A DNA stretch of 64,000 nucleotides from Ardenticatena maritima (GTDB lineage: Bacteria > Chloroflexota > Anaerolineae > Ardenticatenales > Ardenticatenaceae): contig NZ_LGKN01000004.1 of NCBI RefSeq assembly GCF_001306175.1, forward strand, positions 1 to 64,000. Reading direction: 5' to 3'. The position numbers and the translations under genes are program-made. Below are positions 1 through 64,000 of the stretch, piece after piece (within the stretch, counting starts at the first letter, position 1; each line of letters opens with the position of its first letter). A model generated the notes under the pieces. It was not told where the DNA came from and did no database searches. It was given only the letters and a program-made list of their open reading frames with translations.

Positions 1-2
1 CT

Positions 3-129
3 GCCCAACCCTGCGTTCAGCGGACGCGGCTGCGCCGCGGGGCAACGCGGGCGGCATTTCGGGCGATGTTGGCTTCGCCAGCAGTGGTGGAAGGACGGCG
101 ACGCCGCGCCGCTGACGCTATCGTTAGGC
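3..129 (+). other. attC-like recombination site 1
   Basis: The site starts with an R''-type box GCCCAAC (3-9) and ends with an R'-type box GTTAGGC (123-129). Just inside, TCAGCGG (17-23) is exactly complementary to CCGCTGA (109-115), as expected for L''/L' boxes of a folded attC. The 3' end fits the general attC end pattern (GCSGCTKA...CGTTAGSC). It would be the tail of a cassette whose gene lies left of the window. Identification is by pattern only. Confidence 0.6.
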
Positions 130-166
130 CGCTGCGCTACAATCAGTCGGTTCACCAACTTATCAC

Positions 167-354
167 GTGACGTTGGAACATATGAGACTTTTCGACGAAA
201 CGGAAAGAAACGACCACGAATTGGCTCAATATGCTGAGCCATTCTTTGCTTACTTGAACCGTACGGCAAGGGTTAAGTTTGCCACGATTCGTCGCAAGTT
301 GGAAGAGTGGTTTGCCCGCTATCCGGCTTCTGACCAAGCATACGGAGGTGCAGC
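167..354 (+). pseudogene. Probable truncated N-terminal gene fragment
   Basis: A reading frame opens at GTG 167 or ATG 182. Its first ~57 residues look like real protein, with a segment LNRTARVKFATIRRKLEEWF followed by ARYP, but the frame then runs into the start region of the PH-like gene, where the residues stop looking protein-like; it formally stops at 424. I recall similar N-termini on larger uncharacterised proteins but cannot name the family. It may be the broken front end of a longer gene left inside the cassette. No clear ribosome binding site is seen. Confidence 0.35.
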
Positions 355-606
355 ATGTCAGATGTACTCAAGTTCGGTTCAGCCATTCTTGGTAATAGGC
401 TTATCATCTACGACAATCGGGTAGAGATTATAACGGGATTTTGGCCATTTAGACGCAAGAGAGTGATACCATTTAATAACATAGCCAGCGTTGAAACCCC
501 TCGGTTTCTCAATGTGGTAGTGATCCACACAAATGATGGCAAAAGACACAAGTACTCTGTGGGAAATGCCAAAAAGATCCAACAGGCAATTGTTGAAAGG
601 ATGTAA
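355..606 (+). CDS. Small PH-domain-like protein (cassette gene)
   Basis: This 83-residue protein starts at ATG 355 behind a good ribosome binding site (GGAGGTG, 345-351). The sequence alternates short beta strands with a WPFRRKRVIPF segment and an I-A-S-VE turn, then ends in a helix (KKIQQAIVERM). This pattern is typical of small bacterial pleckstrin-homology-like proteins (strand-rich body, one C-terminal helix). No signal peptide or membrane segment is seen. The gene is flanked by attC-like sites and is richer in A+T than the chromosomal genes to the right, which fits a mobile cassette gene. The biological role is unknown and the PH call rests on pattern only. Confidence 0.6.
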   Translation: MSDVLKFGSAILGNRLIIYDNRVEIITGFWPFRRKRVIPFNNIASVETPRFLNVVVIHTNDGKRHKYSVGNAKKIQQAIVERM

Positions 607-625
607 ATATTTAGTTGAGTTGGCC

Positions 626-695
626 GCCCAACCTGCGCTTTGAGCCGACAGGCCTCCCTTCGGTCGGCCTGCGGCTGAATCGCAAGCCGTTAGCC
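626..695 (+). other. attC-like recombination site 2
   Basis: R''-like GCCCAAC (626-632) and R'-like GTTAGCC (689-695) enclose an imperfect inverted repeat: TGAGCCG (641-647) against CGGCTGA (672-678), and CAGGCC (649-654) against GGCCTG (666-671). One mispaired position inside the arm resembles the extrahelical bases of known attC sites. It lies 20 bp after the stop codon of the PH-like gene, the usual place for attC in a cassette. Confidence 0.65.
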
Positions 696-1147
696 GCTCA
701 TTCGCTTGTACTTTGACAGGACGAACCCTCGCTGCACCAGAGAGAGGGTTCCGCTCAGCACACAACCTCACCAAAGAAGCCCACTCTCAGGTGATGGCAA
801 GAATGCCGTAGACGCCATGCCGCCGTCTTCGCACACGACCGGCCACAAGCAGGCCGCTCGCCCTGGCGTGACGAACGAAAAGTGAGGCTGGGGCTTGTCG
901 GTGTTGCTCGACGCTCCAGTACAGGCTGGCTGATGGACAAGGCGGCTTGCGCGCACTTCCTCAGCAAGGTGAGGACTGGTTGAATGCGTGGGGCATGTTG
1001 GTGGGCAGACAAGCGCGGTGTGGCGGTGCGTTGCCACGAGCACGCGGAGGCGTGTCCACGTCGTGGGGTGTTGCGCCAGCCAACGCTGGCTAACACGCGC
1101 TTGCAGCCGACCCGCTCCGCTGCGATCGCGGCGGCTGAAGCCTGTCG
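690..1147 (+). repeat. Gene-poor cassette, copy A
   Basis: The DNA between attC-like sites 2 and 3 (about 460 bp) holds no convincing gene. It is a diverged copy of 2094-2466: both begin GCCGCTCATTCGC and both end in the same GGCTAACACGCGC run. Open frames exist on the minus strand (755-1096 and the matching 2155-2436) and give Arg/Pro-rich products alike in both copies, but the likeness follows the DNA and both copies carry length changes, so they are not called as genes. This accounts for the gene-free stretch 607-1181. Confidence 0.65.
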
Positions 1148-1153
1148 TTAGGC
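1088..1153 (+). other. attC-like recombination site 3
   Basis: This is the best formed of the five sites: R''-like GGCTAAC (1088-1094), L''/L' arms CAGCCG (1104-1109) and CGGCTG (1132-1137), and R'-like GTTAGGC (1147-1153). The last 23 bases agree well with the general attC end consensus. The next gene starts only 28 bp beyond the R' box, the tight spacing usual in cassette arrays. Confidence 0.75.
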
Positions 1154-1181
1154 TTCTTCAGTGTCGAACAGTGGAGGAAAT

Positions 1182-1979
1182 ATGCAAAGACAAAGTGAAC
1201 AGCGTAAGGCAACGATCTTCTTCACAACGATCATCGTAACCTATCTGCTGCCAGTTGCACTATTTTGGGTAGCGTCATTACTTCCTTCCAATAATTTGTC
1301 CAAGTATATGTTCACTGCTATTGGCTCATTGGTCGTGTTAGCAATTGCCCTTTTTGCTATTCGCAATGATACGGTGAATCTGGAAGAGATTGGTTGGACA
1401 AAGGAAGGACTTCAACAAACCGTGAAAGTCATAGCGGTTGGTTGGATGCTATGGGCAATACTTATCATCAGCGTTAACTTCAAGTTGGGATACCCGTTCA
1501 GTGAAAACTTTGAATCTCCGTTGTCCAAGATTTTCGTGCAGTGGCTATTTGTTGGCATAGCCGAAGAAGTGCTTTTTAGGGGGTATATTTTCACCAGACT
1601 GACACAATTCTTTGCGAAAACCGGCCGGGTGTGGTCAAAGGTAGCAGGCGTGGTAATCAGCAGTCTTATCTTTGCCACATTTCACATTCCGCAGCGGATA
1701 TTTGTGCATGGCATGGAACTAACACCCGATGTGCTAATGAGACAAATGTTTCCATTGTTTCTGGTAGGTGTGTTGTTGGCGTGGTTGTTTTTGCGCAGCC
1801 AAAATGTGCTCTTCGTTGGTCTATTTCACGGTGGGATGAATGCACCGCTGATTGGCCGAGAAGGAGATTTAGCACCAATTCTCTTGTTCTTGGTGTTGGC
1901 AGAAGTAATCGCTTGGAAAAGGAGAAAACGGACCAGCGTATCGAAGACAAGTAATTTGTTCAGACAAGGTGAAGCCTAA
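1182..1979 (+). CDS. CPBP-family intramembrane metalloprotease (cassette gene)
   Basis: The 265-residue protein is a polytopic membrane protein with about 7-8 hydrophobic segments and the CPBP (CAAX protease / bacteriocin-processing, ABI) signature: motif 1 EEVLFRG, motif 2 FATFH, and a C-terminal FHGGMN carrying a third conserved His. Family members are glutamyl intramembrane proteases such as Rce1 and bacteriocin self-immunity proteins. The ATG at 1182 is chosen because GGAGG lies four bases upstream; a GTG at 1161 lacks such a site. The stop codon lies inside the R'' box of attC-like site 4. It is A+T-rich relative to the chromosome, which suggests acquisition. The substrate cannot be inferred. 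Confidence 0.85.
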   Translation: MQRQSEQRKATIFFTTIIVTYLLPVALFWVASLLPSNNLSKYMFTAIGSLVVLAIALFAIRNDTVNLEEIGWTKEGLQQTVKVIAVGWMLWAILIISVNFKLGYPFSENFESPLSKIFVQWLFVGIAEEVLFRGYIFTRLTQFFAKTGRVWSKVAGVVISSLIFATFHIPQRIFVHGMELTPDVLMRQMFPLFLVGVLLAWLFLRSQNVLFVGLFHGGMNAPLIGREGDLAPILLFLVLAEVIAWKRRKRTSVSKTSNLFRQGEA

Positions 1980-2099
1980 CCCCGGCTGTAGCAGACCGGG
2001 GCTATGCCCCGGAGATAAGCAGCGCGATTTTGCCCAATGGTTCTGGGCAAAGATTTTTTCTGGTTAACACCGCCCCGGCCGCTAAGCCAACCGTTAGCC
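1974..2099 (+). other. attC-like recombination site 4
   Basis: R''-like GCCTAAC (1974-1980) overlaps the CPBP stop codon, and R'-like GTTAGCC (2093-2099) closes the site. The L' side (GGCCGCTAAGCC) matches the attC end pattern. The interior holds its own hairpin, CCGGGGC then GCCCCGG. The L'' partner is not clear, so this is weaker than site 3. Confidence 0.55.
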
Positions 2100-2466
2100 G
2101 CTCATTCGCTCGTACTTTGACAGGACGAACCGCCGCAACGCCAGAGAGATGGTCTCACGCAGCACACTTCTCACCAAAGAAACCCACTCTCAGGTGATGG
2201 CAAGAACGCTGTAGACGCCGTGCCGCCGTCTTCGCACACGGCCGGCCACAAGCAGGCCGCTCGCCCTGGCGTGACCAACGAAGAGTGGAGATGGATCTTC
2301 CAGGCGTTGTTCGGCGCTCCAACACTGGCTGATTGCGAGGCGAGGCGGCTTGTGCGCGCTTCCTCAGCAAGGTGCGGCTGGTTGGGTACAGGCTGGGGGT
2401 GGCGTGTCCACGTCGTAGGGGTGTTGCGCCAGCCACCGCTGGCTAACACGCGCTTGCAGCCGACCG
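2094..2466 (+). repeat. Gene-poor cassette, copy B
   Basis: This is the second copy of the element at 690-1147, shorter by several internal deletions but collinear along its length. It runs from just inside the R' box of attC-like site 4 to the attC remnant at its right end. No convincing gene is seen on either strand. Together with the remnant and the feature-poor stretch 2473-2668, it accounts for the gene-free interval 1980-2668. Confidence 0.65.
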
Positions 2467-2472
2467 TTATGC
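2441..2472 (+). other. Truncated attC-like site 5
   Basis: The left half (GGCTAACACGCGC then TTGCAGCCGAC) is identical to site 3, but the L' half and central hairpin are missing and the sequence jumps directly to CGTTATGC, an R'-like box. About 34 bp appear deleted relative to site 3. It probably marks the right boundary of the array. Between 2473 and 2668 I see only a short open stretch ending at about 2609 with no start codon. Confidence 0.5.
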
Positions 2473-2668
2473 ACCAAGAGGGTCAACCTCATCGGAGATT
2501 CATAAAATAACAACCAAGAAATTGAGACCACAAGACTGGAAACCAGAGAACATCAGTCCTCTTACAGGCAAAACTTTTGCCACTTGCGGCCAGAAGAGAA
2601 AGAGATAAAGATGGTCTCGCCCCTGCGCGAAAAAACTTGGAAACCTACATGCAAATCCATATCTGGGG

Positions 2669-3340
2669 ATGATGATCTGGCACGTGACCGTCTATCTGCT
2701 CAAACGAGACGCGCCTCGCGAAGGGCTGACCTTCGTCATGCCATCCTGGTGGGATGCGGAACGCCTTTTTGAGGTGAACGCCAGCCGCCAGATAGTCCTG
2801 CCTGACGGTCGGGAGGTGCTCCTGTTGGCGCAGGAAAACATTCTTGGGGTTAATTCGGACGAGCGCAAGGCAGTCTGGCTACTTCCCCAACGGAAGACCA
2901 AAGACGCCGAGATTGAGCAGCAGCGAACCGCCCTTCTGGACATGGTGACAAAAGCCAGATGGCTCATTGTAGAGCGAAAACAGGTGTGGGTAGTGCCTGC
3001 ACATAGCCAGCCGGGATGCGAGGTCTGGGACCCGGATTGGTGGTCTTCTTTCTACACGGACAAAGTGCAAGACTTCAAAGAATGGTATGACTTCTTCCGC
3101 CAACGCCACCGGCTCGACGAGCGCAGCTTCGAGATGTCCAATCCTGTGCAGATGGGGTTTGTAGAGCTACTCACCCCATCCGAAGCACGGGAGATGGACG
3201 AGCACTACCGAAAAGCCTATCAGATAGCGCGGAAGCAGAGCAGTCTAAAAATATCCACCTCCTTCCGCAAGCGCATGGACCGCTTTGCCCAATCTTTGCA
3301 ACAGGCGGAGCGGGTCATTCTCTATCATTGGAGTGAGTAG
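2669..3340 (+). CDS. Uncharacterised protein, 223 residues
   Basis: I do not recognise this protein. It is soluble in appearance, with no signal peptide or membrane segment, and is rich in Trp (about 11) and charged residues. It opens with a beta-like stretch (WHVTVYLL) and ends with Lys/Arg-rich helices. The ATG pair at 2669/2672 has only a weak GGGG element upstream, so the start is uncertain. The long frame and protein-like composition support a real gene. It sits alone just outside the last attC-like remnant, with nothing functional on either side for 200-270 bp (3341-3614 also holds nothing recognisable), so it may be acquired DNA. Confidence 0.6.
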   Translation: MMIWHVTVYLLKRDAPREGLTFVMPSWWDAERLFEVNASRQIVLPDGREVLLLAQENILGVNSDERKAVWLLPQRKTKDAEIEQQRTALLDMVTKARWLIVERKQVWVVPAHSQPGCEVWDPDWWSSFYTDKVQDFKEWYDFFRQRHRLDERSFEMSNPVQMGFVELLTPSEAREMDEHYRKAYQIARKQSSLKISTSFRKRMDRFAQSLQQAERVILYHWSE

Positions 3341-3614
3341 TCGGATAACGTTTGCGAGCAGGCTTTCTAGCGCTGAAGCAGAATGCCCAATTGTCAGCCC
3401 CTCACCCTCTCCGCCACAATCTCGGAATGCCTCTATTCCTCTTGCAGGCGCAAGTAAAAAAGATGAAGTGAAGCCCCCGCAATGGCTTTCGAGAAAGAGA
3501 AACACGCCCTCGGCGTGGATCGTATAAGGAAAAGTGGGAACACACACCGGAGAAGGGCAACTGCATTCCCGCCTGCAATAGCATGATGCCTATAGCAAAA
3601 GGGAGGTACCACCT

Positions 3615-4004
3615 ATGAGCAGCGATACCCTGTTTCTCCTCGGGCTCTCATCTCTCACCGGGCTGCTTTTTATCGCCCTGGCTATTCCTCTTATCCAGAA
3701 AAGAATACCCAAAAACCATTGGTATGGCTTGCGGATTCCGGCCACATTTGCCAACGAACGTGTGTGGTACGAAGCCAATGCGCGAATGGGGCGCGAACTC
3801 TTGCTGCTGGGGATATTGAGCATCGTGCTGGGCATACTTCTTTCTGGAGTTACAACATCCTCCTCGCTGCCTGCCATGCTGTGGGCTGCATTCCTCCTCG
3901 GCGGCGTGATACTTGTCACCGTGCGGAGTTGGCGTTTTGCGAATCGGCTCCTTGAAGAGTACACCAGCGAGCCAGGGACGACATCCTCCCCACAGACACA
4001 TTGA
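3615..4004 (+). CDS. SdpI-family integral membrane protein
   Basis: The 129-residue protein has three to four hydrophobic helices and the signature shared by SdpI/YhfL-type proteins: P-K-N-x-W-Y-G-L-R-I-P after the first helix, then ERVWYEAN and a Gly about four residues on. SdpI of Bacillus subtilis is the immunity and signalling protein against the SdpC toxin, but most members are uncharacterised. GGGAGG lies about 8 bases before ATG 3615. The gene is single and is followed by a bidirectional terminator. No SdpC-like toxin gene is nearby, so an immunity role is not supported here. Confidence 0.7.
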   Translation: MSSDTLFLLGLSSLTGLLFIALAIPLIQKRIPKNHWYGLRIPATFANERVWYEANARMGRELLLLGILSIVLGILLSGVTTSSSLPAMLWAAFLLGGVILVTVRSWRFANRLLEEYTSEPGTTSSPQTH

Positions 4005-4014
4005 GCGGCAAAGC

Positions 4015-4044
4015 AAAAAAGCGCCTCTTTACGAGGCGCCTTTT
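4015..4044. terminator. Bidirectional intrinsic terminator
   Basis: Stem GCGCCTC (4021-4027) / GAGGCGC (4033-4039) with a five-base loop, an A-run on the left and a T-run on the right. It can serve the SdpI-family gene on the plus strand and the ThDP enzyme gene on the minus strand. Confidence 0.8.
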
Positions 4045-4081
4045 GATGGTGTACAGAGCAAGCCAAACACGCATGCCCTCG

Positions 4082-5725
4082 TCAGAGAACATACGCCCGC
4101 CCCGCCATATGCGCTAACCCCTTCGGGTCAAGCGCTGCGTTGATCACCACCGGTTTGTCCAGCGAGAACGCTTGTTCAAGGGCTGGGCGAAGTTCATCCG
4201 GTGCTTCTACGAGCACCCCCACACCCCCTAACGCTTCCGCTACCAAATCGTAGCGCGTAAACGCCAACTTGGTGGCAACAGCGCGTTCTTCACCAAAAAA
4301 TTGCACCTGTGGGTTGCGAATTTGCCCCCATTGTGCATCATTCCCAACCACGGTGACAAACGGCAAGTGATGGCGCACCGCCGTATCCAACTCAAAACCA
4401 TTGAAACCAAACGACCCATCGCCGCTCAGCAACAGTACTTTGTACTCAGGGCGCAGTTTCTTCGCCGCCAGAGCGAACGGCTGCCCCACCCCCAGACACC
4501 CCAACGGACCCGGATCGAGCCAGAGACCGGGGGCATGGGGACGCACCACCTTCGCCGCCATCGCCACCACATCGCCACCATCTCCGATGAAGATTGTGCG
4601 GTCGTCGAGCACGTTGGCAATCTCACGCGCCAGGCGGAAGTGATGAATGGGTGTCGCATTGCTCCGCTCGTACTCGGCTTGGGCTTCAGCCTGCGCCCGT
4701 TCGAGGGCTTCCACATCACGCCGCCACGCTGCGAACGAAACACCGCCCTCCTCCGTCAGCGCCGCCAACAAAGCTTCCAGCGTCGCACGCACATCGCCCA
4801 CAATACCGACATCGGCATCGCGGTTCTGCCCAATTTGCGTCCCGTCAGGTTCAATCTGAATCAGCCGCGCATTCGCATTGAACGCCCCGTATTTGAGGCG
4901 GAAATCAAGCGGCGTCCCGGCAATGATCACCACATCCGCCTGTTGCAACGCCTTCCCTCGCGAAAGGAAGAAGGCGCTGGGGTGGTCGGGGGGCAACAAG
5001 CCGCGCGCCATACCATTGAGATAGGTGGGGATAGCGGTTTCTTCGGCGAAACGCTGCAAAATCTCGGTCGCATCGTCCCAATACGCGGTGGAACCAGCAA
5101 TCAGCACCGGACGGCTCGCATTGCGGAGCAAATTGGCCGCTTGCGCAATCGCGCGTGGGTCGGGATAGGGGCGGGCTGTTGTGCGATAGCGTTCCGGCAA
5201 AGGCGTTTGGTCGGTATTGACAATGTCGGCGAGAATATCGAACGCCATTTCCAAAAAGACCGGCCCAGGCCGTCCATCCAGCGCAATACGGAACGCCCGC
5301 GCCATGAATTCGGGAATACGGTCGGCACTGGGAACAGCAGCGCTCCACTTGGTGATTGGCTTGAACAAATCCACCTGTTCCATCTCTTGCAATGCCCCTT
5401 TCCCCTGAAACGCTGTGGGCGCCGCACCACCAATCACCAGCAACGGCGAACCCGCCTGGTACGCATTCGCCACAGCGGTGACAGTTCCCGTCACACCCGG
5501 CCCCGCCGTGACAACAGCACACCCAATCCCGCGCGTGAGACGCGCCCACGCATCGGCAGCGTGCGCCGCGGCTTGCTCATGGCGCGTATCAACGATGTCA
5601 ATCTGGTGCGCCAAACACCCGTCGTAAATCGGAGCGATATGCCCCCCACACAAGGTGAAAATCGTCTGCACGCCCTCTTTGGCGAGCATGGCTGCCACCA
5701 GGTGTCCACCCATCACTTTCGGCAT
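4082..5725 (-). CDS. ThDP-dependent enzyme, acetolactate-synthase-like
   Basis: At 547 residues this has the length and three-domain order of the acetolactate synthase / oxalyl-CoA decarboxylase / 2-hydroxyacyl-CoA lyase superfamily. The N-terminal PYR domain carries the catalytic Glu in DTRHEQAA (about residue 50), the central domain is of TPP-enzyme M type, and the C-terminal PP domain has the ThDP/Mg motif GDGS...GND. The region before it ([16 protein letters not shown]) resembles the lyase branch as much as biosynthetic IlvB. No regulatory subunit gene (ilvN) is adjacent, which argues against the standard branched-chain role. AAGGAGTAAGCC precedes ATG 5725. A 10-bp palindrome CAAACGTTTG (5755-5764) with a LacI-type CG centre lies 30 bp upstream. 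The substrate is not decidable. Confidence 0.8.
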
Positions 5726-5809
5726 GGCTTACTCCTTCGGGGTTGGTTGCCAAACAAACGTTTGCTTCAAACTCTACCACGAGGCAAGAAAAACGAGAAA
5801 AGCACATCT

Positions 5810-5837
5810 TTGGCGACTGGCAACCCTCTGGCATAAT
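5810..5837 (+). promoter_or_regulatory. Predicted promoter of the thioesterase operon
   Basis: -35 TTGGCG (5810-5815), 16-bp spacer, -10 CATAAT (5832-5837), placed 42 bp before ATG 5880. Confidence 0.5.
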
Positions 5838-5879
5838 ACCGCTATACCAAATCCATCTGAAACGAAAGGGTGAACAACC

Positions 5880-6368
5880 ATGGACGACTTGAAACCCAAA
5901 CCAGCGTCAGCCTCGGAACTGACGATTTCACGCCTGATGAACCCCGAACACGCCAACCCGGTGGGCATCATTCACGGGGGCGAAGTTCTCAAAATGGTGG
6001 ATGAAGCGGGCGGCATCGTGGGTATGCGCCACGCGCGCCGTCCCGTTGTGACGGTGCGCCTCGATTCGATGACCTTCCTGCAACCCATTTACGTGGGCAA
6101 TCTGGTGCGCGTCCATGCACGCGTCAACTGGACGGGGCACACCTCGATGGAAATTGGTATGCGCGTCGAAGCCGAAGACCCCATCACGGGGCGCATCGTC
6201 CACACCAATTCGGCCTACGCTGTCTATGTGGCGCTTGACGAAGACGGCCGCCCTGCGCCCATCCCGCCGCTCTTGCTCGAAACCGACGATGACCGCCGCC
6301 GCTGGCAAGAAGCCGAAGAACGCCAGCGCATGCGTCTGGCGCAACGCAAACAAGCCCAAACATCATGA
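5880..6368 (+). CDS. Acyl-CoA thioesterase, hotdog fold (YciA/BACH type)
   Basis: The 162-residue protein has the single hotdog domain of the acyl-CoA hydrolase family: LMNPEHANPVGIIHGGEVLKMVDEA, split here only as description, carries the conserved N-x-x-G-x-x-H-G-G pattern and the catalytic-region Asp of the long helix. A second conserved stretch (VTVRLDSMTFLQPI) follows. A charged C-terminal tail of ~35 residues is family-like. Members hydrolyse medium/long acyl-CoA in the cytosol. ATG 5880 follows AACGAAAGGGTGAACAACC. It is the first gene of a three-gene operon, overlapping the next by ATGA. Confidence 0.88.
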   Translation: MDDLKPKPASASELTISRLMNPEHANPVGIIHGGEVLKMVDEAGGIVGMRHARRPVVTVRLDSMTFLQPIYVGNLVRVHARVNWTGHTSMEIGMRVEAEDPITGRIVHTNSAYAVYVALDEDGRPAPIPPLLLETDDDRRRWQEAEERQRMRLAQRKQAQTS

Positions 6369-7009
6369 AGCGCGCGAATCTTGCCTCTTGGCTGGTTCTG
6401 CTAGGCTCGCTCGCCGGCGGCGTGGGGTGGTGGCTGCCCTGGGTGGCGCATCCCAAGGGGGCGGCTGCACTGGTGCTGCTCGGGCTCGACATGGGCGATT
6501 TCTTCAAGTTCACCACATTGTGGCGCAGTGGCGGGCTGCAATGGGAGCGGCACTTCTTCTTCCTGCCGCCGGCCGCCGCCACGTTGGGGCTTTTGTTCTG
6601 GGCGGCGCGGCATGATTGGCGCAAGCGGGCGCTGGCTTTTCTGATGACGTTTCCGCTTGCGCTGGTCGTCCTGCCTGAATACGAGCGTTGGCGTGAGTGG
6701 CAATCGGCTGAATTTCGTTTCCAAAGTGCGCTCGCCATCATCATGCTGGCGACGGCGTTGCTGGTGTGGCTCGGTGGCGCCCGTGCGCCACACCGCCTTG
6801 TGGCGGGGCTGGGGGCGCTGGTGGCGCTAGCGGGGGCAACCCTGCCGCTCTGGGCGTTCTGGCGGGTTGAACTCCTTTTGCGCGATTTTTACGGTGGCTC
6901 CATTGTGTGGGGCATGGGGCTCTGGTGTACCACCGTGGGGTTTGCCATTGCCTTTGTGGGGTGGCTGCTTCACATGACGAAACCGCACCAAACGAAGGAG
7001 TCGGTATGA
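6365..7009 (+). CDS. Polytopic membrane protein of unknown function
   Basis: The 214-residue protein is strongly hydrophobic, with about six predicted membrane helices separated by short charged loops (for example RHDWRKRA and PEYERWREW). No conserved motif was recognised. It starts at ATG 6365, overlapping the thioesterase stop by 4 bp, and its stop overlaps the next start (ATGA, 7006-7009), so the three genes are almost certainly co-transcribed and translationally coupled. A role cannot be assigned from sequence; coupling to a thioesterase and a stress-type protein hints at a membrane-lipid or stress function, which is speculation. Confidence 0.75.
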   Translation: MKRANLASWLVLLGSLAGGVGWWLPWVAHPKGAAALVLLGLDMGDFFKFTTLWRSGGLQWERHFFFLPPAAATLGLLFWAARHDWRKRALAFLMTFPLALVVLPEYERWREWQSAEFRFQSALAIIMLATALLVWLGGARAPHRLVAGLGALVALAGATLPLWAFWRVELLLRDFYGGSIVWGMGLWCTTVGFAIAFVGWLLHMTKPHQTKESV

Positions 7010-8676
7010 GCGAATCCTGGCAACACCGGCGAGCGGTTGAGGAGTTTCGCCGCGCACGCCGCAAAGCTGCGCTGGAACAACTGATGGCGCGTTTCAGTGG
7101 GCAAACCGCCAACCTGCTCTCCTACGAGCATGTGCGCGATGCGCTGCAACTGGATGAAACGTTCGGGCGGCCGCTCGGTTTGCAGGAGATTCCTTTGAGC
7201 GCCATTGTGGGAAGCGTCGGGCGCTACACCGACTTTACGCGCTCGTTTCTGCCCTTGCACGATACGATGGCAGACCGCTGGGCGCGTGTCCATCAGGCGA
7301 CCGAAGAGAAAATGCTGCCCATTGATGTGTATAAGGTCGGTGATGTCTATTTTGTGATTGACGGCAACCACCGCGTCTCTGTCGCGCGCGAACGGGGCGA
7401 CCAAACTATCCAAGCCTACGTGACCGAAATTCCGACGCCCATCACATTGACGCCCGATATGGACATCGACGACCTGCTTCTCGCCGCCGAACAAGCCAAT
7501 TTTTACCGTCAAACGGGCTTGCAGGCACGCTATCCTGACATTGATATTCGGCTGACTGCGCCCGGTCGCTACCGCGATTTGCTCCACCAAATTGCGGCAG
7601 AACAAGAGCGCCTGCGCGAAACAGAAGGGCGCGAAGTGCCATTTTCAGAAGCGGCGGATGTTTGGTATCGCACCATCTACCTGCCGATGGCGAACGCCAT
7701 TCGGCGCCTGGGTGTGTTGGATGAGTTCCCCAACCGCACCGAAGCCGATCTCTTTGTCTGGCTGGTGCGCCATCACAACGCGCTGCAAACAGCACTGGGT
7801 TGGGAGATTCCTCCCGAAGTTGCCGTGCTCGATTGGCTGGAAGAAACGCTTGACAGCGGAAGCCCACTCAAAGAATCCCCCTGGGCGACCGAGATGGTGG
7901 CGCCTGAAGACGCCAACCACCTGTTCAGCCGTATTCTCGTCCCGCTGGATGGCTCGGCGCATGGTTGGGCGGCGTTGGATGAAGCGCTCCACATCGCCCG
8001 ACTGGAAGAGGGCGCGCGCGTGTTTGGGTTGCACATTGTGCCGGTAGCCGTGCGCGCCGTTTCGCCGGAAGTGCACGCGCTGGAAGATGAATTTTTGCGC
8101 CGCTGTGCCGCGCAGCACGTGGAAGGCTTCTTCGCGGTCGAAGTCGGCGCACGCCCTGCGGAGCGCATTCTGGCGCGGGCGCGGCTTGTAGACCTGGTGG
8201 TCATCGGCGTGAACATTCCGCCGCCAAGCGACATCGTCGAAAAACAGCGCCACGGCTTACACCTGCTGCTAGCGCACTGCCCACGCCCCTTGTTGGCTGT
8301 ACCGGATACAGCGCGCCCCCTCACGCATGCGTTGGTCGCCTACGATGGCAGTACACGCGCAACGGCAGCGCTTGCTTTAGGTGTGTACATGGTGCGGCGC
8401 TGGCGAATCACGCTCACAGTTCTGACGGCGGACGTGCGTGGGCGTGTTTCACCGGCACAACAACGCGCGCGCACCTATTTGCAGGAGCGGGGCGTTCAAG
8501 CCGCTTTTGTCAGAAGTTCACTCGTGCCCGAAAAAGCAATTACGCAAACAGCGGAACAATTGGGGTGCTCGCTGATTGTCATGGGGGGATACGGTTCACG
8601 CTTGGAAACCATGTTCGATAGCACGGTCAATCGGGTTTTGCGGCGCACGAGAACCCCCGTACTTGTGTGCCGCTAG
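7006..8676 (+). CDS. ParB-like N-terminal domain fused to tandem universal stress domains
   Basis: The 556-residue protein starts at ATG 7006 behind AAGGAG; the frame opens earlier but without a site. Residues ~1-150 include VIDGNHRVSVAR, the ParB/sulfiredoxin-like nuclease motif usually seen as D-G-x-H-R, preceded by an IPLSAIVGSVGR segment. The middle (~150-300) is helical and unassigned. From about 305 there are two UspA domains: the first begins RILVPLDGSAHGWAAL, the second HALVAYDGSTRATAAL and ends in a G-G-x(n)-G nucleotide-binding pattern with VNRVLRRTRTPVLVC. The second domain fits ATP-binding Usp proteins. It ends 11 bp from the convergent cheR gene. This combination is unusual and its function is unknown. 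Confidence 0.75.
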   Translation: MSESWQHRRAVEEFRRARRKAALEQLMARFSGQTANLLSYEHVRDALQLDETFGRPLGLQEIPLSAIVGSVGRYTDFTRSFLPLHDTMADRWARVHQATEEKMLPIDVYKVGDVYFVIDGNHRVSVARERGDQTIQAYVTEIPTPITLTPDMDIDDLLLAAEQANFYRQTGLQARYPDIDIRLTAPGRYRDLLHQIAAEQERLRETEGREVPFSEAADVWYRTIYLPMANAIRRLGVLDEFPNRTEADLFVWLVRHHNALQTALGWEIPPEVAVLDWLEETLDSGSPLKESPWATEMVAPEDANHLFSRILVPLDGSAHGWAALDEALHIARLEEGARVFGLHIVPVAVRAVSPEVHALEDEFLRRCAAQHVEGFFAVEVGARPAERILARARLVDLVVIGVNIPPPSDIVEKQRHGLHLLLAHCPRPLLAVPDTARPLTHALVAYDGSTRATAALALGVYMVRRWRITLTVLTADVRGRVSPAQQRARTYLQERGVQAAFVRSSLVPEKAITQTAEQLGCSLIVMGGYGSRLETMFDSTVNRVLRRTRTPVLVCR

Positions 8677-8687
8677 GCTATCAGCCT

Positions 8688-9485
8688 TTAGAGAGCGGGG
8701 TCGCGTTGGTAGAACGCAGGCGCAACAGGTTTCAAGCCGTATTGTTCAGGCATTGTGATTGATTCACTCGCGCCTACAAAGAGCAGACCTTGGGGACGCA
8801 ATGCTAACGCCAATCGGCGATACAATGTTTTCTTCGCTTGCTGGTCAAAGTAAATCACCACGTTGCGGCATACAATCATATCAAAAGCGGCGTCAATTGG
8901 ATCGGACAAGAGATTGTGATACTCGGCGCGCACATACGCACGCAAACGAGGAATCACCCAAAACGCCCCATTTTTCTCCCGAAAATACTGCTCCCGCAGA
9001 TTGGGAGGAACATTGACCAAATCCTTTTCAGAATAGGGACCGCCCTGCTTGGTAGAGTGTAAAGCGGCTTGGTCGATATCCGTTGCCCAAATGCGAAAAA
9101 AGAGCCGTTTTTGCGCGTACTCCGAAAATAACATTGCTAGAGAGTAGGGTTCATGCCCATACGAACAGCCTGCGCTCCACACATGGATAATGGAACGACG
9201 TTCCGCTATCTGCGGCAAAAACCGCACGCGCAAAAGGTCCCACAATTCGGGGTCACGGAAGAACGTGGTGACATTGATGGTCAAATAGGCGCGTAAATCT
9301 TCGAGTAAAGAGGGATTTTTTTCAGCCATGTGAAAGAAAAGCGGCCATGAAGCAATTTTCTGGCGGCGGAGATAGGATTGCAAACGCCGCTGCATTTGCC
9401 GCGATTTGTACTGCTGAATATCAATGCCCAACAAGTCGAGCACTTTTCTGCGCAGATACACCCATTCAATGTCAGGCTGTGTCAT
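8688..9485 (-). CDS. cheR: Chemotaxis protein methyltransferase CheR
   Basis: CheR transfers methyl groups from S-adenosylmethionine to glutamates of the chemoreceptor (MCP). The 265 residues match the family length: an N-terminal helical domain (~1-75) with the typical QMQRRLQSYLRR segment, then a class I methyltransferase fold with WSAGCSYGHEPYSLAM (SAM binding), IWATDIDQAAL and DMIVCRNVVIYFD. It is the last gene of the nine-gene chemosensory operon; ATG 9485 overlaps the cheB end by 14 bp. There is no C-terminal VxR-type pentapeptide issue to judge because no receptor pentapeptide was identified. Confidence 0.95.
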   Translation of the reverse strand: MTQPDIEWVYLRRKVLDLLGIDIQQYKSRQMQRRLQSYLRRQKIASWPLFFHMAEKNPSLLEDLRAYLTINVTTFFRDPELWDLLRVRFLPQIAERRSIIHVWSAGCSYGHEPYSLAMLFSEYAQKRLFFRIWATDIDQAALHSTKQGGPYSEKDLVNVPPNLREQYFREKNGAFWVIPRLRAYVRAEYHNLLSDPIDAAFDMIVCRNVVIYFDQQAKKTLYRRLALALRPQGLLFVGASESITMPEQYGLKPVAPAFYQRDPAL

Positions 9486-10551
9486 GTCTGCTCATCCGCC
9501 GTATCAAGTCAATCAGCGTTTGGGCAATTTCCTCAGGTGGTTGGACATAGTCAGCCAATCCGGCTTCAACGACGGCACGCGGCATGCCATACACCACTGA
9601 TGAAGATTCATCCTGGGCAATGACCGTCCCCCCGGCTTGTTTGATCGCACGCGCCCCTTCGCGCCCATCTTCTCCCATGCCGGTCAGAACGACGCCGATG
9701 GCGCGTTCACCATGAAAACGAGCCACGGAGCGCATTGTCACATCCGCGGCAGGGCGCACATGGTTGACGGGTGGGTCAAGGGTCAGGCGAATGGTGCGGA
9801 AATTGAGCAACGTTGTATGTACGCCGCCGGGCGCAAGCAACGCCGAGCCGATCGTCAGACGCATGCCCTCTTCTGCTTCAGCCACACGCAAAGCCGAATA
9901 CAGATCGAGGCGATGGGCAAGGGTGTGGGTAAAATGGGGCGGCATATGCTGAACAATCAGGATCGCCGCACCAAGATCAGGCGGCAAGGATTGCAACAAC
10001 GTTGCCAACGTGCGTGGACCGCCGGTTGAAGCAGCAATCACAATCACAGGGTCGCCAATCTGCAACAGACGCCCCAATTGGGGTTTGGGTGGCGGCTGCG
10101 GGGGTTCAGCCAGCGGTTTCAAGGCACGCACCCCTTGGCTACGCACCGCGGCACGAATCTTGCGCAACAATTCTTCCTGGATGAGTGGCAGTTCCACCTG
10201 CGAACGCGGCTTTTGCACAACATCCACCGCTCCCATCAGGAGCGCCTGCGTGGTAATTTCGGCACCGCGCCGCGTGTAAAGACTGCACATGATAACCGGC
10301 ACATGCACCGTTTTCATGATGATTTCAAGCGCTTCAAGCCCGTTCATCTCTGGCATTTCGTAGTCCATCGTGATGACATCCGGGCGCAGTGCCGTTGCCA
10401 TTTCGACGGCTTCTTTGCCGGTTGTGGCAACCCCTACGACTTCTATGTCGGGGGCGTCTTCCAAGATTTTTTGCAATAAATGGGCTGTGAAAAGCGAATC
10501 TTCGGCAATCAGAACGCGAATGGGATGCTTGCTCATGATCTGCTGACTCAT
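9472..10551 (-). CDS. cheB: Protein-glutamate methylesterase/deamidase CheB
   Basis: CheB removes receptor methyl groups and deamidates glutamines, opposing CheR. The 359 residues comprise a receiver domain (1-~125; acidic pair E17/D18, phospho-acceptor Asp63 in TMDYEMPEMNG, Lys in VQKPRS) and, after a Pro-rich linker (EPPQPPPKPQ), the methylesterase domain with the Ser-His-Asp triad visible as IAASTGGP, VQHMPPHFT and TGMGEDG. The start at 10551 overlaps the cheY stop by ATGA. Phosphorylation by CheA is expected to activate it. Confidence 0.95.
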   Translation of the reverse strand: MSQQIMSKHPIRVLIAEDSLFTAHLLQKILEDAPDIEVVGVATTGKEAVEMATALRPDVITMDYEMPEMNGLEALEIIMKTVHVPVIMCSLYTRRGAEITTQALLMGAVDVVQKPRSQVELPLIQEELLRKIRAAVRSQGVRALKPLAEPPQPPPKPQLGRLLQIGDPVIVIAASTGGPRTLATLLQSLPPDLGAAILIVQHMPPHFTHTLAHRLDLYSALRVAEAEEGMRLTIGSALLAPGGVHTTLLNFRTIRLTLDPPVNHVRPAADVTMRSVARFHGERAIGVVLTGMGEDGREGARAIKQAGGTVIAQDESSSVVYGMPRAVVEAGLADYVQPPEEIAQTLIDLIRRMSRHDTA

Positions 10552-10907
10552 GATCGTGTCGCCAGTTCGAGTGCGTGGAGCACTTGCTCCGGCTTGAAGG
10601 GTTTTACAATAAAATCGCGGGCGCCTCGTCTGAGTGCTTCGAGAATAATTGCCTGCTGCCCAAGAGCCGACAACATGACTACGCGCGCGTTGGGGTCGTA
10701 TTCACGGATAAGCCGCAAGGCTTCCATACCATCCAATTTGGGCATGGTAATATCGAGCAAAACAACGTCAGGATGATATTGGCGGTATACGTCCACGGCT
10801 TCTTGTCCGTCGCCTGCCTCCAGGACGTCGAAGCCTGCTTCGCTCAAAATTTTTTGCAGGCGTTTGCGGACGAATTGCGCATCATCCACAACCAACACGG
10901 TAGGCAT
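10548..10907 (-). CDS. cheY: Chemotaxis response regulator CheY
   Basis: This is a stand-alone receiver domain of 119 residues: acidic pair D8/D9, phospho-acceptor Asp52 in VVLLDITMPKLDG, a Ser in VVMLSALG (switch Thr/Ser position) and the conserved Lys in DFIVKPFK. No output domain is attached. CheA would phosphorylate it and CheC, encoded three genes upstream, may dephosphorylate it. With no flagellar genes in the window, its target (pilus or gliding motor, or another output) is open. Confidence 0.93.
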   Translation of the reverse strand: MPTVLVVDDAQFVRKRLQKILSEAGFDVLEAGDGQEAVDVYRQYHPDVVLLDITMPKLDGMEALRLIREYDPNARVVMLSALGQQAIILEALRRGARDFIVKPFKPEQVLHALELATRS

Positions 10908-10919
10908 ACCACGATCCTT

Positions 10920-11480
10920 TCACATCAAGCGATGCATACGTGTTTCCTCAAGTGTTTTGACATAGACAATGCCATCGGAAGGGTCAAACACCACAGAACG
11001 CCCTCGTTGCCCTCCTACATCTTTGGCAATGATAGGAATTTGCATTTCGGATAACACTTCATGCGCCATTTCCACATTGCGCTCACCAACACGCATGGCG
11101 GGAATATCAAGCGGCGCACTCTTCAACATATTGGCACCGCCGGCAATAAACGCCACCAAACGGCGTGGCGAAATACCGCGTGCTTTGAAGTCGTTGACCA
11201 ATGCCTCAATACCCAATCGAACATACTTATACGGGTTATGAGCATCTTGCAAAGTCGAGGGGGGGTGAGGCAAAAGCGCATGCATCAACGCTCCCACTTT
11301 CAACTTTGGCATAAACAAGCAGATCGCCACACAAGATCCAAGCCCATAGGATGCTAACACCACATCAGGTGCTTCTGCAAATGCCACTTCACCAATTTTG
11401 ACATGCACAATTTTCTTTTGACCGATAAGCGCCAGAAAAACGTGTTGGTCTATTGGCTGGGGGGAGACAAGCCGGTTCAT
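10920..11480 (-). CDS. cheD: Chemoreceptor glutamine deamidase CheD
   Basis: CheD converts receptor Gln to Glu and forms a complex with CheC. The 186-residue protein has the catalytic Cys in YGLGSCVAI, the His in GALMHALLPH and the conserved C-terminal KDVGGQRGRSVVFD. An extra ~30 residues precede the usual core start, so the true start could be internal; ATG 11480 is kept because it is only 9 bp from the cheC stop. Pairing with cheC directly upstream supports both calls. Confidence 0.9.
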   Translation of the reverse strand: MNRLVSPQPIDQHVFLALIGQKKIVHVKIGEVAFAEAPDVVLASYGLGSCVAICLFMPKLKVGALMHALLPHPPSTLQDAHNPYKYVRLGIEALVNDFKARGISPRRLVAFIAGGANMLKSAPLDIPAMRVGERNVEMAHEVLSEMQIPIIAKDVGGQRGRSVVFDPSDGIVYVKTLEETRMHRLM

Positions 11481-11489
11481 ATGTGATAC

Positions 11490-12077
11490 CTATTCTGGAA
11501 AAACCCATACCTGTATAGCCAGTGCCCGCTGTTGCTCAACTAATGTTGTTTGCAACACAGGAAAAGACGTTTCCACGGCTCCGACCGAAACAGCAATGAC
11601 ATTCAAAATAGCCCCCAACATATCGACCATGATGACCGGCGGAGTGGGATACATCGCGATGCCGATATGCTCTGCCAGGGTATTGAGCAAGGTTGTCATC
11701 GCGATGTTGCCCAGTTCTCCAAGCGCCGACAATGTTGTTTCATCAAACGTTCTCTCTTCCGAAGCCTGTGCCCCCAAAAGTTGTGTGAGCACATAGGTCG
11801 TTGTCGCCGGGTTGAGCACGAGTAAACAATGCGCAGTCACCGGTGATTTTGCAAGCAAATACACGCCGGTATATTCGGCTTCTATCTGCTCGTGCTGTTC
11901 CCACAACATATCAAGCGTCAACGTGCGAATCGCAACCGGTTCTGGAACCAACGTCATGTCCAGAAACTCGCTCACTTTCTGCGCAACTGTGCGAAACGCA
12001 TCGTTCAAGAGAAATTCAGCACGGTCAGAATGAAGTATGGTTTGCCAGAGTGATGGTTCGGAATGAAATTGGGACAT
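11490..12077 (-). CDS. cheC: CheC-family CheY-P phosphatase
   Basis: The 195-residue protein contains a CheC/CheX/FliY-type active-site helix, TLSALGELGNIAMTTLLNTLAE in two overlapping pieces, with the E-x-x-N pair (GELGN) needed for CheY-P hydrolysis. A second canonical helix is less clear, as the later region (MLGAILNVIAVSVG) lacks the E-x-x-N pattern; it may therefore have one active site rather than two. Adjacent cheD is the usual partner. The role is inferred as signal termination and adaptation. Confidence 0.8.
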   Translation of the reverse strand: MSQFHSEPSLWQTILHSDRAEFLLNDAFRTVAQKVSEFLDMTLVPEPVAIRTLTLDMLWEQHEQIEAEYTGVYLLAKSPVTAHCLLVLNPATTTYVLTQLLGAQASEERTFDETTLSALGELGNIAMTTLLNTLAEHIGIAMYPTPPVIMVDMLGAILNVIAVSVGAVETSFPVLQTTLVEQQRALAIQVWVFPE

Positions 12078-12092
12078 CGTTCACATTTTCTC

Positions 12093-14132
12093 TTAATGTT
12101 CTCGCGTGAGCATGTGATGGTCAAAGATAAAGGCAATGCGTCCATCGCCCAGGATGGTACATCCCGTCAGGCTGGCCGGCGCATGAACGAAACGCCCTAA
12201 TTGTTTCATCACAATCTCGCGTTCATCTTCAATAGCATCAACCGGAAGGGCGACATAGTCATTGCTGCGCGCCACGATGATGAAAGCCACAGGTGAAGCC
12301 ACTTGCACCTTTTCATCACCAAACACACGGCTGAGTTCGACAACAGGCACCATTTGTCCATGCCAGCGTAAAACAGGTTTCCCATGCATTGTCAAACGCT
12401 CAGCCTCTTGAAAGCGCACGATTTCACGCACGTGAATAATCGGCATGGCAAAAAGGACTGTGCCCGCCCTGAAAAGTAAAGCACGCATGATGATGAGTGT
12501 CAGAGGCAGCCGCAAGATGAACGTTGTACCATGGCCAGGCGTGCTTTGTACGGTAATTGAGCCACCTATACGCTCGATGGCGTGCCGCACAACATCCAAC
12601 CCAACGCCACGCCCAGAAATATCGCTGACGGTATCGCGGGTGGAAAAGCCGGTCTGAAAGAGCAGGTTGTAAGCAGCCTCAGGGGAGAGGGCGGCGGCTT
12701 CGTCCTCGGAGAGGATACCACGCGCAACGGCTTTTTCCACTACACGTTGCGCGTCAATACCGCGTCCATCATCTTGCACCATGAGATAGATTTCGCCCTG
12801 GCGCTGTTCAGCCCGCAGAAGAATATGTCCCGTAGGCGGCTTGCCCGCGGCTTCGCGTTCCTCAGGCGTTTCAATCCCGTGGTCCACCGCATTGCGAATG
12901 AGGTGCACCATGGGGTCTTGTAGCATTTCCAGGACGGAGCGGTCCAATTCGGTCTCTTCCCCTTCGACGCTCACATGCACATGCTTTCCCTGTGCGCGTG
13001 CAATATCCCGTGCAACACGCGGCAATTTGCCGAACAGAATCGCCAGCGGCAGCATGCGGGTTTGCATGATTTCATACTGCAACTGTTCAATTGTCTGCAC
13101 ATGCTGCGCGAGAACATCACTCAGCGCCGTCTGTATCGTCAGCGGCACATGGTTTTTCTCAAGCATGGCTTCGATTTCGATAAGGCGCGTGCGGTGGGTA
13201 ATCAACTCGCCAACAAGGTTGAGCAACGTGTCAAGGCGCTCCACCGGGACACGCACAACGCCCTCATAGGCGGCACCATGCGCCTCAGGTGTTGTTGTGG
13301 GAAGCGGCGCTTTCTCTTTCTTCGGCTCTTTTTCAAGTGTTTCTTCAAAAGATTTTTGCGCTTCTTGCGAGTGTTTCTCCACAGCCGATTGGTCGCTCTC
13401 AGGCAGAGGCTGCGGCAAATAGGGAACAATCTCTATGCGTTTCAAATCAGGAATTTCAATGAGCCATCGCCGCACGGCGTCCACCGGCTCATCTGTACGC
13501 ACGATCAGGCGCAGGCGGGTTGTGTCTTCGCTCAGCGTCTCCAAATTGGGGTCGGACGCGACCACGTGCCCAACATCGAGCAACGCAATGGCCGCCTGGT
13601 AGAGCCGCGCCGCCGGCGCAAAAGCAGAGAGGTCGGCTTCAATCGTAATGTCAAGCATCGGTTGGTCGGCATCCAGGTACTCTTGAATATCGTCCGATTC
13701 GGCTTGTGTAAAACCATGCACCGGCGGAGATTCTTTTTCATTGACCAGGTAGGTTTGCAATTGCTCCAAAGCCGTATCGCACGGCGTTGGCGGGCGGTTT
13801 TCCAAGACATCACGACTCATTTCACGTAGCAAGTCAAGGCACACGAAAAAGGTGTCGAGCAAATGCTCACCCAATTCAACCCGCCCTTCCTGAACCTGCT
13901 GGACAAGTGTTTCCAGTGTATGGGTGAGCGTACTCATGGGCTGGTGCCCCACCACCCCCCCCAACGCTTTGAGTGTGTGTGCCGCGCGAAAAAAGGTGCG
14001 CAAAAGTTCGTCGCTCTGTTCGCCTTGTTCCAGGGCAAGGAGCACTTGCTCGATATTCAGCAGGTGTTCTTCAATATCCGCCTGAAACAGCGGAATTTCG
14101 TCGGGCTCAATGGAATACAGCCATTCACTCAT
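12093..14132 (-). CDS. cheA: Chemotaxis histidine kinase CheA
   Basis: CheA autophosphorylates in response to receptor state and passes phosphate to CheY and CheB. The 679 residues show P1/HPt (1-~130, phospho-His52 in FFRAAHTLKALGG), a region that may be P2 (~165-245), an acidic/Lys-rich linker (~250-285), the P3 dimerisation helices, the P4 HATPase with N box LIRNAVDHGIE, G1 DDGRGID and G2 GRGVGLDVV, and a C-terminal CheW-like P5 domain. All key residues are present, so it should be active. It lies 11 bp after cheW. Confidence 0.95.
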   Translation of the reverse strand: MSEWLYSIEPDEIPLFQADIEEHLLNIEQVLLALEQGEQSDELLRTFFRAAHTLKALGGVVGHQPMSTLTHTLETLVQQVQEGRVELGEHLLDTFFVCLDLLREMSRDVLENRPPTPCDTALEQLQTYLVNEKESPPVHGFTQAESDDIQEYLDADQPMLDITIEADLSAFAPAARLYQAAIALLDVGHVVASDPNLETLSEDTTRLRLIVRTDEPVDAVRRWLIEIPDLKRIEIVPYLPQPLPESDQSAVEKHSQEAQKSFEETLEKEPKKEKAPLPTTTPEAHGAAYEGVVRVPVERLDTLLNLVGELITHRTRLIEIEAMLEKNHVPLTIQTALSDVLAQHVQTIEQLQYEIMQTRMLPLAILFGKLPRVARDIARAQGKHVHVSVEGEETELDRSVLEMLQDPMVHLIRNAVDHGIETPEEREAAGKPPTGHILLRAEQRQGEIYLMVQDDGRGIDAQRVVEKAVARGILSEDEAAALSPEAAYNLLFQTGFSTRDTVSDISGRGVGLDVVRHAIERIGGSITVQSTPGHGTTFILRLPLTLIIMRALLFRAGTVLFAMPIIHVREIVRFQEAERLTMHGKPVLRWHGQMVPVVELSRVFGDEKVQVASPVAFIIVARSNDYVALPVDAIEDEREIVMKQLGRFVHAPASLTGCTILGDGRIAFIFDHHMLTREH

Positions 14133-14143
14133 ACGATTTCACG

Positions 14144-14620
14144 CTACTTGTCATCGCGCTCGTGGCTCGAACGTGCCGATTGCAGCGCGGCTTGTTGGTC
14201 GGGTGTAAACAACGCCGATGGGTCGAGCAGAACAATAAAGCGGTCTTTATCGGAAAGAATGCCGAGAATATAGCGGTTCTCAATATGGCTCAATAAGCCG
14301 GTTGGTGGTGTGATCATTTCCGCTTGCAAGGTCGCCACGGTTTCGACCTGGTCAACCAACAAGCCCACATACTCACCATCCAACTCAATTACCAAAATCA
14401 TGGGGCGTTCCGGCGTCTCATCTTCGGGAAGCCCCAAGCGACGGCGCAAATTGACCACGGGCACAACCACGCCGCGCATGTTGATAACGCCTTCAACAAA
14501 GGACGGCGCACCGGGCACATGCGTCCATGCCTGCATGGGCAAAATAGTGGCGACAAAACGCACATGGACGCCGAAGGTTTCAGCGCCAAGGCGCAACAAC
14601 ACATATGATTCAGCGCTCAT
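14144..14620 (-). CDS. cheW: Chemotaxis coupling protein CheW
   Basis: CheW links receptors to CheA at the inner face of the membrane. The 158-residue start at ATG 14620 is chosen because AAGGAGACAGCC precedes it and MSAESYVLLRLGAETFGV is the usual CheW opening; the frame runs farther upstream but without support. Typical features follow: VEGVINMRGVVVPVVNLRRRLG and the LLVDQVETV segment. The first 11 bp overlap the end of the MCP gene, suggesting translational coupling of receptor and adaptor. Confidence 0.93.
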   Translation of the reverse strand: MSAESYVLLRLGAETFGVHVRFVATILPMQAWTHVPGAPSFVEGVINMRGVVVPVVNLRRRLGLPEDETPERPMILVIELDGEYVGLLVDQVETVATLQAEMITPPTGLLSHIENRYILGILSDKDRFIVLLDPSALFTPDQQAALQSARSSHERDDK

Positions 14621-16676
14621 GGCTGTCTCCTTTATGAACAGGCTGGCGATGCGTATGTGCCGACTTTGATTTCTTGAAAAGCATCTCGTTGCTTGCTTCT
14701 TTCGGCTGGTCTGCCTCAACATCGTTGATGTAATGCTTCACCAATCGGCGCAAGGTGTTCGCCATGTCCGCCAATTGCTGGGCGGACGCCATCATCTCTT
14801 CCACCTGCGCGCTCAATTCTTCAGTAGAGGCACTGACCTGTTGCACGCCGGCGCTTGTCTCCTCAGAAATGCTTGCCAAACTTTCGACCGCCTGGCGGAT
14901 TTCGTGAATACTGGCGGCCATCTGTTGTGTCGCCGCGGAGTTTTCTTCGGTAATGGAGACGACTGTTTGCACAGACTCGGCCACGCTTTCCACTTGCCGG
15001 CGGACTTCGGAGACAGTTTTGTAGAGCACTTGTGAGACATCATCCGTTGCACGCGCAGCAGCAAAAACGCGCTGGAACTGCGCCTCCGTCTGCTCGATTT
15101 GCGCCAAGCCTTCCCGAATGGCTTGCCCCACAGCCCGTACCGCCTGACCGGTGGCGCTCATATCGTGTTGGACATCGCGAATCATGCTGGTAATGTCCGC
15201 AGTGGAACGTTTGGCGTCTTCCGACAATTTGCGGATTTGTTCAGCGATAACAGTAAATCCGCGCCCCTGTTCTCCCGCACGTGCGGCTTCCACGGCTGCG
15301 TTCAACGCCAAAATGTCTGTCTTATCGGCAATCTCATCAATTGTGCGCACAATAAAACCAATGGCTTCACTTTGCTCATCCATGCGTGCCACGGCTTGTG
15401 CTGTTTCTTCAATTTGTGAGTGCATCCGCTCCAAGAACGCTTGCATGGCATCGAGTCGTTCGCGACCTTCGGTCGCTGCTTCGTTCAACTCTGCGCTGGT
15501 CGTCGAAGCCTGCCGCGCCAGTGTTTCCAGGCTATCCATGCCATTGGTAATTTTTTCGGTTATTTCGTTGGTGCGCTGCATAGCCGCCACTTGTTCTGAC
15601 GCCCCTTGCGCCACGCCATCAGCCGCGCGCGCAATCTGATCGATCGCATGGGCAACAGTGGCGGCGTCGCTGGCTTGCTGCACAGTCCCCTGGCTCAATT
15701 GGTGCATCGTCTCGGCAATTTGCTGGGTCGCATACCCCGTCTGTTCCGCCGCGCTTTGCAATTCTTGCCCCGCTTGCGCCAAATGCGCCCCTTGCACCGC
15801 GACATTCGCAATCAATGCTCGCAAGTGTTCCAAGCCTTTGCCCAACGCCTGCTGCATCTCATCAACATGCGCCACTGTTTGGGCAAACACACGTTGAACA
15901 CGAGCAAACTCAACCGATTTGGGCGTGGGAAGCGTCAGCGGTGGTGAGGGTTCCACGGCTACGTCTATATCGCCTTCTGCAAAGGCACGCACCACCTCCG
16001 TCAAGGGGTCGAGCGTCTTCTCAACATGCTGAGCGGCTTCCTGCAACAAGCGCATGTCATGCGCCACCCATGCCGCCATCCGCCACATTCCCCATACAAG
16101 GCTCACGAGGAAAAGAATTTGCAAGACGAAAGCGAGACGCAACCATGTCGCCAAACTGGTTTCAGCCGTGCGGAGTGTTTCGAGTGTGCGTGCTTGTGCT
16201 TCAACCGCGGCGCGCAATGCGGCAATGGTGCTCTTCGAGGTATCAACAAAACGGATCACAGTAGCATTGTCAGGCGATTGCCCAGATTGGACCATCGCCG
16301 CTAACGAAGCATAGAGGCTGTTTGCGGTACGGAAGTTGTCCATGACATCCGCGATGCGACGTTCCGAGGAAGTGTCGGCAAGCAAATCGTCGAGCGCCGC
16401 TTCAATACGAGCCGTTTGCTGTTGCGCGACAGCGTGAGCCGACGGATCGCGGGTGAGCAAATACGCATACTGTGCGCTGGTCTGTTCCAGCAAATCCGTT
16501 TCGAGTGTGGAAAGACGCGCCAACATAAGCGATTCTTGCTCAATTCGCGCAATGTGCCGCTGATGTTGCCATGTAACCCACCATTCCAAGGCAAAGGCGG
16601 CAAGCGCAAATGCCCCAACCAATACAACGACCAGAATCAGCCGTCGGTTGAGCGAAAGTGATGTGGTATCAGACAT
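14610..16676 (-). CDS. Methyl-accepting chemotaxis protein
   Basis: This 688-residue receptor has a short cytoplasmic lead, TM1 (~13-34), a ~140-residue extracytoplasmic helical domain of four-helix-bundle type, TM2 (~178-203), a poorly conserved HAMP-like segment and a long cytoplasmic signalling coiled coil. The signalling tip is unmistakable: LALNAAVEAARAGEQGRGF followed by IAEQIRKLSEDAKRS. The sensor region has no recognisable ligand motif. It is the only receptor gene in the window and is encoded with its own cheW/cheA, so it probably feeds this operon's kinase. Methylation sites were not assigned. Confidence 0.93.
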   Translation of the reverse strand: MSDTTSLSLNRRLILVVVLVGAFALAAFALEWWVTWQHQRHIARIEQESLMLARLSTLETDLLEQTSAQYAYLLTRDPSAHAVAQQQTARIEAALDDLLADTSSERRIADVMDNFRTANSLYASLAAMVQSGQSPDNATVIRFVDTSKSTIAALRAAVEAQARTLETLRTAETSLATWLRLAFVLQILFLVSLVWGMWRMAAWVAHDMRLLQEAAQHVEKTLDPLTEVVRAFAEGDIDVAVEPSPPLTLPTPKSVEFARVQRVFAQTVAHVDEMQQALGKGLEHLRALIANVAVQGAHLAQAGQELQSAAEQTGYATQQIAETMHQLSQGTVQQASDAATVAHAIDQIARAADGVAQGASEQVAAMQRTNEITEKITNGMDSLETLARQASTTSAELNEAATEGRERLDAMQAFLERMHSQIEETAQAVARMDEQSEAIGFIVRTIDEIADKTDILALNAAVEAARAGEQGRGFTVIAEQIRKLSEDAKRSTADITSMIRDVQHDMSATGQAVRAVGQAIREGLAQIEQTEAQFQRVFAAARATDDVSQVLYKTVSEVRRQVESVAESVQTVVSITEENSAATQQMAASIHEIRQAVESLASISEETSAGVQQVSASTEELSAQVEEMMASAQQLADMANTLRRLVKHYINDVEADQPKEASNEMLFKKSKSAHTHRQPVHKGDSHER

Positions 16677-16693
16677 GCCAGCCTCCTTTCAAG

Positions 16694-17635
16694 TCAAACA
16701 GGTTGGGGTGGCGCTTCCAGAGAAGGAGCGACATAGATGCGATTGCGACCATTGCGTTTGGCAGCATAAAGCGCCTCATCAACGGCTTGGAAGATGCGAT
16801 CCAAATTGGGGGCGCCTTCCTCTGTCGCCTCTACCACCGTGACGCCGCCACTCAGGCGTATGGGAATCGTCGTGCCATCTTCCAGCGTCAATGGTGATGC
16901 CGCAACCTGCTGCCGCAACCGCTCCGCCACCAGCGTAGCGTGTTCCAGCGAGCATTGAGGCGCGATAATCACAAATTCTTCACCGCCCCAACGCCCAATA
17001 CTATCGTATGGGCGGGTCGCACGTTGCAAGATATGCGCCACATGCACCAATGCCTTATCCCCCACGAGGTGCCCATACGTATCGTTGATCTGTTTGAAAT
17101 GGTCTATATCAACCAGGATAACCCCCACCGAAGAGGTCATCCGCTTGGTACGCTCCAGTTCGGTTTGCAAGCGATCGTAGATCGCTCGGCGGTTGAACAA
17201 TCCCGTGAGGGCGTCTCGCAGTGCCAATTCTTGCAACTGCGTTTGCGATTGAAGCAAATTTTCTTCCAGGTGAAGAATACGTTCACCAATCGAAATACGG
17301 GCTTTCAATTCATGCAGATGATACGGCTTGGTAATGTAATCGTCGGCGCCGGCTTCTAATCCGCTGATAATGTCTTCTTTGGCTTGCCGTACCGTGAGCA
17401 TGATAATGTAGATGTAATGCGGAAGTTCAGCAGTCCGAACACGGCGAATAAATTCAATGCCACTCATTCCTGGCAAGATCCAATCAACAATCACAAGACG
17501 AACACCCTCATTGAGGATATGTTGCCATGCTTGTTCGGCGTTTTCGGCTTCAAGCACTTCGTATCCATTCTCACGAAGTTGATAGGCAAGGCGTTGACGG
17601 AGAAAAGCGTCGTCTTCGACAATCAATATTTGCAT
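16694..17635 (-). CDS. Response regulator with active-type GGDEF domain (diguanylate cyclase)
   Basis: The 313-residue protein is a PleD/WspR-like receiver-GGDEF regulator that should make cyclic di-GMP. The receiver has D8/D9, phospho-acceptor Asp51 (VIVDWILPGMSG) and Lys in YITKPYH. A helical linker leads to the GGDEF domain (DALTGLFNRRA, DIDHFKQINDTYGH). The active site reads RWGGEEF, and RPYD, the RxxD product-inhibition site, lies at its usual place just before. ATG 17635 is preceded by AAAGGAGGAGCC; the frame opens earlier without support. As first gene of the che operon it may be phosphorylated by CheA, as WspR is by WspE, which is an inference. Confidence 0.92.
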   Translation of the reverse strand: MQILIVEDDAFLRQRLAYQLRENGYEVLEAENAEQAWQHILNEGVRLVIVDWILPGMSGIEFIRRVRTAELPHYIYIIMLTVRQAKEDIISGLEAGADDYITKPYHLHELKARISIGERILHLEENLLQSQTQLQELALRDALTGLFNRRAIYDRLQTELERTKRMTSSVGVILVDIDHFKQINDTYGHLVGDKALVHVAHILQRATRPYDSIGRWGGEEFVIIAPQCSLEHATLVAERLRQQVAASPLTLEDGTTIPIRLSGGVTVVEATEEGAPNLDRIFQAVDEALYAAKRNGRNRIYVAPSLEAPPQPV

Positions 17636-17675
17636 TGAACAGGCTCCTCCTTTCACAACCGCATAGACACTTAGT

Positions 17676-17681
17676 AGTATA
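17676..17681 (-). promoter_or_regulatory. Possible -10 element of the chemosensory operon
   Basis: TATACT on the minus strand lies 41 bp before the ATG of the diguanylate cyclase gene. A TTGCGC 18 bp farther upstream is a poor -35, so the promoter may need an activator. The 200 bp to 17836 also hold the control region of the divergent operon; no clear plus-strand promoter was found. Confidence 0.4.
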
Positions 17682-17835
17682 CTCCTTTTCCCCTCTCTTG
17701 CGCAATAAGAAAAAAGGCGGATTGTTTCAATAAATGAATACATACTCTCAAAATGTTTATCAATTTGTCAGAAGTGCACAACGCATTAGAGTTTCCGCGA
17801 TACCAGCAACCAATAAGCAATTGCGTGTGTGCTCT

Positions 17836-18684
17836 ATGAAACGCGTATGGATATGGTGTGCATCTCTTGCAGTCTCTTTTTGGCTTTGGTTTCCCGTTCA
17901 TGCGATTGCTCAAGGATGGACACCCGTTTACAATGACGGGTGTGATGGAGAAGGACACCGCGTCCTCGTGGGAGAAATCACCAGCCGCGCCACATTGGGG
18001 GATGGATGCGATGTAGTCGCCGGGTTTGTTGCACCCGATCAACGATACGCAGGGGAATGGGTGTGGGGCTATTCCCCCACAGCAGGAGCGGTGCGCCACG
18101 CCTCGGCGGACGACGCCGCGTATTACCGCCCCCACATCTGCTCACTTCTCCCCCGCTTTCCTTTCGCCCCCTCCTCACAATGGGGCGTCCATCGTGTTGC
18201 GCCGCGCGAATACTTGTACGACCTGTATGGCGCAGACTACCCGGCCTATATCGCCGCCAGTTGCCGTATGCGCGAACAAGACGACCGGTTCGCCCGTATC
18301 GGGCTCGACCGGGCGCTTGTTCCCGGTTCGTTTCTTGCCGAACCGCCCCCCGAACAGGTGCGCTTCTACCTCGACACGGTGCTCAATCGCGAGCGCGTGG
18401 CATTGGATGTTCCCACTGGACGCTTGACAATGGTGTTTCCAGGCGATTCCCTGGGACGGCTGGCGCGTATCTTTGGCACAACCGTCGAAACCTTGCAAAC
18501 CGCCAACAACATGCGCGATCCCAATGCCTTACTCGTGGGGCAATTGTTGCTCATTCCTGGGCACACCGCCACACCGGCAACGGCAACGCCCATTCAACCC
18601 CCGTGGTGCACAAGCCCCCTCATCAAACACTGGAAAGCAACACGCACACTGTGCACCTGGTTTCAAACAAATTTTTCCCAGTGA
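17836..18684 (+). CDS. Secreted protein with C-terminal LysM domain
   Basis: The 282-residue protein begins at ATG 17836 with a signal peptide (MKRVWIWCASLAVSFWLWF, cleavage likely after HAIAQ). The central region (~30-190) contains several Cys and Trp residues and no family I recognise. Near the C-terminus (~198-245) is a LysM domain: VFPGDSLGRLARIFGT, then NNMRDPNALLVGQLLLIPG, which would bind peptidoglycan or a related glycan. It is the first gene of a five-gene operon and ends 3 bp before the next start. Its role is inferred as a wall-associated protein linked to the downstream hydrolase. Confidence 0.8.
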   Translation: MKRVWIWCASLAVSFWLWFPVHAIAQGWTPVYNDGCDGEGHRVLVGEITSRATLGDGCDVVAGFVAPDQRYAGEWVWGYSPTAGAVRHASADDAAYYRPHICSLLPRFPFAPSSQWGVHRVAPREYLYDLYGADYPAYIAASCRMREQDDRFARIGLDRALVPGSFLAEPPPEQVRFYLDTVLNRERVALDVPTGRLTMVFPGDSLGRLARIFGTTVETLQTANNMRDPNALLVGQLLLIPGHTATPATATPIQPPWCTSPLIKHWKATRTLCTWFQTNFSQ

Positions 18685-18687
18685 TGA

Positions 18688-20424
18688 ATGCTTATGCGTA
18701 ATCATCGAATTATTGCTCGCATAAGGTTTTGGTGGAACCTCTTTCTCCTGAGCGCCCTCTTCCTGCTTTTCAACGCTCCCTTGCGTGCCGCGCCGGCGCA
18801 ACAACGGTCTGCGCCTGTACCACTGCACGCCTACCCACGCCCGGCGAACGATAACGGGTGGGGCGTGCACTTCTCGCCCGGCGCCGCCACATTTGAGCCC
18901 GTCGTCATCGAATACTTTGTGCGCGAACTGCAAGAAATGGGCATGAAGTGGACCGTCATTCTCAACGAAGGCACAACACCGCGCCAGGATGCGCTGGTGG
19001 ATGCGCTGGTCGCCGCAGGCATTGAACCGATTTTGCGCATTTACACCCTCTACAACGACCCACTGCCTACAAACGAACTGCAACACCTGGTGCGGTACTA
19101 CTCTGCGCGCGGCGTGCACTACTACCAGTTGTACAACGAACCGAATCTGGCGGGTGAACCGGGCGGCTGGCGACCGGGGGAAGCCATCTCAGTTGACCGC
19201 ATTGTGGACTTGTGGATTCCAGCGGCGCGCGCTGTGCGTGACGCCGGGGGCTATCCTTCAACGCCACCCCTTGCACCAGGCGGGGACTACGACGACCTGC
19301 AATTCTGGCGCGAGTTTTTGGATGGGGTGAAAGCACGCGGCGCTGAAGATGCCTTTTTCGGGGCATGGATCAACGTGCACAACTACGGGCTCAATCACCC
19401 CTTTGCCTACCCCGAAGAACCCATCAACCTGCTGGGACAACCCGTCACGCCCGAAGAATTGGCGCTCTACGGCTTGACGCCCGACCAGGTGGACGTGGAA
19501 GCACTCAACTACTGGCGCAGCATTGACCGCTCAACCAATCGCCCGGACGGCGGTCGCCACAAGGGGGATACCATTCTCGAAGATTCCAACGCCTTCCGCA
19601 AATTCGAGGCATACCATTACGAGTTTGTGCGCCGCTTCCGCTTTGAGATTCCAGTCATCTCCACAGAAGGGGGCTGGATTATCGGCGACGCACAAGATCA
19701 ACGCTACCCCCCCGTCACCGTGCAGGCGCAAACAACATGGCTGCGTCAGGCCTACGAATACATGCTCACCAGCGCCCCCGATTACTTCTTTGCGTTCAAC
19801 CCGTGGATTGTCACCAACTACGCCGGCAACGGCACCACGCCCTGGTTCGAGCCGCATGCGTGGTACAAAGCCCGCTGCAACACCAACCCCGCCGAAGTGC
19901 GCCAGGTGCGCGGGCACACACTGCCCATCTGCGGCGACGGCGATGTGCTCCCCATCGTGTACGTCCTCAAAGCCCACCCGATGAAACACCAAGCCCGCCG
20001 CCTGCCCGACCCCAACCGTGTGCCCATTGTTCAAGCCGCTGTGGTCAACCCGGCGCGTGCCAGCGCCCCACCGCCACGCATTGAAGAAGGTGTCTTGCGC
20101 TTCGACCTCAAAACGTGGGACGCCGTGGCGACGCTTGCCGCCACCACGGGACTCACCCCCACACAAGTGCTTGAACGCCTGTACGATGACGTTTCGCTGG
20201 GAACGCCATCCATCGAAGTGGCGACATACCGCGTACACGTTCCGAGCGAAGCGGTAGAGGTCGAGCAATGGGGCACAACGGTGCGCTTGACAAATATCAC
20301 GGATGAAATAGTCAACATTCAACTTGCTGAACAGGTGTACACCTTACTGCCACACGGTTCGCTCGTTGTCCAATTGCCGACGGTGCAGTACGTCATGGTG
20401 CCAACCCGCAAAGTCATACGGTGA
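18688..20424 (+). CDS. Secreted clan GH-A glycoside-hydrolase-like protein
   Basis: The 578-residue protein has an N-terminal hydrophobic segment (~13-32) ending in an A-x-A type site, then a TIM-barrel-like region. Two catalytic glutamates of clan GH-A are visible: QLYNEPNLAGE (N-E-P, acid/base on strand 4) and VISTEGGW (nucleophile, strand 7), with LRIYTLYND and INVHNYG at other barrel strands. The exact family cannot be set. The last ~120 residues look like a separate accessory domain with a LysM-like or helical beginning (WDAVATLAATTGLTPTQVLE). Spacing of 3 and 7 bp to its neighbours shows an operon. The substrate could be the cell's own matrix polysaccharide, which is a guess. Confidence 0.75.
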   Translation: MLMRNHRIIARIRFWWNLFLLSALFLLFNAPLRAAPAQQRSAPVPLHAYPRPANDNGWGVHFSPGAATFEPVVIEYFVRELQEMGMKWTVILNEGTTPRQDALVDALVAAGIEPILRIYTLYNDPLPTNELQHLVRYYSARGVHYYQLYNEPNLAGEPGGWRPGEAISVDRIVDLWIPAARAVRDAGGYPSTPPLAPGGDYDDLQFWREFLDGVKARGAEDAFFGAWINVHNYGLNHPFAYPEEPINLLGQPVTPEELALYGLTPDQVDVEALNYWRSIDRSTNRPDGGRHKGDTILEDSNAFRKFEAYHYEFVRRFRFEIPVISTEGGWIIGDAQDQRYPPVTVQAQTTWLRQAYEYMLTSAPDYFFAFNPWIVTNYAGNGTTPWFEPHAWYKARCNTNPAEVRQVRGHTLPICGDGDVLPIVYVLKAHPMKHQARRLPDPNRVPIVQAAVVNPARASAPPPRIEEGVLRFDLKTWDAVATLAATTGLTPTQVLERLYDDVSLGTPSIEVATYRVHVPSEAVEVEQWGTTVRLTNITDEIVNIQLAEQVYTLLPHGSLVVQLPTVQYVMVPTRKVIR

Positions 20425-20431
20425 GACAGGT

Positions 20432-21331
20432 ATGAATCGCAAAGTATCCCGGTTTTCAATTCAAGCCTGCAATCAGCGGTCGCCCTCTTTCTGGCTTGCC
20501 GCCCTGCTTGTGCTCACACTTGCACTGGTGGGATGCAGCAACCGCGCCCAACCATCCCCCCCCACGCCTACCCGCGAACTCGCACAACTGCCAACGCCGC
20601 GCCCCACATTCACGCCCATCAATCCGCAAACACCGCCTTCCATCACCATCAGCCCGCCCACCCTCATGCCGGGCGCGATGCTCCGCATTCAAGGGAGCGG
20701 TTTTGGCGCTTCCGAAGTCGTCGAAATCCAGATTCAACCCCCTGATGGGACGGGAGCGCAAATTGTGCTAGCCGGCACCGACAATCAAGGGAATTTTTTG
20801 ATTACGCACACCTTGGGGGAAGATGCACCGCTGGGGACGTACCAGGCGGTCGCCCTCGGCAAGCAAAGCGCGCTGCAAGCCACAACAACTTTTGCTGTGA
20901 ACTTTGAACCCACGCCAACCCCCATCGTTGTCCAAATAGAGACCCTCCTTGCCACCGCCACCCCTGAAACAGGCGAAACGCCCTTCCCCCTCTATCGGCT
21001 TACGAGCACGTTGGGGGGCATTGATTGCACATATTACGGATTCTTTGGTACAGTACAGAATGCCGATGGTTCCCCGCGTGCTGGCGTGAACGTGCTGGTT
21101 TTTCGTGAAGGCTCATCGGAAAGCCAAATGGCGGTCACCAATGATGCGGGGTTCTGGGAAGTGGTTGTCGCACGCTCGCAAGAAGACGTCGCACCGGGCT
21201 TGTGGCACCTGGTCATCGTGGAGCAATCCGTGCGCGCCAGTGATGAAATCGCGCTTGATATGCCCGCCTCCTGTGAGGAAGGGCGTCCCAATAAATTCAA
21301 AGTTGACTGGCAACGTGTAGCAGACGAATAA
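20432..21331 (+). CDS. Surface lipoprotein with Ig-like and carboxypeptidase-regulatory-like domains
   Basis: The 299-residue protein starts at ATG 20432, with a lipoprotein signal peptide ending in LALVGC (lipobox Cys ~34). A Thr/Pro-rich spacer follows (PTPTRELAQLPTPRPTF). A TIG-like beta domain (~75-165, TLMPGAMLRIQGSGFGASE) comes next, then, after another Thr/Pro spacer, a C-terminal domain with DNDAGFW-type pattern (AVTNDAGFWEVVVA) as in carboxypeptidase-regulatory-like folds. It is probably anchored in the membrane and exposed outside, and may hold or present the LysM and hydrolase proteins of the same operon. No enzymatic motif is seen. Confidence 0.75.
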   Translation: MNRKVSRFSIQACNQRSPSFWLAALLVLTLALVGCSNRAQPSPPTPTRELAQLPTPRPTFTPINPQTPPSITISPPTLMPGAMLRIQGSGFGASEVVEIQIQPPDGTGAQIVLAGTDNQGNFLITHTLGEDAPLGTYQAVALGKQSALQATTTFAVNFEPTPTPIVVQIETLLATATPETGETPFPLYRLTSTLGGIDCTYYGFFGTVQNADGSPRAGVNVLVFREGSSESQMAVTNDAGFWEVVVARSQEDVAPGLWHLVIVEQSVRASDEIALDMPASCEEGRPNKFKVDWQRVADE

Positions 21332-21342
21332 AAGGAGTGCCT

Positions 21343-22290
21343 ATGTCTTCCCCCACTGCATCTCGCACCATTCTGGTTGTCGAAGATGACCCTTTCTATC
21401 GCCGTATGATTGAACACATTCTCAGCCAACACGGCTACACGGTTGCCCTTGCCGCAAGCACCAATGAAGCGTGGGAAATCGTCCAACATGATGAAACGGT
21501 GCAAATGGTTGTCACCGACTGGGTAATGCCCGAACACGATGGGTTAGAACTCATCCGACGCCTGCGAACGCTTGACCGTCAATTTTATGTCATCTTGCTC
21601 ACTATCAAAGACAATGTAGAAGACGTGTTGGAAGGGCTCGCCGCAGGTGCTGACGATTACCTGACCAAACCTTTCACCAGAGAAGACCTGCTTTTGCGTC
21701 TGCGTGTTGGCGAACATCTGCTCGCCTATGAACAACAACTCCGCCACTCTCTCGCCCTGTTGTCACAACTCAAACAAACCAACCTGCAAACCGGGCTTCT
21801 CAATCGCTATGGGTGGTTTTTACGCGCCAAAGCCGAACTGAATCGCTTGCATCGCCAAAAAGGGCATGCGGCGCTTTTCTTGCTGGCATTGGACGACGCC
21901 GAACACATCACTGCTACGTTCGACCAGAAAACAGAAGAACGCCTGATCCAGCACGTCGCCCACATTTTGGAACAGCAAAAACGCGAATACGACATCCTCG
22001 GGCATTGGGATGAAACATCTTTCGCGCTCTTCTTGCCCGAAACCACAGAGCAGGTTGTGCGCGCTATTGCCGAACGCATACGCCGCGCCTGCGCCGATAC
22101 CCCTCTCCAACTTGAAGATGGCAATGCCCTGCAAGTCGCCCTTTCCCTGGGCATCACAACCACCCAATGGAGCCACACCTATCGCCTGGAACGCCTTCTC
22201 CACGACGCCCAACTGGCGCTTTCTGAAGCCCGCCTGGCAGGGCGCTATCAAATGCGGATGTATTCGCGAGATGGCTACGCCACTGATTGA
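21343..22290 (+). CDS. Response regulator with degenerate GGDEF domain, RxxD site kept
   Basis: The 315-residue protein has an intact receiver (D15/D16, Asp59 in [12 protein letters not shown], Lys in YLTKPFT) and the same overall layout as the diguanylate cyclase at 16694-17635. The GGDEF-like half is damaged where catalysis happens: the active-site motif reads HWDETSF in place of RWGGEEF, and DLDHFKxxND-type metal residues are replaced ([12 protein letters not shown]). The inhibitory-site pattern REYD is preserved directly before it. It is therefore probably not a cyclase and may bind c-di-GMP as an effector; this is an inference. ATG 21343 follows AAAGGAG; a GTG at 21337 overlaps that site. 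Confidence 0.85.
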
Positions 22291-22322
22291 CCTGTGCAGT
22301 TCAAAGAAGGATTAAAAGCCGT

Positions 22323-25300
22323 ATGCGTTACTTTCTGATCATCACATCATCCGCCGCTCTCAACGAAATCGTTGCTTCGCTCTCACCTGAGTTGCGCCTG
22401 ATGGCACACATCATCACACCCGACGCGCTTCCCTCATGGAATGAGCAGCATCTCCCGCGGCTGATTCTGCTGGACGGCAATACCCTGACTCATGCAGAGG
22501 TAGAACGCCTTTGCTCGATTCTCCCGCCGCAGGTGGAAACCGTTATTGCAGCAACACCAGAACGCGTGCGCACCCTTGCCCCGCTTGCAGCACGCCACCA
22601 TTTGGCCGTCATACCTGTGAGCGCCCCGCAAGACCTGGAAGCGTATTTGCGGCGTATGGCAACACCCCCAACATTTCTCCAACCCCTGCTCGAGGCGCCC
22701 CCTGATGATATTGAGCAAATTGCCACGGAAACCTTGAAAGCGTTGCACGCCATGCTTGGCCTTCGCGCCGGGCTTATTGCGGAAAAACAAGAGCGCGCCC
22801 TTTCAATCATTGGTGCATTTCCCAACGAGTTGTACCCATTAGAAGGCCTGAGCATCACCCTCTCCTCATCTGATTGGATTGCAGCGCCACAATGGATAGC
22901 GCCCAAAGACATCATCTTTCTCGATGACGAAGCCCTCCCCTTTCAAGCCAGCATACGCACTTTTCAGGAGCACGCGCCATTTTTGGTACTCCCAATCACC
23001 AGCGGCGATGAAAACGTGCTTGGCGCTCTCATTCTGGCGTTCGACCAACCAGCAGAGACGCTTCCACCCAGCAACACCATCCAAACCATCGCCGATACTA
23101 CACTCAGCGTCATACGTATGGCGCTCGCGCTCCGCGAGCAAGAGCGTTCACTCATCAGGGAACACCGTCAACGCCAAAAACAGTACGAACGTCAATCCGC
23201 TCTGGCGCAATTGGAACTCGCTATCAGCCAACCACATCAATTGCAAGAACTCCTTGAGCGTGTGGTTGAACTGATCGAACAACTGCTCCCAGCAACTGGT
23301 GGAGCCAGCGTTCTCCTCTGGAATGAAGAGCAACAAGCCTATCGCATTGCCGCTTCATCCGTGCCTGGTCAACCCCCTGACGAAGCGCTGAAATACATTC
23401 GTCGGAGCCGCGGCGCCACACGCTGGATTATTGACAACGCCAAACCGCTTGCCATGCCTGACATTCGTCAAGACCCCTTCGGAGCCAATCCGCTGCTGGA
23501 ACGATACGGGTTGCGCGCCTATGTTGGTGTCCCGTTGATTGCTGAAGGGCGGGTACTTGGCGTGCTCTATGCACTTGATCGCTACGAGCGCTATTACACC
23601 AGCACCGACATAGAGTTTTTGCAAGCATTGGCGACACGTATTGCCATCGCAATTGTCAATGTAGAACTATACGAGCGCCTGCAACAAGCCTATGAGGAAG
23701 TCGCCGCGCGAAGCGCCGAACTGGAACGCGCCAATGAAGAATTGCGGATTGCCAAAGAAGCCGCTGAAGCCGCCAACCGCGCCAAATCCATCTTCCTTGC
23801 GAATATGAGCCACGAAATTCGCACCCCCCTGAACGCCATCATTGGGCTGACCGATTTACTACGCGAAGCCAATCTCCCCCCACCACTCGACGATTATGTC
23901 AACATCATCAAAAAAAGCGGGCAAACGCTGCTCGACATCATCAACGACTTGCTTGACTTTTCCAAAATCGAAGCCGGACGCCTCGAACTGGAAACAATTC
24001 CCTTCAACCTTCTCACCACAATGGAAGAAGCCCTCTTGCTGGTTGCCCCCAAAGCCGATGAAAAACAATTACACCTGAATCTCTCTATTGAACCCGGCAC
24101 GCCGCTCGACGTGCAAGGCGACATGGTGCGCTTCAAACAGATTCTCGTCAATCTCCTTTCCAACGCTGTCAAATTTACCGAAGAAGGCGAGGTGTTTGTA
24201 CGCGCCCATACGCTGGAAGTCATGGATGACGAAGCCATTATTGAAATCGCGGTTCAAGATACCGGCATAGGTATTCCGGAAAGCGTCATCGAGACAATTT
24301 TCAAACCCTTTGAGCAAGCCGATGTATCCATTACGCGCAAATATGGGGGCACGGGACTGGGTTTGGCACTCACCGCACGCCTTGTCGAAATGATGGGAGG
24401 CACAATTTGGGTGCAAAGCCAGGAAGGGCATGGCTCCACATTCTTCTTCACAGTGCGCTTGAAAGTGCCTGCAAACGCACGTGTGTTGCGCCCCTTCGCT
24501 CCGCTCCCACAACTCCAGAACCGGCGTGCGCTCCTCATCGAACCGCACAGCCGCACCCGCACCATTCTGGAAACTTGGTTGCGCCGTTGGGGAATGGAGG
24601 TGGAAGCCTATTCGCCGACATCGCCAGAGATTTGGGATATGGCGACAGAGACTGACATTGCCCTCATTGGTGTTCACGGAAAAGATGAAATCAACATGGT
24701 GCGCCTGGCGCGTCAATTGCGTGAAAAAGCCCCAGATATCCGGCTGATTGCGATGAGCAACCACCGCAACCGTTCCTTCCTGCTCGAAACGCGGCTATTT
24801 GACACATTCTTACTCCGCCCGATCCGCGTTGAAGCCCTTCAAGATGCGCTCATTTCTGCTTTCAGCGATTCCCACGCCCAACCCGCTCCTGTTACGCTTC
24901 CCCCGAAAATTTCTCTTGCCAATGCACCTGTGCGCATCTTGCTCGTAGACGACAACCTCATCAACCAAAAAGTGGCGCTCCACTTGCTCAAGCAACTGGG
25001 GCTCGAAGCAGACGTTGCCTCAAACGGTGAAGAAGCCGTACAAAAAGCACTGGCCAATCCCTACGACATCATTTTTATGGACATCCAGATGCCCGTTATG
25101 GACGGGATACAAGCCACTCGACAAATCCGCGCACGTCTACCGAAAGAACAACAACCGTGGATTATCGCGATGACGGCTTACGCCCTGCGCGGCGATCGCG
25201 AGCGTTTTTTGCAAAGCGGTATGGACGACTATTTGGCGAAGCCGGTGCAGCTCCAGGAACTGGCGGCGGCGCTTGAGCGTGCTCTGCCCCATCTCCATTC

Positions 25301-25736
25301 TGCAGAACATCGTGAAGAATATGCTTCGCTATCCTCACACCCCACTCTGCCGGAGTATAACTATGCGGCGCTTGAAGCCTTGCGCTCGGAAGTTCAGGAT
25401 TCAGACGGGACAATCCTCAACGAGTTGATCGACATTTTCCTGGAAAACACGCCGCGCCTGCTCGAACAATTGCGTGCAGCCGCGCAAGAAGGCGATGCGC
25501 GCCGCATGCACATCGTCGCCCACACACTGAAATCAAGCGCCGCTCATCTTGGTGCAACACGCTTGCAAGAAGCATGCCGTGCTTTGGATGATGAAGCACG
25601 CCACGGAACAGTCACGAATCCCGTGGAAAAGGTTCAAGAAATTGAAGAGGCCTTTTTTGAAGCCCGCAAATTCTTGCGCAAAGAACAAAAACGGCTCCAA
25701 CAATCGCGCCCCTCAACCGACACATCCACGGAATAA
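22323..25736 (+). CDS. BarA-like hybrid histidine kinase with GAF, two receiver and HPt domains
   Basis: This 1137-residue kinase is cytoplasmic, as no membrane segment is seen. The order is an N-terminal receiver-like domain without an evident phosphorylation Asp (1-~125), a helical/GAF-type region, a clear GAF domain (~305-460), a coiled coil, HisKA (His497 in [12 protein letters not shown]), HATPase ([25 protein letters not shown]), a degenerate receiver (~725-840, IALIGVHGK where the Asp should be), a canonical receiver (ILLVDDN; Asp920 in [11 protein letters not shown]) and a C-terminal HPt (His1067 in [12 protein letters not shown]). It is the last gene of the plus operon, and the receiver-GGDEF protein just before it is the likely phosphorelay target. 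ATG 22323 has a distant GAAGG; a TTG at 22287 is an alternative. Confidence 0.92.
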
Positions 25737-25741
25737 CGCAA

Positions 25742-25769
25742 ACGGGGCGCCTGTTGAGCGGCGCCCCGT
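25742..25769. terminator. Convergent intrinsic terminator
   Basis: A perfect 10-bp stem ACGGGGCGCC / GGCGCCCCGT with an eight-base loop lies between the convergent hybrid kinase and nadE genes. T-runs on either side are short, so it may act partly as a roadblock. Confidence 0.7.
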
Positions 25770-25778
25770 CTGGCTTCC

Positions 25779-27533
25779 TTATGCGCGGCTGCGATACCGA
25801 TTGGTAATAGGCAAGCGGCGGTCTTTCCCAAATGCGCGTGGCGTAATCTTGACCCCTGGCGCCGCCTGTCGCCGTTTATACTCGCTGCGGTCAACCATGC
25901 GAATCACACGCTCTACGGTTGTGGGGTCAAATCCCTGCGCAACAATATCCGTCGGGCTGTAATCTTCTTCAATGTAAAGCCGCAAAATCGCATCCAGCAC
26001 TTCGTATGGCGGAAGCGAATCCGTATCCTGCTGCCCTGGGCGCAGTTCGGCACTTGGCGGCTTGACAATTGTGTTGTGCGGAATCACAGGACCATCCGGC
26101 AAGGTGTTGCGCCACGTTGCCAGTGCATACACCAGCGTCTTGTACACATCCTTCAAGGGTGCAAACCCACCCGCCATATCGCCATACAACGTTGCATACC
26201 CAACCGCCGACTCGCTCTTGTTGCCGGTACTGAGGACCAGCCATCCAAACTTGTTGGAGAGCGCCATCAAGTAATTCCCACGAATACGCGCCTGGATATT
26301 TTCCTCGGTCACGTCGAATTCACGCCCCGCAAACACCTCTTTCAGCGCTTCCAAATACCCCTCAAACGGCGGTTCGATTGAAATCGTCAGCAAACGAATG
26401 CCCAAATTCACCGCTAACTCTTCCGCATCGCGCAAACTGCCTTCGGATGAAAAGCGCGACGGCATACGCACGCCCACCACGTTATCAGGACCCAACGCAT
26501 CCACAGCAAGCGTTGCCGTCAGGGCGCTGTCAATGCCACCGCTCAGCCCCACCACCACCTTTTCAAATCCGTTTTTGTGCACGTAATCGCGAATGCCCAA
26601 CACCAACATGCGATAGACTTCTTCCAGGTCATCCGGATACGGCGCAACAAGGGCTTCCCGCGGCTCCGTCTCTTCACGCGCTGAGACGCCGCGCAACGGT
26701 TCGCCTTCCAGGCGCGGCACGATCCGCCCAAAGTGCTTCGCCAATTCCACATCTTTGCGGCGGCGTGGGTCGTGCAATCGCTTGCGGAATACTTCATCCA
26801 GGCTCACATCCACAACCAACAAGGTCTCCTCGCCCAAAGGCGCACGCGCCAGCATATGCCCATCCGGCGCAAACACCATGCTCCCGCCATCAAAGACCAA
26901 CTCATCCTGCCCACCCACCAGGTTGCAATAGGCCACAACTGCAACGTTGTCCGCCGCCCGCGTGGCCAACATCCGCGCGCGTTCATGCGGCTTCCCGCGG
27001 TAGTAAGGCGACGCCGAAAGGTTGACCAACAACTCGGCACCGCCCGCCAACGCCTGCCACTGAGGCGGTCCCGAAGGATACCAGATATCCTCGCAAATGC
27101 TCACACCAACAATATCCCCCCCAAAATCAAACACCGGGCTTTCCTGCCCTTCGCCAAAGTAGCGGTTTTCATCAAACACGCTGTAATTGGGGAGATAATG
27201 CTTGCGATATTCCCCCACCAGACGCCCATTTTGCAACACCGCGGCAGCGTTGTAAATGTCGTAATCATCGGCGCTGGGAAACCCCACAATCGCCACAATA
27301 TCATCGGTTTCTTTGCGAATGTCATCCAGCGCACGACGGTTTGCGTCAATAAAATCTGGCTTGAGCAGCAAATCTTCAGGCGGGTAGCCCGAAACAGCCA
27401 ACTCCGGAAAGAGCACCACATCGGCGTGTTGCGCCCGTGCGCGCACAATCGCCGCTTTGATTTTCTTCGCATTTCCTTCAAGGTCGCCCACCGTCATGTT
27501 CAACTGCGCCAACGCCAAGCGAATGCGCCGCAT
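25779..27533 (-). CDS. nadE: Glutamine-dependent NAD+ synthetase
   Basis: The enzyme makes NAD+ from deamido-NAD+ using ammonia freed from glutamine. At 584 residues it has both halves: an N-terminal nitrilase-type glutaminase (~1-265; Glu in LFPELAVSGYPPEDL, Lys in RKHYLPNY, nucleophile Cys in VSICEDIWYP) and a C-terminal ATP-pyrophosphatase synthetase domain (VVGLSGGIDSALTATLAVDA; later STGNKSE and YGDMAGGFAPLKD). ATG 27533 is chosen because AGAAGGAGGCTTT precedes it; the frame opens nine codons earlier. It follows rnhB by 23 bp, so the two are probably co-transcribed. Confidence 0.96.
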   Translation of the reverse strand: MRRIRLALAQLNMTVGDLEGNAKKIKAAIVRARAQHADVVLFPELAVSGYPPEDLLLKPDFIDANRRALDDIRKETDDIVAIVGFPSADDYDIYNAAAVLQNGRLVGEYRKHYLPNYSVFDENRYFGEGQESPVFDFGGDIVGVSICEDIWYPSGPPQWQALAGGAELLVNLSASPYYRGKPHERARMLATRAADNVAVVAYCNLVGGQDELVFDGGSMVFAPDGHMLARAPLGEETLLVVDVSLDEVFRKRLHDPRRRKDVELAKHFGRIVPRLEGEPLRGVSAREETEPREALVAPYPDDLEEVYRMLVLGIRDYVHKNGFEKVVVGLSGGIDSALTATLAVDALGPDNVVGVRMPSRFSSEGSLRDAEELAVNLGIRLLTISIEPPFEGYLEALKEVFAGREFDVTEENIQARIRGNYLMALSNKFGWLVLSTGNKSESAVGYATLYGDMAGGFAPLKDVYKTLVYALATWRNTLPDGPVIPHNTIVKPPSAELRPGQQDTDSLPPYEVLDAILRLYIEEDYSPTDIVAQGFDPTTVERVIRMVDRSEYKRRQAAPGVKITPRAFGKDRRLPITNRYRSRA

Positions 27534-27556
27534 AAAGCCTCCTTCTCGGTTGATTC

Positions 27557-28204
27557 TCATTCTGTGGTGTCGAATAACGCCCGAATGGGCTTCCAGGTAT
27601 GACGGTGCAACGGTGTGGGACCCAACCGCTGCAAGGCGGCACGGTGTTCCGCCGTACCATACCCTTTATGTCGAGCAAATCCATACCCCGGATAGTCGGT
27701 ATCGTAGGCTTCCATCAAACGGTCGCGGGCAACCTTGGCGAGAATGCTCGCGGCGGCAATCGAAATCGAAAGCGAGTCTCCCCGCACCAGGGCTTCCTGC
27801 GGCAGCGGAGACTCCGGCAGAGGAAAGGCATCCAGCAACAATGCCTGGGGTGCCAGCGGCAATTGTTCAAGCGCCCGCCGAATGGCTAAACGTGTGGCTG
27901 GTGCAATCCCCAATCTGTCAATCTCCGCGGGCGAAGCCGAAGCGACCGCCGTCGCCAGTGCCACTTCTTCAATCAACGGCACCAACGCTTCGCGCTGCGC
28001 CGGTGTGAGCAACTTGCTATCGCGAACGCCGGCGGCGCGCAACACATTCGCCATCGTCACATCAGCAGGGAGCACCACCGCCGCCACCATCACGGGACCC
28101 GCCCAGCAGCCGCGCCCCGCCTCATCACACCCCGCCACATAGCGCTTGCCCTGCGACCAAAACAGGCGTTCGTAGTGCAGTGTAGGCAATTGTGTTTTGT
28201 CCAT
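27557..28204 (-). CDS. rnhB: Ribonuclease HII
   Basis: RNase HII nicks RNA in RNA-DNA hybrids, including single ribonucleotides in DNA. The 215-residue protein has the family signature [15 protein letters not shown] (first Asp-Glu pair), [11 protein letters not shown], a catalytic Asp in [10 protein letters not shown], and the C-terminal [21 protein letters not shown] motif in shortened reading. AAAAGGAGGCACAACACCC precedes ATG 28204. It is the first of a two-gene unit with nadE. Confidence 0.96.
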
Positions 28205-28377
28205 GGGTGTTGTGCCTCCTTTTCCCCAGCGCGAGAAGAGTACCGAGAGTTGGGCGAATGAGCAAGCCTTCCACCCTTCATGACCGAATGTTCATTCATC
28301 TCGATTGTTCAACATGCGCAATTTTCATCAAACAGGCATATGCTCTGCTACAGACTTTGCTTGAAAAGAGGGATGAG

Positions 28378-29334
28378 GTGGCGCGACACCGAACACAAGC
28401 ATGGCAAGTGATACAGCTTCTCTGTGCCATATGGCTCTGGCACAGTGTAGGCGTGCCATCCCTTTATGCCCAAACTCCCATAGCCACGCCCTCGCCATCG
28501 CCCACCGCCTCGCCGACACCCACCGCGAGCGCTACGCCCTCGCCCACCGCCTCGCCCACACCCACCGCGAGCGCTACGCCCTCGCCCACCGCTTCACCGA
28601 CACCGACCGCGAGCGCTACGGCAACGCCCACCGCTTCGCCCACACCCACCGCAACCGCCACGACCTCGCCCACCGCTTCGCCGACACCCACCGCGAGCGC
28701 CACGCCCTCGCCTACCGCTTCGCCCACACCCACCGCGAGCGCTACGCCCTCGCCCACCGCTTCACCGACACCCACCGCAACCGCCACGCCCTCGCCTACC
28801 GCTTCGCCCACACCCACCGCGAGCGCCACGCCCTCGCCTACCGCTTCGCCCACACCCACCGCGAGCGCTACGCCCTCGCCCACCGCCTCGCCCACACCCA
28901 CCGCGAGCGCTACGCCCTCGCCCACCGCTTCGCCGACACCCACCGCGAGCGCTACGCCCTCGCCCACCGCCTCGCCGACACCCACCGCGAGCGCTACGGC
29001 AACGCCGCTTCCCGTCTGCACACCGAACCCAACCCGCACGCCGCCGCCGCCCGTCAAACCAACCGCAACACCCTCAGCCACGCCCACCATGACGCCGTCC
29101 CCCAGCCCAACACGCCCACCGACCGCGTCGCCATCTCCAACCGCTTCGCACACGCCACCGGCGACACCCACACCAACACCGACGCCCCGCCCGACCACGC
29201 CGGGCACACCACCCGCGCCGCCAGGCACGCCCCCCATGCGGCTCGAACTCATTCTGCTTGGGGTTGCGCTCATCCTTGGGGGACTCTGGATCGCCGCCTT
29301 CGCTTCGGTCTACGCCCCCCGCCGCATGAGTTGA
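28378..29334 (+). CDS. Secreted Thr/Pro/Ser/Ala-rich repeat protein with C-terminal membrane anchor
   Basis: The product is a signal peptide ([16 protein letters not shown], cleavage before QTP), a long low-complexity stalk, a Cys-containing turn ([10 protein letters not shown]), a second Pro/Thr stalk and a C-terminal helix ([22 protein letters not shown]) followed by Arg residues. Twelve 14-residue repeats of the type [14 protein letters not shown] make up the first stalk. I place the start at GTG 28378, which has AGAGGG five bases upstream and gives a normal signal peptide; ATG 28258 is an alternative. Such stalks are usually extended and possibly O-glycosylated. It is divergent from rnhB. 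The function is unknown, and the other five frames are open only because 42 is a multiple of three. Confidence 0.65.
28504..29007 (+). repeat. Twelve tandem 42-bp repeats
   Basis: Exactly 504 bp encode twelve 14-residue units, in phase with the gene. Units 3 and 12 (ending ATATP), unit 4 (ATATTSP) and unit 7 (TATATPSP) differ from the common form. Near identity of several units at DNA level suggests recent duplication or homogenisation, so copy number may vary between strains. Confidence 0.95.
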
Positions 29335-29454
29335 ACCCATATCTGCTTGCTCAACAACGTTAGGCGTGGTACGATAGCGCCCGCTGCGGATCGTCTGTAT
29401 CCGTCTTTTTTTCTGAATCTGACACAACACGCACGCAAGAGGTGTGTTTTCACT

Positions 29455-30093
29455 ATGCAACGTCTGCGCCATTGGTGGAATGAAACGTTGACGCCGCGTC
29501 AACGCAGCATGTACACAACATTTTTGGTGATTATCGGGCTGACCATCCCCTGCTACATTTTGGGGTTTGTCCTGCTCTTTGCGGTGGAACCGTTGCCCGG
29601 CGGAAACGCAACACCGGCGCCAACGGCAACGTTTGCCGAACCCAAGATTACGCCTTTACCGCCTACGAACACGCCGCTTCCAACCGCAACCCGCGCGCCC
29701 ACCAACACGCCGCCGCAAGAGCCAACCAACACGCCCTTGCCAACCGCCACACGCGTGCCAACACGCACAGCGTTGCCGACAGCCACGCCATCACCCAGCC
29801 CAACGCCGTCGCCCACGATCACGCCATCGCCCACGCCTTCACCATTGCCGTCGGCGACGCCAACAGCAACAATTGCGCCAACCGATACGCCCGTACCCAC
29901 GGCGACACCAACGAGCGCACTGCCGACACCGACGACCGCACCGCCAACGCCTACACAGCCGCCTGAAACGCCAACACCAACCGTGGCGCCATCGCCGACA
30001 GCCACAACGGTTTCACTCCCGTTGCCAACACCCACGCTCACGGTCGCGCCCACACAGGTTGGCGTACAGCCGTCGCCAACACCAACACCCTAA
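29455..30093 (+). CDS. Membrane-anchored Thr/Pro-rich protein
   Basis: The 212-residue protein has a short basic cytoplasmic start (RLRHWWNETLTPRQR), one membrane helix (~22-45, FLVIIGLTIPCYILGFVLL) and a purely Thr/Pro/Ala-rich extracellular tail to the stop, without the regular repeat of its upstream neighbour. No folded domain is present. ATG 29455 is preferred because the residues before it are not protein-like. It ends 12 bp before rarA on the same strand. It may be a surface spacer protein; the function is unknown. Confidence 0.6.
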   Translation: MQRLRHWWNETLTPRQRSMYTTFLVIIGLTIPCYILGFVLLFAVEPLPGGNATPAPTATFAEPKITPLPPTNTPLPTATRAPTNTPPQEPTNTPLPTATRVPTRTALPTATPSPSPTPSPTITPSPTPSPLPSATPTATIAPTDTPVPTATPTSALPTPTTAPPTPTQPPETPTPTVAPSPTATTVSLPLPTPTLTVAPTQVGVQPSPTPTP

Positions 30094-30105
30094 GCCGTAC
30101 TCACT

Positions 30106-32319
30106 ATGGATTTGTTCGAGCATGCGCGTCGCGAACAGAATGCAGCAGAAGCGCCGCTCGCGGCGCGCATGCGCCCCCGCACATTGGATGAATTCGTTGG
30201 GCAAGAACACATCATTGGTCCGGGGCGCTTGCTCCGCCGCGCCATCCAAGCCGATCAACTCTCCTCGCTGATTTTTTACGGACCACCCGGCACGGGCAAA
30301 ACCACGCTCGCCCGCATCATCGCGAACACCACCAAAGCCCACTTCATCGCCATCAACGCTGTGCTGGCAGGCGTCAAAGATATCCGCCAGGCGATTGAAA
30401 CGGCGCAAGAACAACGCAACCTGTACGGTCGGCGCACCATCCTCTTTGTGGATGAAGTGCACCGCTTCAACAAAGCCCAACAAGACGCCCTGCTGCCCTG
30501 GGTGGAAAACGGCACGGTCATTCTCATCGGCGCCACGACTGAAAACCCCTATTTTGAAGTCAACAAAGCGCTGGTGAGCCGTTCGCGCATCTTTCAACTC
30601 AAACCGCTCAGCGAAAACGACCTGCGCCGTATCGCCGAACAAGCCCTGCGCGACCCCGAACGCGGCTACGGTCGCTTGAAGATCCACATGGAAGAAGAAG
30701 CACTTGCGCACCTGGTCAACGTCGCCAATGGCGACGCCCGCGCCTTACTCAACGCGCTGGAACTGGCAGTTGAAACCACGCCCCCCGATGAAGAGGGCGT
30801 TATCCACATCACGCTCGACGTTGCCGAAGAATCCATTCAGCGCCGTGCCGTCCTCTACGACAAAGAGGGCGACGCGCACTTCGATACCATCAGCGCCTTC
30901 ATCAAAAGCGTGCGCGGCTCCGATCCGGACGCCGCGCTCTACTGGTTGGCGCGCATGGTCTATGCCGGTGAAGACCCGCGCTTTATTTTTCGCCGCTTGC
31001 TCATTCTCGCCAGCGAAGACGTAGGGCTTGCCGACCCCAACGCCATTGTGGTGGTGAATGCGTGCGCCGAAGCCTTTGACCGCGTTGGCATGCCCGAAGG
31101 GCAATTCCACCTGGCGCAAGCAACGCTCTATCTGGCAACCGCCCCCAAATCCAACAGCACTATGGGCTTCTTCGACGCATTGCGCATTGTCGAAGAGACA
31201 CGCGAAGGCGAAGTTCCCACCCACCTGCGCGACGCCAGCCGCGACAAACAAGGCTTCGGGCATGGGGAAGGATACCGCTATCCACACGCCTACCGCAACC
31301 ATTGGGTTGCGCAACAATACTTGCCCGACACACTGCAAGGGCATCTCTTCTACACGCCCTCCGACCAAGGGTATGAAGCCACCATTGCTGAGCAAGTCGC
31401 CCGTCGCCGTGAAGCCCAGATAGCCGCACTCAGCGACGGTGTGGGGCTCGCGCCGCCGGAAATTCTCACTTTCAGCCCAGCAGACACACAAACCGAACGT
31501 TGGTTGCAGCGCACGTTGGGGCAACAGGGCGATCGGCTCGCCTTCATCCGCGACCAACTGTTTGAACATGCCGCGCTTCAGCGCCACCACGTCGTGCTCG
31601 ATCTGCACGCCGCGCGGGGTTTGCTGGTATGGGAAGCCATCCGCCGCACACCCGAAGGCGGGGTTTTCGCCGTCGCCCATACCGCCGAAGAAGGGGAACG
31701 CTTGCGCCGCGAAGCCGAGGCGCTGCCGCTTCTGCACCGCCCGCACATTCTGGTCGCGCCACCCGAAGCGCTCCTGCCAACGCTCGCCCAGGAAGCGCCC
31801 GACGTGCGATTTGACCGCATTGTGGGGTACGCCGCACTGTCGAAACTGGAAACGTGGGACGAGTGGCTGCACGGTTTGCGTTCCATCCTCGCCGAGGGCG
31901 GTGTCCTCGCGCTCGCCGAGCCGCTGCCGCGCTACACGCAACGCCTCTCGGCGCTCGTACCGCCGGAAATGCTGCCCGCCAACCTGCACGCCCGCTGGCA
32001 ACAAGCCGAAGAAGCCCTTTACGCCCACCATCCACGCTTGAACCGCGACGAAACCACGCTCGAAACCGCCTTGCAGCGCGCCGGGTGGCATGCCACCATC
32101 ACATGCCACTCTTTCGTCAGCGAAATACGTCTCTCTCCCGCCACGGTGGCACGCTGGCTTACCCACAATCCCGCCACACCATCTTACATGGACCTGCTCC
32201 GCGAACATCTCAGCGAAGAAGACCTTGCCGCCATCGCCACAGCATTGCCGACACTCGCCCGCCAAACAGTTCGTTGGCAAACACGCATCGCCTTTCTGCG
32301 TGCCACACCAACTCGCTGA
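30106..32319 (+). CDS. rarA: RarA/MgsA recombination ATPase with long C-terminal methyltransferase-like extension
   Basis: RarA is an AAA+ clamp-loader-like ATPase acting at stalled replication forks. Residues 1-~425 are a complete RarA: Walker A GPPGTGKT (Lys65), Walker B ILFVDEVHRFNK, sensor GATTENP, arginine-finger region SRSRIF, and the C-terminal oligomerisation part with FRRLLILASEDVGLADP and SPDQGYE-like YTPSDQGYE. A further ~290 residues resemble a class I methyltransferase fold (HHVVLDLHAARGLLVWEA, DRIVGYAALSKL), but the SAM-binding G-x-G is weak, so activity is doubtful. This fusion is known in cyanobacteria and some Chloroflexi as 'RarA/unknown domain fusion'. Total length is 737 residues. 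Confidence 0.92.
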   Translation: MDLFEHARREQNAAEAPLAARMRPRTLDEFVGQEHIIGPGRLLRRAIQADQLSSLIFYGPPGTGKTTLARIIANTTKAHFIAINAVLAGVKDIRQAIETAQEQRNLYGRRTILFVDEVHRFNKAQQDALLPWVENGTVILIGATTENPYFEVNKALVSRSRIFQLKPLSENDLRRIAEQALRDPERGYGRLKIHMEEEALAHLVNVANGDARALLNALELAVETTPPDEEGVIHITLDVAEESIQRRAVLYDKEGDAHFDTISAFIKSVRGSDPDAALYWLARMVYAGEDPRFIFRRLLILASEDVGLADPNAIVVVNACAEAFDRVGMPEGQFHLAQATLYLATAPKSNSTMGFFDALRIVEETREGEVPTHLRDASRDKQGFGHGEGYRYPHAYRNHWVAQQYLPDTLQGHLFYTPSDQGYEATIAEQVARRREAQIAALSDGVGLAPPEILTFSPADTQTERWLQRTLGQQGDRLAFIRDQLFEHAALQRHHVVLDLHAARGLLVWEAIRRTPEGGVFAVAHTAEEGERLRREAEALPLLHRPHILVAPPEALLPTLAQEAPDVRFDRIVGYAALSKLETWDEWLHGLRSILAEGGVLALAEPLPRYTQRLSALVPPEMLPANLHARWQQAEEALYAHHPRLNRDETTLETALQRAGWHATITCHSFVSEIRLSPATVARWLTHNPATPSYMDLLREHLSEEDLAAIATALPTLARQTVRWQTRIAFLRATPTR

Positions 32320-32337
32320 ACAGAAAGCCCCCGCCAC

Positions 32338-32368
32338 AAAAAAACGCCCCCGCCGTTTGGCGGGGGCG
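32338..32368 (-). terminator. Strong intrinsic terminator of the subtilase gene
   Basis: A perfect 10-bp stem CGCCCCCGCC / GGCGGGGGCG with a four-base loop is followed, on the minus strand, by seven T (32338-32344). It lies 20 bp after the subtilase stop codon and may also stop rarA read-through from the other side. Confidence 0.9.
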
Positions 32369-32387
32369 ACTTCGTCACCGCGTGATG

Positions 32388-35300
32388 TTATGGATTGAGA
32401 ATCAGCGGCGCGAAGAGTTTGTACCACTTGGCGACGGTGGTGATTTCCGCCGTAGCCACAGGGCTGACATCCAACGGCTGAGTCGCACCCTGCGAGTACA
32501 CCAGCACGGCGGCGGTGTCCATGTCACCATCCTGGGCGCTCATCGGGATCGTCACCACCACGTTGAACGTGTCAGAGTCACCCGGTGCCAACGGACCAAC
32601 CGAAGCAGGTGCGGTAGCCGTCCAGCTGTTGCCCACCACCTGAATCGTGAACGAGTCCGTCGAAGCCCCCTGGTTGTGCAACGTCAACGTATAAGTGACC
32701 TCATCACCCGGATAGGCGCTCATGGTTTGCGTCGCCGGCGTCAGCGAAACCGCGTACGTCGGGACGGTGACGCTGGCGCTGGTCGTCTCGACCTTGCTAC
32801 CGGGGTTGTCCGTCGTCGAGGTCACCGTGTTGGTGTAGACACCCGGCGTTGCCCCGTCGTCAACCGTCACCTGGTACGTCAGCGTTGCTTGTTGTGCCAG
32901 CGGTTCCATATCGAAGCAGATCGCCATCCCATCATGCAGGTTAATATCATCATATGGGAATGGCGCCACGCCAACCGTACCGTCGCCGTTTTCGATACCC
33001 ACCGTGCCCCAATTGGGCATTGCCATCGAGATGTTGTCGTACGCAAAGATGATGTCATACGGACCGGCGTACGGATCACGCTCGATGAAGATCTGCATAT
33101 CGAGCGTCTGCGTAATCGCTCCCCATTCATATACATCATCGTATTCGATGATATGCGCCACCGGGATGCCGCCACTGGTCAGGTTCGCTATCGTGACACC
33201 GTAGTTATTCGCGGCATCGTATTGGATGACGAAGTCATGCCAGAAGAGCGCCAACAGGTTGTTGACATCATCCGGCCATGGGATGGGGCGGTTGATCCAC
33301 GGATTCGTGTACACCGACGGATCATCGAACGCCAGGAAGCCATCGTCGGTGAAGTAGAGTGTATTGGGCATTGGCTGGCCAAAGTACGTAATGTTGGCCG
33401 GATCGCCGCTCAACGACAGTGAGAAGACCTGCGTATCACCCGAAAAGGACGCATCGGCGGAAATGCCAAAGGCCGCCAGATCCAAGTAAGCGTCCGGTTT
33501 GCCGTCCAAGGTTGAGAGCGGCACCGCACAAGCCGGGTCATCGTCGCTGGTGGTCCAGGTGTAGGTGAAGCCCGGTTTGCTCATGGAGAGGTCCCAGACA
33601 ATCTGGTTCCCGCTCGTCATCACCGTCCCGCTTGAAACGGAGATTGAACCGGGCACCAGCGACAAGCCGGCCGGGATGGTGTCAGTAATGGTGTACATCA
33701 GGTCTTCGGGCAGGGTGTTCGGGTTGACCGTGATGGTAAAGGTCGCCGTTTCACCCGTCCCAATAACCTGGCGGTCGGCCGTCTTTTGCACGTCGTCTTC
33801 AATGCGATGCAAGTCAACCAGCACACGGCCGATGTCGTCCGGCGAGGCGGGGTTGCTGCCCACATCGAAGGCAGCGTAGTAGCGATCGCCTTCCGTCAGG
33901 GTTGGGATATCCCAGTAGAGACGCAGGTCATACGGCGTTTCCGCCGGTACGGTCATGGGACCCGTGACCCACATTTCCATGGTGTCCGTTCCGGGCACCA
34001 CTGCATACGAGAAGGTGATGTCGTCCGCCGCACCCGTACCAGCCCAGCTTTGCACCAAAATCCACCAGACGCCGGCTTGCGGGTCGTCAATGTTGCAGTA
34101 TTCCACAAACGAGGATGTGGTGCTCTTGCATTGTTCAGTCACTTCGCTGGGTGTTGAACCGGTCCCGACAAACAAGTCCACGTCCGGCGCTTCGGATTCA
34201 AAGACTTCCGCCACCAGGCGCGTGGCGCTCACCGGCACGGTCACCGTCACCCAATGCACCTGGCTCAGGTCGTCATACGGATCACCGTTGGTGGCATCTT
34301 CCACCAGGCTCACCGTCTCAACCGTCCCCTTCGCCGGGCCATACATCGTCGTCGTGAGATCGGTAATCTCGATAGAGATGTTATCCGGCATCAGATACGA
34401 GCCGGCATTGCGGCGCGCTTCGACCGTGACGCTATCCGGCAGCACACCCGACGTGGGCAGGACGGCCACGGGCATATGCCCACCCACAACCTGGACCCCC
34501 TGCGTCGTTACTATCGGCATAATATCCACCTGGCCGAAGACCCACGCACCATCCGGCAGACCGGTGACATCCACCGTCACCGTAATGATCTGCGTTCCGC
34601 CTGCCGGCAACGTAAAGGTCATCGGCTCAACCGTAATCGTGCCGGACATGATGGTCGCGCTGGTCCCGTAGTCCACGGTAATGGGCAACGTGCTGGTCAG
34701 AGTACGCGTCCACGAGCACGTTTGGAGACAAGCACTGTCGGCCAGGCTGGCAATATTGAGCGCACGCGGGTCACCACCCGTACTTGGGTTGGCGGCCACG
34801 TAGTTCGCTTCGGTTTCGTCGAGCACAAAGCCCACATAGGGCGCCATGCTCAAATCAACACGCCCAGCACCGCGATCGAAGGGATCGGCAGGCGTCGTTT
34901 CATCGCTGTCCAGCACTGTGGTATCCGCCGTCAACATCAACGCGGACTTAATTTCATCCGGCGTCCAGTTCGGGTAAAGCCCACGCATCAAGGCCGCCGA
35001 ACCAGCCGTGTGCGGGCTGGACATCGAGGTCCCGCTAATCATGGCGAATTCCGGCTCCGGCGAGACACCATCCGTTTTATACGCCGCCAGAATGCTCACA
35101 CCCGGGTTCGTCACATCCGGCTTGATGACATCATTCGTCGCCGGGTCAGGACCGCGCGAGCTAAACGAGGCCATAATGTCGCCGTTGCTCGGGTCCAGGT
35201 CGAGTGTGGTGCCCATAATGGTCGCCGTATAGGTGCCAGTGGGGTCGCTCAACCAGGCGCGCAGTTGTTCACTTGCCGTATACCCCAGGTGGACAGCCGG

Positions 35301-36899
35301 CAAGACGTGTTGGTCGGCGCTGGTGGATTCACCATCAGCTGCCATGTTTGCCAGCACGAAACCACCCGCACCACCGGCGCGCACGTTGGCGCCTTTTTGC
35401 ACACGCGCAATCTGACCGCGGTCACATACGACGATTTCGCCGTTGAAAGTCCCCGGAGCAAATGGCTGGAGACATTGAGCGTCGTCGGCGTCCGTGTCAC
35501 CGTCCCCGTCGTTATCATACCAGCCAGCGTACACAATCGGGGCAGGACCGTAGCCAGGCGTCACGCTCGTGCCATACAGGTCGGGCGGCGGCGTGCCTAC
35601 CGTGCCGGTCATGTTGATGAGAGCGTTGATCATCTTGCGGTTGTGGGTGCTTGCCCCCACGGAAATCATCCAGGGCGCATCGGCGGGCGAACCAATGGTC
35701 GATGGACCAGGGCCCGAGTTCCCAGCCGACGTCACCGGGACAATGCCGGCACTCCACGCCCCAAAGAAGGCTTGGGCGTCAGCGTCGTTCCAGGGGTCGC
35801 TCGATCCACCACCAATGGAGTAGTTGATAACATCAACACCGTCCACAACCGTCTGATCAATAGCCGCCACCAACGCTACACCAGCACAGCCCTCAGGACC
35901 ACAGGCGTCATACGCGACAATGTTGGCGTGCGGCGCCACACCTGAAATCTTGGTGAAAGCAAAGACTGGCGTCGGCGGATAGACGGGATCCGTTGCTGTC
36001 GTGGAGTAGAGCGTGGGCGAATAGACGACGTTCCCAGCGGCAGTGCTCGCCGTGTGGCTTCCGTGGCCGTCACCATCTTCGGGACCGTCGCTTTCATCGC
36101 CAACGGCATCGTGGAAGTCCCACACACCAATCAGCTTGTCATTACACACCCACTGCGGGTCATAGTTCGCATTGTTGGGATCACACCAGCCAACATAGTT
36201 GCCGGCTCCCCACGGGTTTGTGTGGTCGTATCCGTCGTCACCCACATCAGCAAACGAGGGGTGGTCCATGTTGATACCGGTGTCAATCACACCAACAATG
36301 ACGCCTTCACCCTTGTAGGCAAAGTCATTCCAAATGGTAGGCGCGCCAATCCACTCGGGTCCTGCATCGGTGAGCGGGTAGCGGTAGAAGTTGCGCTGCA
36401 CCATGCGCACACCGGGGACCTTGGCAACGGTCTCAGCCTCATCGGGGCTCAGACGAATGGCGAAACCGTTGAAAGCCACCTTGTAATCAAACAATTTCTC
36501 AACGTCGCGCCCCAACGCCTGTTCGATAGCGTTCAGCCGTTGGGCATGCAACGTATCCAGATACGCCAGGTACGCCTGGCTTGCGGGGCTGGTGACATCA
36601 AGTTTGCGCGCACCGGTCACGCTGTTCGCGGTGGGCGCCAACCCTTGAATGCCACCTTCATACAATGCAAGCGGGGGTTCCTTCATCTGGACGATATACC
36701 ATTCATCGCCCTTGGCATCCTTGGGCTGAATCACACGCCCTTCATCACCCAACGAAAACGGAGAAACGGGCTCGGCGGTTGCAGGCTCAAGCTGCAACTT
36801 TTCGCCTGCAGCGGGGGTTGGCTGTTCCGCTCGCACAACGGTAAAGACGGAGACCGCCGCCAGCAGGACAGCCAGCATTACAGCTATACGCGTTTTCAT
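32388..36899 (-). CDS. Very large secreted subtilisin-family (S8) serine protease
   Basis: The 1503-residue protein starts at ATG 36899 (GGGAGGAG upstream) with a signal peptide ending VVRAEQ. An I9-type propeptide region (~60-175) precedes the peptidase. The catalytic triad is complete: Asp in GVIDTGINMDHP (~205), His in GDGHGSHTAS (~285), Ser in SGTSMSSPHTAGSAAL (~625). A protease-associated domain is inserted (~430-560). After ~690 come beta-sandwich domains, including a pre-peptidase-like region, a DUF11-type repeat (NPNTLPEDLMYTITDTIPAG) and two more repeats near the end. There is no cell-wall sorting signal or anchor, so it is probably secreted or loosely bound. It probably degrades extracellular protein. 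Confidence 0.92.
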   Translation of the reverse strand: MKTRIAVMLAVLLAAVSVFTVVRAEQPTPAAGEKLQLEPATAEPVSPFSLGDEGRVIQPKDAKGDEWYIVQMKEPPLALYEGGIQGLAPTANSVTGARKLDVTSPASQAYLAYLDTLHAQRLNAIEQALGRDVEKLFDYKVAFNGFAIRLSPDEAETVAKVPGVRMVQRNFYRYPLTDAGPEWIGAPTIWNDFAYKGEGVIVGVIDTGINMDHPSFADVGDDGYDHTNPWGAGNYVGWCDPNNANYDPQWVCNDKLIGVWDFHDAVGDESDGPEDGDGHGSHTASTAAGNVVYSPTLYSTTATDPVYPPTPVFAFTKISGVAPHANIVAYDACGPEGCAGVALVAAIDQTVVDGVDVINYSIGGGSSDPWNDADAQAFFGAWSAGIVPVTSAGNSGPGPSTIGSPADAPWMISVGASTHNRKMINALINMTGTVGTPPPDLYGTSVTPGYGPAPIVYAGWYDNDGDGDTDADDAQCLQPFAPGTFNGEIVVCDRGQIARVQKGANVRAGGAGGFVLANMAADGESTSADQHVLPAVHLGYTASEQLRAWLSDPTGTYTATIMGTTLDLDPSNGDIMASFSSRGPDPATNDVIKPDVTNPGVSILAAYKTDGVSPEPEFAMISGTSMSSPHTAGSAALMRGLYPNWTPDEIKSALMLTADTTVLDSDETTPADPFDRGAGRVDLSMAPYVGFVLDETEANYVAANPSTGGDPRALNIASLADSACLQTCSWTRTLTSTLPITVDYGTSATIMSGTITVEPMTFTLPAGGTQIITVTVDVTGLPDGAWVFGQVDIMPIVTTQGVQVVGGHMPVAVLPTSGVLPDSVTVEARRNAGSYLMPDNISIEITDLTTTMYGPAKGTVETVSLVEDATNGDPYDDLSQVHWVTVTVPVSATRLVAEVFESEAPDVDLFVGTGSTPSEVTEQCKSTTSSFVEYCNIDDPQAGVWWILVQSWAGTGAADDITFSYAVVPGTDTMEMWVTGPMTVPAETPYDLRLYWDIPTLTEGDRYYAAFDVGSNPASPDDIGRVLVDLHRIEDDVQKTADRQVIGTGETATFTITVNPNTLPEDLMYTITDTIPAGLSLVPGSISVSSGTVMTSGNQIVWDLSMSKPGFTYTWTTSDDDPACAVPLSTLDGKPDAYLDLAAFGISADASFSGDTQVFSLSLSGDPANITYFGQPMPNTLYFTDDGFLAFDDPSVYTNPWINRPIPWPDDVNNLLALFWHDFVIQYDAANNYGVTIANLTSGGIPVAHIIEYDDVYEWGAITQTLDMQIFIERDPYAGPYDIIFAYDNISMAMPNWGTVGIENGDGTVGVAPFPYDDINLHDGMAICFDMEPLAQQATLTYQVTVDDGATPGVYTNTVTSTTDNPGSKVETTSASVTVPTYAVSLTPATQTMSAYPGDEVTYTLTLHNQGASTDSFTIQVVGNSWTATAPASVGPLAPGDSDTFNVVVTIPMSAQDGDMDTAAVLVYSQGATQPLDVSPVATAEITTVAKWYKLFAPLILNP

Positions 36900-37146
36900 G
36901 AAAACTCCTCCCGGTCTGGTCATTGACCTGTTGACAAATACGGGAAACTTGCAGAGGACGAGACGACAAAAAGACCGTCAACACAAGCAAGACGTTTGTG
37001 TGCGCTCTCACCTCCTTTCGTTCTGTGTAGCCTCTTTGCCACATGTATGTTGAACGGAACAGTGCAAAATGGGGAAAACTGAGACCGGTAGATTGGGCAA
37101 TGTGGTACTCTGGCAGCAACGCAAGGCAGGACCAGTACCACACGCC

Positions 37147-37174
37147 ATTATATCAGTGTGTTGAAGGGTGTCAA
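37147..37174 (-). promoter_or_regulatory. Consensus sigma-70 promoter of the subtilase gene
   Basis: -35 TTGACA (37169-37174), 16-bp spacer, -10 TATAAT (37147-37152): both hexamers match the consensus exactly. Transcription would give a ~240-nt leader before ATG 36899. The gene-free interval 36900-37257 holds this promoter, a stray strong Shine-Dalgarno-like sequence AAAGGAGGTG (about 37010-37020) with no usable start next to it, and the sigma-factor terminator. Confidence 0.85.
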
Positions 37175-37201
37175 TTCACTTGAAAACAGTTTGCCACCGC
37201 A

Positions 37202-37240
37202 AAATAAAAATGGGCTGCCATTTTCAGCAGCCCGTTTTTT
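37202..37240. terminator. Intrinsic terminator after the sigma factor gene
   Basis: Stem GGGCTGC (37212-37218) / GCAGCCC (37227-37233), eight-base loop. On the minus strand the stem is followed by a T-rich run; on the plus strand by seven T. It lies 25 bp after the sigma factor stop. Confidence 0.85.
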
Positions 37241-37257
37241 TGGACACCCATATGATT

Positions 37258-38463
37258 TCAAGGATTGAGGTAATCTTTCAGCCGGCGGCTCCGGCTGGGG
37301 TGGCGCAGTCGGCGCAGAGCTTCACCTTCAATCTGGCGGATACGTTCGCGTGTAAGCCCAAACTTTTGCCCCAGCTCTTCCAGCGTATGCGCGCGCCCAT
37401 CCACCAGCCCAAAGCGCAAGCGCAAAATACGCGCCTCGCGCGGGTCAATGGTACTCAGTGCACGTTCCAGCTCCTGGCGCAGTAACTTGTTGCTGGCGAC
37501 ATCCGTTGGGGCGGGCGAATCTTCATCTTCAATGAAAGCGCCCAATTCGCTGTCTCCATCTTCACCCACCGGCTTTTCCAGGCTCAACGGGCGGCGGCTG
37601 ATACGCAACATCCAGCGTACTTTTTGAGGTGAAATGTCCATCGCTTCGGCAATTTCTTGCGGCGTCGGTTCGCGGCCCAGCTTTTGCTCCAATTCACGGC
37701 TCACGCCATACAACTTGCGAATCCGATCGCTCATGTGAACCGGCACGCGGATGGTACGCCCCTGGTCGGCAATCGCACGTGTAATCGCCTGGCGAATCCA
37801 CCATGTGGCATACGTGCTGAACTTGTACCCACGTTTGTAGTCGAACTTGTCCACCGCACGCATCAAACCCAGGTTGCCTTCCTGAATCAGGTCGAGGAAG
37901 GGCACACCCTGGTTCATGTACCGCTTGGCAATGCTCACCACCAACCGCGAGTTTGCCTTGATGAGGTGATCGCGCGCCATCTCACCCAAACGCACAAGGC
38001 GTTCCAGCTGCGCTTTTTCAATATCATCAGCGTATTCACCCGCTTCCAGGCGTTCGCGCGCCATGCGGCCGGCTTCCATCTGCTTCGCCAATTCGACTTC
38101 CTGCTCAGCAGTCAACAGCGGCACGCTCCCGACTTCGCGCAGGTACAGGCTGACTGTGTCTTCAATATCAATGCCTGAAAGGTCATACACCGGCGTTTCC
38201 GGCACAGCCGATTCCATATCCATCTGCAGCTCATTCCAGGAAGCAGGCGTTTGCCGCGCCATTTCGGCTTTGGCTTCTTCCTCGGTCTGAAAAACGCGAA
38301 TGCCCTCTTCTTCGAGCAACTCAAAAATTTCATCAAGCTGGCTCAAGGCTTCTTCCGCCTCAGGAAACACATCCAACAGCTCATTGGCGGTCACATAGCC
38401 GCGCTCGCGCGCTTTTTCGAGCAAGGCTTTGGCGCTTTGAATTTGTTCTTGCACCGTATTCAC
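37258..38463 (-). CDS. rpoD: Primary RNA polymerase sigma factor (sigma-70, RpoD/SigA)
   Basis: The 401-residue protein directs core RNA polymerase to housekeeping promoters. GTG 38463 is chosen because TAGGAGGTG lies 6 bases upstream and the residues before it are hydrophobic nonsense. Visible regions are 1.1-like N-terminus (~1-100), 1.2 ([17 protein letters not shown]), 2.1-2.4 ([39 protein letters not shown]), 3 ([15 protein letters not shown]), and 4.1-4.2 ([30 protein letters not shown]). All residues for -10 and -35 recognition are in place. The consensus-like promoters found across the window fit this factor. Confidence 0.95.
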
Positions 38464-38486
38464 TGAAACACCTCCTACACAAAGAA

Positions 38487-38523
38487 CCAGCGCCACAGAG
38501 ATGAACAATACTCCTGGCGCTGG
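38487..38523 (-). promoter_or_regulatory. Hairpin in the rpoD leader
   Basis: CCAGCGCCA and TGGCGCTGG pair over 9 bp around a 19-base loop, 10-12 bases upstream of the Shine-Dalgarno of rpoD and downstream of its promoter. On the transcript it is followed by TTCTTTG, so it could act as weak attenuator or as a translation-control stem. The role is unproven. Confidence 0.4.
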
Positions 38524-38604
38524 CGTTGCATGGTCTGCGAGCAAATCAGGGAGAAAGCTTTTTTCAAGAAACAAAAATCCTTTCCGGAACGGCTACCGCG
38601 TGAG

Positions 38605-38634
38605 ATTATATCATATCAAAAGAAGCGTTGTCAA
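38605..38634 (-). promoter_or_regulatory. Consensus sigma-70 promoter of rpoD
   Basis: -35 TTGACA (38629-38634), 18-bp spacer, -10 TATAAT (38605-38610), giving a leader of about 135 nt. The rest of the 38464-38885 gap is A+T-rich DNA with the divergent MFS promoter. Confidence 0.8.
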
Positions 38635-38827
38635 CCCCTTTTGTGAAAAATGGAACTCTTTCATATTTTTTGCTTTGAAATGATATTTTACTAAACGCAA
38701 CAACCTATTTATGCTTTATCTTTTTAGCAGAAAACAACGATAACAACACAATCATTTCGAGCGCATCTCCCTTCTCTGCCACCATCAACAGCGCGTACTG
38801 ACACGCATCCGCAAAATGCGGCGCTAT

Positions 38828-38855
38828 TTGTCGCCCCTCAAAAGCCTTGTATGAT
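38828..38855 (+). promoter_or_regulatory. Possible promoter of the MFS gene
   Basis: TTGTCG (38828-38833), 16-bp spacer, TATGAT (38850-38855), 30 bp before ATG 38886. Confidence 0.4.
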
Positions 38856-38885
38856 GTCGACAAAAACTTAGCAAGGGAAACTATC

Positions 38886-40172
38886 ATGCGCGCAAAACGG
38901 CTATTTGGCACTGAACCGTGGCATCGCACCCTGGCGATTGCCTTCCTTGCGCAACTCATGGCGGGGCTGGGGTTTTCTCTGGTCTTTCCCTTTCTCCCGC
39001 TCTACGTGCAATATCTGGGTATCCGTACCAGCGGCAGTGTGGAGTTTTGGTCGGGGATTGTTTTTGCGGTACAAGCCTTCACGATGATGCTCAGCGCCCC
39101 CGTGTGGGGGAGCCTGGCCGACCGCTATGGGCGCAAACTCATGGTCCAACGTGCAACCTTCGGCGGGGCGGTCATTCTCCTGGCGATGGGGTTTGCCCGC
39201 TCCGCAGAAGAATTGGCCATTCTCCGCGCCATCCAGGGGCTGATTACCGGCACCGTCACCGCCACCATTGCGCTGGTGGCCGCCGCCACGCCGCGCAAGC
39301 ACAGCGGCTTTGCGCTTGGATTGCTGCAAGTGGCGCTTTGGGCAGGCATCGCCGTCGGTCCCGTCATTGGCGGCGTCATGGCTGATACGGTCGGCTTTCG
39401 CGCCACGTTCATCCTCACGTCCACCTTGCTCTTTCTGGCCGGCGTGCTGGTGCATTTCGGCATTCACGAACCGCCACGCACACCACAACCCACAGAAGCG
39501 CGCCCCAGCCTGCTGCAAAGTTGGCGCGAGGTGCTCCATTTGCCCGGCGTGCTGCCGACCTTTGTCGTGCGTTTCCTCAACAATGTAAGCCGCATGTCCG
39601 TGATGCCCCTGCTTCCGCTCTTCGTTCAATCACTGATGAGCAACAGCAACGCCGTCGGCACGATGACGGGGCTGGTCAGCGGTATCGGTTCGGCAATGAG
39701 CACATTGAGCGCTGTTGTGTTAGGGCGTGTGGGCGACAAAGTCGGGCACAAGCGCGTGCTGGTGTTTGCCGCCATACTGGCCGCCGCCGGCTATGTGCCG
39801 CAAGCACTGGTGACATCACCCTGGCAGTTGATTCTGCTCAATGGCATTACCGGCGCTGCGGTGGGGGGGATTTTGCCGGCCTTGGGGGCGTTGCTGGCGC
39901 AATACAGCCCACCCGGCCACGAGGGTGCGGTCTATGGGCTGGATGCTTCGGTCGGTTCAGCGGGGCGCACGGTGGCGCCCATCGTCGGTTCAGCCATTGC
40001 CATGTGGTTTGGCATTCGCGCGACGTTTGTTTTTGCGGGCGCTGTTTTTGCGCTGGCGGCGCTTCTGGCGCTCCGATTGCCGCCGCCATCCGAAGAAATG
40101 GTTGAAGAAGAGGAAGGGGTGGAAAAAGAAATCGAGAAGGCGACTGCAACCCTGCGACCGCTGGCGCGCTAA
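38886..40172 (+). CDS. MFS-family drug/metabolite exporter
   Basis: The 428-residue protein has about 12 membrane helices. Motif A of the major facilitator superfamily is present between helices 2 and 3 (GSLADRYGRKLMVQR), and a partial copy appears in the second half (GRVGDKVGHKRVLV). The opening LAIAFLAQLMAGLGFSLVFPFLPLYVQ and the motif spacing resemble the multidrug-resistance DHA1 group (MdtG/TetA type). It ends in an acidic tail (EEMVEEEEGVEKE). ATG 38886 follows AAGGGAAACTATC. The gene overlaps the convergent glycosyltransferase stop by 4 bp. The substrate is unknown. Confidence 0.85.
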   Translation: MRAKRLFGTEPWHRTLAIAFLAQLMAGLGFSLVFPFLPLYVQYLGIRTSGSVEFWSGIVFAVQAFTMMLSAPVWGSLADRYGRKLMVQRATFGGAVILLAMGFARSAEELAILRAIQGLITGTVTATIALVAAATPRKHSGFALGLLQVALWAGIAVGPVIGGVMADTVGFRATFILTSTLLFLAGVLVHFGIHEPPRTPQPTEARPSLLQSWREVLHLPGVLPTFVVRFLNNVSRMSVMPLLPLFVQSLMSNSNAVGTMTGLVSGIGSAMSTLSAVVLGRVGDKVGHKRVLVFAAILAAAGYVPQALVTSPWQLILLNGITGAAVGGILPALGALLAQYSPPGHEGAVYGLDASVGSAGRTVAPIVGSAIAMWFGIRATFVFAGAVFALAALLALRLPPPSEEMVEEEEGVEKEIEKATATLRPLAR

Positions 40173-40933
40173 GCCCCGCCCTGTTGCTGGCGTTGCCAGA
40201 CAAGCCGCACCACCTCCCATTCAAACCAGGCCATCGCCAGGCTCAATTGCAAGCCCAGCAAGCCATCGCGCCAGCCCTGCCAGCGCACATAACGCCGCCA
40301 AAACCCGCGCAATGGTTGCAAGAAGAAGGTACGCACGCGCACGCGCCGCCCTTCGATCACCCACCGCTCGGCTTCATACCGGGCGTAGGCGGCTTGCTTG
40401 GCGAAAAATTCACGCCATGAGTCGTAGTTCAAGTGCACAAGCGGCGTTTGCAAATAACCGGTTTCGCCATCCACAGCCGCCACTTCATGTACCACCTCGG
40501 TGGTGTCGTAATGCGCGTGCCCCTTTTTCAACAATCGCAACTGGTAATCGGGCGCCCAGCCTGTGTAGCGGACTTCCTTCCCCCAAAAGAAATTGCGCCG
40601 CGGCACCCACCACCCCACTTCGGGGCGCTGGCTGCGCACGACGGCTTGCACCTCTTCCGCCAGCGCAGGGGGAACGCGCTCGTCGGCGTCCACAAAAAAG
40701 ACCCACGCGCCACGCGCCATCTCCAACGCCGCCTGGCGCTGGTCGCCGAAGTGGGTGAAGGGGCGTTGTTCCACCCGCACCCCCGCCGCGCGGGCAATGT
40801 CGAGCGTGCGGTCGGTGCTGCCGCTATCCAACACCATCACTTCATCCGCCCACCCCAGCGTTTCCAGGCAACCGGGCAAGTGGCGTTCTTCATTGCGCGT
40901 CAATACCACCACGCTGATTGTCGGCTGCGGCAT
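40169..40933 (-). CDS. Family 2 glycosyltransferase (WaaE/KdtX-like)
   Basis: The 254-residue protein opens with the GT2 nucleotide-sugar fold (ISVVVLTRNEERHLPGCLETL), followed by VMVLDSGSTDRTLDIA and the metal-binding DxD region FFVDADERV. The stretch WWVPRRNFFWGKEVRYTGW, then YQLRLLKKGHAHY and VVHEV, is typical of the WaaE/KdtX subgroup, which adds a sugar (glucose in known cases) to envelope glycans. The C-terminus has amphipathic helices that may touch the membrane. It lies 3 bp after the next glycosyltransferase gene and is probably co-transcribed with it. Confidence 0.88.
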   Translation of the reverse strand: MPQPTISVVVLTRNEERHLPGCLETLGWADEVMVLDSGSTDRTLDIARAAGVRVEQRPFTHFGDQRQAALEMARGAWVFFVDADERVPPALAEEVQAVVRSQRPEVGWWVPRRNFFWGKEVRYTGWAPDYQLRLLKKGHAHYDTTEVVHEVAAVDGETGYLQTPLVHLNYDSWREFFAKQAAYARYEAERWVIEGRRVRVRTFFLQPLRGFWRRYVRWQGWRDGLLGLQLSLAMAWFEWEVVRLVWQRQQQGGA

Positions 40934-40936
40934 GGG

Positions 40937-41821
40937 CTATCCTCCACGCGCACGCTGTTTTTGCCACGCCAACCCCACCGCCACCAATGCGCGCACCAGC
41001 CACACGTAGGGGCGCGGGGCAAACTTGGTGTAGTAGCGTAAGCGGCTCCGCCACAAGGCGCGAAACATCTCTTCGCGAAACTGGCGAGTGCTTTGCCCCT
41101 CGTGGTGAATCACCAGCGCCGTGGGCACCAGTTGCAACCGCCAGCCAGCCTGTTTCATGCGGCGGCACCAATCCAACTCTTCCACGTACATGAAATAGCC
41201 TTCATCGAGCAAGCCCACCTGCTGAATGGCTTCGCGCCGCACCATGAGCGCCGCGCCCAACACCATGTCCACGTCGAACGGTTTGCCCTGCTCGTACCAC
41301 GCCCGCGGATACCGCCCGTTGAGGCGCGTTTCGTAGAGCCGCGCCGGAAGCGGGAACAGGTCGAAGGCGATTTGAAGCAAGCCGGGAAAGGCAAATGCGC
41401 CATGCTGAAAACGCCCGTCGCCGTACTGCAAACGTGGTCCCACCGCCGCTACATCGGGATGCGCACGCAAATGCGCCAGCAACTGTGCGGGGGCGTTGCC
41501 CACCGTTTCCGTATCGGGATTGAGCAGCCAGACCGCTTCGGGCAGCGCGTCGCCGTGGGGAAACCCCAGGTGGCGCAACGCCAGGTTGTTGGCGCGTGCA
41601 AACCCCAAATTTTCACCCGGTTCCAGCAGTTCAACGTCGGGGAAGGTGCGCCGCACCATCTCGGCGCTCCCATCGTGGCTGGCGTTGTCCACAACAATGA
41701 TGCGCGCATGTGATGGACCATGCGCGTGCAGGCTGGTTTGCAGGCTGGCAATAGCGCGCTGAAGCAGGTCGCGTGTGTTGTACGAAACAATGATGACGGC
41801 TAATTCCGGTGGGTTCGCCAT
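40937..41821 (-). CDS. Family 2 glycosyltransferase (rhamnosyltransferase-like)
   Basis: The 294-residue protein has the GT-A opening AVIIVSYNTRDLLQRAI, IVVDNASHDGSAEMV, NLGFARANN, and the DxD-type WLLNPDTET. The later segment MVRREAIQQVGLLDEGYFMYVEELDWCRRM is the hallmark of WbbL-type rhamnosyltransferases and relatives. A basic C-terminus follows. It would build a surface polysaccharide at the cytoplasmic face. It is the upstream gene of a pair with the WaaE-like gene; a stem-loop terminator of mdh lies just before it. Confidence 0.88.
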   Translation of the reverse strand: MANPPELAVIIVSYNTRDLLQRAIASLQTSLHAHGPSHARIIVVDNASHDGSAEMVRRTFPDVELLEPGENLGFARANNLALRHLGFPHGDALPEAVWLLNPDTETVGNAPAQLLAHLRAHPDVAAVGPRLQYGDGRFQHGAFAFPGLLQIAFDLFPLPARLYETRLNGRYPRAWYEQGKPFDVDMVLGAALMVRREAIQQVGLLDEGYFMYVEELDWCRRMKQAGWRLQLVPTALVIHHEGQSTRQFREEMFRALWRSRLRYYTKFAPRPYVWLVRALVAVGLAWQKQRARGG

Positions 41822-41846
41822 GTGTGTTCATTCACCCCCATAGGTT

Positions 41847-41886
41847 CACAAAACAAAGGTGGGGAGTGCCGCTCACACTCCCCACC
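41847..41886 (-). terminator. Intrinsic terminator of mdh
   Basis: A perfect 11-bp stem GGTGGGGAGTG / CACTCCCCACC with a seven-base loop (41858-41886), followed on the minus strand by a T-rich run TTTGTTTTG. It lies 19 bp beyond the mdh stop. Confidence 0.88.
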
Positions 41887-41904
41887 GCGTGCAGGCAGGC
41901 GCGT

Positions 41905-42894
<990 letters not shown>

Positions 42895-42962
42895 CGTTCG
42901 CCTCCTTAGGGGTTGGTTCCGCGTGCGTCTTGCACGTTTTTTGTTTGTGAACTGGCGGCCGT

Positions 42963-42991
42963 ATCATACCGTTGAGCGAAAAGATTGGCAA
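42963..42991 (-). promoter_or_regulatory. Predicted promoter of mdh
   Basis: -35 TTGCCA (42986-42991), 17-bp spacer, -10 TATGAT (42963-42968), about 70 bp before the ATG. Both hexamers match five of six consensus bases. Confidence 0.75.
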
Positions 42992-43018
42992 TTCGTGAAA
43001 GGTTGCACAAAGCCACAT

Positions 43019-44191
43019 TCACGCCACATCGGCCACGTGGGCGATGACAAATTTCAGGTAGCGCCCTTCGGGAAAATGGGGCGGCACTGGGTGGTCGAGT
43101 GGTTGGCCGGCGTCGTGCAGAATGCGCAAGCGACGCCCCGCCTTGGCGGCGGCGGTTGCCAGCATGTTGAGGAAATCGGCATGCGAAACCTGCGCGGTGC
43201 AACTGGACGAGACCAGCAGACCACCGGGGGGAATGAGGTTGAGCGCCAGAGCGTTCAGGCGGGTGTAGGCGCGGATGGCTTTGTGGCGCTGGTTCTTGCT
43301 GCGTGCGAAACTTGGGGGGTCGAGTACGACCACGTCGAATGTGCGCCCTTCACGGGCGTACTGTTCGAGCAGGTCGAACACATCGGCACGGGTGAAGGCG
43401 TGCGCGTCGGGGTCAAGCCCGTTGAGGGCGAAGGTGCGGCGGGCGTCTTCCAGCGCGTTGGCGGCAACGTCCACACTTTCGACGAAACGCGCGCCCCCCA
43501 ACGCCGCCGCTAATGAAAACCCCCCGTTGTAGGCGAAGCAATTGAGCACCCGTTTGCCGCCGCACCAGCGCATGAGTTCGCGCCGATTTTCGCGCTGGTC
43601 CAGAAAGAGGCCGGTTTTCTGCCCGTGGAGCAAGTTGGCGTACATGTGCCAGCCGTTTTCGAGCACCACGAGTTCATCCGGTGGGCGCTGCCCCCAATGC
43701 ACATGCCAGCGCGGTTCGCCAAATTCATCTTCCTGTCGCTCGGCGATACCGTCAACGGGAGCAACGCGCCGCAACGCTGCCACCACCCACGGGACAAGTT
43801 TGCGCACGCTATCGGTGTAGGTGCGCAAAATGGCGTGGCGGTCGTAGAGGTCTACCACGATGCCGGGCAAGCCGTCGCTTTCGCCGTAGAGCCAGCGGTA
43901 GGCATTCGTGTCGCCCCGTGCGCGCAACGGTGCGCGAACATCCCAGGCTTCGCGCACACGCGCTTCAACCCATGCTATATCGGGAATGGTGTGGCGCGAA
44001 AAAAGGCGCACGGCAATCGGTCCATGCGCGTCCCAAATGCCGTAGGCGGCGACATTGCCCGCGCTGACACGCACCCAACTCCCGTTTTTCAGGTAGGTGT
44101 TGGGCGGAATGTGGTCGCGGTAAATCCAGGGATGCCCACTCAACAAGGCTGGTTTCAAATCGGCGGGAAGGCGAATCTCGCGAATGCTCAT
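43019..44191 (-). CDS. rlmI: 23S rRNA m5C methyltransferase, RlmI-like
   Basis: RlmI methylates C1962 of 23S rRNA in E. coli. The 390-residue protein has an N-terminal PUA-type domain (~1-75, SGHPWIYRDHI), a central beta domain with LPGIVVDLYDRHAILR, and a class I methyltransferase domain (NCFAYNGGFSLAAA for SAM, VVLDPPSFARSK as motif IV). A Cys follows in SSSCTAQVSH, where the family has its catalytic or conserved Cys. ATG 44191 overlaps the upstream patatin-like stop by 4 bp; the frame extends much farther upstream but in shadow of that gene. Confidence 0.88.
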   Translation of the reverse strand: MSIREIRLPADLKPALLSGHPWIYRDHIPPNTYLKNGSWVRVSAGNVAAYGIWDAHGPIAVRLFSRHTIPDIAWVEARVREAWDVRAPLRARGDTNAYRWLYGESDGLPGIVVDLYDRHAILRTYTDSVRKLVPWVVAALRRVAPVDGIAERQEDEFGEPRWHVHWGQRPPDELVVLENGWHMYANLLHGQKTGLFLDQRENRRELMRWCGGKRVLNCFAYNGGFSLAAALGGARFVESVDVAANALEDARRTFALNGLDPDAHAFTRADVFDLLEQYAREGRTFDVVVLDPPSFARSKNQRHKAIRAYTRLNALALNLIPPGGLLVSSSCTAQVSHADFLNMLATAAAKAGRRLRILHDAGQPLDHPVPPHFPEGRYLKFVIAHVADVA

Positions 44192-44982
44192 CGTTCTAAC
44201 CCCAGGTCGCGTTTGATTTTGACGATGACGGCTTCGGCGGCGGCGCGTCCAAGGGCTTCCATTTCGGGACCATGCGAGAAGTCCCACGGCGCATAGCCAC
44301 CCAGCGCCGGCTGAATGTAGCAATCCACCGATTGCGGGTCGGGGTGGTTTTGGCGCACGAGCAGGTTCGCCGCCATGAGCAACATCTCGAACGGGTTGGA
44401 CGGTTGCGGTTGGCTCACCGGCGGCGGAATGAGGTCTACGGCGATGACGTAATCGGCGCCCATTTCGCGCACTACATCCACGGGCAAGTTGTCCACGACA
44501 CCGCCATCCACCAGCAAGCGCCCGTTCATCTCCACCGGCGGAAAAAGCCCCGGCAAAGCGGCGCTGGCGCGTACCGCGCGCGCCACAGAGCCTTCGCGCA
44601 ACACCACCCGCTCGCCGGTGAGAATGTCGCACGCGACGGCGGCAAAGGGGCGTTGGAGTTCATCGAATGTTTGGACGCCAATTTGTTCGCGGATAAAGGC
44701 TTCCATGGGTTCGGTATCGAACAGGCTCAGGCCGGTGCGCAGCGAAAAGCGCGCCAAACGCGGCCACCGCAACGTGCGAAAAACGGCGCTCATGGTGGCG
44801 GTGCTCACGCCCGCGGCGTAGCCCGCGCCCACAATCGCGCCGGCGCTTGTGCCGGCGATCACATCGGGGATGATGCCTTCACGTTCCAGCACTTGCAGAA
44901 CGCCAATGTGGGCGGCGCCACGCACCGCACCGCCGCTCAGTGCCAGGCCGATGCGTTTGGATTTGCGCGGAAAGAGTGGCAT
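44188..44982 (-). CDS. Patatin-like phospholipase (RssA/YchK type)
   Basis: The 264-residue protein has the whole patatin signature: GGAVRGAAHIGVL (oxyanion hole, G-G-x-x-R/K-G), the nucleophile Ser in AGTSAGAIVG, and the catalytic Asp in LVDGGVVDNLP. Members hydrolyse acyl-lipids near the cytoplasmic membrane; bacterial RssA-type proteins have unclear substrates. The last ~70 residues are helical. It is translationally coupled to rlmI (ATGA overlap) and starts 27 bp after the hydantoinase B gene. Confidence 0.9.
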   Translation of the reverse strand: MPLFPRKSKRIGLALSGGAVRGAAHIGVLQVLEREGIIPDVIAGTSAGAIVGAGYAAGVSTATMSAVFRTLRWPRLARFSLRTGLSLFDTEPMEAFIREQIGVQTFDELQRPFAAVACDILTGERVVLREGSVARAVRASAALPGLFPPVEMNGRLLVDGGVVDNLPVDVVREMGADYVIAVDLIPPPVSQPQPSNPFEMLLMAANLLVRQNHPDPQSVDCYIQPALGGYAPWDFSHGPEMEALGRAAAEAVIVKIKRDLGLER

Positions 44983-45009
44983 GGTGTTGCTCCTTGGGTT
45001 CTCGGTGTT

Positions 45010-46587
45010 TCAGACATCTTCCGGCGTCCCCCAACCCCCACCCCCCGGCGTTTCAATGCACAAGCGCGAGCCGGCTTGGACATGGCGCGAGCATTTGGGG
45101 GGCAAACGTTCCTCGCGCCCATCGGGATGCACCAGGCGGTTGACGCCCGGTGCGCCGTCTTCGCCACCTTGCAACCCCCACGGCGCACGCACACGCCGCT
45201 CGGTCAGCAGGGTAATGGTTGCTTCGGTGAGCAGTTCATACTCGCGAATCAGCCCATCCCCGCCATGATAGAACCCACGCCCGCCGCTGCCACGCCGAAT
45301 GGCGTAGCGCACCACGCGGAAGGGGTAGGCGCGTTCCAGCGCTTCAACAGGCGTGTTGCGTGTGTTGGTCATGTGGGTATGCACGGCGGTCAACCCATCG
45401 GCGGTTGGCGCAGCACCCATGCCGCCCGCCAGCGTCTCGTAGTAGGCGAAGGGCGTACCATCGGGAGCGATGCCGCCAATCGTGACGTTGTTCATCGTGC
45501 CCTGCGAGGCGGCGGGAATACGGTCGGGCAAGGCTTGCGCCAGCGCCCCCAGCACAACATCCACAATGCGCTGGCTGGTTTCGACATTGCCCCCCGCAAC
45601 GGCGGCGGGTGGGCGGGCGTTGACCAGCGTTCCTTCGGGGGCGTGCACATGCAAAGGCGCAAAACAGCCGGCGTTCATGGGCACATCGTCGCCCACCAGG
45701 CAACGCACCACATAGGCGCACGCCGATTTGGTGATGCTGAGCACAGCATTGAGCGAACCGCGCATTTGCGGCGCTGTGCCCGTAAAGTCGAACGTGATGG
45801 TCTCGCCTGCAATCGTCACAGCCACGCGAATGGGCAACAGGTGCAGACGCCCATCTTCCACATGCTCGATGACATCTTCAAACGTGTAGCGACCAGCCGG
45901 CCAGGTACGAAGCGCGGCGCGTGTGCGGCGTTCGCTGTACGTTTGCAGGTGTTGGGCATACGCCAGCACTTCCTCACGCCCATGCGTCGCCGCCAACTCG
46001 CGCAAACGGCGCTCGCCCGTGAGATGCGCGGCGCGTTGGGCGGCAAGGTCGCCACGGCGTTCATCAGGGGTGCGCACATTGCGCAAAATGAGCCGCAACA
46101 CCGCTTCGTTGAGCACGCCGCCCTCGTACAACTTCAACGGGGGGATAATCAGCCCTTCCTGGTAGAGTTCCGTCGAAAGCGGGAGCGAGCCCGGCGTCAT
46201 GCCCCCCACGTCGGCATGGTGGGCGCGGCTGGCGACGAAAAAATCGGGGGTCTCGCCCTCCAGAAACACGGGCGAAACCATGGTGATATCGGGCAGGTGA
46301 GTGCCGCCGGCAAAAGGGTCGTTCAGGATGACGAGGTCGCCCGCTTGCCAGGTGGAGACCGCCGACAACGCGGCAGCGACGCTATCGGGCATTGCGCCCA
46401 GGTGCACGGGAATGTGGGCGGCTTGCGCCACCATACGCCCGTCGGCGTCGAAAACGGCGCATGAAAAATCGAGCCGCTCTTTGATATTGGGCGAGTAGGC
46501 TGTGCGTTGCAGGCTTACGCCCATTTCGTCGGCGATACTGGCAAAACGATGGCGGTAGAGTTCAAGCGTAATGGGGTCAGCCGTCAT
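45010..46587 (-). CDS. Hydantoinase B / oxoprolinase-family protein
   Basis: The 525-residue protein is the HyuB subunit type: LYRHRFASIADEMGVSLQRTAYSPNIKERLD, quoted only in part, opens the fold; ILNDPFAGGTHLPDITMV, HHADVGG, and the C-terminal RRGSGGRGFYHGGDGL and GGGGWG follow. HyuA and HyuB together make ATP-dependent N-methylhydantoinases, 5-oxoprolinases or acetone carboxylases. No hyuA gene is in the window, so the substrate is open and the partner must be elsewhere if it is active. ATG 46587 overlaps the preceding gene's stop by ATGA. The frame runs ~480 bp farther upstream in shadow. Confidence 0.9.
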   Translation of the reverse strand: MTADPITLELYRHRFASIADEMGVSLQRTAYSPNIKERLDFSCAVFDADGRMVAQAAHIPVHLGAMPDSVAAALSAVSTWQAGDLVILNDPFAGGTHLPDITMVSPVFLEGETPDFFVASRAHHADVGGMTPGSLPLSTELYQEGLIIPPLKLYEGGVLNEAVLRLILRNVRTPDERRGDLAAQRAAHLTGERRLRELAATHGREEVLAYAQHLQTYSERRTRAALRTWPAGRYTFEDVIEHVEDGRLHLLPIRVAVTIAGETITFDFTGTAPQMRGSLNAVLSITKSACAYVVRCLVGDDVPMNAGCFAPLHVHAPEGTLVNARPPAAVAGGNVETSQRIVDVVLGALAQALPDRIPAASQGTMNNVTIGGIAPDGTPFAYYETLAGGMGAAPTADGLTAVHTHMTNTRNTPVEALERAYPFRVVRYAIRRGSGGRGFYHGGDGLIREYELLTEATITLLTERRVRAPWGLQGGEDGAPGVNRLVHPDGREERLPPKCSRHVQAGSRLCIETPGGGGWGTPEDV

Positions 46588-48278
46588 GGCACTTGCTCCA
46601 CATGTCCGCGTCTCCGCCAACGCCACAGCACCATCCCCACACCGCCGAGCGTCAGCAGAGCGCCCGCCGCCCCCAGCGCGAGGCGCACGCGCCAGAGCGC
46701 CCAGGTCAACGCCAGGCGTTCGCGCCACGTGAGCGGGTAGGCGATCGTGTAGGCGCGGTCGCCGCGCACATTGGCAAGGGTCTGCTCGGTGCCGTCGGGC
46801 CAGATGATACGCACATCGGCGGTGGTGTGTACACCTAAGCCGAAGGTCAGCGCCAGTTCGTGCCCAGCGCCCAGGCTGCTCCCCGCATGCACAACGCGGG
46901 TTTGGCGCACACCATCGGGCGTGGTGAGAAGAACTTTCGCGCCCACCGCATCGCGGTTCACGGGACCACCACCCACCAGGCGCACACGCAGCCAGTGGTG
47001 CGGTGCGTGGCGTGTATTGCGATAGAGCGTATAGCCGCGCCCAAAGTTCCCCACCACGAGGTCGGTCCACCCGTCGCCGTTGTAATCGGCGTAGGCAACA
47101 CCCGTACTGCGCCCCGCATCGGACGCGCCGGCGTCGGTGGGGGGCAGCATGGTGAACGTGCCATCACCGTTGTTGTGATAGAGCGGGTTGGCGGGCAAGC
47201 CATCCCCTTTCACGTCGGACTCGGCGACATAGAGGTCGAGCCAGCCGTCGTTGTCGCAATCCACGAAGACCGCGCCCCAGCCAATGCCCTCGGCGTGTTC
47301 CACACCGGCTTGGGGGGCCACGTTGACAAACCGCGGTTCGCCCTGCGCCGTCAAGTTTTGCAACAAGACCATGGGTCCCGCGTTGGTGAAGTAGAGGTCG
47401 AGGTCGCCGTCGTTGTCGTAGTCTCCGACCGCCAGCCCCATGCCCATCAGACGCACATCGGCGCCCGTTTCAGCGGACACATCGGAGAAACACCAGCCGC
47501 CACAGCCGGCGCCATCGTTGCGCCACAGCACATTGCCCGTCGGCGCGATAAACTCATCGTTGACCACATAGAGGTCGAGGTCGCCGTCGTTGTCATAGTC
47601 GAAAAACGTCGCGGCAAACCCGGCGCCGGTGGTCTTACTCCCCAGCCAGTGGGTCACATCGTCGAACGTGCCATCGCCATTGTTGCGATAGAGGCGATCG
47701 CGGTCGCCGCTTTGCGGTCGTCCGCAATCCGGCGAGCAGGACCAGTTGACCACGTAGAGGTCGAGGTCGCCGTCGTTGTCGAAGTCTCCCCAAGTGGCGC
47801 TTTGCCCATCGGCTTCATCGCCAACGCCTGCCAGTAGGGTGACATCGTAGAAAGCGCGCCCGCCGTCGTTGTGCAACAACGCGTTGCGCCCTCGCGCCAG
47901 CACATAGAGGTCAGGCCAACCGTCGTTGTCGTAATCGGCGAAAATCGCGCCCGTGCTCCGCTGGTTGGGCAACGCTACCTGCTCGCTCAGTGGCGAAAGG
48001 CGGAACGTGCCATCGCCCAAGTTCTCATAGAGGCGGTTCGGTGCGGCGGGGTCGGTCAGGTAGAGGTCGAGGTCGCCGTCGTTGTCGAAATCCCCCCACG
48101 CTTGCCCGGTCGTGCGCAAAGCGCCACTGTGCGGCATGTCCACATGCGCCTCGGCATTGGCAGGGATGAAGAGCGGCTCATCAGCGGCAGAAAAGAGGGG
48201 GCGCGCCGCGCCGCCCCGCATCAGCAAGGCAAGCAACACCCCCAGCCCTGCGACCACCCATTTTCGAGACCACGGCAT
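46584..48278 (-). CDS. Secreted FG-GAP/VCBS repeat protein with ASPIC/UnbV domain and C-terminal anchor
   Basis: The 564-residue protein starts at ATG 48278 (GAGGAAA upstream) with a signal peptide. About seven repeats of the integrin-alpha-like FG-GAP/VCBS type follow, each with a Ca-binding DxDxDGxxD loop, such as DFDNDGDLDLYL and DYDNDGWPDLYV. An ASPIC/UnbV domain (~425-510, RDAVGAKVLLTT, WPDGTEQTL) follows, then one membrane helix and a basic tail (WRWRRRGHVEQVP). It is probably displayed on the outer face of the membrane and binds calcium. Its stop overlaps hyuB, an odd partner. The ligand is unknown. Confidence 0.85.
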   Translation of the reverse strand: MPWSRKWVVAGLGVLLALLMRGGAARPLFSAADEPLFIPANAEAHVDMPHSGALRTTGQAWGDFDNDGDLDLYLTDPAAPNRLYENLGDGTFRLSPLSEQVALPNQRSTGAIFADYDNDGWPDLYVLARGRNALLHNDGGRAFYDVTLLAGVGDEADGQSATWGDFDNDGDLDLYVVNWSCSPDCGRPQSGDRDRLYRNNGDGTFDDVTHWLGSKTTGAGFAATFFDYDNDGDLDLYVVNDEFIAPTGNVLWRNDGAGCGGWCFSDVSAETGADVRLMGMGLAVGDYDNDGDLDLYFTNAGPMVLLQNLTAQGEPRFVNVAPQAGVEHAEGIGWGAVFVDCDNDGWLDLYVAESDVKGDGLPANPLYHNNGDGTFTMLPPTDAGASDAGRSTGVAYADYNGDGWTDLVVGNFGRGYTLYRNTRHAPHHWLRVRLVGGGPVNRDAVGAKVLLTTPDGVRQTRVVHAGSSLGAGHELALTFGLGVHTTADVRIIWPDGTEQTLANVRGDRAYTIAYPLTWRERLALTWALWRVRLALGAAGALLTLGGVGMVLWRWRRRGHVEQVP

Positions 48279-48311
48279 ATGGTTTCCTCGCACTGTTCAA
48301 CGAAGCAACAC

Positions 48312-49133
48312 TCAATGCGCCGTCGGCGGGTGATTCGACGCGGCGGCTTTGGGGCGCATATCGTACCGCCCCAAAAGGTGATTCCAGCGCACCATCAACA
48401 CATCGCGGAATAGCCGCCACGAGTCAATCAGCGGGTTGACCTTGCTTTCGCGTCCGTAGCGCCACTCCACAGGCACTTCCTTGACTTTGTAGCCCAACTG
48501 CAACGCCAGGAAGAGCAATTCCACGTCAAACCCGGTGACCATGCTTCCCTTGACGGGGCCCTTGCTCCCATCGTGAATGCGCAAGCGTGGGAACAAATCA
48601 TGCACGGCTTCGCGCCGCATGGCCTTGAAGCCGCATTGCGTATCGCGAATACCAGGCACCGCCAGCAATTGCACCAACAAGTTGAAGACGCGCCCCATCA
48701 AATGACGGTAGAAAGGCTCACCAACGCGCTGGTTGGGACCGCCCCCCTCACGCGAACCAATGACAATGTCGTAGTTCTGCTCAAAATAGGGGAAGAAGCG
48801 CTCAATTTCGTGGATCGGCGTCGAAAGGTCGGCATCGCTGAACAGCACAATCTCGCCACGCGCCGCAAGCATGCCCGTGCGCACGGCGTAGGCTTTGCCG
48901 TAGTGCTCGTTTTCAATGATACGCACGCGGGGATCATCGGCGGCGACTTCGCGGACGCGCTGAACCGTGCGGTCTTCCGACCCGTCGTCCACCACGATCA
49001 CCTCGGCTTCAAACGGCTGCGTATCCAGGTATTCGAGCACACGCTTCAAGTTGGGCGGCAAGCGTCGCTCTTCGTTGTATGCCGGTATGACGATTGAGAG
49101 AAACGGTTGCTCGGAAATGGGTTGCCTCCTCAT
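48312..49133 (-). CDS. Dolichyl-phosphate glucosyltransferase-like family 2 glycosyltransferase
   Basis: The protein resembles the DPM1/ALG5 group that loads a sugar onto polyprenyl phosphate: LSIVIPAYNEERRLPPNL, VIVVDDGSEDRTVQRV, YGKAYAVRTGMLAARGE, LFSDADLSTPIHEI (DxD), GSREGG, and DTQCGFKAMRRE. It lacks a C-terminal membrane domain. The start is doubtful: in the ATG 49133 frame the sequence AGGAGG forms codons 2-3, so translation more likely begins at the ATT at 49118, six bases after it, giving an N-terminus like that of homologues. It is followed after 33 bp by the FG-GAP gene. Confidence 0.88.
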   Translation of the reverse strand: MRRQPISEQPFLSIVIPAYNEERRLPPNLKRVLEYLDTQPFEAEVIVVDDGSEDRTVQRVREVAADDPRVRIIENEHYGKAYAVRTGMLAARGEIVLFSDADLSTPIHEIERFFPYFEQNYDIVIGSREGGGPNQRVGEPFYRHLMGRVFNLLVQLLAVPGIRDTQCGFKAMRREAVHDLFPRLRIHDGSKGPVKGSMVTGFDVELLFLALQLGYKVKEVPVEWRYGRESKVNPLIDSWRLFRDVLMVRWNHLLGRYDMRPKAAASNHPPTAH

Positions 49134-49135
49134 AA

Positions 49136-49150
49136 TTGAGATAATCTCAA
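49136..49150. promoter_or_regulatory. 15-bp palindrome at the glycosyltransferase start
   Basis: TTGAGATAATCTCAA is a perfect inverted repeat with a single central base, located in the leader just before the start codon region of the gene at 48312. It could be an operator or an RNA stem next to the ribosome binding site. Confidence 0.4.
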
Positions 49151-49193
49151 CCTCAGTTTTTGGCACTATGTATGCTGACGCATAACCTGCAAA

Positions 49194-49221
49194 AGCATAC
49201 TCGCAAGCCCCTCAGCGTCAA
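49194..49221 (-). promoter_or_regulatory. Possible internal promoter for the 48312 glycosyltransferase
   Basis: -35 TTGACG (49216-49221, overlapping the stop of the upstream gene), 16-bp spacer, -10 TATGCT (49194-49199). Confidence 0.35.
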
Positions 49222-50162
49222 CTGAATAGCGCTTCGATTTCCTCCTCACGCACCCGCGCCGTCGCCTGAATACGCCGGCGATCCGGCACAAAGCGCGGCC
49301 ACGTCAACGCCCCCACGAGCATGCCGCGCAAGCGCGCCCGCGCAGCCGCACCGCGCCAGGCGCGCACCGCTTCCCACACATGCCGCGCCTGCGCACGCGC
49401 GATGGCTCGCCAATGGCGGCGCAATGTGCGCGCGGGAAAATTCTTGGTGATGACGTAGAACCAATTGCGCCCGACGTAATAACTGGCGAATACGCCCCCG
49501 CCTGTGGCGCTGACTTTGTGATAGACAACCGCATCCGGTACGTAGATACACCGCCAGCCGCGCCACTGCGCCCGAAACGCCAAATCTACATCTTCCAGGT
49601 AAGAGCCCAGCCGCTGGTCGAACAACCCCACATCCTCAAAAAGCGCGCGGCGGTAAAGCGCCGCCGCGCCGCAGGGCGCAAAAACATATTCCTCGCGGTC
49701 AAAACGTCCATCATCGGGCTCCCACACGCCACGGTTGCCCGGTTGAGCATCGCGGCTCATCGTATCGCCGGCGGTATGCAAGCGCGTGCGGTCGTCCCAG
49801 AGACGAATTTTGCACGCCGCCATGCCGGCATCACTATGGCGCAGAAGCCCCGCAACAAACCGTTCGAGCCAGTCCGGTTCCTGCTCGGTGTCGTTGTTCA
49901 GCAAGGCGATGAGTTCACCACGCGCCGCCTGCACCCCTGCGTTGAACGCCGCCACCACACCACGGTTCTGCGGAAACGCGACAACACGCACTTGCGGCCA
50001 CACCGTCGCCAGCCATTCCACCGAGCCGTCGGTACTGCCGTTGTCCACAACAATCACCTCAAACGGGCGATACGTTTGGGCGAAGAGCGAAGGCAGGCAC
50101 GCTTCCAAATGATGCTTGCCGTTCCAATTGGGAATGACCACACTCACCAGCGGATTGCTCAT
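49218..50162 (-). CDS. Family 2 glycosyltransferase (rhamnosyltransferase-like)
   Basis: The 314-residue protein has the GT-A core VSVVIPNWNGKHHLEACL, VIVVDNGSTDGSVEWL, FPQNRGVVAAFNAG, DxD-type ALLNNDTEQEP, and the later YRRALFEDVGLFDQRLGSYLEDVDLAFRA region in which the E-D-x-D signature of the WbbL-like group is intact. The C-terminal ~70 residues are Arg-rich helices that may lie on the membrane. It overlaps the preceding RmlD-like gene by 4 bp, linking sugar-nucleotide synthesis to transfer. Confidence 0.88.
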   Translation of the reverse strand: MSNPLVSVVIPNWNGKHHLEACLPSLFAQTYRPFEVIVVDNGSTDGSVEWLATVWPQVRVVAFPQNRGVVAAFNAGVQAARGELIALLNNDTEQEPDWLERFVAGLLRHSDAGMAACKIRLWDDRTRLHTAGDTMSRDAQPGNRGVWEPDDGRFDREEYVFAPCGAAALYRRALFEDVGLFDQRLGSYLEDVDLAFRAQWRGWRCIYVPDAVVYHKVSATGGGVFASYYVGRNWFYVITKNFPARTLRRHWRAIARAQARHVWEAVRAWRGAAARARLRGMLVGALTWPRFVPDRRRIQATARVREEEIEALFS

Positions 50163-50992
50163 ACCAGCCCCTCAGCGCGCACCCATTCGAGCAACCCTTC
50201 CTGCCAGTGAGGCAAACCAACCCCTACATGGCGGGCGGCCAAAGTGTGCAATTCGGCACGTTTGGGCACACGCGCCGGGCGCGGGTAATGGTCGGTGGGT
50301 TCCAGGGGGTAATCGGCACGCCCCACAGCATTCAACACAGCACGCGCAAACTCAAAACGAGTGGCGCACCCCTCGTTCACCAGGTGGTAGATGCCATACG
50401 CCTCGGTTTGAATGAGGCGCGCGATGGCTTGCGCCAGATGCGGCGCATAGGTGGGATGCCCCGCTTCATTCGTCACCATGCGCAAAACGGGGTGCTGGAC
50501 GGCCAAATCGAGCACCTTGCGCGGAAAGTTACGCCCACCCGGTCCATACACCCACGCGGTACGGGCAATGTAGAAGCGCGTCAGCAAATGGCGCACAAAC
50601 CATTCCCCGGCGAGTTTGCTCGCCCCATACACGTTGAGCGGATTGGTGGCATCCCATTCCCAGTAGGGTTCGCCCTTCTCGCCGTCATACACGTAATCCG
50701 TGCTGACGTAGCACAATGCGGCATTGGCACGCTGCGCCAAAAGCGCCACATGCTGTGTTCCCAACGCATTCACACGATACGCCGCTTCCGGGTCGAGTTC
50801 ACAGCCATCCACATTGGTCATCGCCGCCGCGTGAATAATCACGTCCGGCTCCCAATCGGCGAGCGCCAGCACAGCAGAACGGTCGCTCACATCCAGGTCG
50901 GCATGCGCCAGCGGCAACGTCTCATGTTCAACAAGCGCGCGTTGCAACGCACGCCCCAATTGCCCGTTGGCTCCGGTGATCAGTATGCGCAT
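50159..50992 (-). CDS. rfbD: dTDP-4-dehydrorhamnose reductase-like protein
   Basis: RmlD/RfbD makes dTDP-L-rhamnose, the last step of the pathway. The 277-residue protein is an extended short-chain dehydrogenase: ILITGANGQLGRAL (NAD(P) binding), ADLDVSD, AAAMTNVDGCE, STDYVYDGEKGEPY, and the catalytic YGASKLAGE (Tyr-x-x-x-Lys). The RmlABC genes are not in the window, so the family call is firm but the exact substrate less so. It is the first gene of a minus-strand run of sugar genes. A promoter was not clear. Confidence 0.85.
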   Translation of the reverse strand: MRILITGANGQLGRALQRALVEHETLPLAHADLDVSDRSAVLALADWEPDVIIHAAAMTNVDGCELDPEAAYRVNALGTQHVALLAQRANAALCYVSTDYVYDGEKGEPYWEWDATNPLNVYGASKLAGEWFVRHLLTRFYIARTAWVYGPGGRNFPRKVLDLAVQHPVLRMVTNEAGHPTYAPHLAQAIARLIQTEAYGIYHLVNEGCATRFEFARAVLNAVGRADYPLEPTDHYPRPARVPKRAELHTLAARHVGVGLPHWQEGLLEWVRAEGLV

Positions 50993-51090
50993 CTGTTCCC
51001 CTCCTCAGTTGCGACCCTAGATGATATGCAATTGATGAAATTGGTGAAACCCCTTCGCCCACCCGGCAAGTGGTGTTTCGTGCACATTGT

Positions 51091-51119
51091 TTGGCACACC
51101 CCGCAAGCAATGATACGAT
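51091..51119 (+). promoter_or_regulatory. Predicted promoter of the sortase gene
   Basis: -35 TTGGCA (51091-51096), 17-bp spacer, -10 TACGAT (51114-51119), 22 bp before ATG 51141. Confidence 0.6.
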
Positions 51120-51140
51120 TATTGAGGCAGATACAAGCAG

Positions 51141-52508
51141 ATGTTGAGTTGCAAGATGAGCAAACCGCGGCAGGCATTACATCATTGCCCCTTTTTGGGC
51201 GATGAAACGCGACCCAAACGCACACACCCCTACCCCCACGACGCCCACCGTTGTTGGGCGCATGGGACGCCTGCCGCCATCTCACGCCGCCGCCAGGCGC
51301 AACACTGCCTGCGCGACGCCCATATCCGCTGTCCCGTCTTTACGGCGCTCATCCCGCGCGAACACATCCCTGTGCGCTCGGACACGGCTCCCACTCAGGC
51401 GCTGATTGCGCTGTTGGATGAATCGCCGCGCCCACGCGCCACACGCCCACATCCAGCATCGCCCACGCGCACCACATCGGGGCACACGCTCTACCGCAAA
51501 CTCCACACCCAAGCCGCCACAGCCACCAGCGCACACCACGCGACCAGACCGCGCCCCACCTACCAGACAACCGCCGCCACGCGCCCTGCGCCGCGTCGTC
51601 GCCACACCGCCGCCCATGCCGCGCGGCTCATGCCCGCCACATCAACACCCCTGCCGCGCCGCCGCGCCCCCCTCTGGCTGTGGGGCATCGCGCTGGCGCC
51701 AATGCTCGCCGCCATCATCATCGCCGCCTACATCGTGCTGAACGTCAGCGGTTCTTCGGCGGCTGTTGCGCCCGCGCTGGCGGCGGCAACGCCCTTTGCA
51801 CCCGAAAACAGCCCATCCAACGGCGCGACATCCTTGGCGCTCAGCATTACCACCACCACGCCCACCGCCACACCGGCGCCGTTCATCCCGTTGCTTGCCG
51901 TCACCGACACCCACGCGCCCCCCTTCGACCCGGTGGCGGAAGCCACCGTCGCCGCACACGTCGAACGCGAGAAAAGCACCGACACGCCACCCAATGCGCC
52001 CCTCATCGCCACGCCGGGACCATTCCCGCCGCCGGCGACGCAACCACCCTCGCGGCTTATCATCCCCGCCATCAACCTCGTTTCGCAGGTGGTGCCGGTC
52101 GGGACGTACTTTGTCCAGCAAGGCAATTACCTTGTACGCTACCACCAGGTCGCTGAGTACGCCGTCGGCTGGCACCAAGACAGCGCCCTGCCCGGCGCAC
52201 GCGGCAATACCGTCATGGCGGGGCACAATAACACCAAAGGCGAAGTTTTTCGCGATTTATGGAAACTTGAACCCGGCGACATGGTGTACGTCGAAGCCGA
52301 AGGGCGCATCTACGCCTATCAGGTGGCGCTCAAAAAAATTGTGCGCGAAATCGGCGTTCCCCTCGAACAGCAGTTTGAAAACGCGCGCTGGATTGCCCCC
52401 ACCAACGATATCCGCCTCACCCTGGTTTCATGCTGGCCCTACGAAACCAACACCCACCGCGTCATCATCGTCGCCGTTCCCTTCGGCACCAACGTCGTGT
52501 CGCAATAA
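51141..52508 (+). CDS. Sortase with N-terminal four-Cys module
   Basis: Sortases are membrane cysteine transpeptidases that attach proteins to the wall or to each other. The 455-residue protein has a compact N-terminal module with Cys 16, 38, 56 and 64 in the pattern CPFLGD...HRC...QHCL...HIRCPVF, a Pro/Ala/Arg-rich linker, a membrane helix (~175-197), a Thr/Pro spacer, and the sortase domain (~308-455). The catalytic residues are His in TVMAGHNN, Cys in LTLVSCWPY and Arg in NTHRVIIVA. The module is on the cytoplasmic side by topology. No LPxTG-type substrate was found in the window. ATG 51156 is an alternative start. Confidence 0.85.
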   Translation: MLSCKMSKPRQALHHCPFLGDETRPKRTHPYPHDAHRCWAHGTPAAISRRRQAQHCLRDAHIRCPVFTALIPREHIPVRSDTAPTQALIALLDESPRPRATRPHPASPTRTTSGHTLYRKLHTQAATATSAHHATRPRPTYQTTAATRPAPRRRHTAAHAARLMPATSTPLPRRRAPLWLWGIALAPMLAAIIIAAYIVLNVSGSSAAVAPALAAATPFAPENSPSNGATSLALSITTTTPTATPAPFIPLLAVTDTHAPPFDPVAEATVAAHVEREKSTDTPPNAPLIATPGPFPPPATQPPSRLIIPAINLVSQVVPVGTYFVQQGNYLVRYHQVAEYAVGWHQDSALPGARGNTVMAGHNNTKGEVFRDLWKLEPGDMVYVEAEGRIYAYQVALKKIVREIGVPLEQQFENARWIAPTNDIRLTLVSCWPYETNTHRVIIVAVPFGTNVVSQ

Positions 52509-52515
52509 CCGCCTC

Positions 52516-52543
52516 TTGCTCCTTCGACACACTCCGCTACAAT
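52516..52543 (+). promoter_or_regulatory. Possible promoter of the HAD-folB-moeA run
   Basis: TTGCTC (52516-52521), 16-bp spacer, TACAAT (52538-52543), 27 bp before ATG 52571. Confidence 0.4.
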
Positions 52544-52570
52544 CCGCGCTATCACGGAGGAGCGAAGCCC

Positions 52571-53266
52571 ATGCCCGATTTGGATCGCACACGCATTGAC
52601 GCCATTCTGTTTGACCTGGACGGAACGCTGCTCGCCCTGCGTGGCGGGCAAAAAGGGGGAGCGCTGGCGGCACGACTGCGTCCACTTGCGCCTCTTCTGC
52701 CGGGGCGCAACCCCGAACAGTTCATGCGGCGCATCTGGGTGCTCAGCGAAACCCCAACCAACTACGTGCTCGCCATGCTCGACCGCGTGGGGCTTGACAC
52801 CTGGCTGCGCCCCCTTGCCGACCGCGCCCGCCGCGCGAAAGGCATCGGCACGCTGGAAACGCTCGCCCCTATCGAAGGCGCGGTCGAAACGGTGCAGCGG
52901 CTCGCTCAGCAGTACGCCCTCGGCGTGCTCACCAACCGCGCCCGCCGCGAAACCTACGCCTTTCTGGAACAAACCGGCTTGCGCCCACTCTTCGGCGCTA
53001 TCACCACCCGCCAGGACCTCTGGCGCTTCAAGCCGCACCCGCAAGCCGTTCGGCGCACGGCGCGCTTGCTGGGCGTTGCGCCGGAGCGCGTGCTCATGGT
53101 GGGCGACATGCCTGTTGACATGGAAACCGCCCGCCGCGCCGGCGCGCAAGCGGTGGGCGTGCTGACCGGCTTTGCCACCGAAGCGGAACTGCGCGCCGCC
53201 GGCGCAACGATCATTCTGCCGTCGGTGCGTGAATTGCCCGCCATCCTGCTTGAATCTGCACCCTGA
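52571..53266 (+). CDS. HAD-superfamily hydrolase (phosphoglycolate-phosphatase-like)
   Basis: The 231-residue protein has all HAD motifs: I LFDLDGTLL (nucleophile Asp and acid/base Asp), II LGVLTNRARRE (Thr), III Lys in WRFKPHPQAV, IV MVGDMPVDMETARRAG. A helical cap of subfamily I lies between motifs I and II. The substrate is not evident; family members act as phosphoglycolate or other small-phosphate phosphatases. ATG 52571 is set by GGAGGAG eight bases upstream; the frame opens earlier in shadow of the sortase gene. It lies 11 bp before folB. Confidence 0.88.
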   Translation: MPDLDRTRIDAILFDLDGTLLALRGGQKGGALAARLRPLAPLLPGRNPEQFMRRIWVLSETPTNYVLAMLDRVGLDTWLRPLADRARRAKGIGTLETLAPIEGAVETVQRLAQQYALGVLTNRARRETYAFLEQTGLRPLFGAITTRQDLWRFKPHPQAVRRTARLLGVAPERVLMVGDMPVDMETARRAGAQAVGVLTGFATEAELRAAGATIILPSVRELPAILLESAP

Positions 53267-53277
53267 GAGGCACACCC

Positions 53278-53655
53278 ATGAACAACGACCGCATTCTCAT
53301 TCGAGGGCTGGAATGCTACGCCGCCATCGGCGTGAGCGCCGCCGAGCGCGAAGTCGGCCAACGCCTGCAATTCAACGTGGACGTATGGCTTGACCTCGCG
53401 CCCGCCGGACGAAGCGACAAAATCAGCGACACCGTCAGTTATGCCAAACTGGCGCGCGCGATTGTGGACGTCGCGCGGCGCAAAAACTACTACCTGCTGG
53501 AACATCTGGCGGAAGAAGTCGCCACGCACCTGTTGACAACCTTCCCCATCGAAGCCGTGCGTGTGCAAGTGCTGAAAACACCGCCGCCCGTGGATTTGCG
53601 CATCGTGGCGGCTGGTGTCGAAATCGAACGTCGGCGAGGTGAACCCCATGCCTGA
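53278..53655 (+). CDS. folB: Dihydroneopterin aldolase
   Basis: FolB cleaves 7,8-dihydroneopterin in folate synthesis. The 125-residue protein has the full family length and motifs: ILIRGLECYAAIGVSAAERE (usual G-x-x-G-V-x-x-x-E-R), VSYAKLA, LLEHLAEEVA (active-site Glu) and VRVQVLKTPPPV (Lys of the C-terminal KP motif as K-T-P). Its last 8 bp overlap the moeA start. Pairing of a pterin-pathway enzyme with molybdopterin synthesis is of interest because both are pterin-related. Confidence 0.92.
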   Translation: MNNDRILIRGLECYAAIGVSAAEREVGQRLQFNVDVWLDLAPAGRSDKISDTVSYAKLARAIVDVARRKNYYLLEHLAEEVATHLLTTFPIEAVRVQVLKTPPPVDLRIVAAGVEIERRRGEPHA

Positions 53656-54880
53656 ATCCAAGTGGCCATTGCTCCCGGTCTCAGAAGCCCGTCGCATCAT
53701 CCTTGAACACGTCCAGCCGCTGGGCACCGAAGAGCGCCGTTTTGAAGACGCGCAAGGCTACGTGCTCGCCGAGGACGTGCGCGCCCGCGAACCTATGCCG
53801 CCCTTCCCCGCAAGCGCCAAAGACGGGTTCGCCGTCATTGCGGACGATACGACCGAATGGCGGCGCATCGTTGGCGACCAATTCGCCGGCTACGACGCCA
53901 ACCTGCGCGTGGAATACGGTACCGCCGCCCGCATCACCACCGGCGCACCGGTTCCCCAAGGCGCAAACGCCGTCATCATGGTCGAATTTAGCGAAGTGCA
54001 GGGCGACCGTGTGCGCTTCACCCGCCGCGTTGAACCAGGCGCCGACATCCGCCCCGTTGGGCAAGACATCGCCCAAGGGCAAGTGGTGCTCCCCACCGGC
54101 ACACGCCTGGGTCCCGCCGAATTGGGCTTGCTGGCGACGGTTGGCGCGACACGCATCACCGTTTGGAAGCGCCCCCGTATCGGCGTCATGAGCACGGGCG
54201 ATGAACTTGTCGAACCGGACGAAACGCCCGGTCCGGGGCAAATTCGCGACGCCAACCGCTTCAGCCTCATGGCCGCCGTGCGCGAAACAGGCGCCGAAGC
54301 GCTAGACCTGGGTCTAGCGCCTGACACCGCCGACGCCCTGGAAGCCTTCATCCGCGAAGGGCTGCGCGCGTGCGACGCCATTGTCACCAGCGGCGGCGTT
54401 TCCATGGGCGAACTGGACCTCGTCAAGCCCCTGCTGGAACGCATGGGCACCGTGCATTTTGGGCGTGTCTCGGTCAAGCCGGGGAAACCAGTGACGTTCG
54501 CGACGGTGGACGGCAAGCCGTTTTTCGCCATGCCGGGCTTCCCCGTCTCCTCATTGGTCGCGTTCGAGATTTTTGCCCGCCCCGCCCTGCTCCGTATGGC
54601 CGGCTGGCCCCTGGACGCGGTGGAACGCCCGCGCGTGCCCGTCGTGCTCGACCATGATATTCGCCACGGCGCCGCTCGCACCGAGTATCAGCGCGCCATT
54701 GTGCGCTTCGACCGCACCGATGGACGTTTCCACGCCACCACAACCGGCTTTCAGGGAAGCGGGCGCTTGCTGAGCATGGTAGGCGCCAACGCACTGCTGG
54801 AACTTCCCGAAGGGCGCGGTGATTTTCACGCCGGCGAATCGGTTGACGCCTTGCTCATCGCGCCGCTCAAAACGGAGTAA
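53648..54880 (+). CDS. moeA: Molybdopterin molybdotransferase MoeA
   Basis: MoeA inserts molybdate into adenylated molybdopterin. The 410-residue protein has the four-domain MoeA layout: N-terminal (ALEDAQGYVLAED-like FEDAQGYVLAEDV, PPFPASAKDGFAV), the MoCF fold (IGVMSTGDEL, GQIRDANRF, TSGGVSMGELDLV, VKPGKPVTFA, PGFPVSS) and a C-terminal beta domain. Here the usual S-x-M-D-G-Y reads SAKDGF. ATG 53648 lies in the folB tail (8-bp overlap). It suggests that the organism uses a molybdenum or tungsten enzyme; no such enzyme gene is in the window. Confidence 0.93.
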   Translation: MPESKWPLLPVSEARRIILEHVQPLGTEERRFEDAQGYVLAEDVRAREPMPPFPASAKDGFAVIADDTTEWRRIVGDQFAGYDANLRVEYGTAARITTGAPVPQGANAVIMVEFSEVQGDRVRFTRRVEPGADIRPVGQDIAQGQVVLPTGTRLGPAELGLLATVGATRITVWKRPRIGVMSTGDELVEPDETPGPGQIRDANRFSLMAAVRETGAEALDLGLAPDTADALEAFIREGLRACDAIVTSGGVSMGELDLVKPLLERMGTVHFGRVSVKPGKPVTFATVDGKPFFAMPGFPVSSLVAFEIFARPALLRMAGWPLDAVERPRVPVVLDHDIRHGAARTEYQRAIVRFDRTDGRFHATTTGFQGSGRLLSMVGANALLELPEGRGDFHAGESVDALLIAPLKTE

Positions 54881-54883
54881 ACC

Positions 54884-55675
54884 ATGGACGAGCGCACCTA
54901 CCTGCGCACCCAACAGTACGGCACAGCCGCCAACCTGAACGCCCGCATTGAACTGCATCGCCGTTTCAGCACGAACACCTACCCGTGGCACACCTGGGTT
55001 CTCGACCACATCCACGCCCCAAACAACGCCCGCATTCTCGAAGTGGGGTGTGGTCCCGCCTCTCTCTGGCGCGACCACCTGGCGCGGATTCCAACGGCGT
55101 GGCGCATTGTGTTGGCGGATTTGTCGGAAGGCATGGTGCGCGAAGCCCACGCCCACGTGGGGCGCGATCCCCGCTTTGCCTTCCTGAGCGCCGACATTCA
55201 AGCCCTGCCCTTCGAGGACGCTTCTTTTGATACCGTCATCGCCAACCACATGCTCTACCACGTCCCCGACATTGAAACGGCGTTGCGCGAAGTGCGCCGC
55301 GTGCTCAAACCGGGCGGGCGCTTTTACGCCGCCACAAACGGACCCCGCCACCTGGCGCAATTTCACGAATGGGCGCACCGCCTGGGGCGCGAATGGCTGA
55401 CGTTCGACCGCAGCACATTGCAAGAGCGCTTCTTGCTGCACAATGGCGAACGCTTGCTCCGCGCCCATTTTCAACATGTGCGCCGCGACGACTATCCCGA
55501 CGCGCTGCACATCACCGCAATCGAGCCGCTTCTGGCGTACATTGCTTCCACGCCGGTAGGGCAATCGCTTCGCGCAGACGAGTGGGAAGCACTGCGCACC
55601 CTGCTGGAAGACGAATTGGCGCGTGAAGGCGTCATCATCGTGGAAAAAGAAAGCGGCTTGTTCGAGGCATGGTAA
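54884..55675 (+). CDS. Class I SAM-dependent methyltransferase (UbiE/SmtA-like)
   Basis: The 263-residue protein has the SAM-binding motif I ILEVGCGPASLWRDHL, motif II region IVLADLSEGMV, motif III FLSADIQALPFEDASFDTVIANHML in two pieces, and LREVRRVLKPGGRFY as post-motif region. The substrate domain at the C-terminus is not specific to any known group. It lies 3 bp after moeA and 14 bp before the MazG-like gene, so it is probably in the same transcript. The substrate is unknown. Confidence 0.88.
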   Translation: MDERTYLRTQQYGTAANLNARIELHRRFSTNTYPWHTWVLDHIHAPNNARILEVGCGPASLWRDHLARIPTAWRIVLADLSEGMVREAHAHVGRDPRFAFLSADIQALPFEDASFDTVIANHMLYHVPDIETALREVRRVLKPGGRFYAATNGPRHLAQFHEWAHRLGREWLTFDRSTLQERFLLHNGERLLRAHFQHVRRDDYPDALHITAIEPLLAYIASTPVGQSLRADEWEALRTLLEDELAREGVIIVEKESGLFEAW

Positions 55676-55689
55676 ACGAGGAGGAAAAG

Positions 55690-56076
55690 ATGGACCCGCT
55701 GACACTGGTACGCGAATTTCATGAACGGTTTGGGGTTGAAATTGCCGACGCGCCGACGCTCCCGCCGCCGCATCTGCGCGAATTGCGCTTGCGGCTCATC
55801 CAGGAAGAGATGGAAGAGTTATGTGAAGCCGCACGCCAGGAAGATTTACCCGCCATTGCCCGCGAACTGGCGGATTTGCTGTACGTCTGCTACGGGATGG
55901 CGCTGGTGTATGGTCTGCCCATTCACGAAGTCTTTGCCGAAATTCACGCCAGCAACATGAGCAAACTCGGTCCCGATGGAGAGCCTATCCGTCGCGAAGA
56001 TGGGAAAGTGCTCAAAGGTCCCAATTTTCGCCCGCCGAATGTCGCGGCACTGCTGGCAAACGCATCATCCGGGTGA
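55690..56076 (+). CDS. MazG-like nucleotide pyrophosphohydrolase
   Basis: The 128-residue all-alpha protein carries the MazG/PRA-PH metal motif: LIQEEMEELCEAA (E-E-x-x-E) followed by ELADLLYVCYGMAL (E-x-x-D). The C-terminal half (HASNMSKLGPDG, VLKGPNFRPPN) is like phosphoribosyl-ATP-pyrophosphohydrolase-type housecleaning enzymes, where NMSK follows the active site. It would hydrolyse (d)NTPs or a related nucleotide. ATG 55690 is set by GAGGAGG five bases upstream; an ATG at 55669 overlaps the methyltransferase stop. It ends the operon before a terminator. Confidence 0.85.
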   Translation: MDPLTLVREFHERFGVEIADAPTLPPPHLRELRLRLIQEEMEELCEAARQEDLPAIARELADLLYVCYGMALVYGLPIHEVFAEIHASNMSKLGPDGEPIRREDGKVLKGPNFRPPNVAALLANASSG

Positions 56077-56110
56077 ATGTGCGCCAGTTGCGCAGTCTCC
56101 AGGCAAAGCG

Positions 56111-56138
56111 AAAGCGGGGGCGATTGTGCCCCCGCTTT
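56111..56138. terminator. Bidirectional intrinsic terminator
   Basis: An 11-bp perfect stem AAAGCGGGGGC / GCCCCCGCTTT with a six-base loop, between the convergent MazG-like and PCu(A)C genes. The same stem sequence recurs at 62990-63014. Confidence 0.85.
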
Positions 56139-56151
56139 GCTGTCCGCGCGC

Positions 56152-56667
56152 CTACTGCTCACGCACTTCAACCGTCACCGTGATGGAACCGGCTTTCTCG
56201 AAAACAAACGTCGCCTCGAACGTATCCCCCACCTGCAAATCGCGCTGCATCCCCATCAGCATGACGTGATAGCCGCCCGGCTCAAAGCGCACCGTTTCGC
56301 CGGCGGGAATTTCCACGCCATTGGGTTGGGGCATCATTTTGGCAACGCCGTTCGCGTCAACTTCCGTGCGGTGAATTTCCACGCGCTCCGCTACGTCGGT
56401 TTCAACACGCAACAGGCGATCGGCGGTGTTAGTCTCATTGACGATGGTGGCAAAGATGACGCCCGGCGTGCCCATCGCCGCCATCTCGCCATCCTCATGG
56501 TTGTGCGACATCTCGCCACTCTCGCCGGCGTCCATCCCCATCGCCATCTGCTGCACCGGGCGCGACCAGGCATCACGCACTTCAAGCGTCCCTTCCGATT
56601 CACCAGCGCCGCCGCAGGCTGTCAACGCCACCAGCAAAAAACCGAGTATGCCAAGAAACTTCTTCAT
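56152..56667 (-). CDS. PCu(A)C-family periplasmic/extracellular copper chaperone, lipoprotein
   Basis: PCu(A)C proteins deliver Cu(I) to the CuA/CuB sites of cytochrome oxidase, usually beside Sco. The 171-residue protein is a lipoprotein (lipobox LVALTAC). The cupredoxin-like domain has LEVRDAWSRPV, a family motif, the His in RVEIHRT, the Met pair GVAKMMP and the H-x-M of GYHVMLMG, which together form the usual copper site. A His/Met/Asp-rich insertion (MAMGMDAGESGEMSHNHEDG) after strand 1 adds possible Cu ligands. ATG 56667 follows GGAGACACGT. It is 36 bp after the Sco gene. Confidence 0.9.
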   Translation of the reverse strand: MKKFLGILGFLLVALTACGGAGESEGTLEVRDAWSRPVQQMAMGMDAGESGEMSHNHEDGEMAAMGTPGVIFATIVNETNTADRLLRVETDVAERVEIHRTEVDANGVAKMMPQPNGVEIPAGETVRFEPGGYHVMLMGMQRDLQVGDTFEATFVFEKAGSITVTVEVREQ

Positions 56668-56703
56668 ACGTGTCTCCACTTGTGTTTGGGGGGTGTTGTT
56701 GTT

Positions 56704-57303
56704 CTAGTCCAAAAGGGCTTTCAGGTCAGCCGCCATTTCCTCAGCGGTGAGTGTGGGCGCCCATAGCAATTTGAGATTGCCGTCCGGGTCAATCAGCAGG
56801 ACGCTCGCGGTATGGTCGAACAAAATCGTTTCACCTTGCGATTGGTCGGCATAGTAAATGCCCAACGGCGTTGCCAATTGCGCCAGGGCGTCCGGCGTCC
56901 CCCGCAAGCCGATGAAAGAGGGGTTATAACTTTCCACATAGTTTTTGAGGCGGTCGAGCGTGTCATGTTCAGGGTCCACCGAAACAAACACCACTTGCAC
57001 CTGTTCAGCCTCTTCCGGTGAAAGTTGCGCCATCATGTTGCGCAGTTTCAGCATGGTTGTCGGACAGACGTCGGGGCAATGGGTATAACCAAAAAAGAGC
57101 ACGACGTACTTGCCGCGCAAATCGCTCAACCGCATTTCAGCGCCGCGTGTGCTTTCCATGGGAACATCCGGCGGAACACGCCCCGGCTCAAACGCGGTGC
57201 CATAGAAAACCGGTGGGCGCATTTGCTGAACGACGAACAAAAGCGCCACCACGCCAACAAGCGCGATACCCGCCATCACAATCAACCGTCTGCGTTGCTG
57301 CAT
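56704..57303 (-). CDS. SCO1/SenC-family copper metallochaperone
   Basis: The 199-residue protein is a membrane-anchored thioredoxin-fold protein of cytochrome oxidase assembly. One N-terminal helix (~8-28, LIVMAGIALVGVVALLFVV) is followed by the Sco domain: FFGYTHCPDVCPTT (C-x-x-x-C Cu/redox site), VFVSVDPEHDT and the distal Cu-ligand His in LFDHTASVLLIDPDG. ATG 57303 is set by AAGGAG upstream; the frame opens earlier at an ATG that overlaps the Shine-Dalgarno. With the PCu(A)C gene it indicates a copper-containing terminal oxidase and aerobic respiration. Confidence 0.93.
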   Translation of the reverse strand: MQQRRRLIVMAGIALVGVVALLFVVQQMRPPVFYGTAFEPGRVPPDVPMESTRGAEMRLSDLRGKYVVLFFGYTHCPDVCPTTMLKLRNMMAQLSPEEAEQVQVVFVSVDPEHDTLDRLKNYVESYNPSFIGLRGTPDALAQLATPLGIYYADQSQGETILFDHTASVLLIDPDGNLKLLWAPTLTAEEMAADLKALLD

Positions 57304-57396
57304 CTCTCCACTCCTTTTCCTCATCTCAAACGTCTGATAGGGTACTTGTCGCAAGTCATACAGACAAGATGACATTCTTCACACAAGCGCCATGCA

Positions 57397-57423
57397 CAAA
57401 AAGAACGCACCTCTGGTGCGTTC
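57397..57423 (-). terminator. Intrinsic terminator of the SH3b-M23-UDG-pseudokinase operon
   Basis: A 9-bp perfect stem GAACGCACC / GGTGCGTTC with a three-base loop (57403-57423) followed on the minus strand by TTTTTG, 28 bp after the pseudokinase stop. Confidence 0.9.
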
Positions 57424-57450
57424 CAGTGCCCGCTGAGTGCGTAGGGGGCA

Positions 57451-58692
57451 TCACTCCGGCGGGGGACCCAAACTGACAATCAAATCGACGGCTGTCCCGG
57501 CGAGCACCTGCACATCAGCACGCGGGTTCTGCTCGATGACCAGCCCGGCGGGCACAGCCGCATCATAGGCATAGCGCACCAGACCGCGCTGCAAGCCGGC
57601 GGCTTCCAGCGTTGCTGTGGCATCATCCAGCGACAAGCCAAACAGGTCAGGGGTTGTGACAATGGCGGGCGCTTCCACCGTCTCAGCCGCCGGTGTGCTT
57701 ACCGCCGGCGAGGCTGGTGCCGACGCGCCGTTGTTTCCTTGCGAAACCTGCCAGACAAACGCCACCAACATCACAAGCAGGAGCGCACTCAACACCCCCA
57801 TTGAAAACATCGTTTCAGGCGAAGAAGAAGCGCGCACAGGCGCCGCCTGTGCTTCAGCCCCCATTGAATGCGCCACTTCATAGACACGATCGTGCAAGGC
57901 GAGCGGCAAAGTGCGCGCCAACACACGCGCTGTTGGCGGGCGCATGTACGGGTTGGGGCTCAAACAACGCAGAATGAGCGTTTCCAGCGTCTCGGAAAGC
58001 AGTGGGTTATACCGTGAGGGGGGTGTCGGGTAGAGCCGCGAGGTATCGTTGGGCGCAAAGGGTGAGTGCTGTGTGAGCATTTCATACAGGATGACGCCCA
58101 ACGAATACACATCCGCCGCGGTTGTGAAGGGCGCTGACGGGTTTTCAAGACGCTCCGGCGCCAAATAGGGGTGAACATCCGGAACATCGTAGCCTACCGC
58201 CAGCATGTCGGAAAGTTCCCATGCCGCAAATGTCACATGCAGATGGTTGTGCGGCTCTTCGAGAATGTAAATCGTCGCCGGCGTCAACGCCCCATGCGCC
58301 ACGCCCGCAGCATGGACGGGGGCGAGCGCTTCAACAATCGCCGTTCCCACGGTAACCGTCATCTCTGGTTCGCCCAAGTGGGCTTCCGCCATCCACTGGC
58401 TGAGCGAAATCCCCGCCGGCGGGTATTCAACCTGGTAGAGCGTGCCATCTTCGGTCGCGCCAAAATCAAGCAACGTGGGAAGCGTAGGAAGCGCCAATTC
58501 GCGTAAACGCCACAAGCGGTCATACCAGCGGTCGTAGAAAGCGCTTGACTGATTCAGTTCCGGCAAGAAGCGTTTGATCCAGACAATGCGGTCATGTTCG
58601 ACATCCACGCCCTCGAAGAGGTCATACCCCGGGCGACGGTCAATCAACCGCACAACGCGAAAACGAGGGGTTGGTTGCCATTCAACGCTCAT
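57451..58692 (-). CDS. Membrane PASTA protein with degenerate Ser/Thr kinase domain (pseudokinase)
   Basis: The 413-residue protein has the Hanks-type layout: kinase-like domain (~10-270), membrane helix (~293-315), Ala/Pro/Thr spacer and one PASTA domain (~345-413). The VAIK-like Lys is present (VWIK, Lys40), as are APE (LAPERLENP) and the DVYSLGVILYEMLT F helix. The catalytic loop HRDLKPEN is replaced by HGALTPAT (133-140) and the DFG motif by FAAW (155-158), so both catalytic and metal-binding Asp are absent. It should bind, not phosphorylate. The start ATG 58692 shares its A with the UDG stop (TGATG). Confidence 0.9.
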   Translation of the reverse strand: MSVEWQPTPRFRVVRLIDRRPGYDLFEGVDVEHDRIVWIKRFLPELNQSSAFYDRWYDRLWRLRELALPTLPTLLDFGATEDGTLYQVEYPPAGISLSQWMAEAHLGEPEMTVTVGTAIVEALAPVHAAGVAHGALTPATIYILEEPHNHLHVTFAAWELSDMLAVGYDVPDVHPYLAPERLENPSAPFTTAADVYSLGVILYEMLTQHSPFAPNDTSRLYPTPPSRYNPLLSETLETLILRCLSPNPYMRPPTARVLARTLPLALHDRVYEVAHSMGAEAQAAPVRASSSPETMFSMGVLSALLLVMLVAFVWQVSQGNNGASAPASPAVSTPAAETVEAPAIVTTPDLFGLSLDDATATLEAAGLQRGLVRYAYDAAVPAGLVIEQNPRADVQVLAGTAVDLIVSLGPPPE

Positions 58693-59348
58693 CACTCCGC
58701 TCCTGCATCGGTGGTTTCGGTGTGGATGGGTGCCAGTAAGCCAGCCCGTTCGGCAGCGGCGCGCACATCGGCGCGAAATTCAGCCAAAAGGCGCTCGGCT
58801 TCATCAGGGCGCATGCCCTGCATTCGTAAAATGTAGGAAGGGTGGTAGGTCACCAGGGCGGGAATGCCAAACGGTGTTTCCAACCATTTGCCGCGAATAT
58901 CACGCATACGCACTGCACTGCGCCCTAACACGGCTTTCGCCGCCGTCCCCCCCAACAGCAAGAGGGCTTTGGGGCGAATCAGGCGCACTTCACGCTCGAA
59001 AAAGGGCCAGGACGCCTGTCGCTCGGCGGCATTGGGGGGGCGTGTGCGCAACGAACGCCCCTGACGGCGCGTCGGCCAGACTTTGACGACATTGCTAATC
59101 CAGACATCGCGGGAACGGTCTAACCCCAATTCGGTCAACACACGTTCCAGCAACTGCCCGCTCTTGCCCACAAACGGGCGTCCTTCGCGGTCTTCCTGGG
59201 GACCTGGGGCTTCTCCAACCAGCATCAACGGCGCATCGGGATTGCCTTCACCAAAAACAACCTGCGTTTGGTCGGGCGTCAACAGGGTAGAAAGTGCGGC
59301 TTCGGTTTCACGCCGCAAGGCTTCAAGCGCAGCCTGTTTTTCGCTCAT
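58692..59348 (-). CDS. Family-4-type uracil-DNA glycosylase without any cysteine
   Basis: The 218-residue protein matches the family-4 (thermophile UDGa) scaffold: VFGEGNPDAPLMLVGEAPGP with motif GEAPG at 45-49, EDREGRPFVGKSGQLL, WISNVVKVWP, RPKALLLLGGTAAKAVLG, IRGKW and TYHPSYILR with the active-site His. Known family-4 enzymes hold a 4Fe-4S cluster on four Cys. In this protein all four positions are other residues and no Cys exists at all, so no such cluster is possible. The nucleobase pocket appears intact. ATG 59348 overlaps the M23 gene stop by 4 bp, so the frame's ~50 upstream codons are excluded. Confidence 0.88.
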   Translation of the reverse strand: MSEKQAALEALRRETEAALSTLLTPDQTQVVFGEGNPDAPLMLVGEAPGPQEDREGRPFVGKSGQLLERVLTELGLDRSRDVWISNVVKVWPTRRQGRSLRTRPPNAAERQASWPFFEREVRLIRPKALLLLGGTAAKAVLGRSAVRMRDIRGKWLETPFGIPALVTYHPSYILRMQGMRPDEAERLLAEFRADVRAAAERAGLLAPIHTETTDAGAE

Positions 59349-60694
59349 GGGTTGTTCTCCCGCGGCGGAGCCTGCAAGCGCACAAAACCGACCCCACCGT
59401 CTTCGATGGTGACAATCTGCATGACCACACTTCCCCCTATGTCGGCAAACACGCGCCACGTGCCCGCCGGAATATCGCCGATGAGCAGGTTTTCCTGCCA
59501 CTCGTCATCAGGCGGTGTCTCGTCGCTGGCGTAGGTGTATTCGTAGAAAGCGACACGGTCTTCATCAATCGGCAACACCGTCACCAGCGCCTCGCGCGCC
59601 GGTTCACCATCGGCGGTGAGCACCTGCCCCACCAGCACACCATGCCCCGGCAACGGCTTCAACCAGAGTTGGGGGTTGCGCACCGCATCGTAGAAGTTTT
59701 GCCCCACGCGCACTTCCAGATGCAAGTGTGGACCAAGCGCAATGCCGCTTGCGCCGACCGTCCCCAACAGGTCGCCCGTTTGCACACGCTGACCTGTTTG
59801 CACGGCAATCTCGTTCATATGCCCAAAGAGCACATAGACCGGCTGCCCCTTCCACTGGCGGTCAAGTTGCATCACAACCACATTGCCGTAGAAGTGCGTT
59901 GTGGGTCCCACAGCAATGGTGTCATCGCTCCCGGCGAACACAACCGTGCCATCCGCTGGCGCGAGAATGGGCGTTCCCAACGGGTTGACGAATTCCACGC
60001 CATGATGGGGCGCGTATTGCCCTTCACCCGTCGAACCATACGGGTAAAACCGCGCCACTGTGTTTGTCGCCGACGCCGGAATAGGCCGCTCAAGCCAAAA
60101 GTGAAGTGTGGCTTGCGGGGTTGGGATGGGTGTTGGCGTCGGCGGGGGTGGTGTTGGTGTGGGTGTTGGTGTGGCTGTGGTGATATCAAAGGCAAGTGTC
60201 GCCCCCCCTTCCACGCGCAACGTATGCGTGCCGGGCGCAATATCGGGGGGAAGGGCAAGGCTGGCGGTGCAAGCGCCGGCATAGCAGGAAAGCACGCCAA
60301 CCTCTTGCTCGTCAAGCCAGAGGGGGAACTCCACAAACGCCGCACCGTCGCCATGCTCACCGGTCGGCAAGCCGCCACGCCCCACAACGGTGAGCGTACT
60401 GCCGCGCGTCGCCGGCTGTGGGCGCACACGCACAAGTTCGGGGAAGGTGAAGGCGGGCGTGGGCGTGAGTGTCGGCGCCGGTGTTGGTGTGGTGGAAGCA
60501 TCGGGGGTTGGGGTAGGCTCGGCTTCAGCCGGAAGCGCTTCTTCACCGGTGGTACTGGCGTGCGCGTTCAACGCCGACGCCGTGGCCAAGCCACGCGAGC
60601 GTGCAGAGGTAGCGGCGGCGGCTGTAAACAGCATCAACAGCAAAAGCAAGCCCACCCCTATTCCGATAAGTGTGTCAATCGAGCGACGCGACAT
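59345..60694 (-). CDS. Membrane-anchored M23 (LytM-type) peptidase with Ig-like domains
   Basis: The 449-residue protein has an N-terminal membrane anchor (TLIGIGVGLLLLLMLFTAAA), a Thr/Pro spacer, a beta domain (~88-170), a second Thr/Pro linker (~172-190) and an M23 domain (~205-340), then a C-terminal carboxypeptidase-regulatory-like domain (VLVGQVLTADGEPAREALV). The zinc motifs read HHGVEF, with Glu where most have Asp (H-x-G-x-D), and GPHLHLEVR with the canonical H-x-H. It may be a peptidoglycan hydrolase or a binding relative. Its last 4 bp overlap the UDG start. Confidence 0.85.
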   Translation of the reverse strand: MSRRSIDTLIGIGVGLLLLLMLFTAAAATSARSRGLATASALNAHASTTGEEALPAEAEPTPTPDASTTPTPAPTLTPTPAFTFPELVRVRPQPATRGSTLTVVGRGGLPTGEHGDGAAFVEFPLWLDEQEVGVLSCYAGACTASLALPPDIAPGTHTLRVEGGATLAFDITTATPTPTPTPPPPTPTPIPTPQATLHFWLERPIPASATNTVARFYPYGSTGEGQYAPHHGVEFVNPLGTPILAPADGTVVFAGSDDTIAVGPTTHFYGNVVVMQLDRQWKGQPVYVLFGHMNEIAVQTGQRVQTGDLLGTVGASGIALGPHLHLEVRVGQNFYDAVRNPQLWLKPLPGHGVLVGQVLTADGEPAREALVTVLPIDEDRVAFYEYTYASDETPPDDEWQENLLIGDIPAGTWRVFADIGGSVVMQIVTIEDGGVGFVRLQAPPRENNP

Positions 60695-60702
60695 TGTTCA
60701 TC

Positions 60703-61254
60703 CTATGGCAACACGGGTTTGATATACTCTTCGACCACCCACCCCTGCACCTGGCTATCCACTTTCTGCACCTTCCACCACACAAACCCATCAACCTCTT
60801 GAGGTCCATCCACAATCACAAGCCGTGTTCCTTCCGGCAACAATTCGACAATGGCAAACGTGACGCCGGGTCCCTCGCGCATGTTCAACCCTAAGCCGTC
60901 GGTATTGACAACTTCAACCGTCACGCCAATGCCAACAGTCGTCGGTACAGCGGGCGTCTGGGTCGGTTCAGGCGCCACAGTTATCGTGGGCAAGGCGGTT
61001 GGCGACGGTCCCGGTGTAAAGGTTGCCAATGCGGCGGTCGCTACCACGTTCCCAGGTGAAGTTGTACCGGGGAGCGTTGTCTCCGGCTCACGACGGCAAC
61101 TCAGCGCCACCAACACCACGACAAGCACGAGCCCCAAGACAAGCATGGAAAGCAAGGTACGCAAACGCACGCTTGTTATGTCAACACCACGTCCTCGACG
61201 GGTGCGCTTTGACGATGGCTCAAATTCCGAGCGTGGGTCAAATGTGCCGGGCAT
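60703..61254 (-). CDS. Membrane-anchored SH3b-domain protein
   Basis: The 183-residue protein has a basic cytoplasmic head (SSKRTRRGRG), a membrane helix (~34-52, LLSMLVLGLVLVVVLVAL), a Thr/Pro-rich spacer and a C-terminal bacterial SH3 domain (LGLNMREGPGVTFAIVELLPEG, WWKVQ, GWVVEEYI), which commonly binds cell-wall peptides. It is the first gene of an operon with the M23 peptidase, UDG and PASTA pseudokinase, and starts with ATG 61254 behind AGGTGACCT. The combination points to cell-wall sensing or maintenance for the three membrane proteins; UDG is the outlier. Confidence 0.85.
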   Translation of the reverse strand: MPGTFDPRSEFEPSSKRTRRGRGVDITSVRLRTLLSMLVLGLVLVVVLVALSCRREPETTLPGTTSPGNVVATAALATFTPGPSPTALPTITVAPEPTQTPAVPTTVGIGVTVEVVNTDGLGLNMREGPGVTFAIVELLPEGTRLVIVDGPQEVDGFVWWKVQKVDSQVQGWVVEEYIKPVLP

Positions 61255-61302
61255 AGGTCACCTGTCTGCTCGTTTCTTTTTCGCTCCTGCAAGCGGACTC
61301 TG

Positions 61303-61330
61303 ATTATAAGAAGGTTCGCGCGAATGGCAA
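61303..61330 (-). promoter_or_regulatory. Promoter of the SH3b operon
   Basis: -35 TTGCCA (61325-61330), 16-bp spacer, -10 TATAAT (61303-61308), about 49 bp before ATG 61254. Confidence 0.8.
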
Positions 61331-61437
61331 CGCTTTCACTTTGACGCCGCCACGCGCAAGACATGTATTTTTTCCTTTTGCGTTGCCTCTATGAGCATAC
61401 ATGACAAAACGTTTCACAATCTCACCCTTCTTTCTCA

Positions 61438-61466
61438 TTGACGAACGAGCATTTGTCGCATACGAT
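61438..61466 (+). promoter_or_regulatory. Predicted promoter of the GH57 gene
   Basis: -35 TTGACG (61438-61443), 17-bp spacer, -10 TACGAT (61461-61466), 60 bp before ATG 61526. Confidence 0.6.
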
Positions 61467-61525
61467 GAGCATGCATTTATTTGCCAGGCTTATCAAATCA
61501 GGTACATTGCAAAAGAGGCTTTTCA

Positions 61526-62965
61526 ATGATGAAAAACGCTGCGCTTTGTATTCACGGTCATTTTTATCAACCCCCTCGGCACGACCCAATCACGGGAGAA
61601 ATTCCCAAAGAGCCGGGGGCTGAACCCTATCACAACTGGAATGAGCGCATTCATGCGGAATGCTACGAACCGAATGCACGCTTGGGCAATTTTCAGCGCA
61701 TCAGTTTCAACATTGGCCCCACCCTCTTCGCCTGGATGGAAACGTACGACCCCGCTACGGTGCGCGCCATCATCGAACAAGACCGCGCCAATGTTGCCCA
61801 GTTTGGCGTAGGCAACGCGATCGCGCAAGCCTACAACCACACCATTTTGCCCCTCGCCGCCTACATGGACAAAGTCACTCAGGTGCGCTGGGGGATTGCT
61901 GAATTTGAGCATCGCTTCGGGCGCAAACCGGAGGGCATGTGGCTGCCTGAAACAGCGGTGGACACGGAAACCTTATGCGTGCTTGCCGACCATGGCATCA
62001 CGTTTACCATTCTGGCGCCCTGGCAGGCACAAGACCCACACCTGGACACAGGACGCGCGTATCGCGTTCCCTTGCCCCACGGGCGCAGTATCAACGTCTT
62101 TTTCTACCACCCGTCGCTGAGCAGTACCATCAGTTTTGACCCCACAGCGACCGCCAATGCGGACGAGTTCTTTGCCACACGCCTGCGCCCTTTGCTCGAA
62201 CAGCCCATGCCAGATGGTGAACCACGCCTTGTGCTGCTCGCCTCAGATGGCGAACTGTACGGGCACCATCAACCCTTCCGCGATTACTTCTTGCAATACC
62301 TGTTGACCACAACAGCCCCGTGCAATGGGGTTGACGTCACATTCCCCGCTCGTTGGCTACGTGAGCACCCTGCTCGCGCCATCATGCACATTCGCGACAA
62401 CACCTCATGGAGTTGCCACCACGGTGTCTTGCGATGGTCGGGCATGTGCCCATGCACACCTGACGGCGGCGCGTGGAAAGAGGCGTTTCGTGATGCGATG
62501 AACCGCATTGGCGCTATGCTGGATGGCGTGTACGTCGAACATGTGCAACCGTACATTTCCAACGTGTGGGAATTGCGTCATCGCTACATCGAAGTCATTT
62601 TGGGGCACCGTTCGGCTGAAGACCTGATTTGGGAAATGGCGGGCAAGCGTCTCGATGCAGAAATCACCCAGGCCATCGCTCTGCTGCTGAAATCACAGCA
62701 CGCGCGCCAACAAATGTTCACCTCATGCGGTTGGTTCTTCGAGGACTTTGACCGCATTGAACCCAAAAACAACGTTGCGTACGCGACCCAAGCGGTGTGG
62801 TTCGCCCAACAAGCCACACATCGCACCCTTGCACCAACCGCCGCGGCACGATTGCGTGCGGTGCAAAGTCGTCGCACGGGTTTACGCGGCGATACCATCT
62901 TCTGGCAATATTGGGCGCAGTGGCAACATCTCGCCGCAGCATACGCATTCGCACACCGGGGGTAG
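61526..62965 (+). CDS. Glycoside hydrolase family 57 protein
   Basis: GH57 enzymes are amylase- or branching-type hydrolases, many from thermophiles. The 479-residue protein opens with CIHGHFYQPPRHDP (conserved motif I, H-x-H-x-Y-Q-P), then FNIGPTLFAWME, WLPETAVD (region with the nucleophilic Glu) and LLASDGELYGHHQP (acid/base Asp). It is shorter than classic GH57 branching enzymes and matches the DUF3536-like GH57 group of unassigned specificity. There is no signal peptide, so it acts in the cytosol, possibly on glycogen or maltodextrin. ATG 61526 follows AAAAGAGGC; the next ATG (61529) is equally possible. Confidence 0.88.
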   Translation: MMKNAALCIHGHFYQPPRHDPITGEIPKEPGAEPYHNWNERIHAECYEPNARLGNFQRISFNIGPTLFAWMETYDPATVRAIIEQDRANVAQFGVGNAIAQAYNHTILPLAAYMDKVTQVRWGIAEFEHRFGRKPEGMWLPETAVDTETLCVLADHGITFTILAPWQAQDPHLDTGRAYRVPLPHGRSINVFFYHPSLSSTISFDPTATANADEFFATRLRPLLEQPMPDGEPRLVLLASDGELYGHHQPFRDYFLQYLLTTTAPCNGVDVTFPARWLREHPARAIMHIRDNTSWSCHHGVLRWSGMCPCTPDGGAWKEAFRDAMNRIGAMLDGVYVEHVQPYISNVWELRHRYIEVILGHRSAEDLIWEMAGKRLDAEITQAIALLLKSQHARQQMFTSCGWFFEDFDRIEPKNNVAYATQAVWFAQQATHRTLAPTAAARLRAVQSRRTGLRGDTIFWQYWAQWQHLAAAYAFAHRG

Positions 62966-62989
62966 CACCCAGGTATCGCAGCAAATCAA

Positions 62990-63014
62990 AAAGCGGGGGC
63001 GCGTGCCCCCGCTT
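62990..63014. terminator. Bidirectional intrinsic terminator
   Basis: An 11-bp perfect stem AAAGCGGGGGC / GCCCCCGCTTT with a three-base loop, between the convergent GH57 and hpf genes. Confidence 0.85.
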
Positions 63015-63032
63015 TGTTCGTCCGGGCTTCAA

Positions 63033-63602
63033 CTAGACAAGTTCGGGAATAATCAAGCCGTAGGTACCATCGCGGCGACGATAGACCACGTTCACCTGCC
63101 CTTCATCGGGGTTGTAGAAGATGAAGAAGTTATGCCCCAACAATTCCATCTGCTCGATGGCTTCTTCGGGCGTCATGGGCCCCATGGCGAAACGCTTGAC
63201 GCGCACCAACTTCAACGGCGCCTCACCGGCGTCTTCCAGTTCTTGCAAATCAGCCAGGCGTTCGTTCATCGCGGCTTCCACCTTGTGCTGGTGGCGTGCG
63301 CGCGCGACACGTTTCCCTTTGTACTTCTCAATCTGGCGGTGCATCTTATCCATGACCATGTCAATGGCCGAATACAAATCAGCCGAGCGCTCCTCGCCAC
63401 GGAGCACCGCCCCACGCCCGTCAAACAGGGTCACCTCCACAACATTGCGTTTGGTGGCATCTTTCGTATGCTCGTGGCGCAATTCCACAACAGCCTCGGT
63501 CGCTTCCGGCAGGTATCGTTCGAGCTTGCCAATCTTCTTCGACAGATACTCCTCTACGCGGTCGTTCACTTCGATACCGTTGCCGATGACTCGAATGTCC
63601 AT
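63033..63602 (-). CDS. hpf: Ribosome hibernation promoting factor, long form
   Basis: Long HPF pairs 70S ribosomes into inactive 100S dimers in starvation or stress. The 189 residues include the N-terminal S30AE domain (~1-100: IRVIGNGIEVNDRVEEYLSKK in part, YLPEATEAVVELRHE, AIDMVMDKMHRQIEKYK) and the C-terminal dimerisation domain (~130-185: VRVKRFAMGPMTPEEAIEQM, GHNFFIFYNPDEG, VVYRRRDGTYGLI). Both parts are complete. GGAGAGGAGGCGCT lies before ATG 63602. It has its own promoter and shares a terminator with the GH57 gene. Confidence 0.95.
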   Translation of the reverse strand: MDIRVIGNGIEVNDRVEEYLSKKIGKLERYLPEATEAVVELRHEHTKDATKRNVVEVTLFDGRGAVLRGEERSADLYSAIDMVMDKMHRQIEKYKGKRVARARHQHKVEAAMNERLADLQELEDAGEAPLKLVRVKRFAMGPMTPEEAIEQMELLGHNFFIFYNPDEGQVNVVYRRRDGTYGLIIPELV

Positions 63603-63655
63603 AGCGCCTCCTCTCCTTTGAGTCCACTACCGGCTCGATTGCCAGTAGTGCGCAA

Positions 63656-63684
63656 ATCGTACCATGCGGGCAAGTCAGCGTCAA
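63656..63684 (-). promoter_or_regulatory. Predicted promoter of hpf
   Basis: -35 TTGACG (63679-63684), 17-bp spacer, -10 TACGAT (63656-63661): the same hexamers and spacing as the GH57 promoter. Confidence 0.7.
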
Positions 63685-63717
63685 GCGACAAAATACGTTC
63701 ACACGTGATGACCTCTC

Positions 63718-64000
63718 TCACTTTGTGGAAGGGGGTAAACTGCGGCTCAGCACCACGCCCACAACCATTGCAGCGCCACACGCGCGAAACACCTCAGCAC
63801 ATGCGCTCATTGTCGCGCCTGTGGTGCACACATCATCAACCAGAAGCACACGCCGCCCTTCAAGGGAGAGGGCTGTATCCCCCGCAATTGCGAATGCGCC
63901 AGCCACATTGCGCAACCGCTCCCGACGTGAAAGTCCCACCTGCGGCGGGGTTTCTCGTGTGCGTGTCAACGCTTCCACAGAAGGCGCGCCAATTTCACGC
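63718..64000 (-). CDS. ComF-family phosphoribosyltransferase-like protein, 3' part only
   Basis: The frame runs off the right edge of the window, so only the last ~93 residues are seen. They hold the type I phosphoribosyltransferase PRPP-binding motif VLLVDDVCTTGATM and the preceding RRERLRNVAGAF, the usual ComF arrangement (competence-related ComFC/GntX type). The end PPSTK is close to the hpf promoter. The N-terminal zinc-finger part expected of ComF would lie beyond 64000. It probably acts in DNA uptake or in nucleotide salvage; the role is unproven. Confidence 0.8.
   Translation of the reverse strand, partial: REIGAPSVEALTRTRETPPQVGLSRRERLRNVAGAFAIAGDTALSLEGRRVLLVDDVCTTGATMSACAEVFRACGAAMVVGVVLSRSLPPSTK

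Follow-up and report, generated by a model that had tools for sequence, protein, structure and literature searches.

A 64-kb window of Ardenticatena maritima very probably carries the distal part of a chromosomal integron with a dead integrase

The window analyzed here is a stretch of 64,000 nt that represents bases 1–64000 of a 705 kb contig (C4), window base 1 being the start of the contig, in a draft genome of 12 contigs that is 98.6% complete. Very probably, the window carries the distal part of a sedentary chromosomal integron with a dead integrase, that is, a pseudo-integron; the other half of the array (array 1) was found on a second contig (C1, 27.8 kb). In the direction of the array, the proposed order is selB, a truncated and frameshifted intI on the opposite strand, a Pc-like promoter, an attI-like site, and the cassettes. 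An active IntI would have inserted circular cassettes at attI via recombination of folded bottom-strand attC sites, and the integrase would then have lost its C-terminal catalytic part as well as its frame, after which the integron would have been unable to rearrange its cassettes by itself. Folding of the attC sites is preserved, and an integrase acting in trans could still use them. Because intI is broken, array 1 is probably frozen.

The first-pass annotation of the window had listed five attC-like sites. Four of these are complete, with the order and the direction that had been proposed, but the fifth, at the end of the array, is only a truncated half-site without an L' box and without a hairpin or stem (Table 1). 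Complementarity of L'' and L' had been described for sites 1–3; it is present there but is not confined to these sites, with all four full sites pairing. As had been suggested as a check, the bottom strands were folded, resulting in one long stem with R'' and R' paired and with the unpaired bases on one arm (fold z from −0.7 to −3.0 in the window, and down to −4.3 on C1). The R''/R' cores are GTTRRRY-like. Thus, where an integron should have at least two attC sites of the same orientation with foldable bottom strands, we found four in the window and four on C1.

A single cut-off, combining R''/R' pairing, the bottom-strand stem and the energy per base, was set after the sites were known. On the + strand of the 64 kb it retrieved exactly the four full sites and no other, while 20 copies of the entire window from a first-order Markov model yielded 0 or 1 matches each and other loci of the genome (166 kb, strands summed) yielded two. 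Since this cut-off had been picked after seeing the sites, an independent covariance model is the better test. Such a model (R1) was built from seven aligned attC-like sites, taken from four other genomes in which they neighbor intact intI genes; its E-values are rough. In 167 kb, searched on both strands, R1 matched all four full sites of the window (E from 2.1e-12 to 1.9e-4), without matching the half-site, and gave no clear match outside of the arrays. It also matched all four full sites of C1 (E of at most 7e-11), and on contig C6, which harbors a second array, it gave one weak match (0.014) and one marginal match inside the C6 island (0.19). An Rfam search of both halves of array 1 returned only a sub-threshold chance match to a snoRNA.

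Table 1. Features at the left end of the window (positions in the window; CM R1, covariance model R1)
Feature	Position	Strand	Details
attC 1, 127 bp	3..129	+	CM R1 E 1.1e-6; bottom strand folds, R''/R' fully paired
Overlapping ORFs, 80 aa (182-424) and 83 aa (355-606)	182..606	+	GC 0.45
attC 2, 70 bp	626..695	+	CM R1 E 1.8e-9; fold z -3.0
Gene-less cassette, copy C4a	690..1087	+	Four further copies in the genome
attC 3, 66 bp, part of gene-less cassette C4a	1088..1153	+	CM R1 E 2.1e-12
CPBP (Rce1-like) intramembrane protease gene	1182..1979	+	PF02517 E 1.2e-19, above cut-off; GC 0.44
attC 4, 126 bp	1974..2099	+	CM R1 E 1.9e-4; fold z -3.0, 0/200 shuffles
Gene-less cassette, copy C4b, internal deletion	2093..2440	+	77% to C4a (alignment)
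Truncated attC half-site, array end	2441..2472	+	R'' (GGCTAAC) and L'', then GTTATGC
223-aa orphan gene	2669..3340	+	Inside the region missing from the empty site of G001
SdpI-family membrane protein gene	3615..4004	+	PF13630 E 4.9e-13; inside the region missing from the empty site of G001
Right conserved flank, thiamine-diphosphate enzyme gene	4081..5725	-	Synteny with G001:C32; acetolactate-synthase-like by reading

The left half of array 1 is located at the end of C1 (C1:1-3700) and is directed out of the contig, and no other contig end besides that of C4 shares this array. In G001, a genome of the same genus, no integron separates selB from the conserved gene that follows; the two lie on one contig (C32), 154 bp apart, and the second is the counterpart of window 4085-5725, with 93% protein identity. 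The DNA homology to G001:C32 extends on C1 up to where selB ends and sets in again 148 bases on at C4:4081, so that C1 would lead into C4 across the gap between the contigs, as judged from this synteny and from the lack of any other candidate contig end. The selB locus of G001 is an empty site with respect to array 1 and joins C1 to C4. Absent from it are intI, the array, and the two genes to the right of the array (2669-3340 and 3615-4004), altogether at least 8.7 kb that were either gained in the present lineage or lost in G001. No attC follows either of these two genes, and we do not call them cassettes; the 223-aa gene has relatives elsewhere in the genome and in the family. The integron that G001 itself possesses is at a different location.

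An integrase gene had been predicted to the left of the window, and a leftward search for an IntI with patch III and for an attI site had been proposed. With C1 and C4 joined by synteny, this prediction was borne out in the form of a remnant. It lies beyond the first cassette on C1 (C1:3914-4580, + strand), is divergent from the array, as expected for the IntI-type tyrosine recombinase of an integron, and contains the IntI-specific patch III. Positions 1–74 of the TIGR02249 profile are matched in one frame and positions 75–220 in the next (E 1e-28 and 5e-62), so that there is one frameshift, and a stop follows after position 220. No match to positions 221–315 was found on C1, and the last ~95 residues, which comprise HxxR and the catalytic tyrosine of an intact integrase, are missing. 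The gene thus reads as a truncated, frameshifted pseudogene, and since positions 221–315 are absent and the frame is broken, the integron is decayed and not functional. A sequencing error could account for the single frameshift but not for the C-terminal loss, because selB ends within about 50 bases of the truncation. No other match in the draft genome exceeded the TIGR02249 cut-off for IntI; an intact intI may be located in the gap between C1 and C4 or in the ~1.4% of the genome missing from the draft. The phylogenetic tree places the remnant as sister to an intact IntI from the same family, that of genome G002 (81% identity, 99/98), and not to the IntI of the same-genus G001 (65%).

The search on C1 also uncovered a putative attI site between intI and the first cassette. 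The sequence directly upstream of this cassette is TCTAGTTAATA, followed by GTTAGCC (attI core TAATA/GTTAGCC), and a similar core (TTAATA or TCAATA, followed by GTTAG) occurs at the same place beside the intact intI genes of G001, G004, and G048. In addition, the platform contains an array-directed TTGACA-17-TACGAT (p 0.01 versus shuffles in its own platform), and a significant array-directed promoter-like site was present in 10 of the 12 platforms compared, mostly with a 17-base spacing. From these patterns, we infer that a Pc-like promoter would drive transcription of the array. The attC sites, attI, and the promoter would have outlived the integrase in array 1.

Array 1 has nine visible cassette places, four of which are occupied by one family of gene-less units of ~400 bp. 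The order on C1 is a gene-less cassette, a PDC-S54 cassette, a membrane protein cassette (352/364 aa), a second gene-less cassette, and a methyltransferase-like cassette (weak similarity) that is cut at the contig break. After the gap, the order on C4 is the 80/83-aa pair, a gene-less cassette, the CPBP protease, and a gene-less cassette with the broken attC. The attC 1 site is the end of a cassette with its gene in the gap, and this is probably the methyltransferase-like cassette that is interrupted at C1:1. A site of the same length (127 bp), similar to attC 1 at its ends, is located beside the intact intI of the same-genus integron (G001:C10:1218-1344). PDC-S54 (L020:1930-3171) is a candidate defence cassette (PADLOC E 1.8e-170), and no paper under this name was found in the literature searched. 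The 83-aa ORF shows weak similarity to the bacterial PH domain (bPH_2, E 0.0019, which does not reach the curated cut-off). The cassette genes had been described as A+T-rich, in agreement with GC contents of 0.44–0.45 in the window, compared to 0.59 for the window as a whole. Across both halves of the array, the coding cassettes range from 0.36 to 0.45, but the interspersed gene-less units are rich in G+C (0.62–0.63).

The gene-less family had been overlooked in the first reading, although the units 687-1112 and 2089-2470 of the window are copies of one sequence. Relatives of 2089-2470 are present only at C4:687-1112, C1:240-664, C1:3226-3648, and C6:56343-56770; the five copies are 73–88% identical over their length, and all of them reside inside the two arrays and none outside. 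Copies C4a, C1a, and C1b start at a GTTAGCC core and end exactly in a full attC. A protein gene was rejected in view of the lack of a shared open frame and of a 3-base substitution periodicity in any pair of copies. A structured RNA was likewise rejected, with folding no better than that of shuffles (z −1.0 to +1.9, both strands, five copies); covariation was seen in 4 of 131 predicted pairs, with an unfavourable covariation term. As sigma-70 promoters, the top-scoring sites were no better than shuffles. In 298 sampled genomes of the class, no relative was found, only short matches, mostly to the attC end, some of which are inside or beside other attC sites. Phage, plasmid, and viral (IMG/VR) collections also contained no relative. 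A match of one Desulfopila contig to a 23-base core of the family covers only 24 bases between unrelated genes, without an attC, and was taken as chance.

Most likely, the family multiplied through successive cassette insertions at a time when IntI still worked. Non-coding cassettes are also paralogous and repeated in Vibrio arrays (PMC1382264), and gene-less cassettes of Vibrio frequently show promoter activity that software is unable to predict (PMC11014356). The units described here share with these cassettes that they are repeated, conserved over the full length, and non-coding, that they are limited to one host group, and that each has its own attC. They differ from them in being ~400 bp long and G+C-rich and in making up four of the nine cassettes of one small array, and from the promoter-bearing cassettes in the missing sigma-70 signal, although in silico prediction is unreliable in this respect (PMC11014356). 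Most work on repeated gene-less cassettes has so far dealt with Vibrio, and here they occur in an unrelated lineage. A speculative and rather unlikely extension is that the gene-less cassettes are regulatory or insulating units that recur among the gene cassettes and keep the genes of the dead integron expressed, that the C6 platform was filled in trans, and that the whole is a host-domesticated store without need for an integrase. That the units are independent, MITE-like mobile elements instead of cassettes is very unlikely: five copies in one genome, with none in the other collections searched, would suit such elements, but three of them run from a GTTAGCC core to a full attC, and not one of the five lies outside of the two arrays.

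The second array (L022, C6:48000-66000; C6 ~53000-57500) is adjacent to a tRNA-Asn gene, at which the homology with G001 ends. It has the same attI core and a promoter-like TTGACA-17-AATAAT site ahead of its first cassette, and no intI was seen there. Its contents include the gene-less copy as well as Hypoth_ymh, DUF4236, and Mrr-like genes. The absence of a functional IntI from the draft genome, together with this attI- and promoter-bearing array without intI, could indicate that array 1 is also a CALIN, in which the attC cluster would have been built by an integrase acting in trans without ever having one of its own. For the C6 array, with no integron-integrase nearby, this reading stands. 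For C1/C4 it is most improbable, given the intI remnant in the canonical place and orientation, accompanied by attI and Pc. CALINs are well known, and draft contigs split integrons into apparent CALINs according to the IntegronFinder authors (PMC9024848). The window or C4 alone would score as a CALIN, having attC sites in a cluster but no working integrase; the difference lies in the intI remnant, attI, and Pc on the adjoining contig.

We therefore return to the pseudo-integron, a known kind of integron that is well resolved here by the empty site. Integrons of Chloroflexota are on record (PMC8618304, PMC2426708), and in a survey that lists Chloroflexi nearly one third of the intI genes were pseudogenes (PMC2426708). 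Like known pseudo-integrons, such as those of Xanthomonas and of this survey, array 1 is chromosomal and short, with an inactivated intI in the canonical divergent orientation. Unlike them, it combines a frameshift with a C-terminal truncation at the selB border, has a dominant gene-less cassette family, and shares its genome with a second attI-bearing array without intI. With an empty site available in the same genus and an integrase lost by two separate lesions, it represents a clean case of integron decay.

In 19 of 60 related genomes, TIGR02249 was matched above the cut-off, and several others had broken pieces. Intact IntI is thus common in a class that is hardly covered in the integron literature we found, and gain and decay of integrons look frequent in it. 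Cassettes also pass between families, as the gene of the first cassette on C6 (L022:8800-9399) has 86% amino acid identity with the first of the G048 integron (L055:4417-5013).

The view that the sites are ordinary dispersed palindromes (REP/BIME-like), to which their G+C-rich inverted repeats between small genes and the repeated unit might point, has virtually no probability left, in view of the GTTRRRY-like cores, the intI at the head of the array, and the absence of the whole block from the empty site, and it is refuted by the genome-wide distribution of R1 matches, which, among the 150 of 2,448 candidates scored in 3.56 Mb, were confined to array 1, the C6 array, and one lone cassette. This whole-genome search missed the two long sites of the window. 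The lone cassette has its attC at C3:679210-679281 (L079, E 1e-5) and occupies a secondary site by itself; its 114-aa gene shares 89% identity with a gene of the C6 array.
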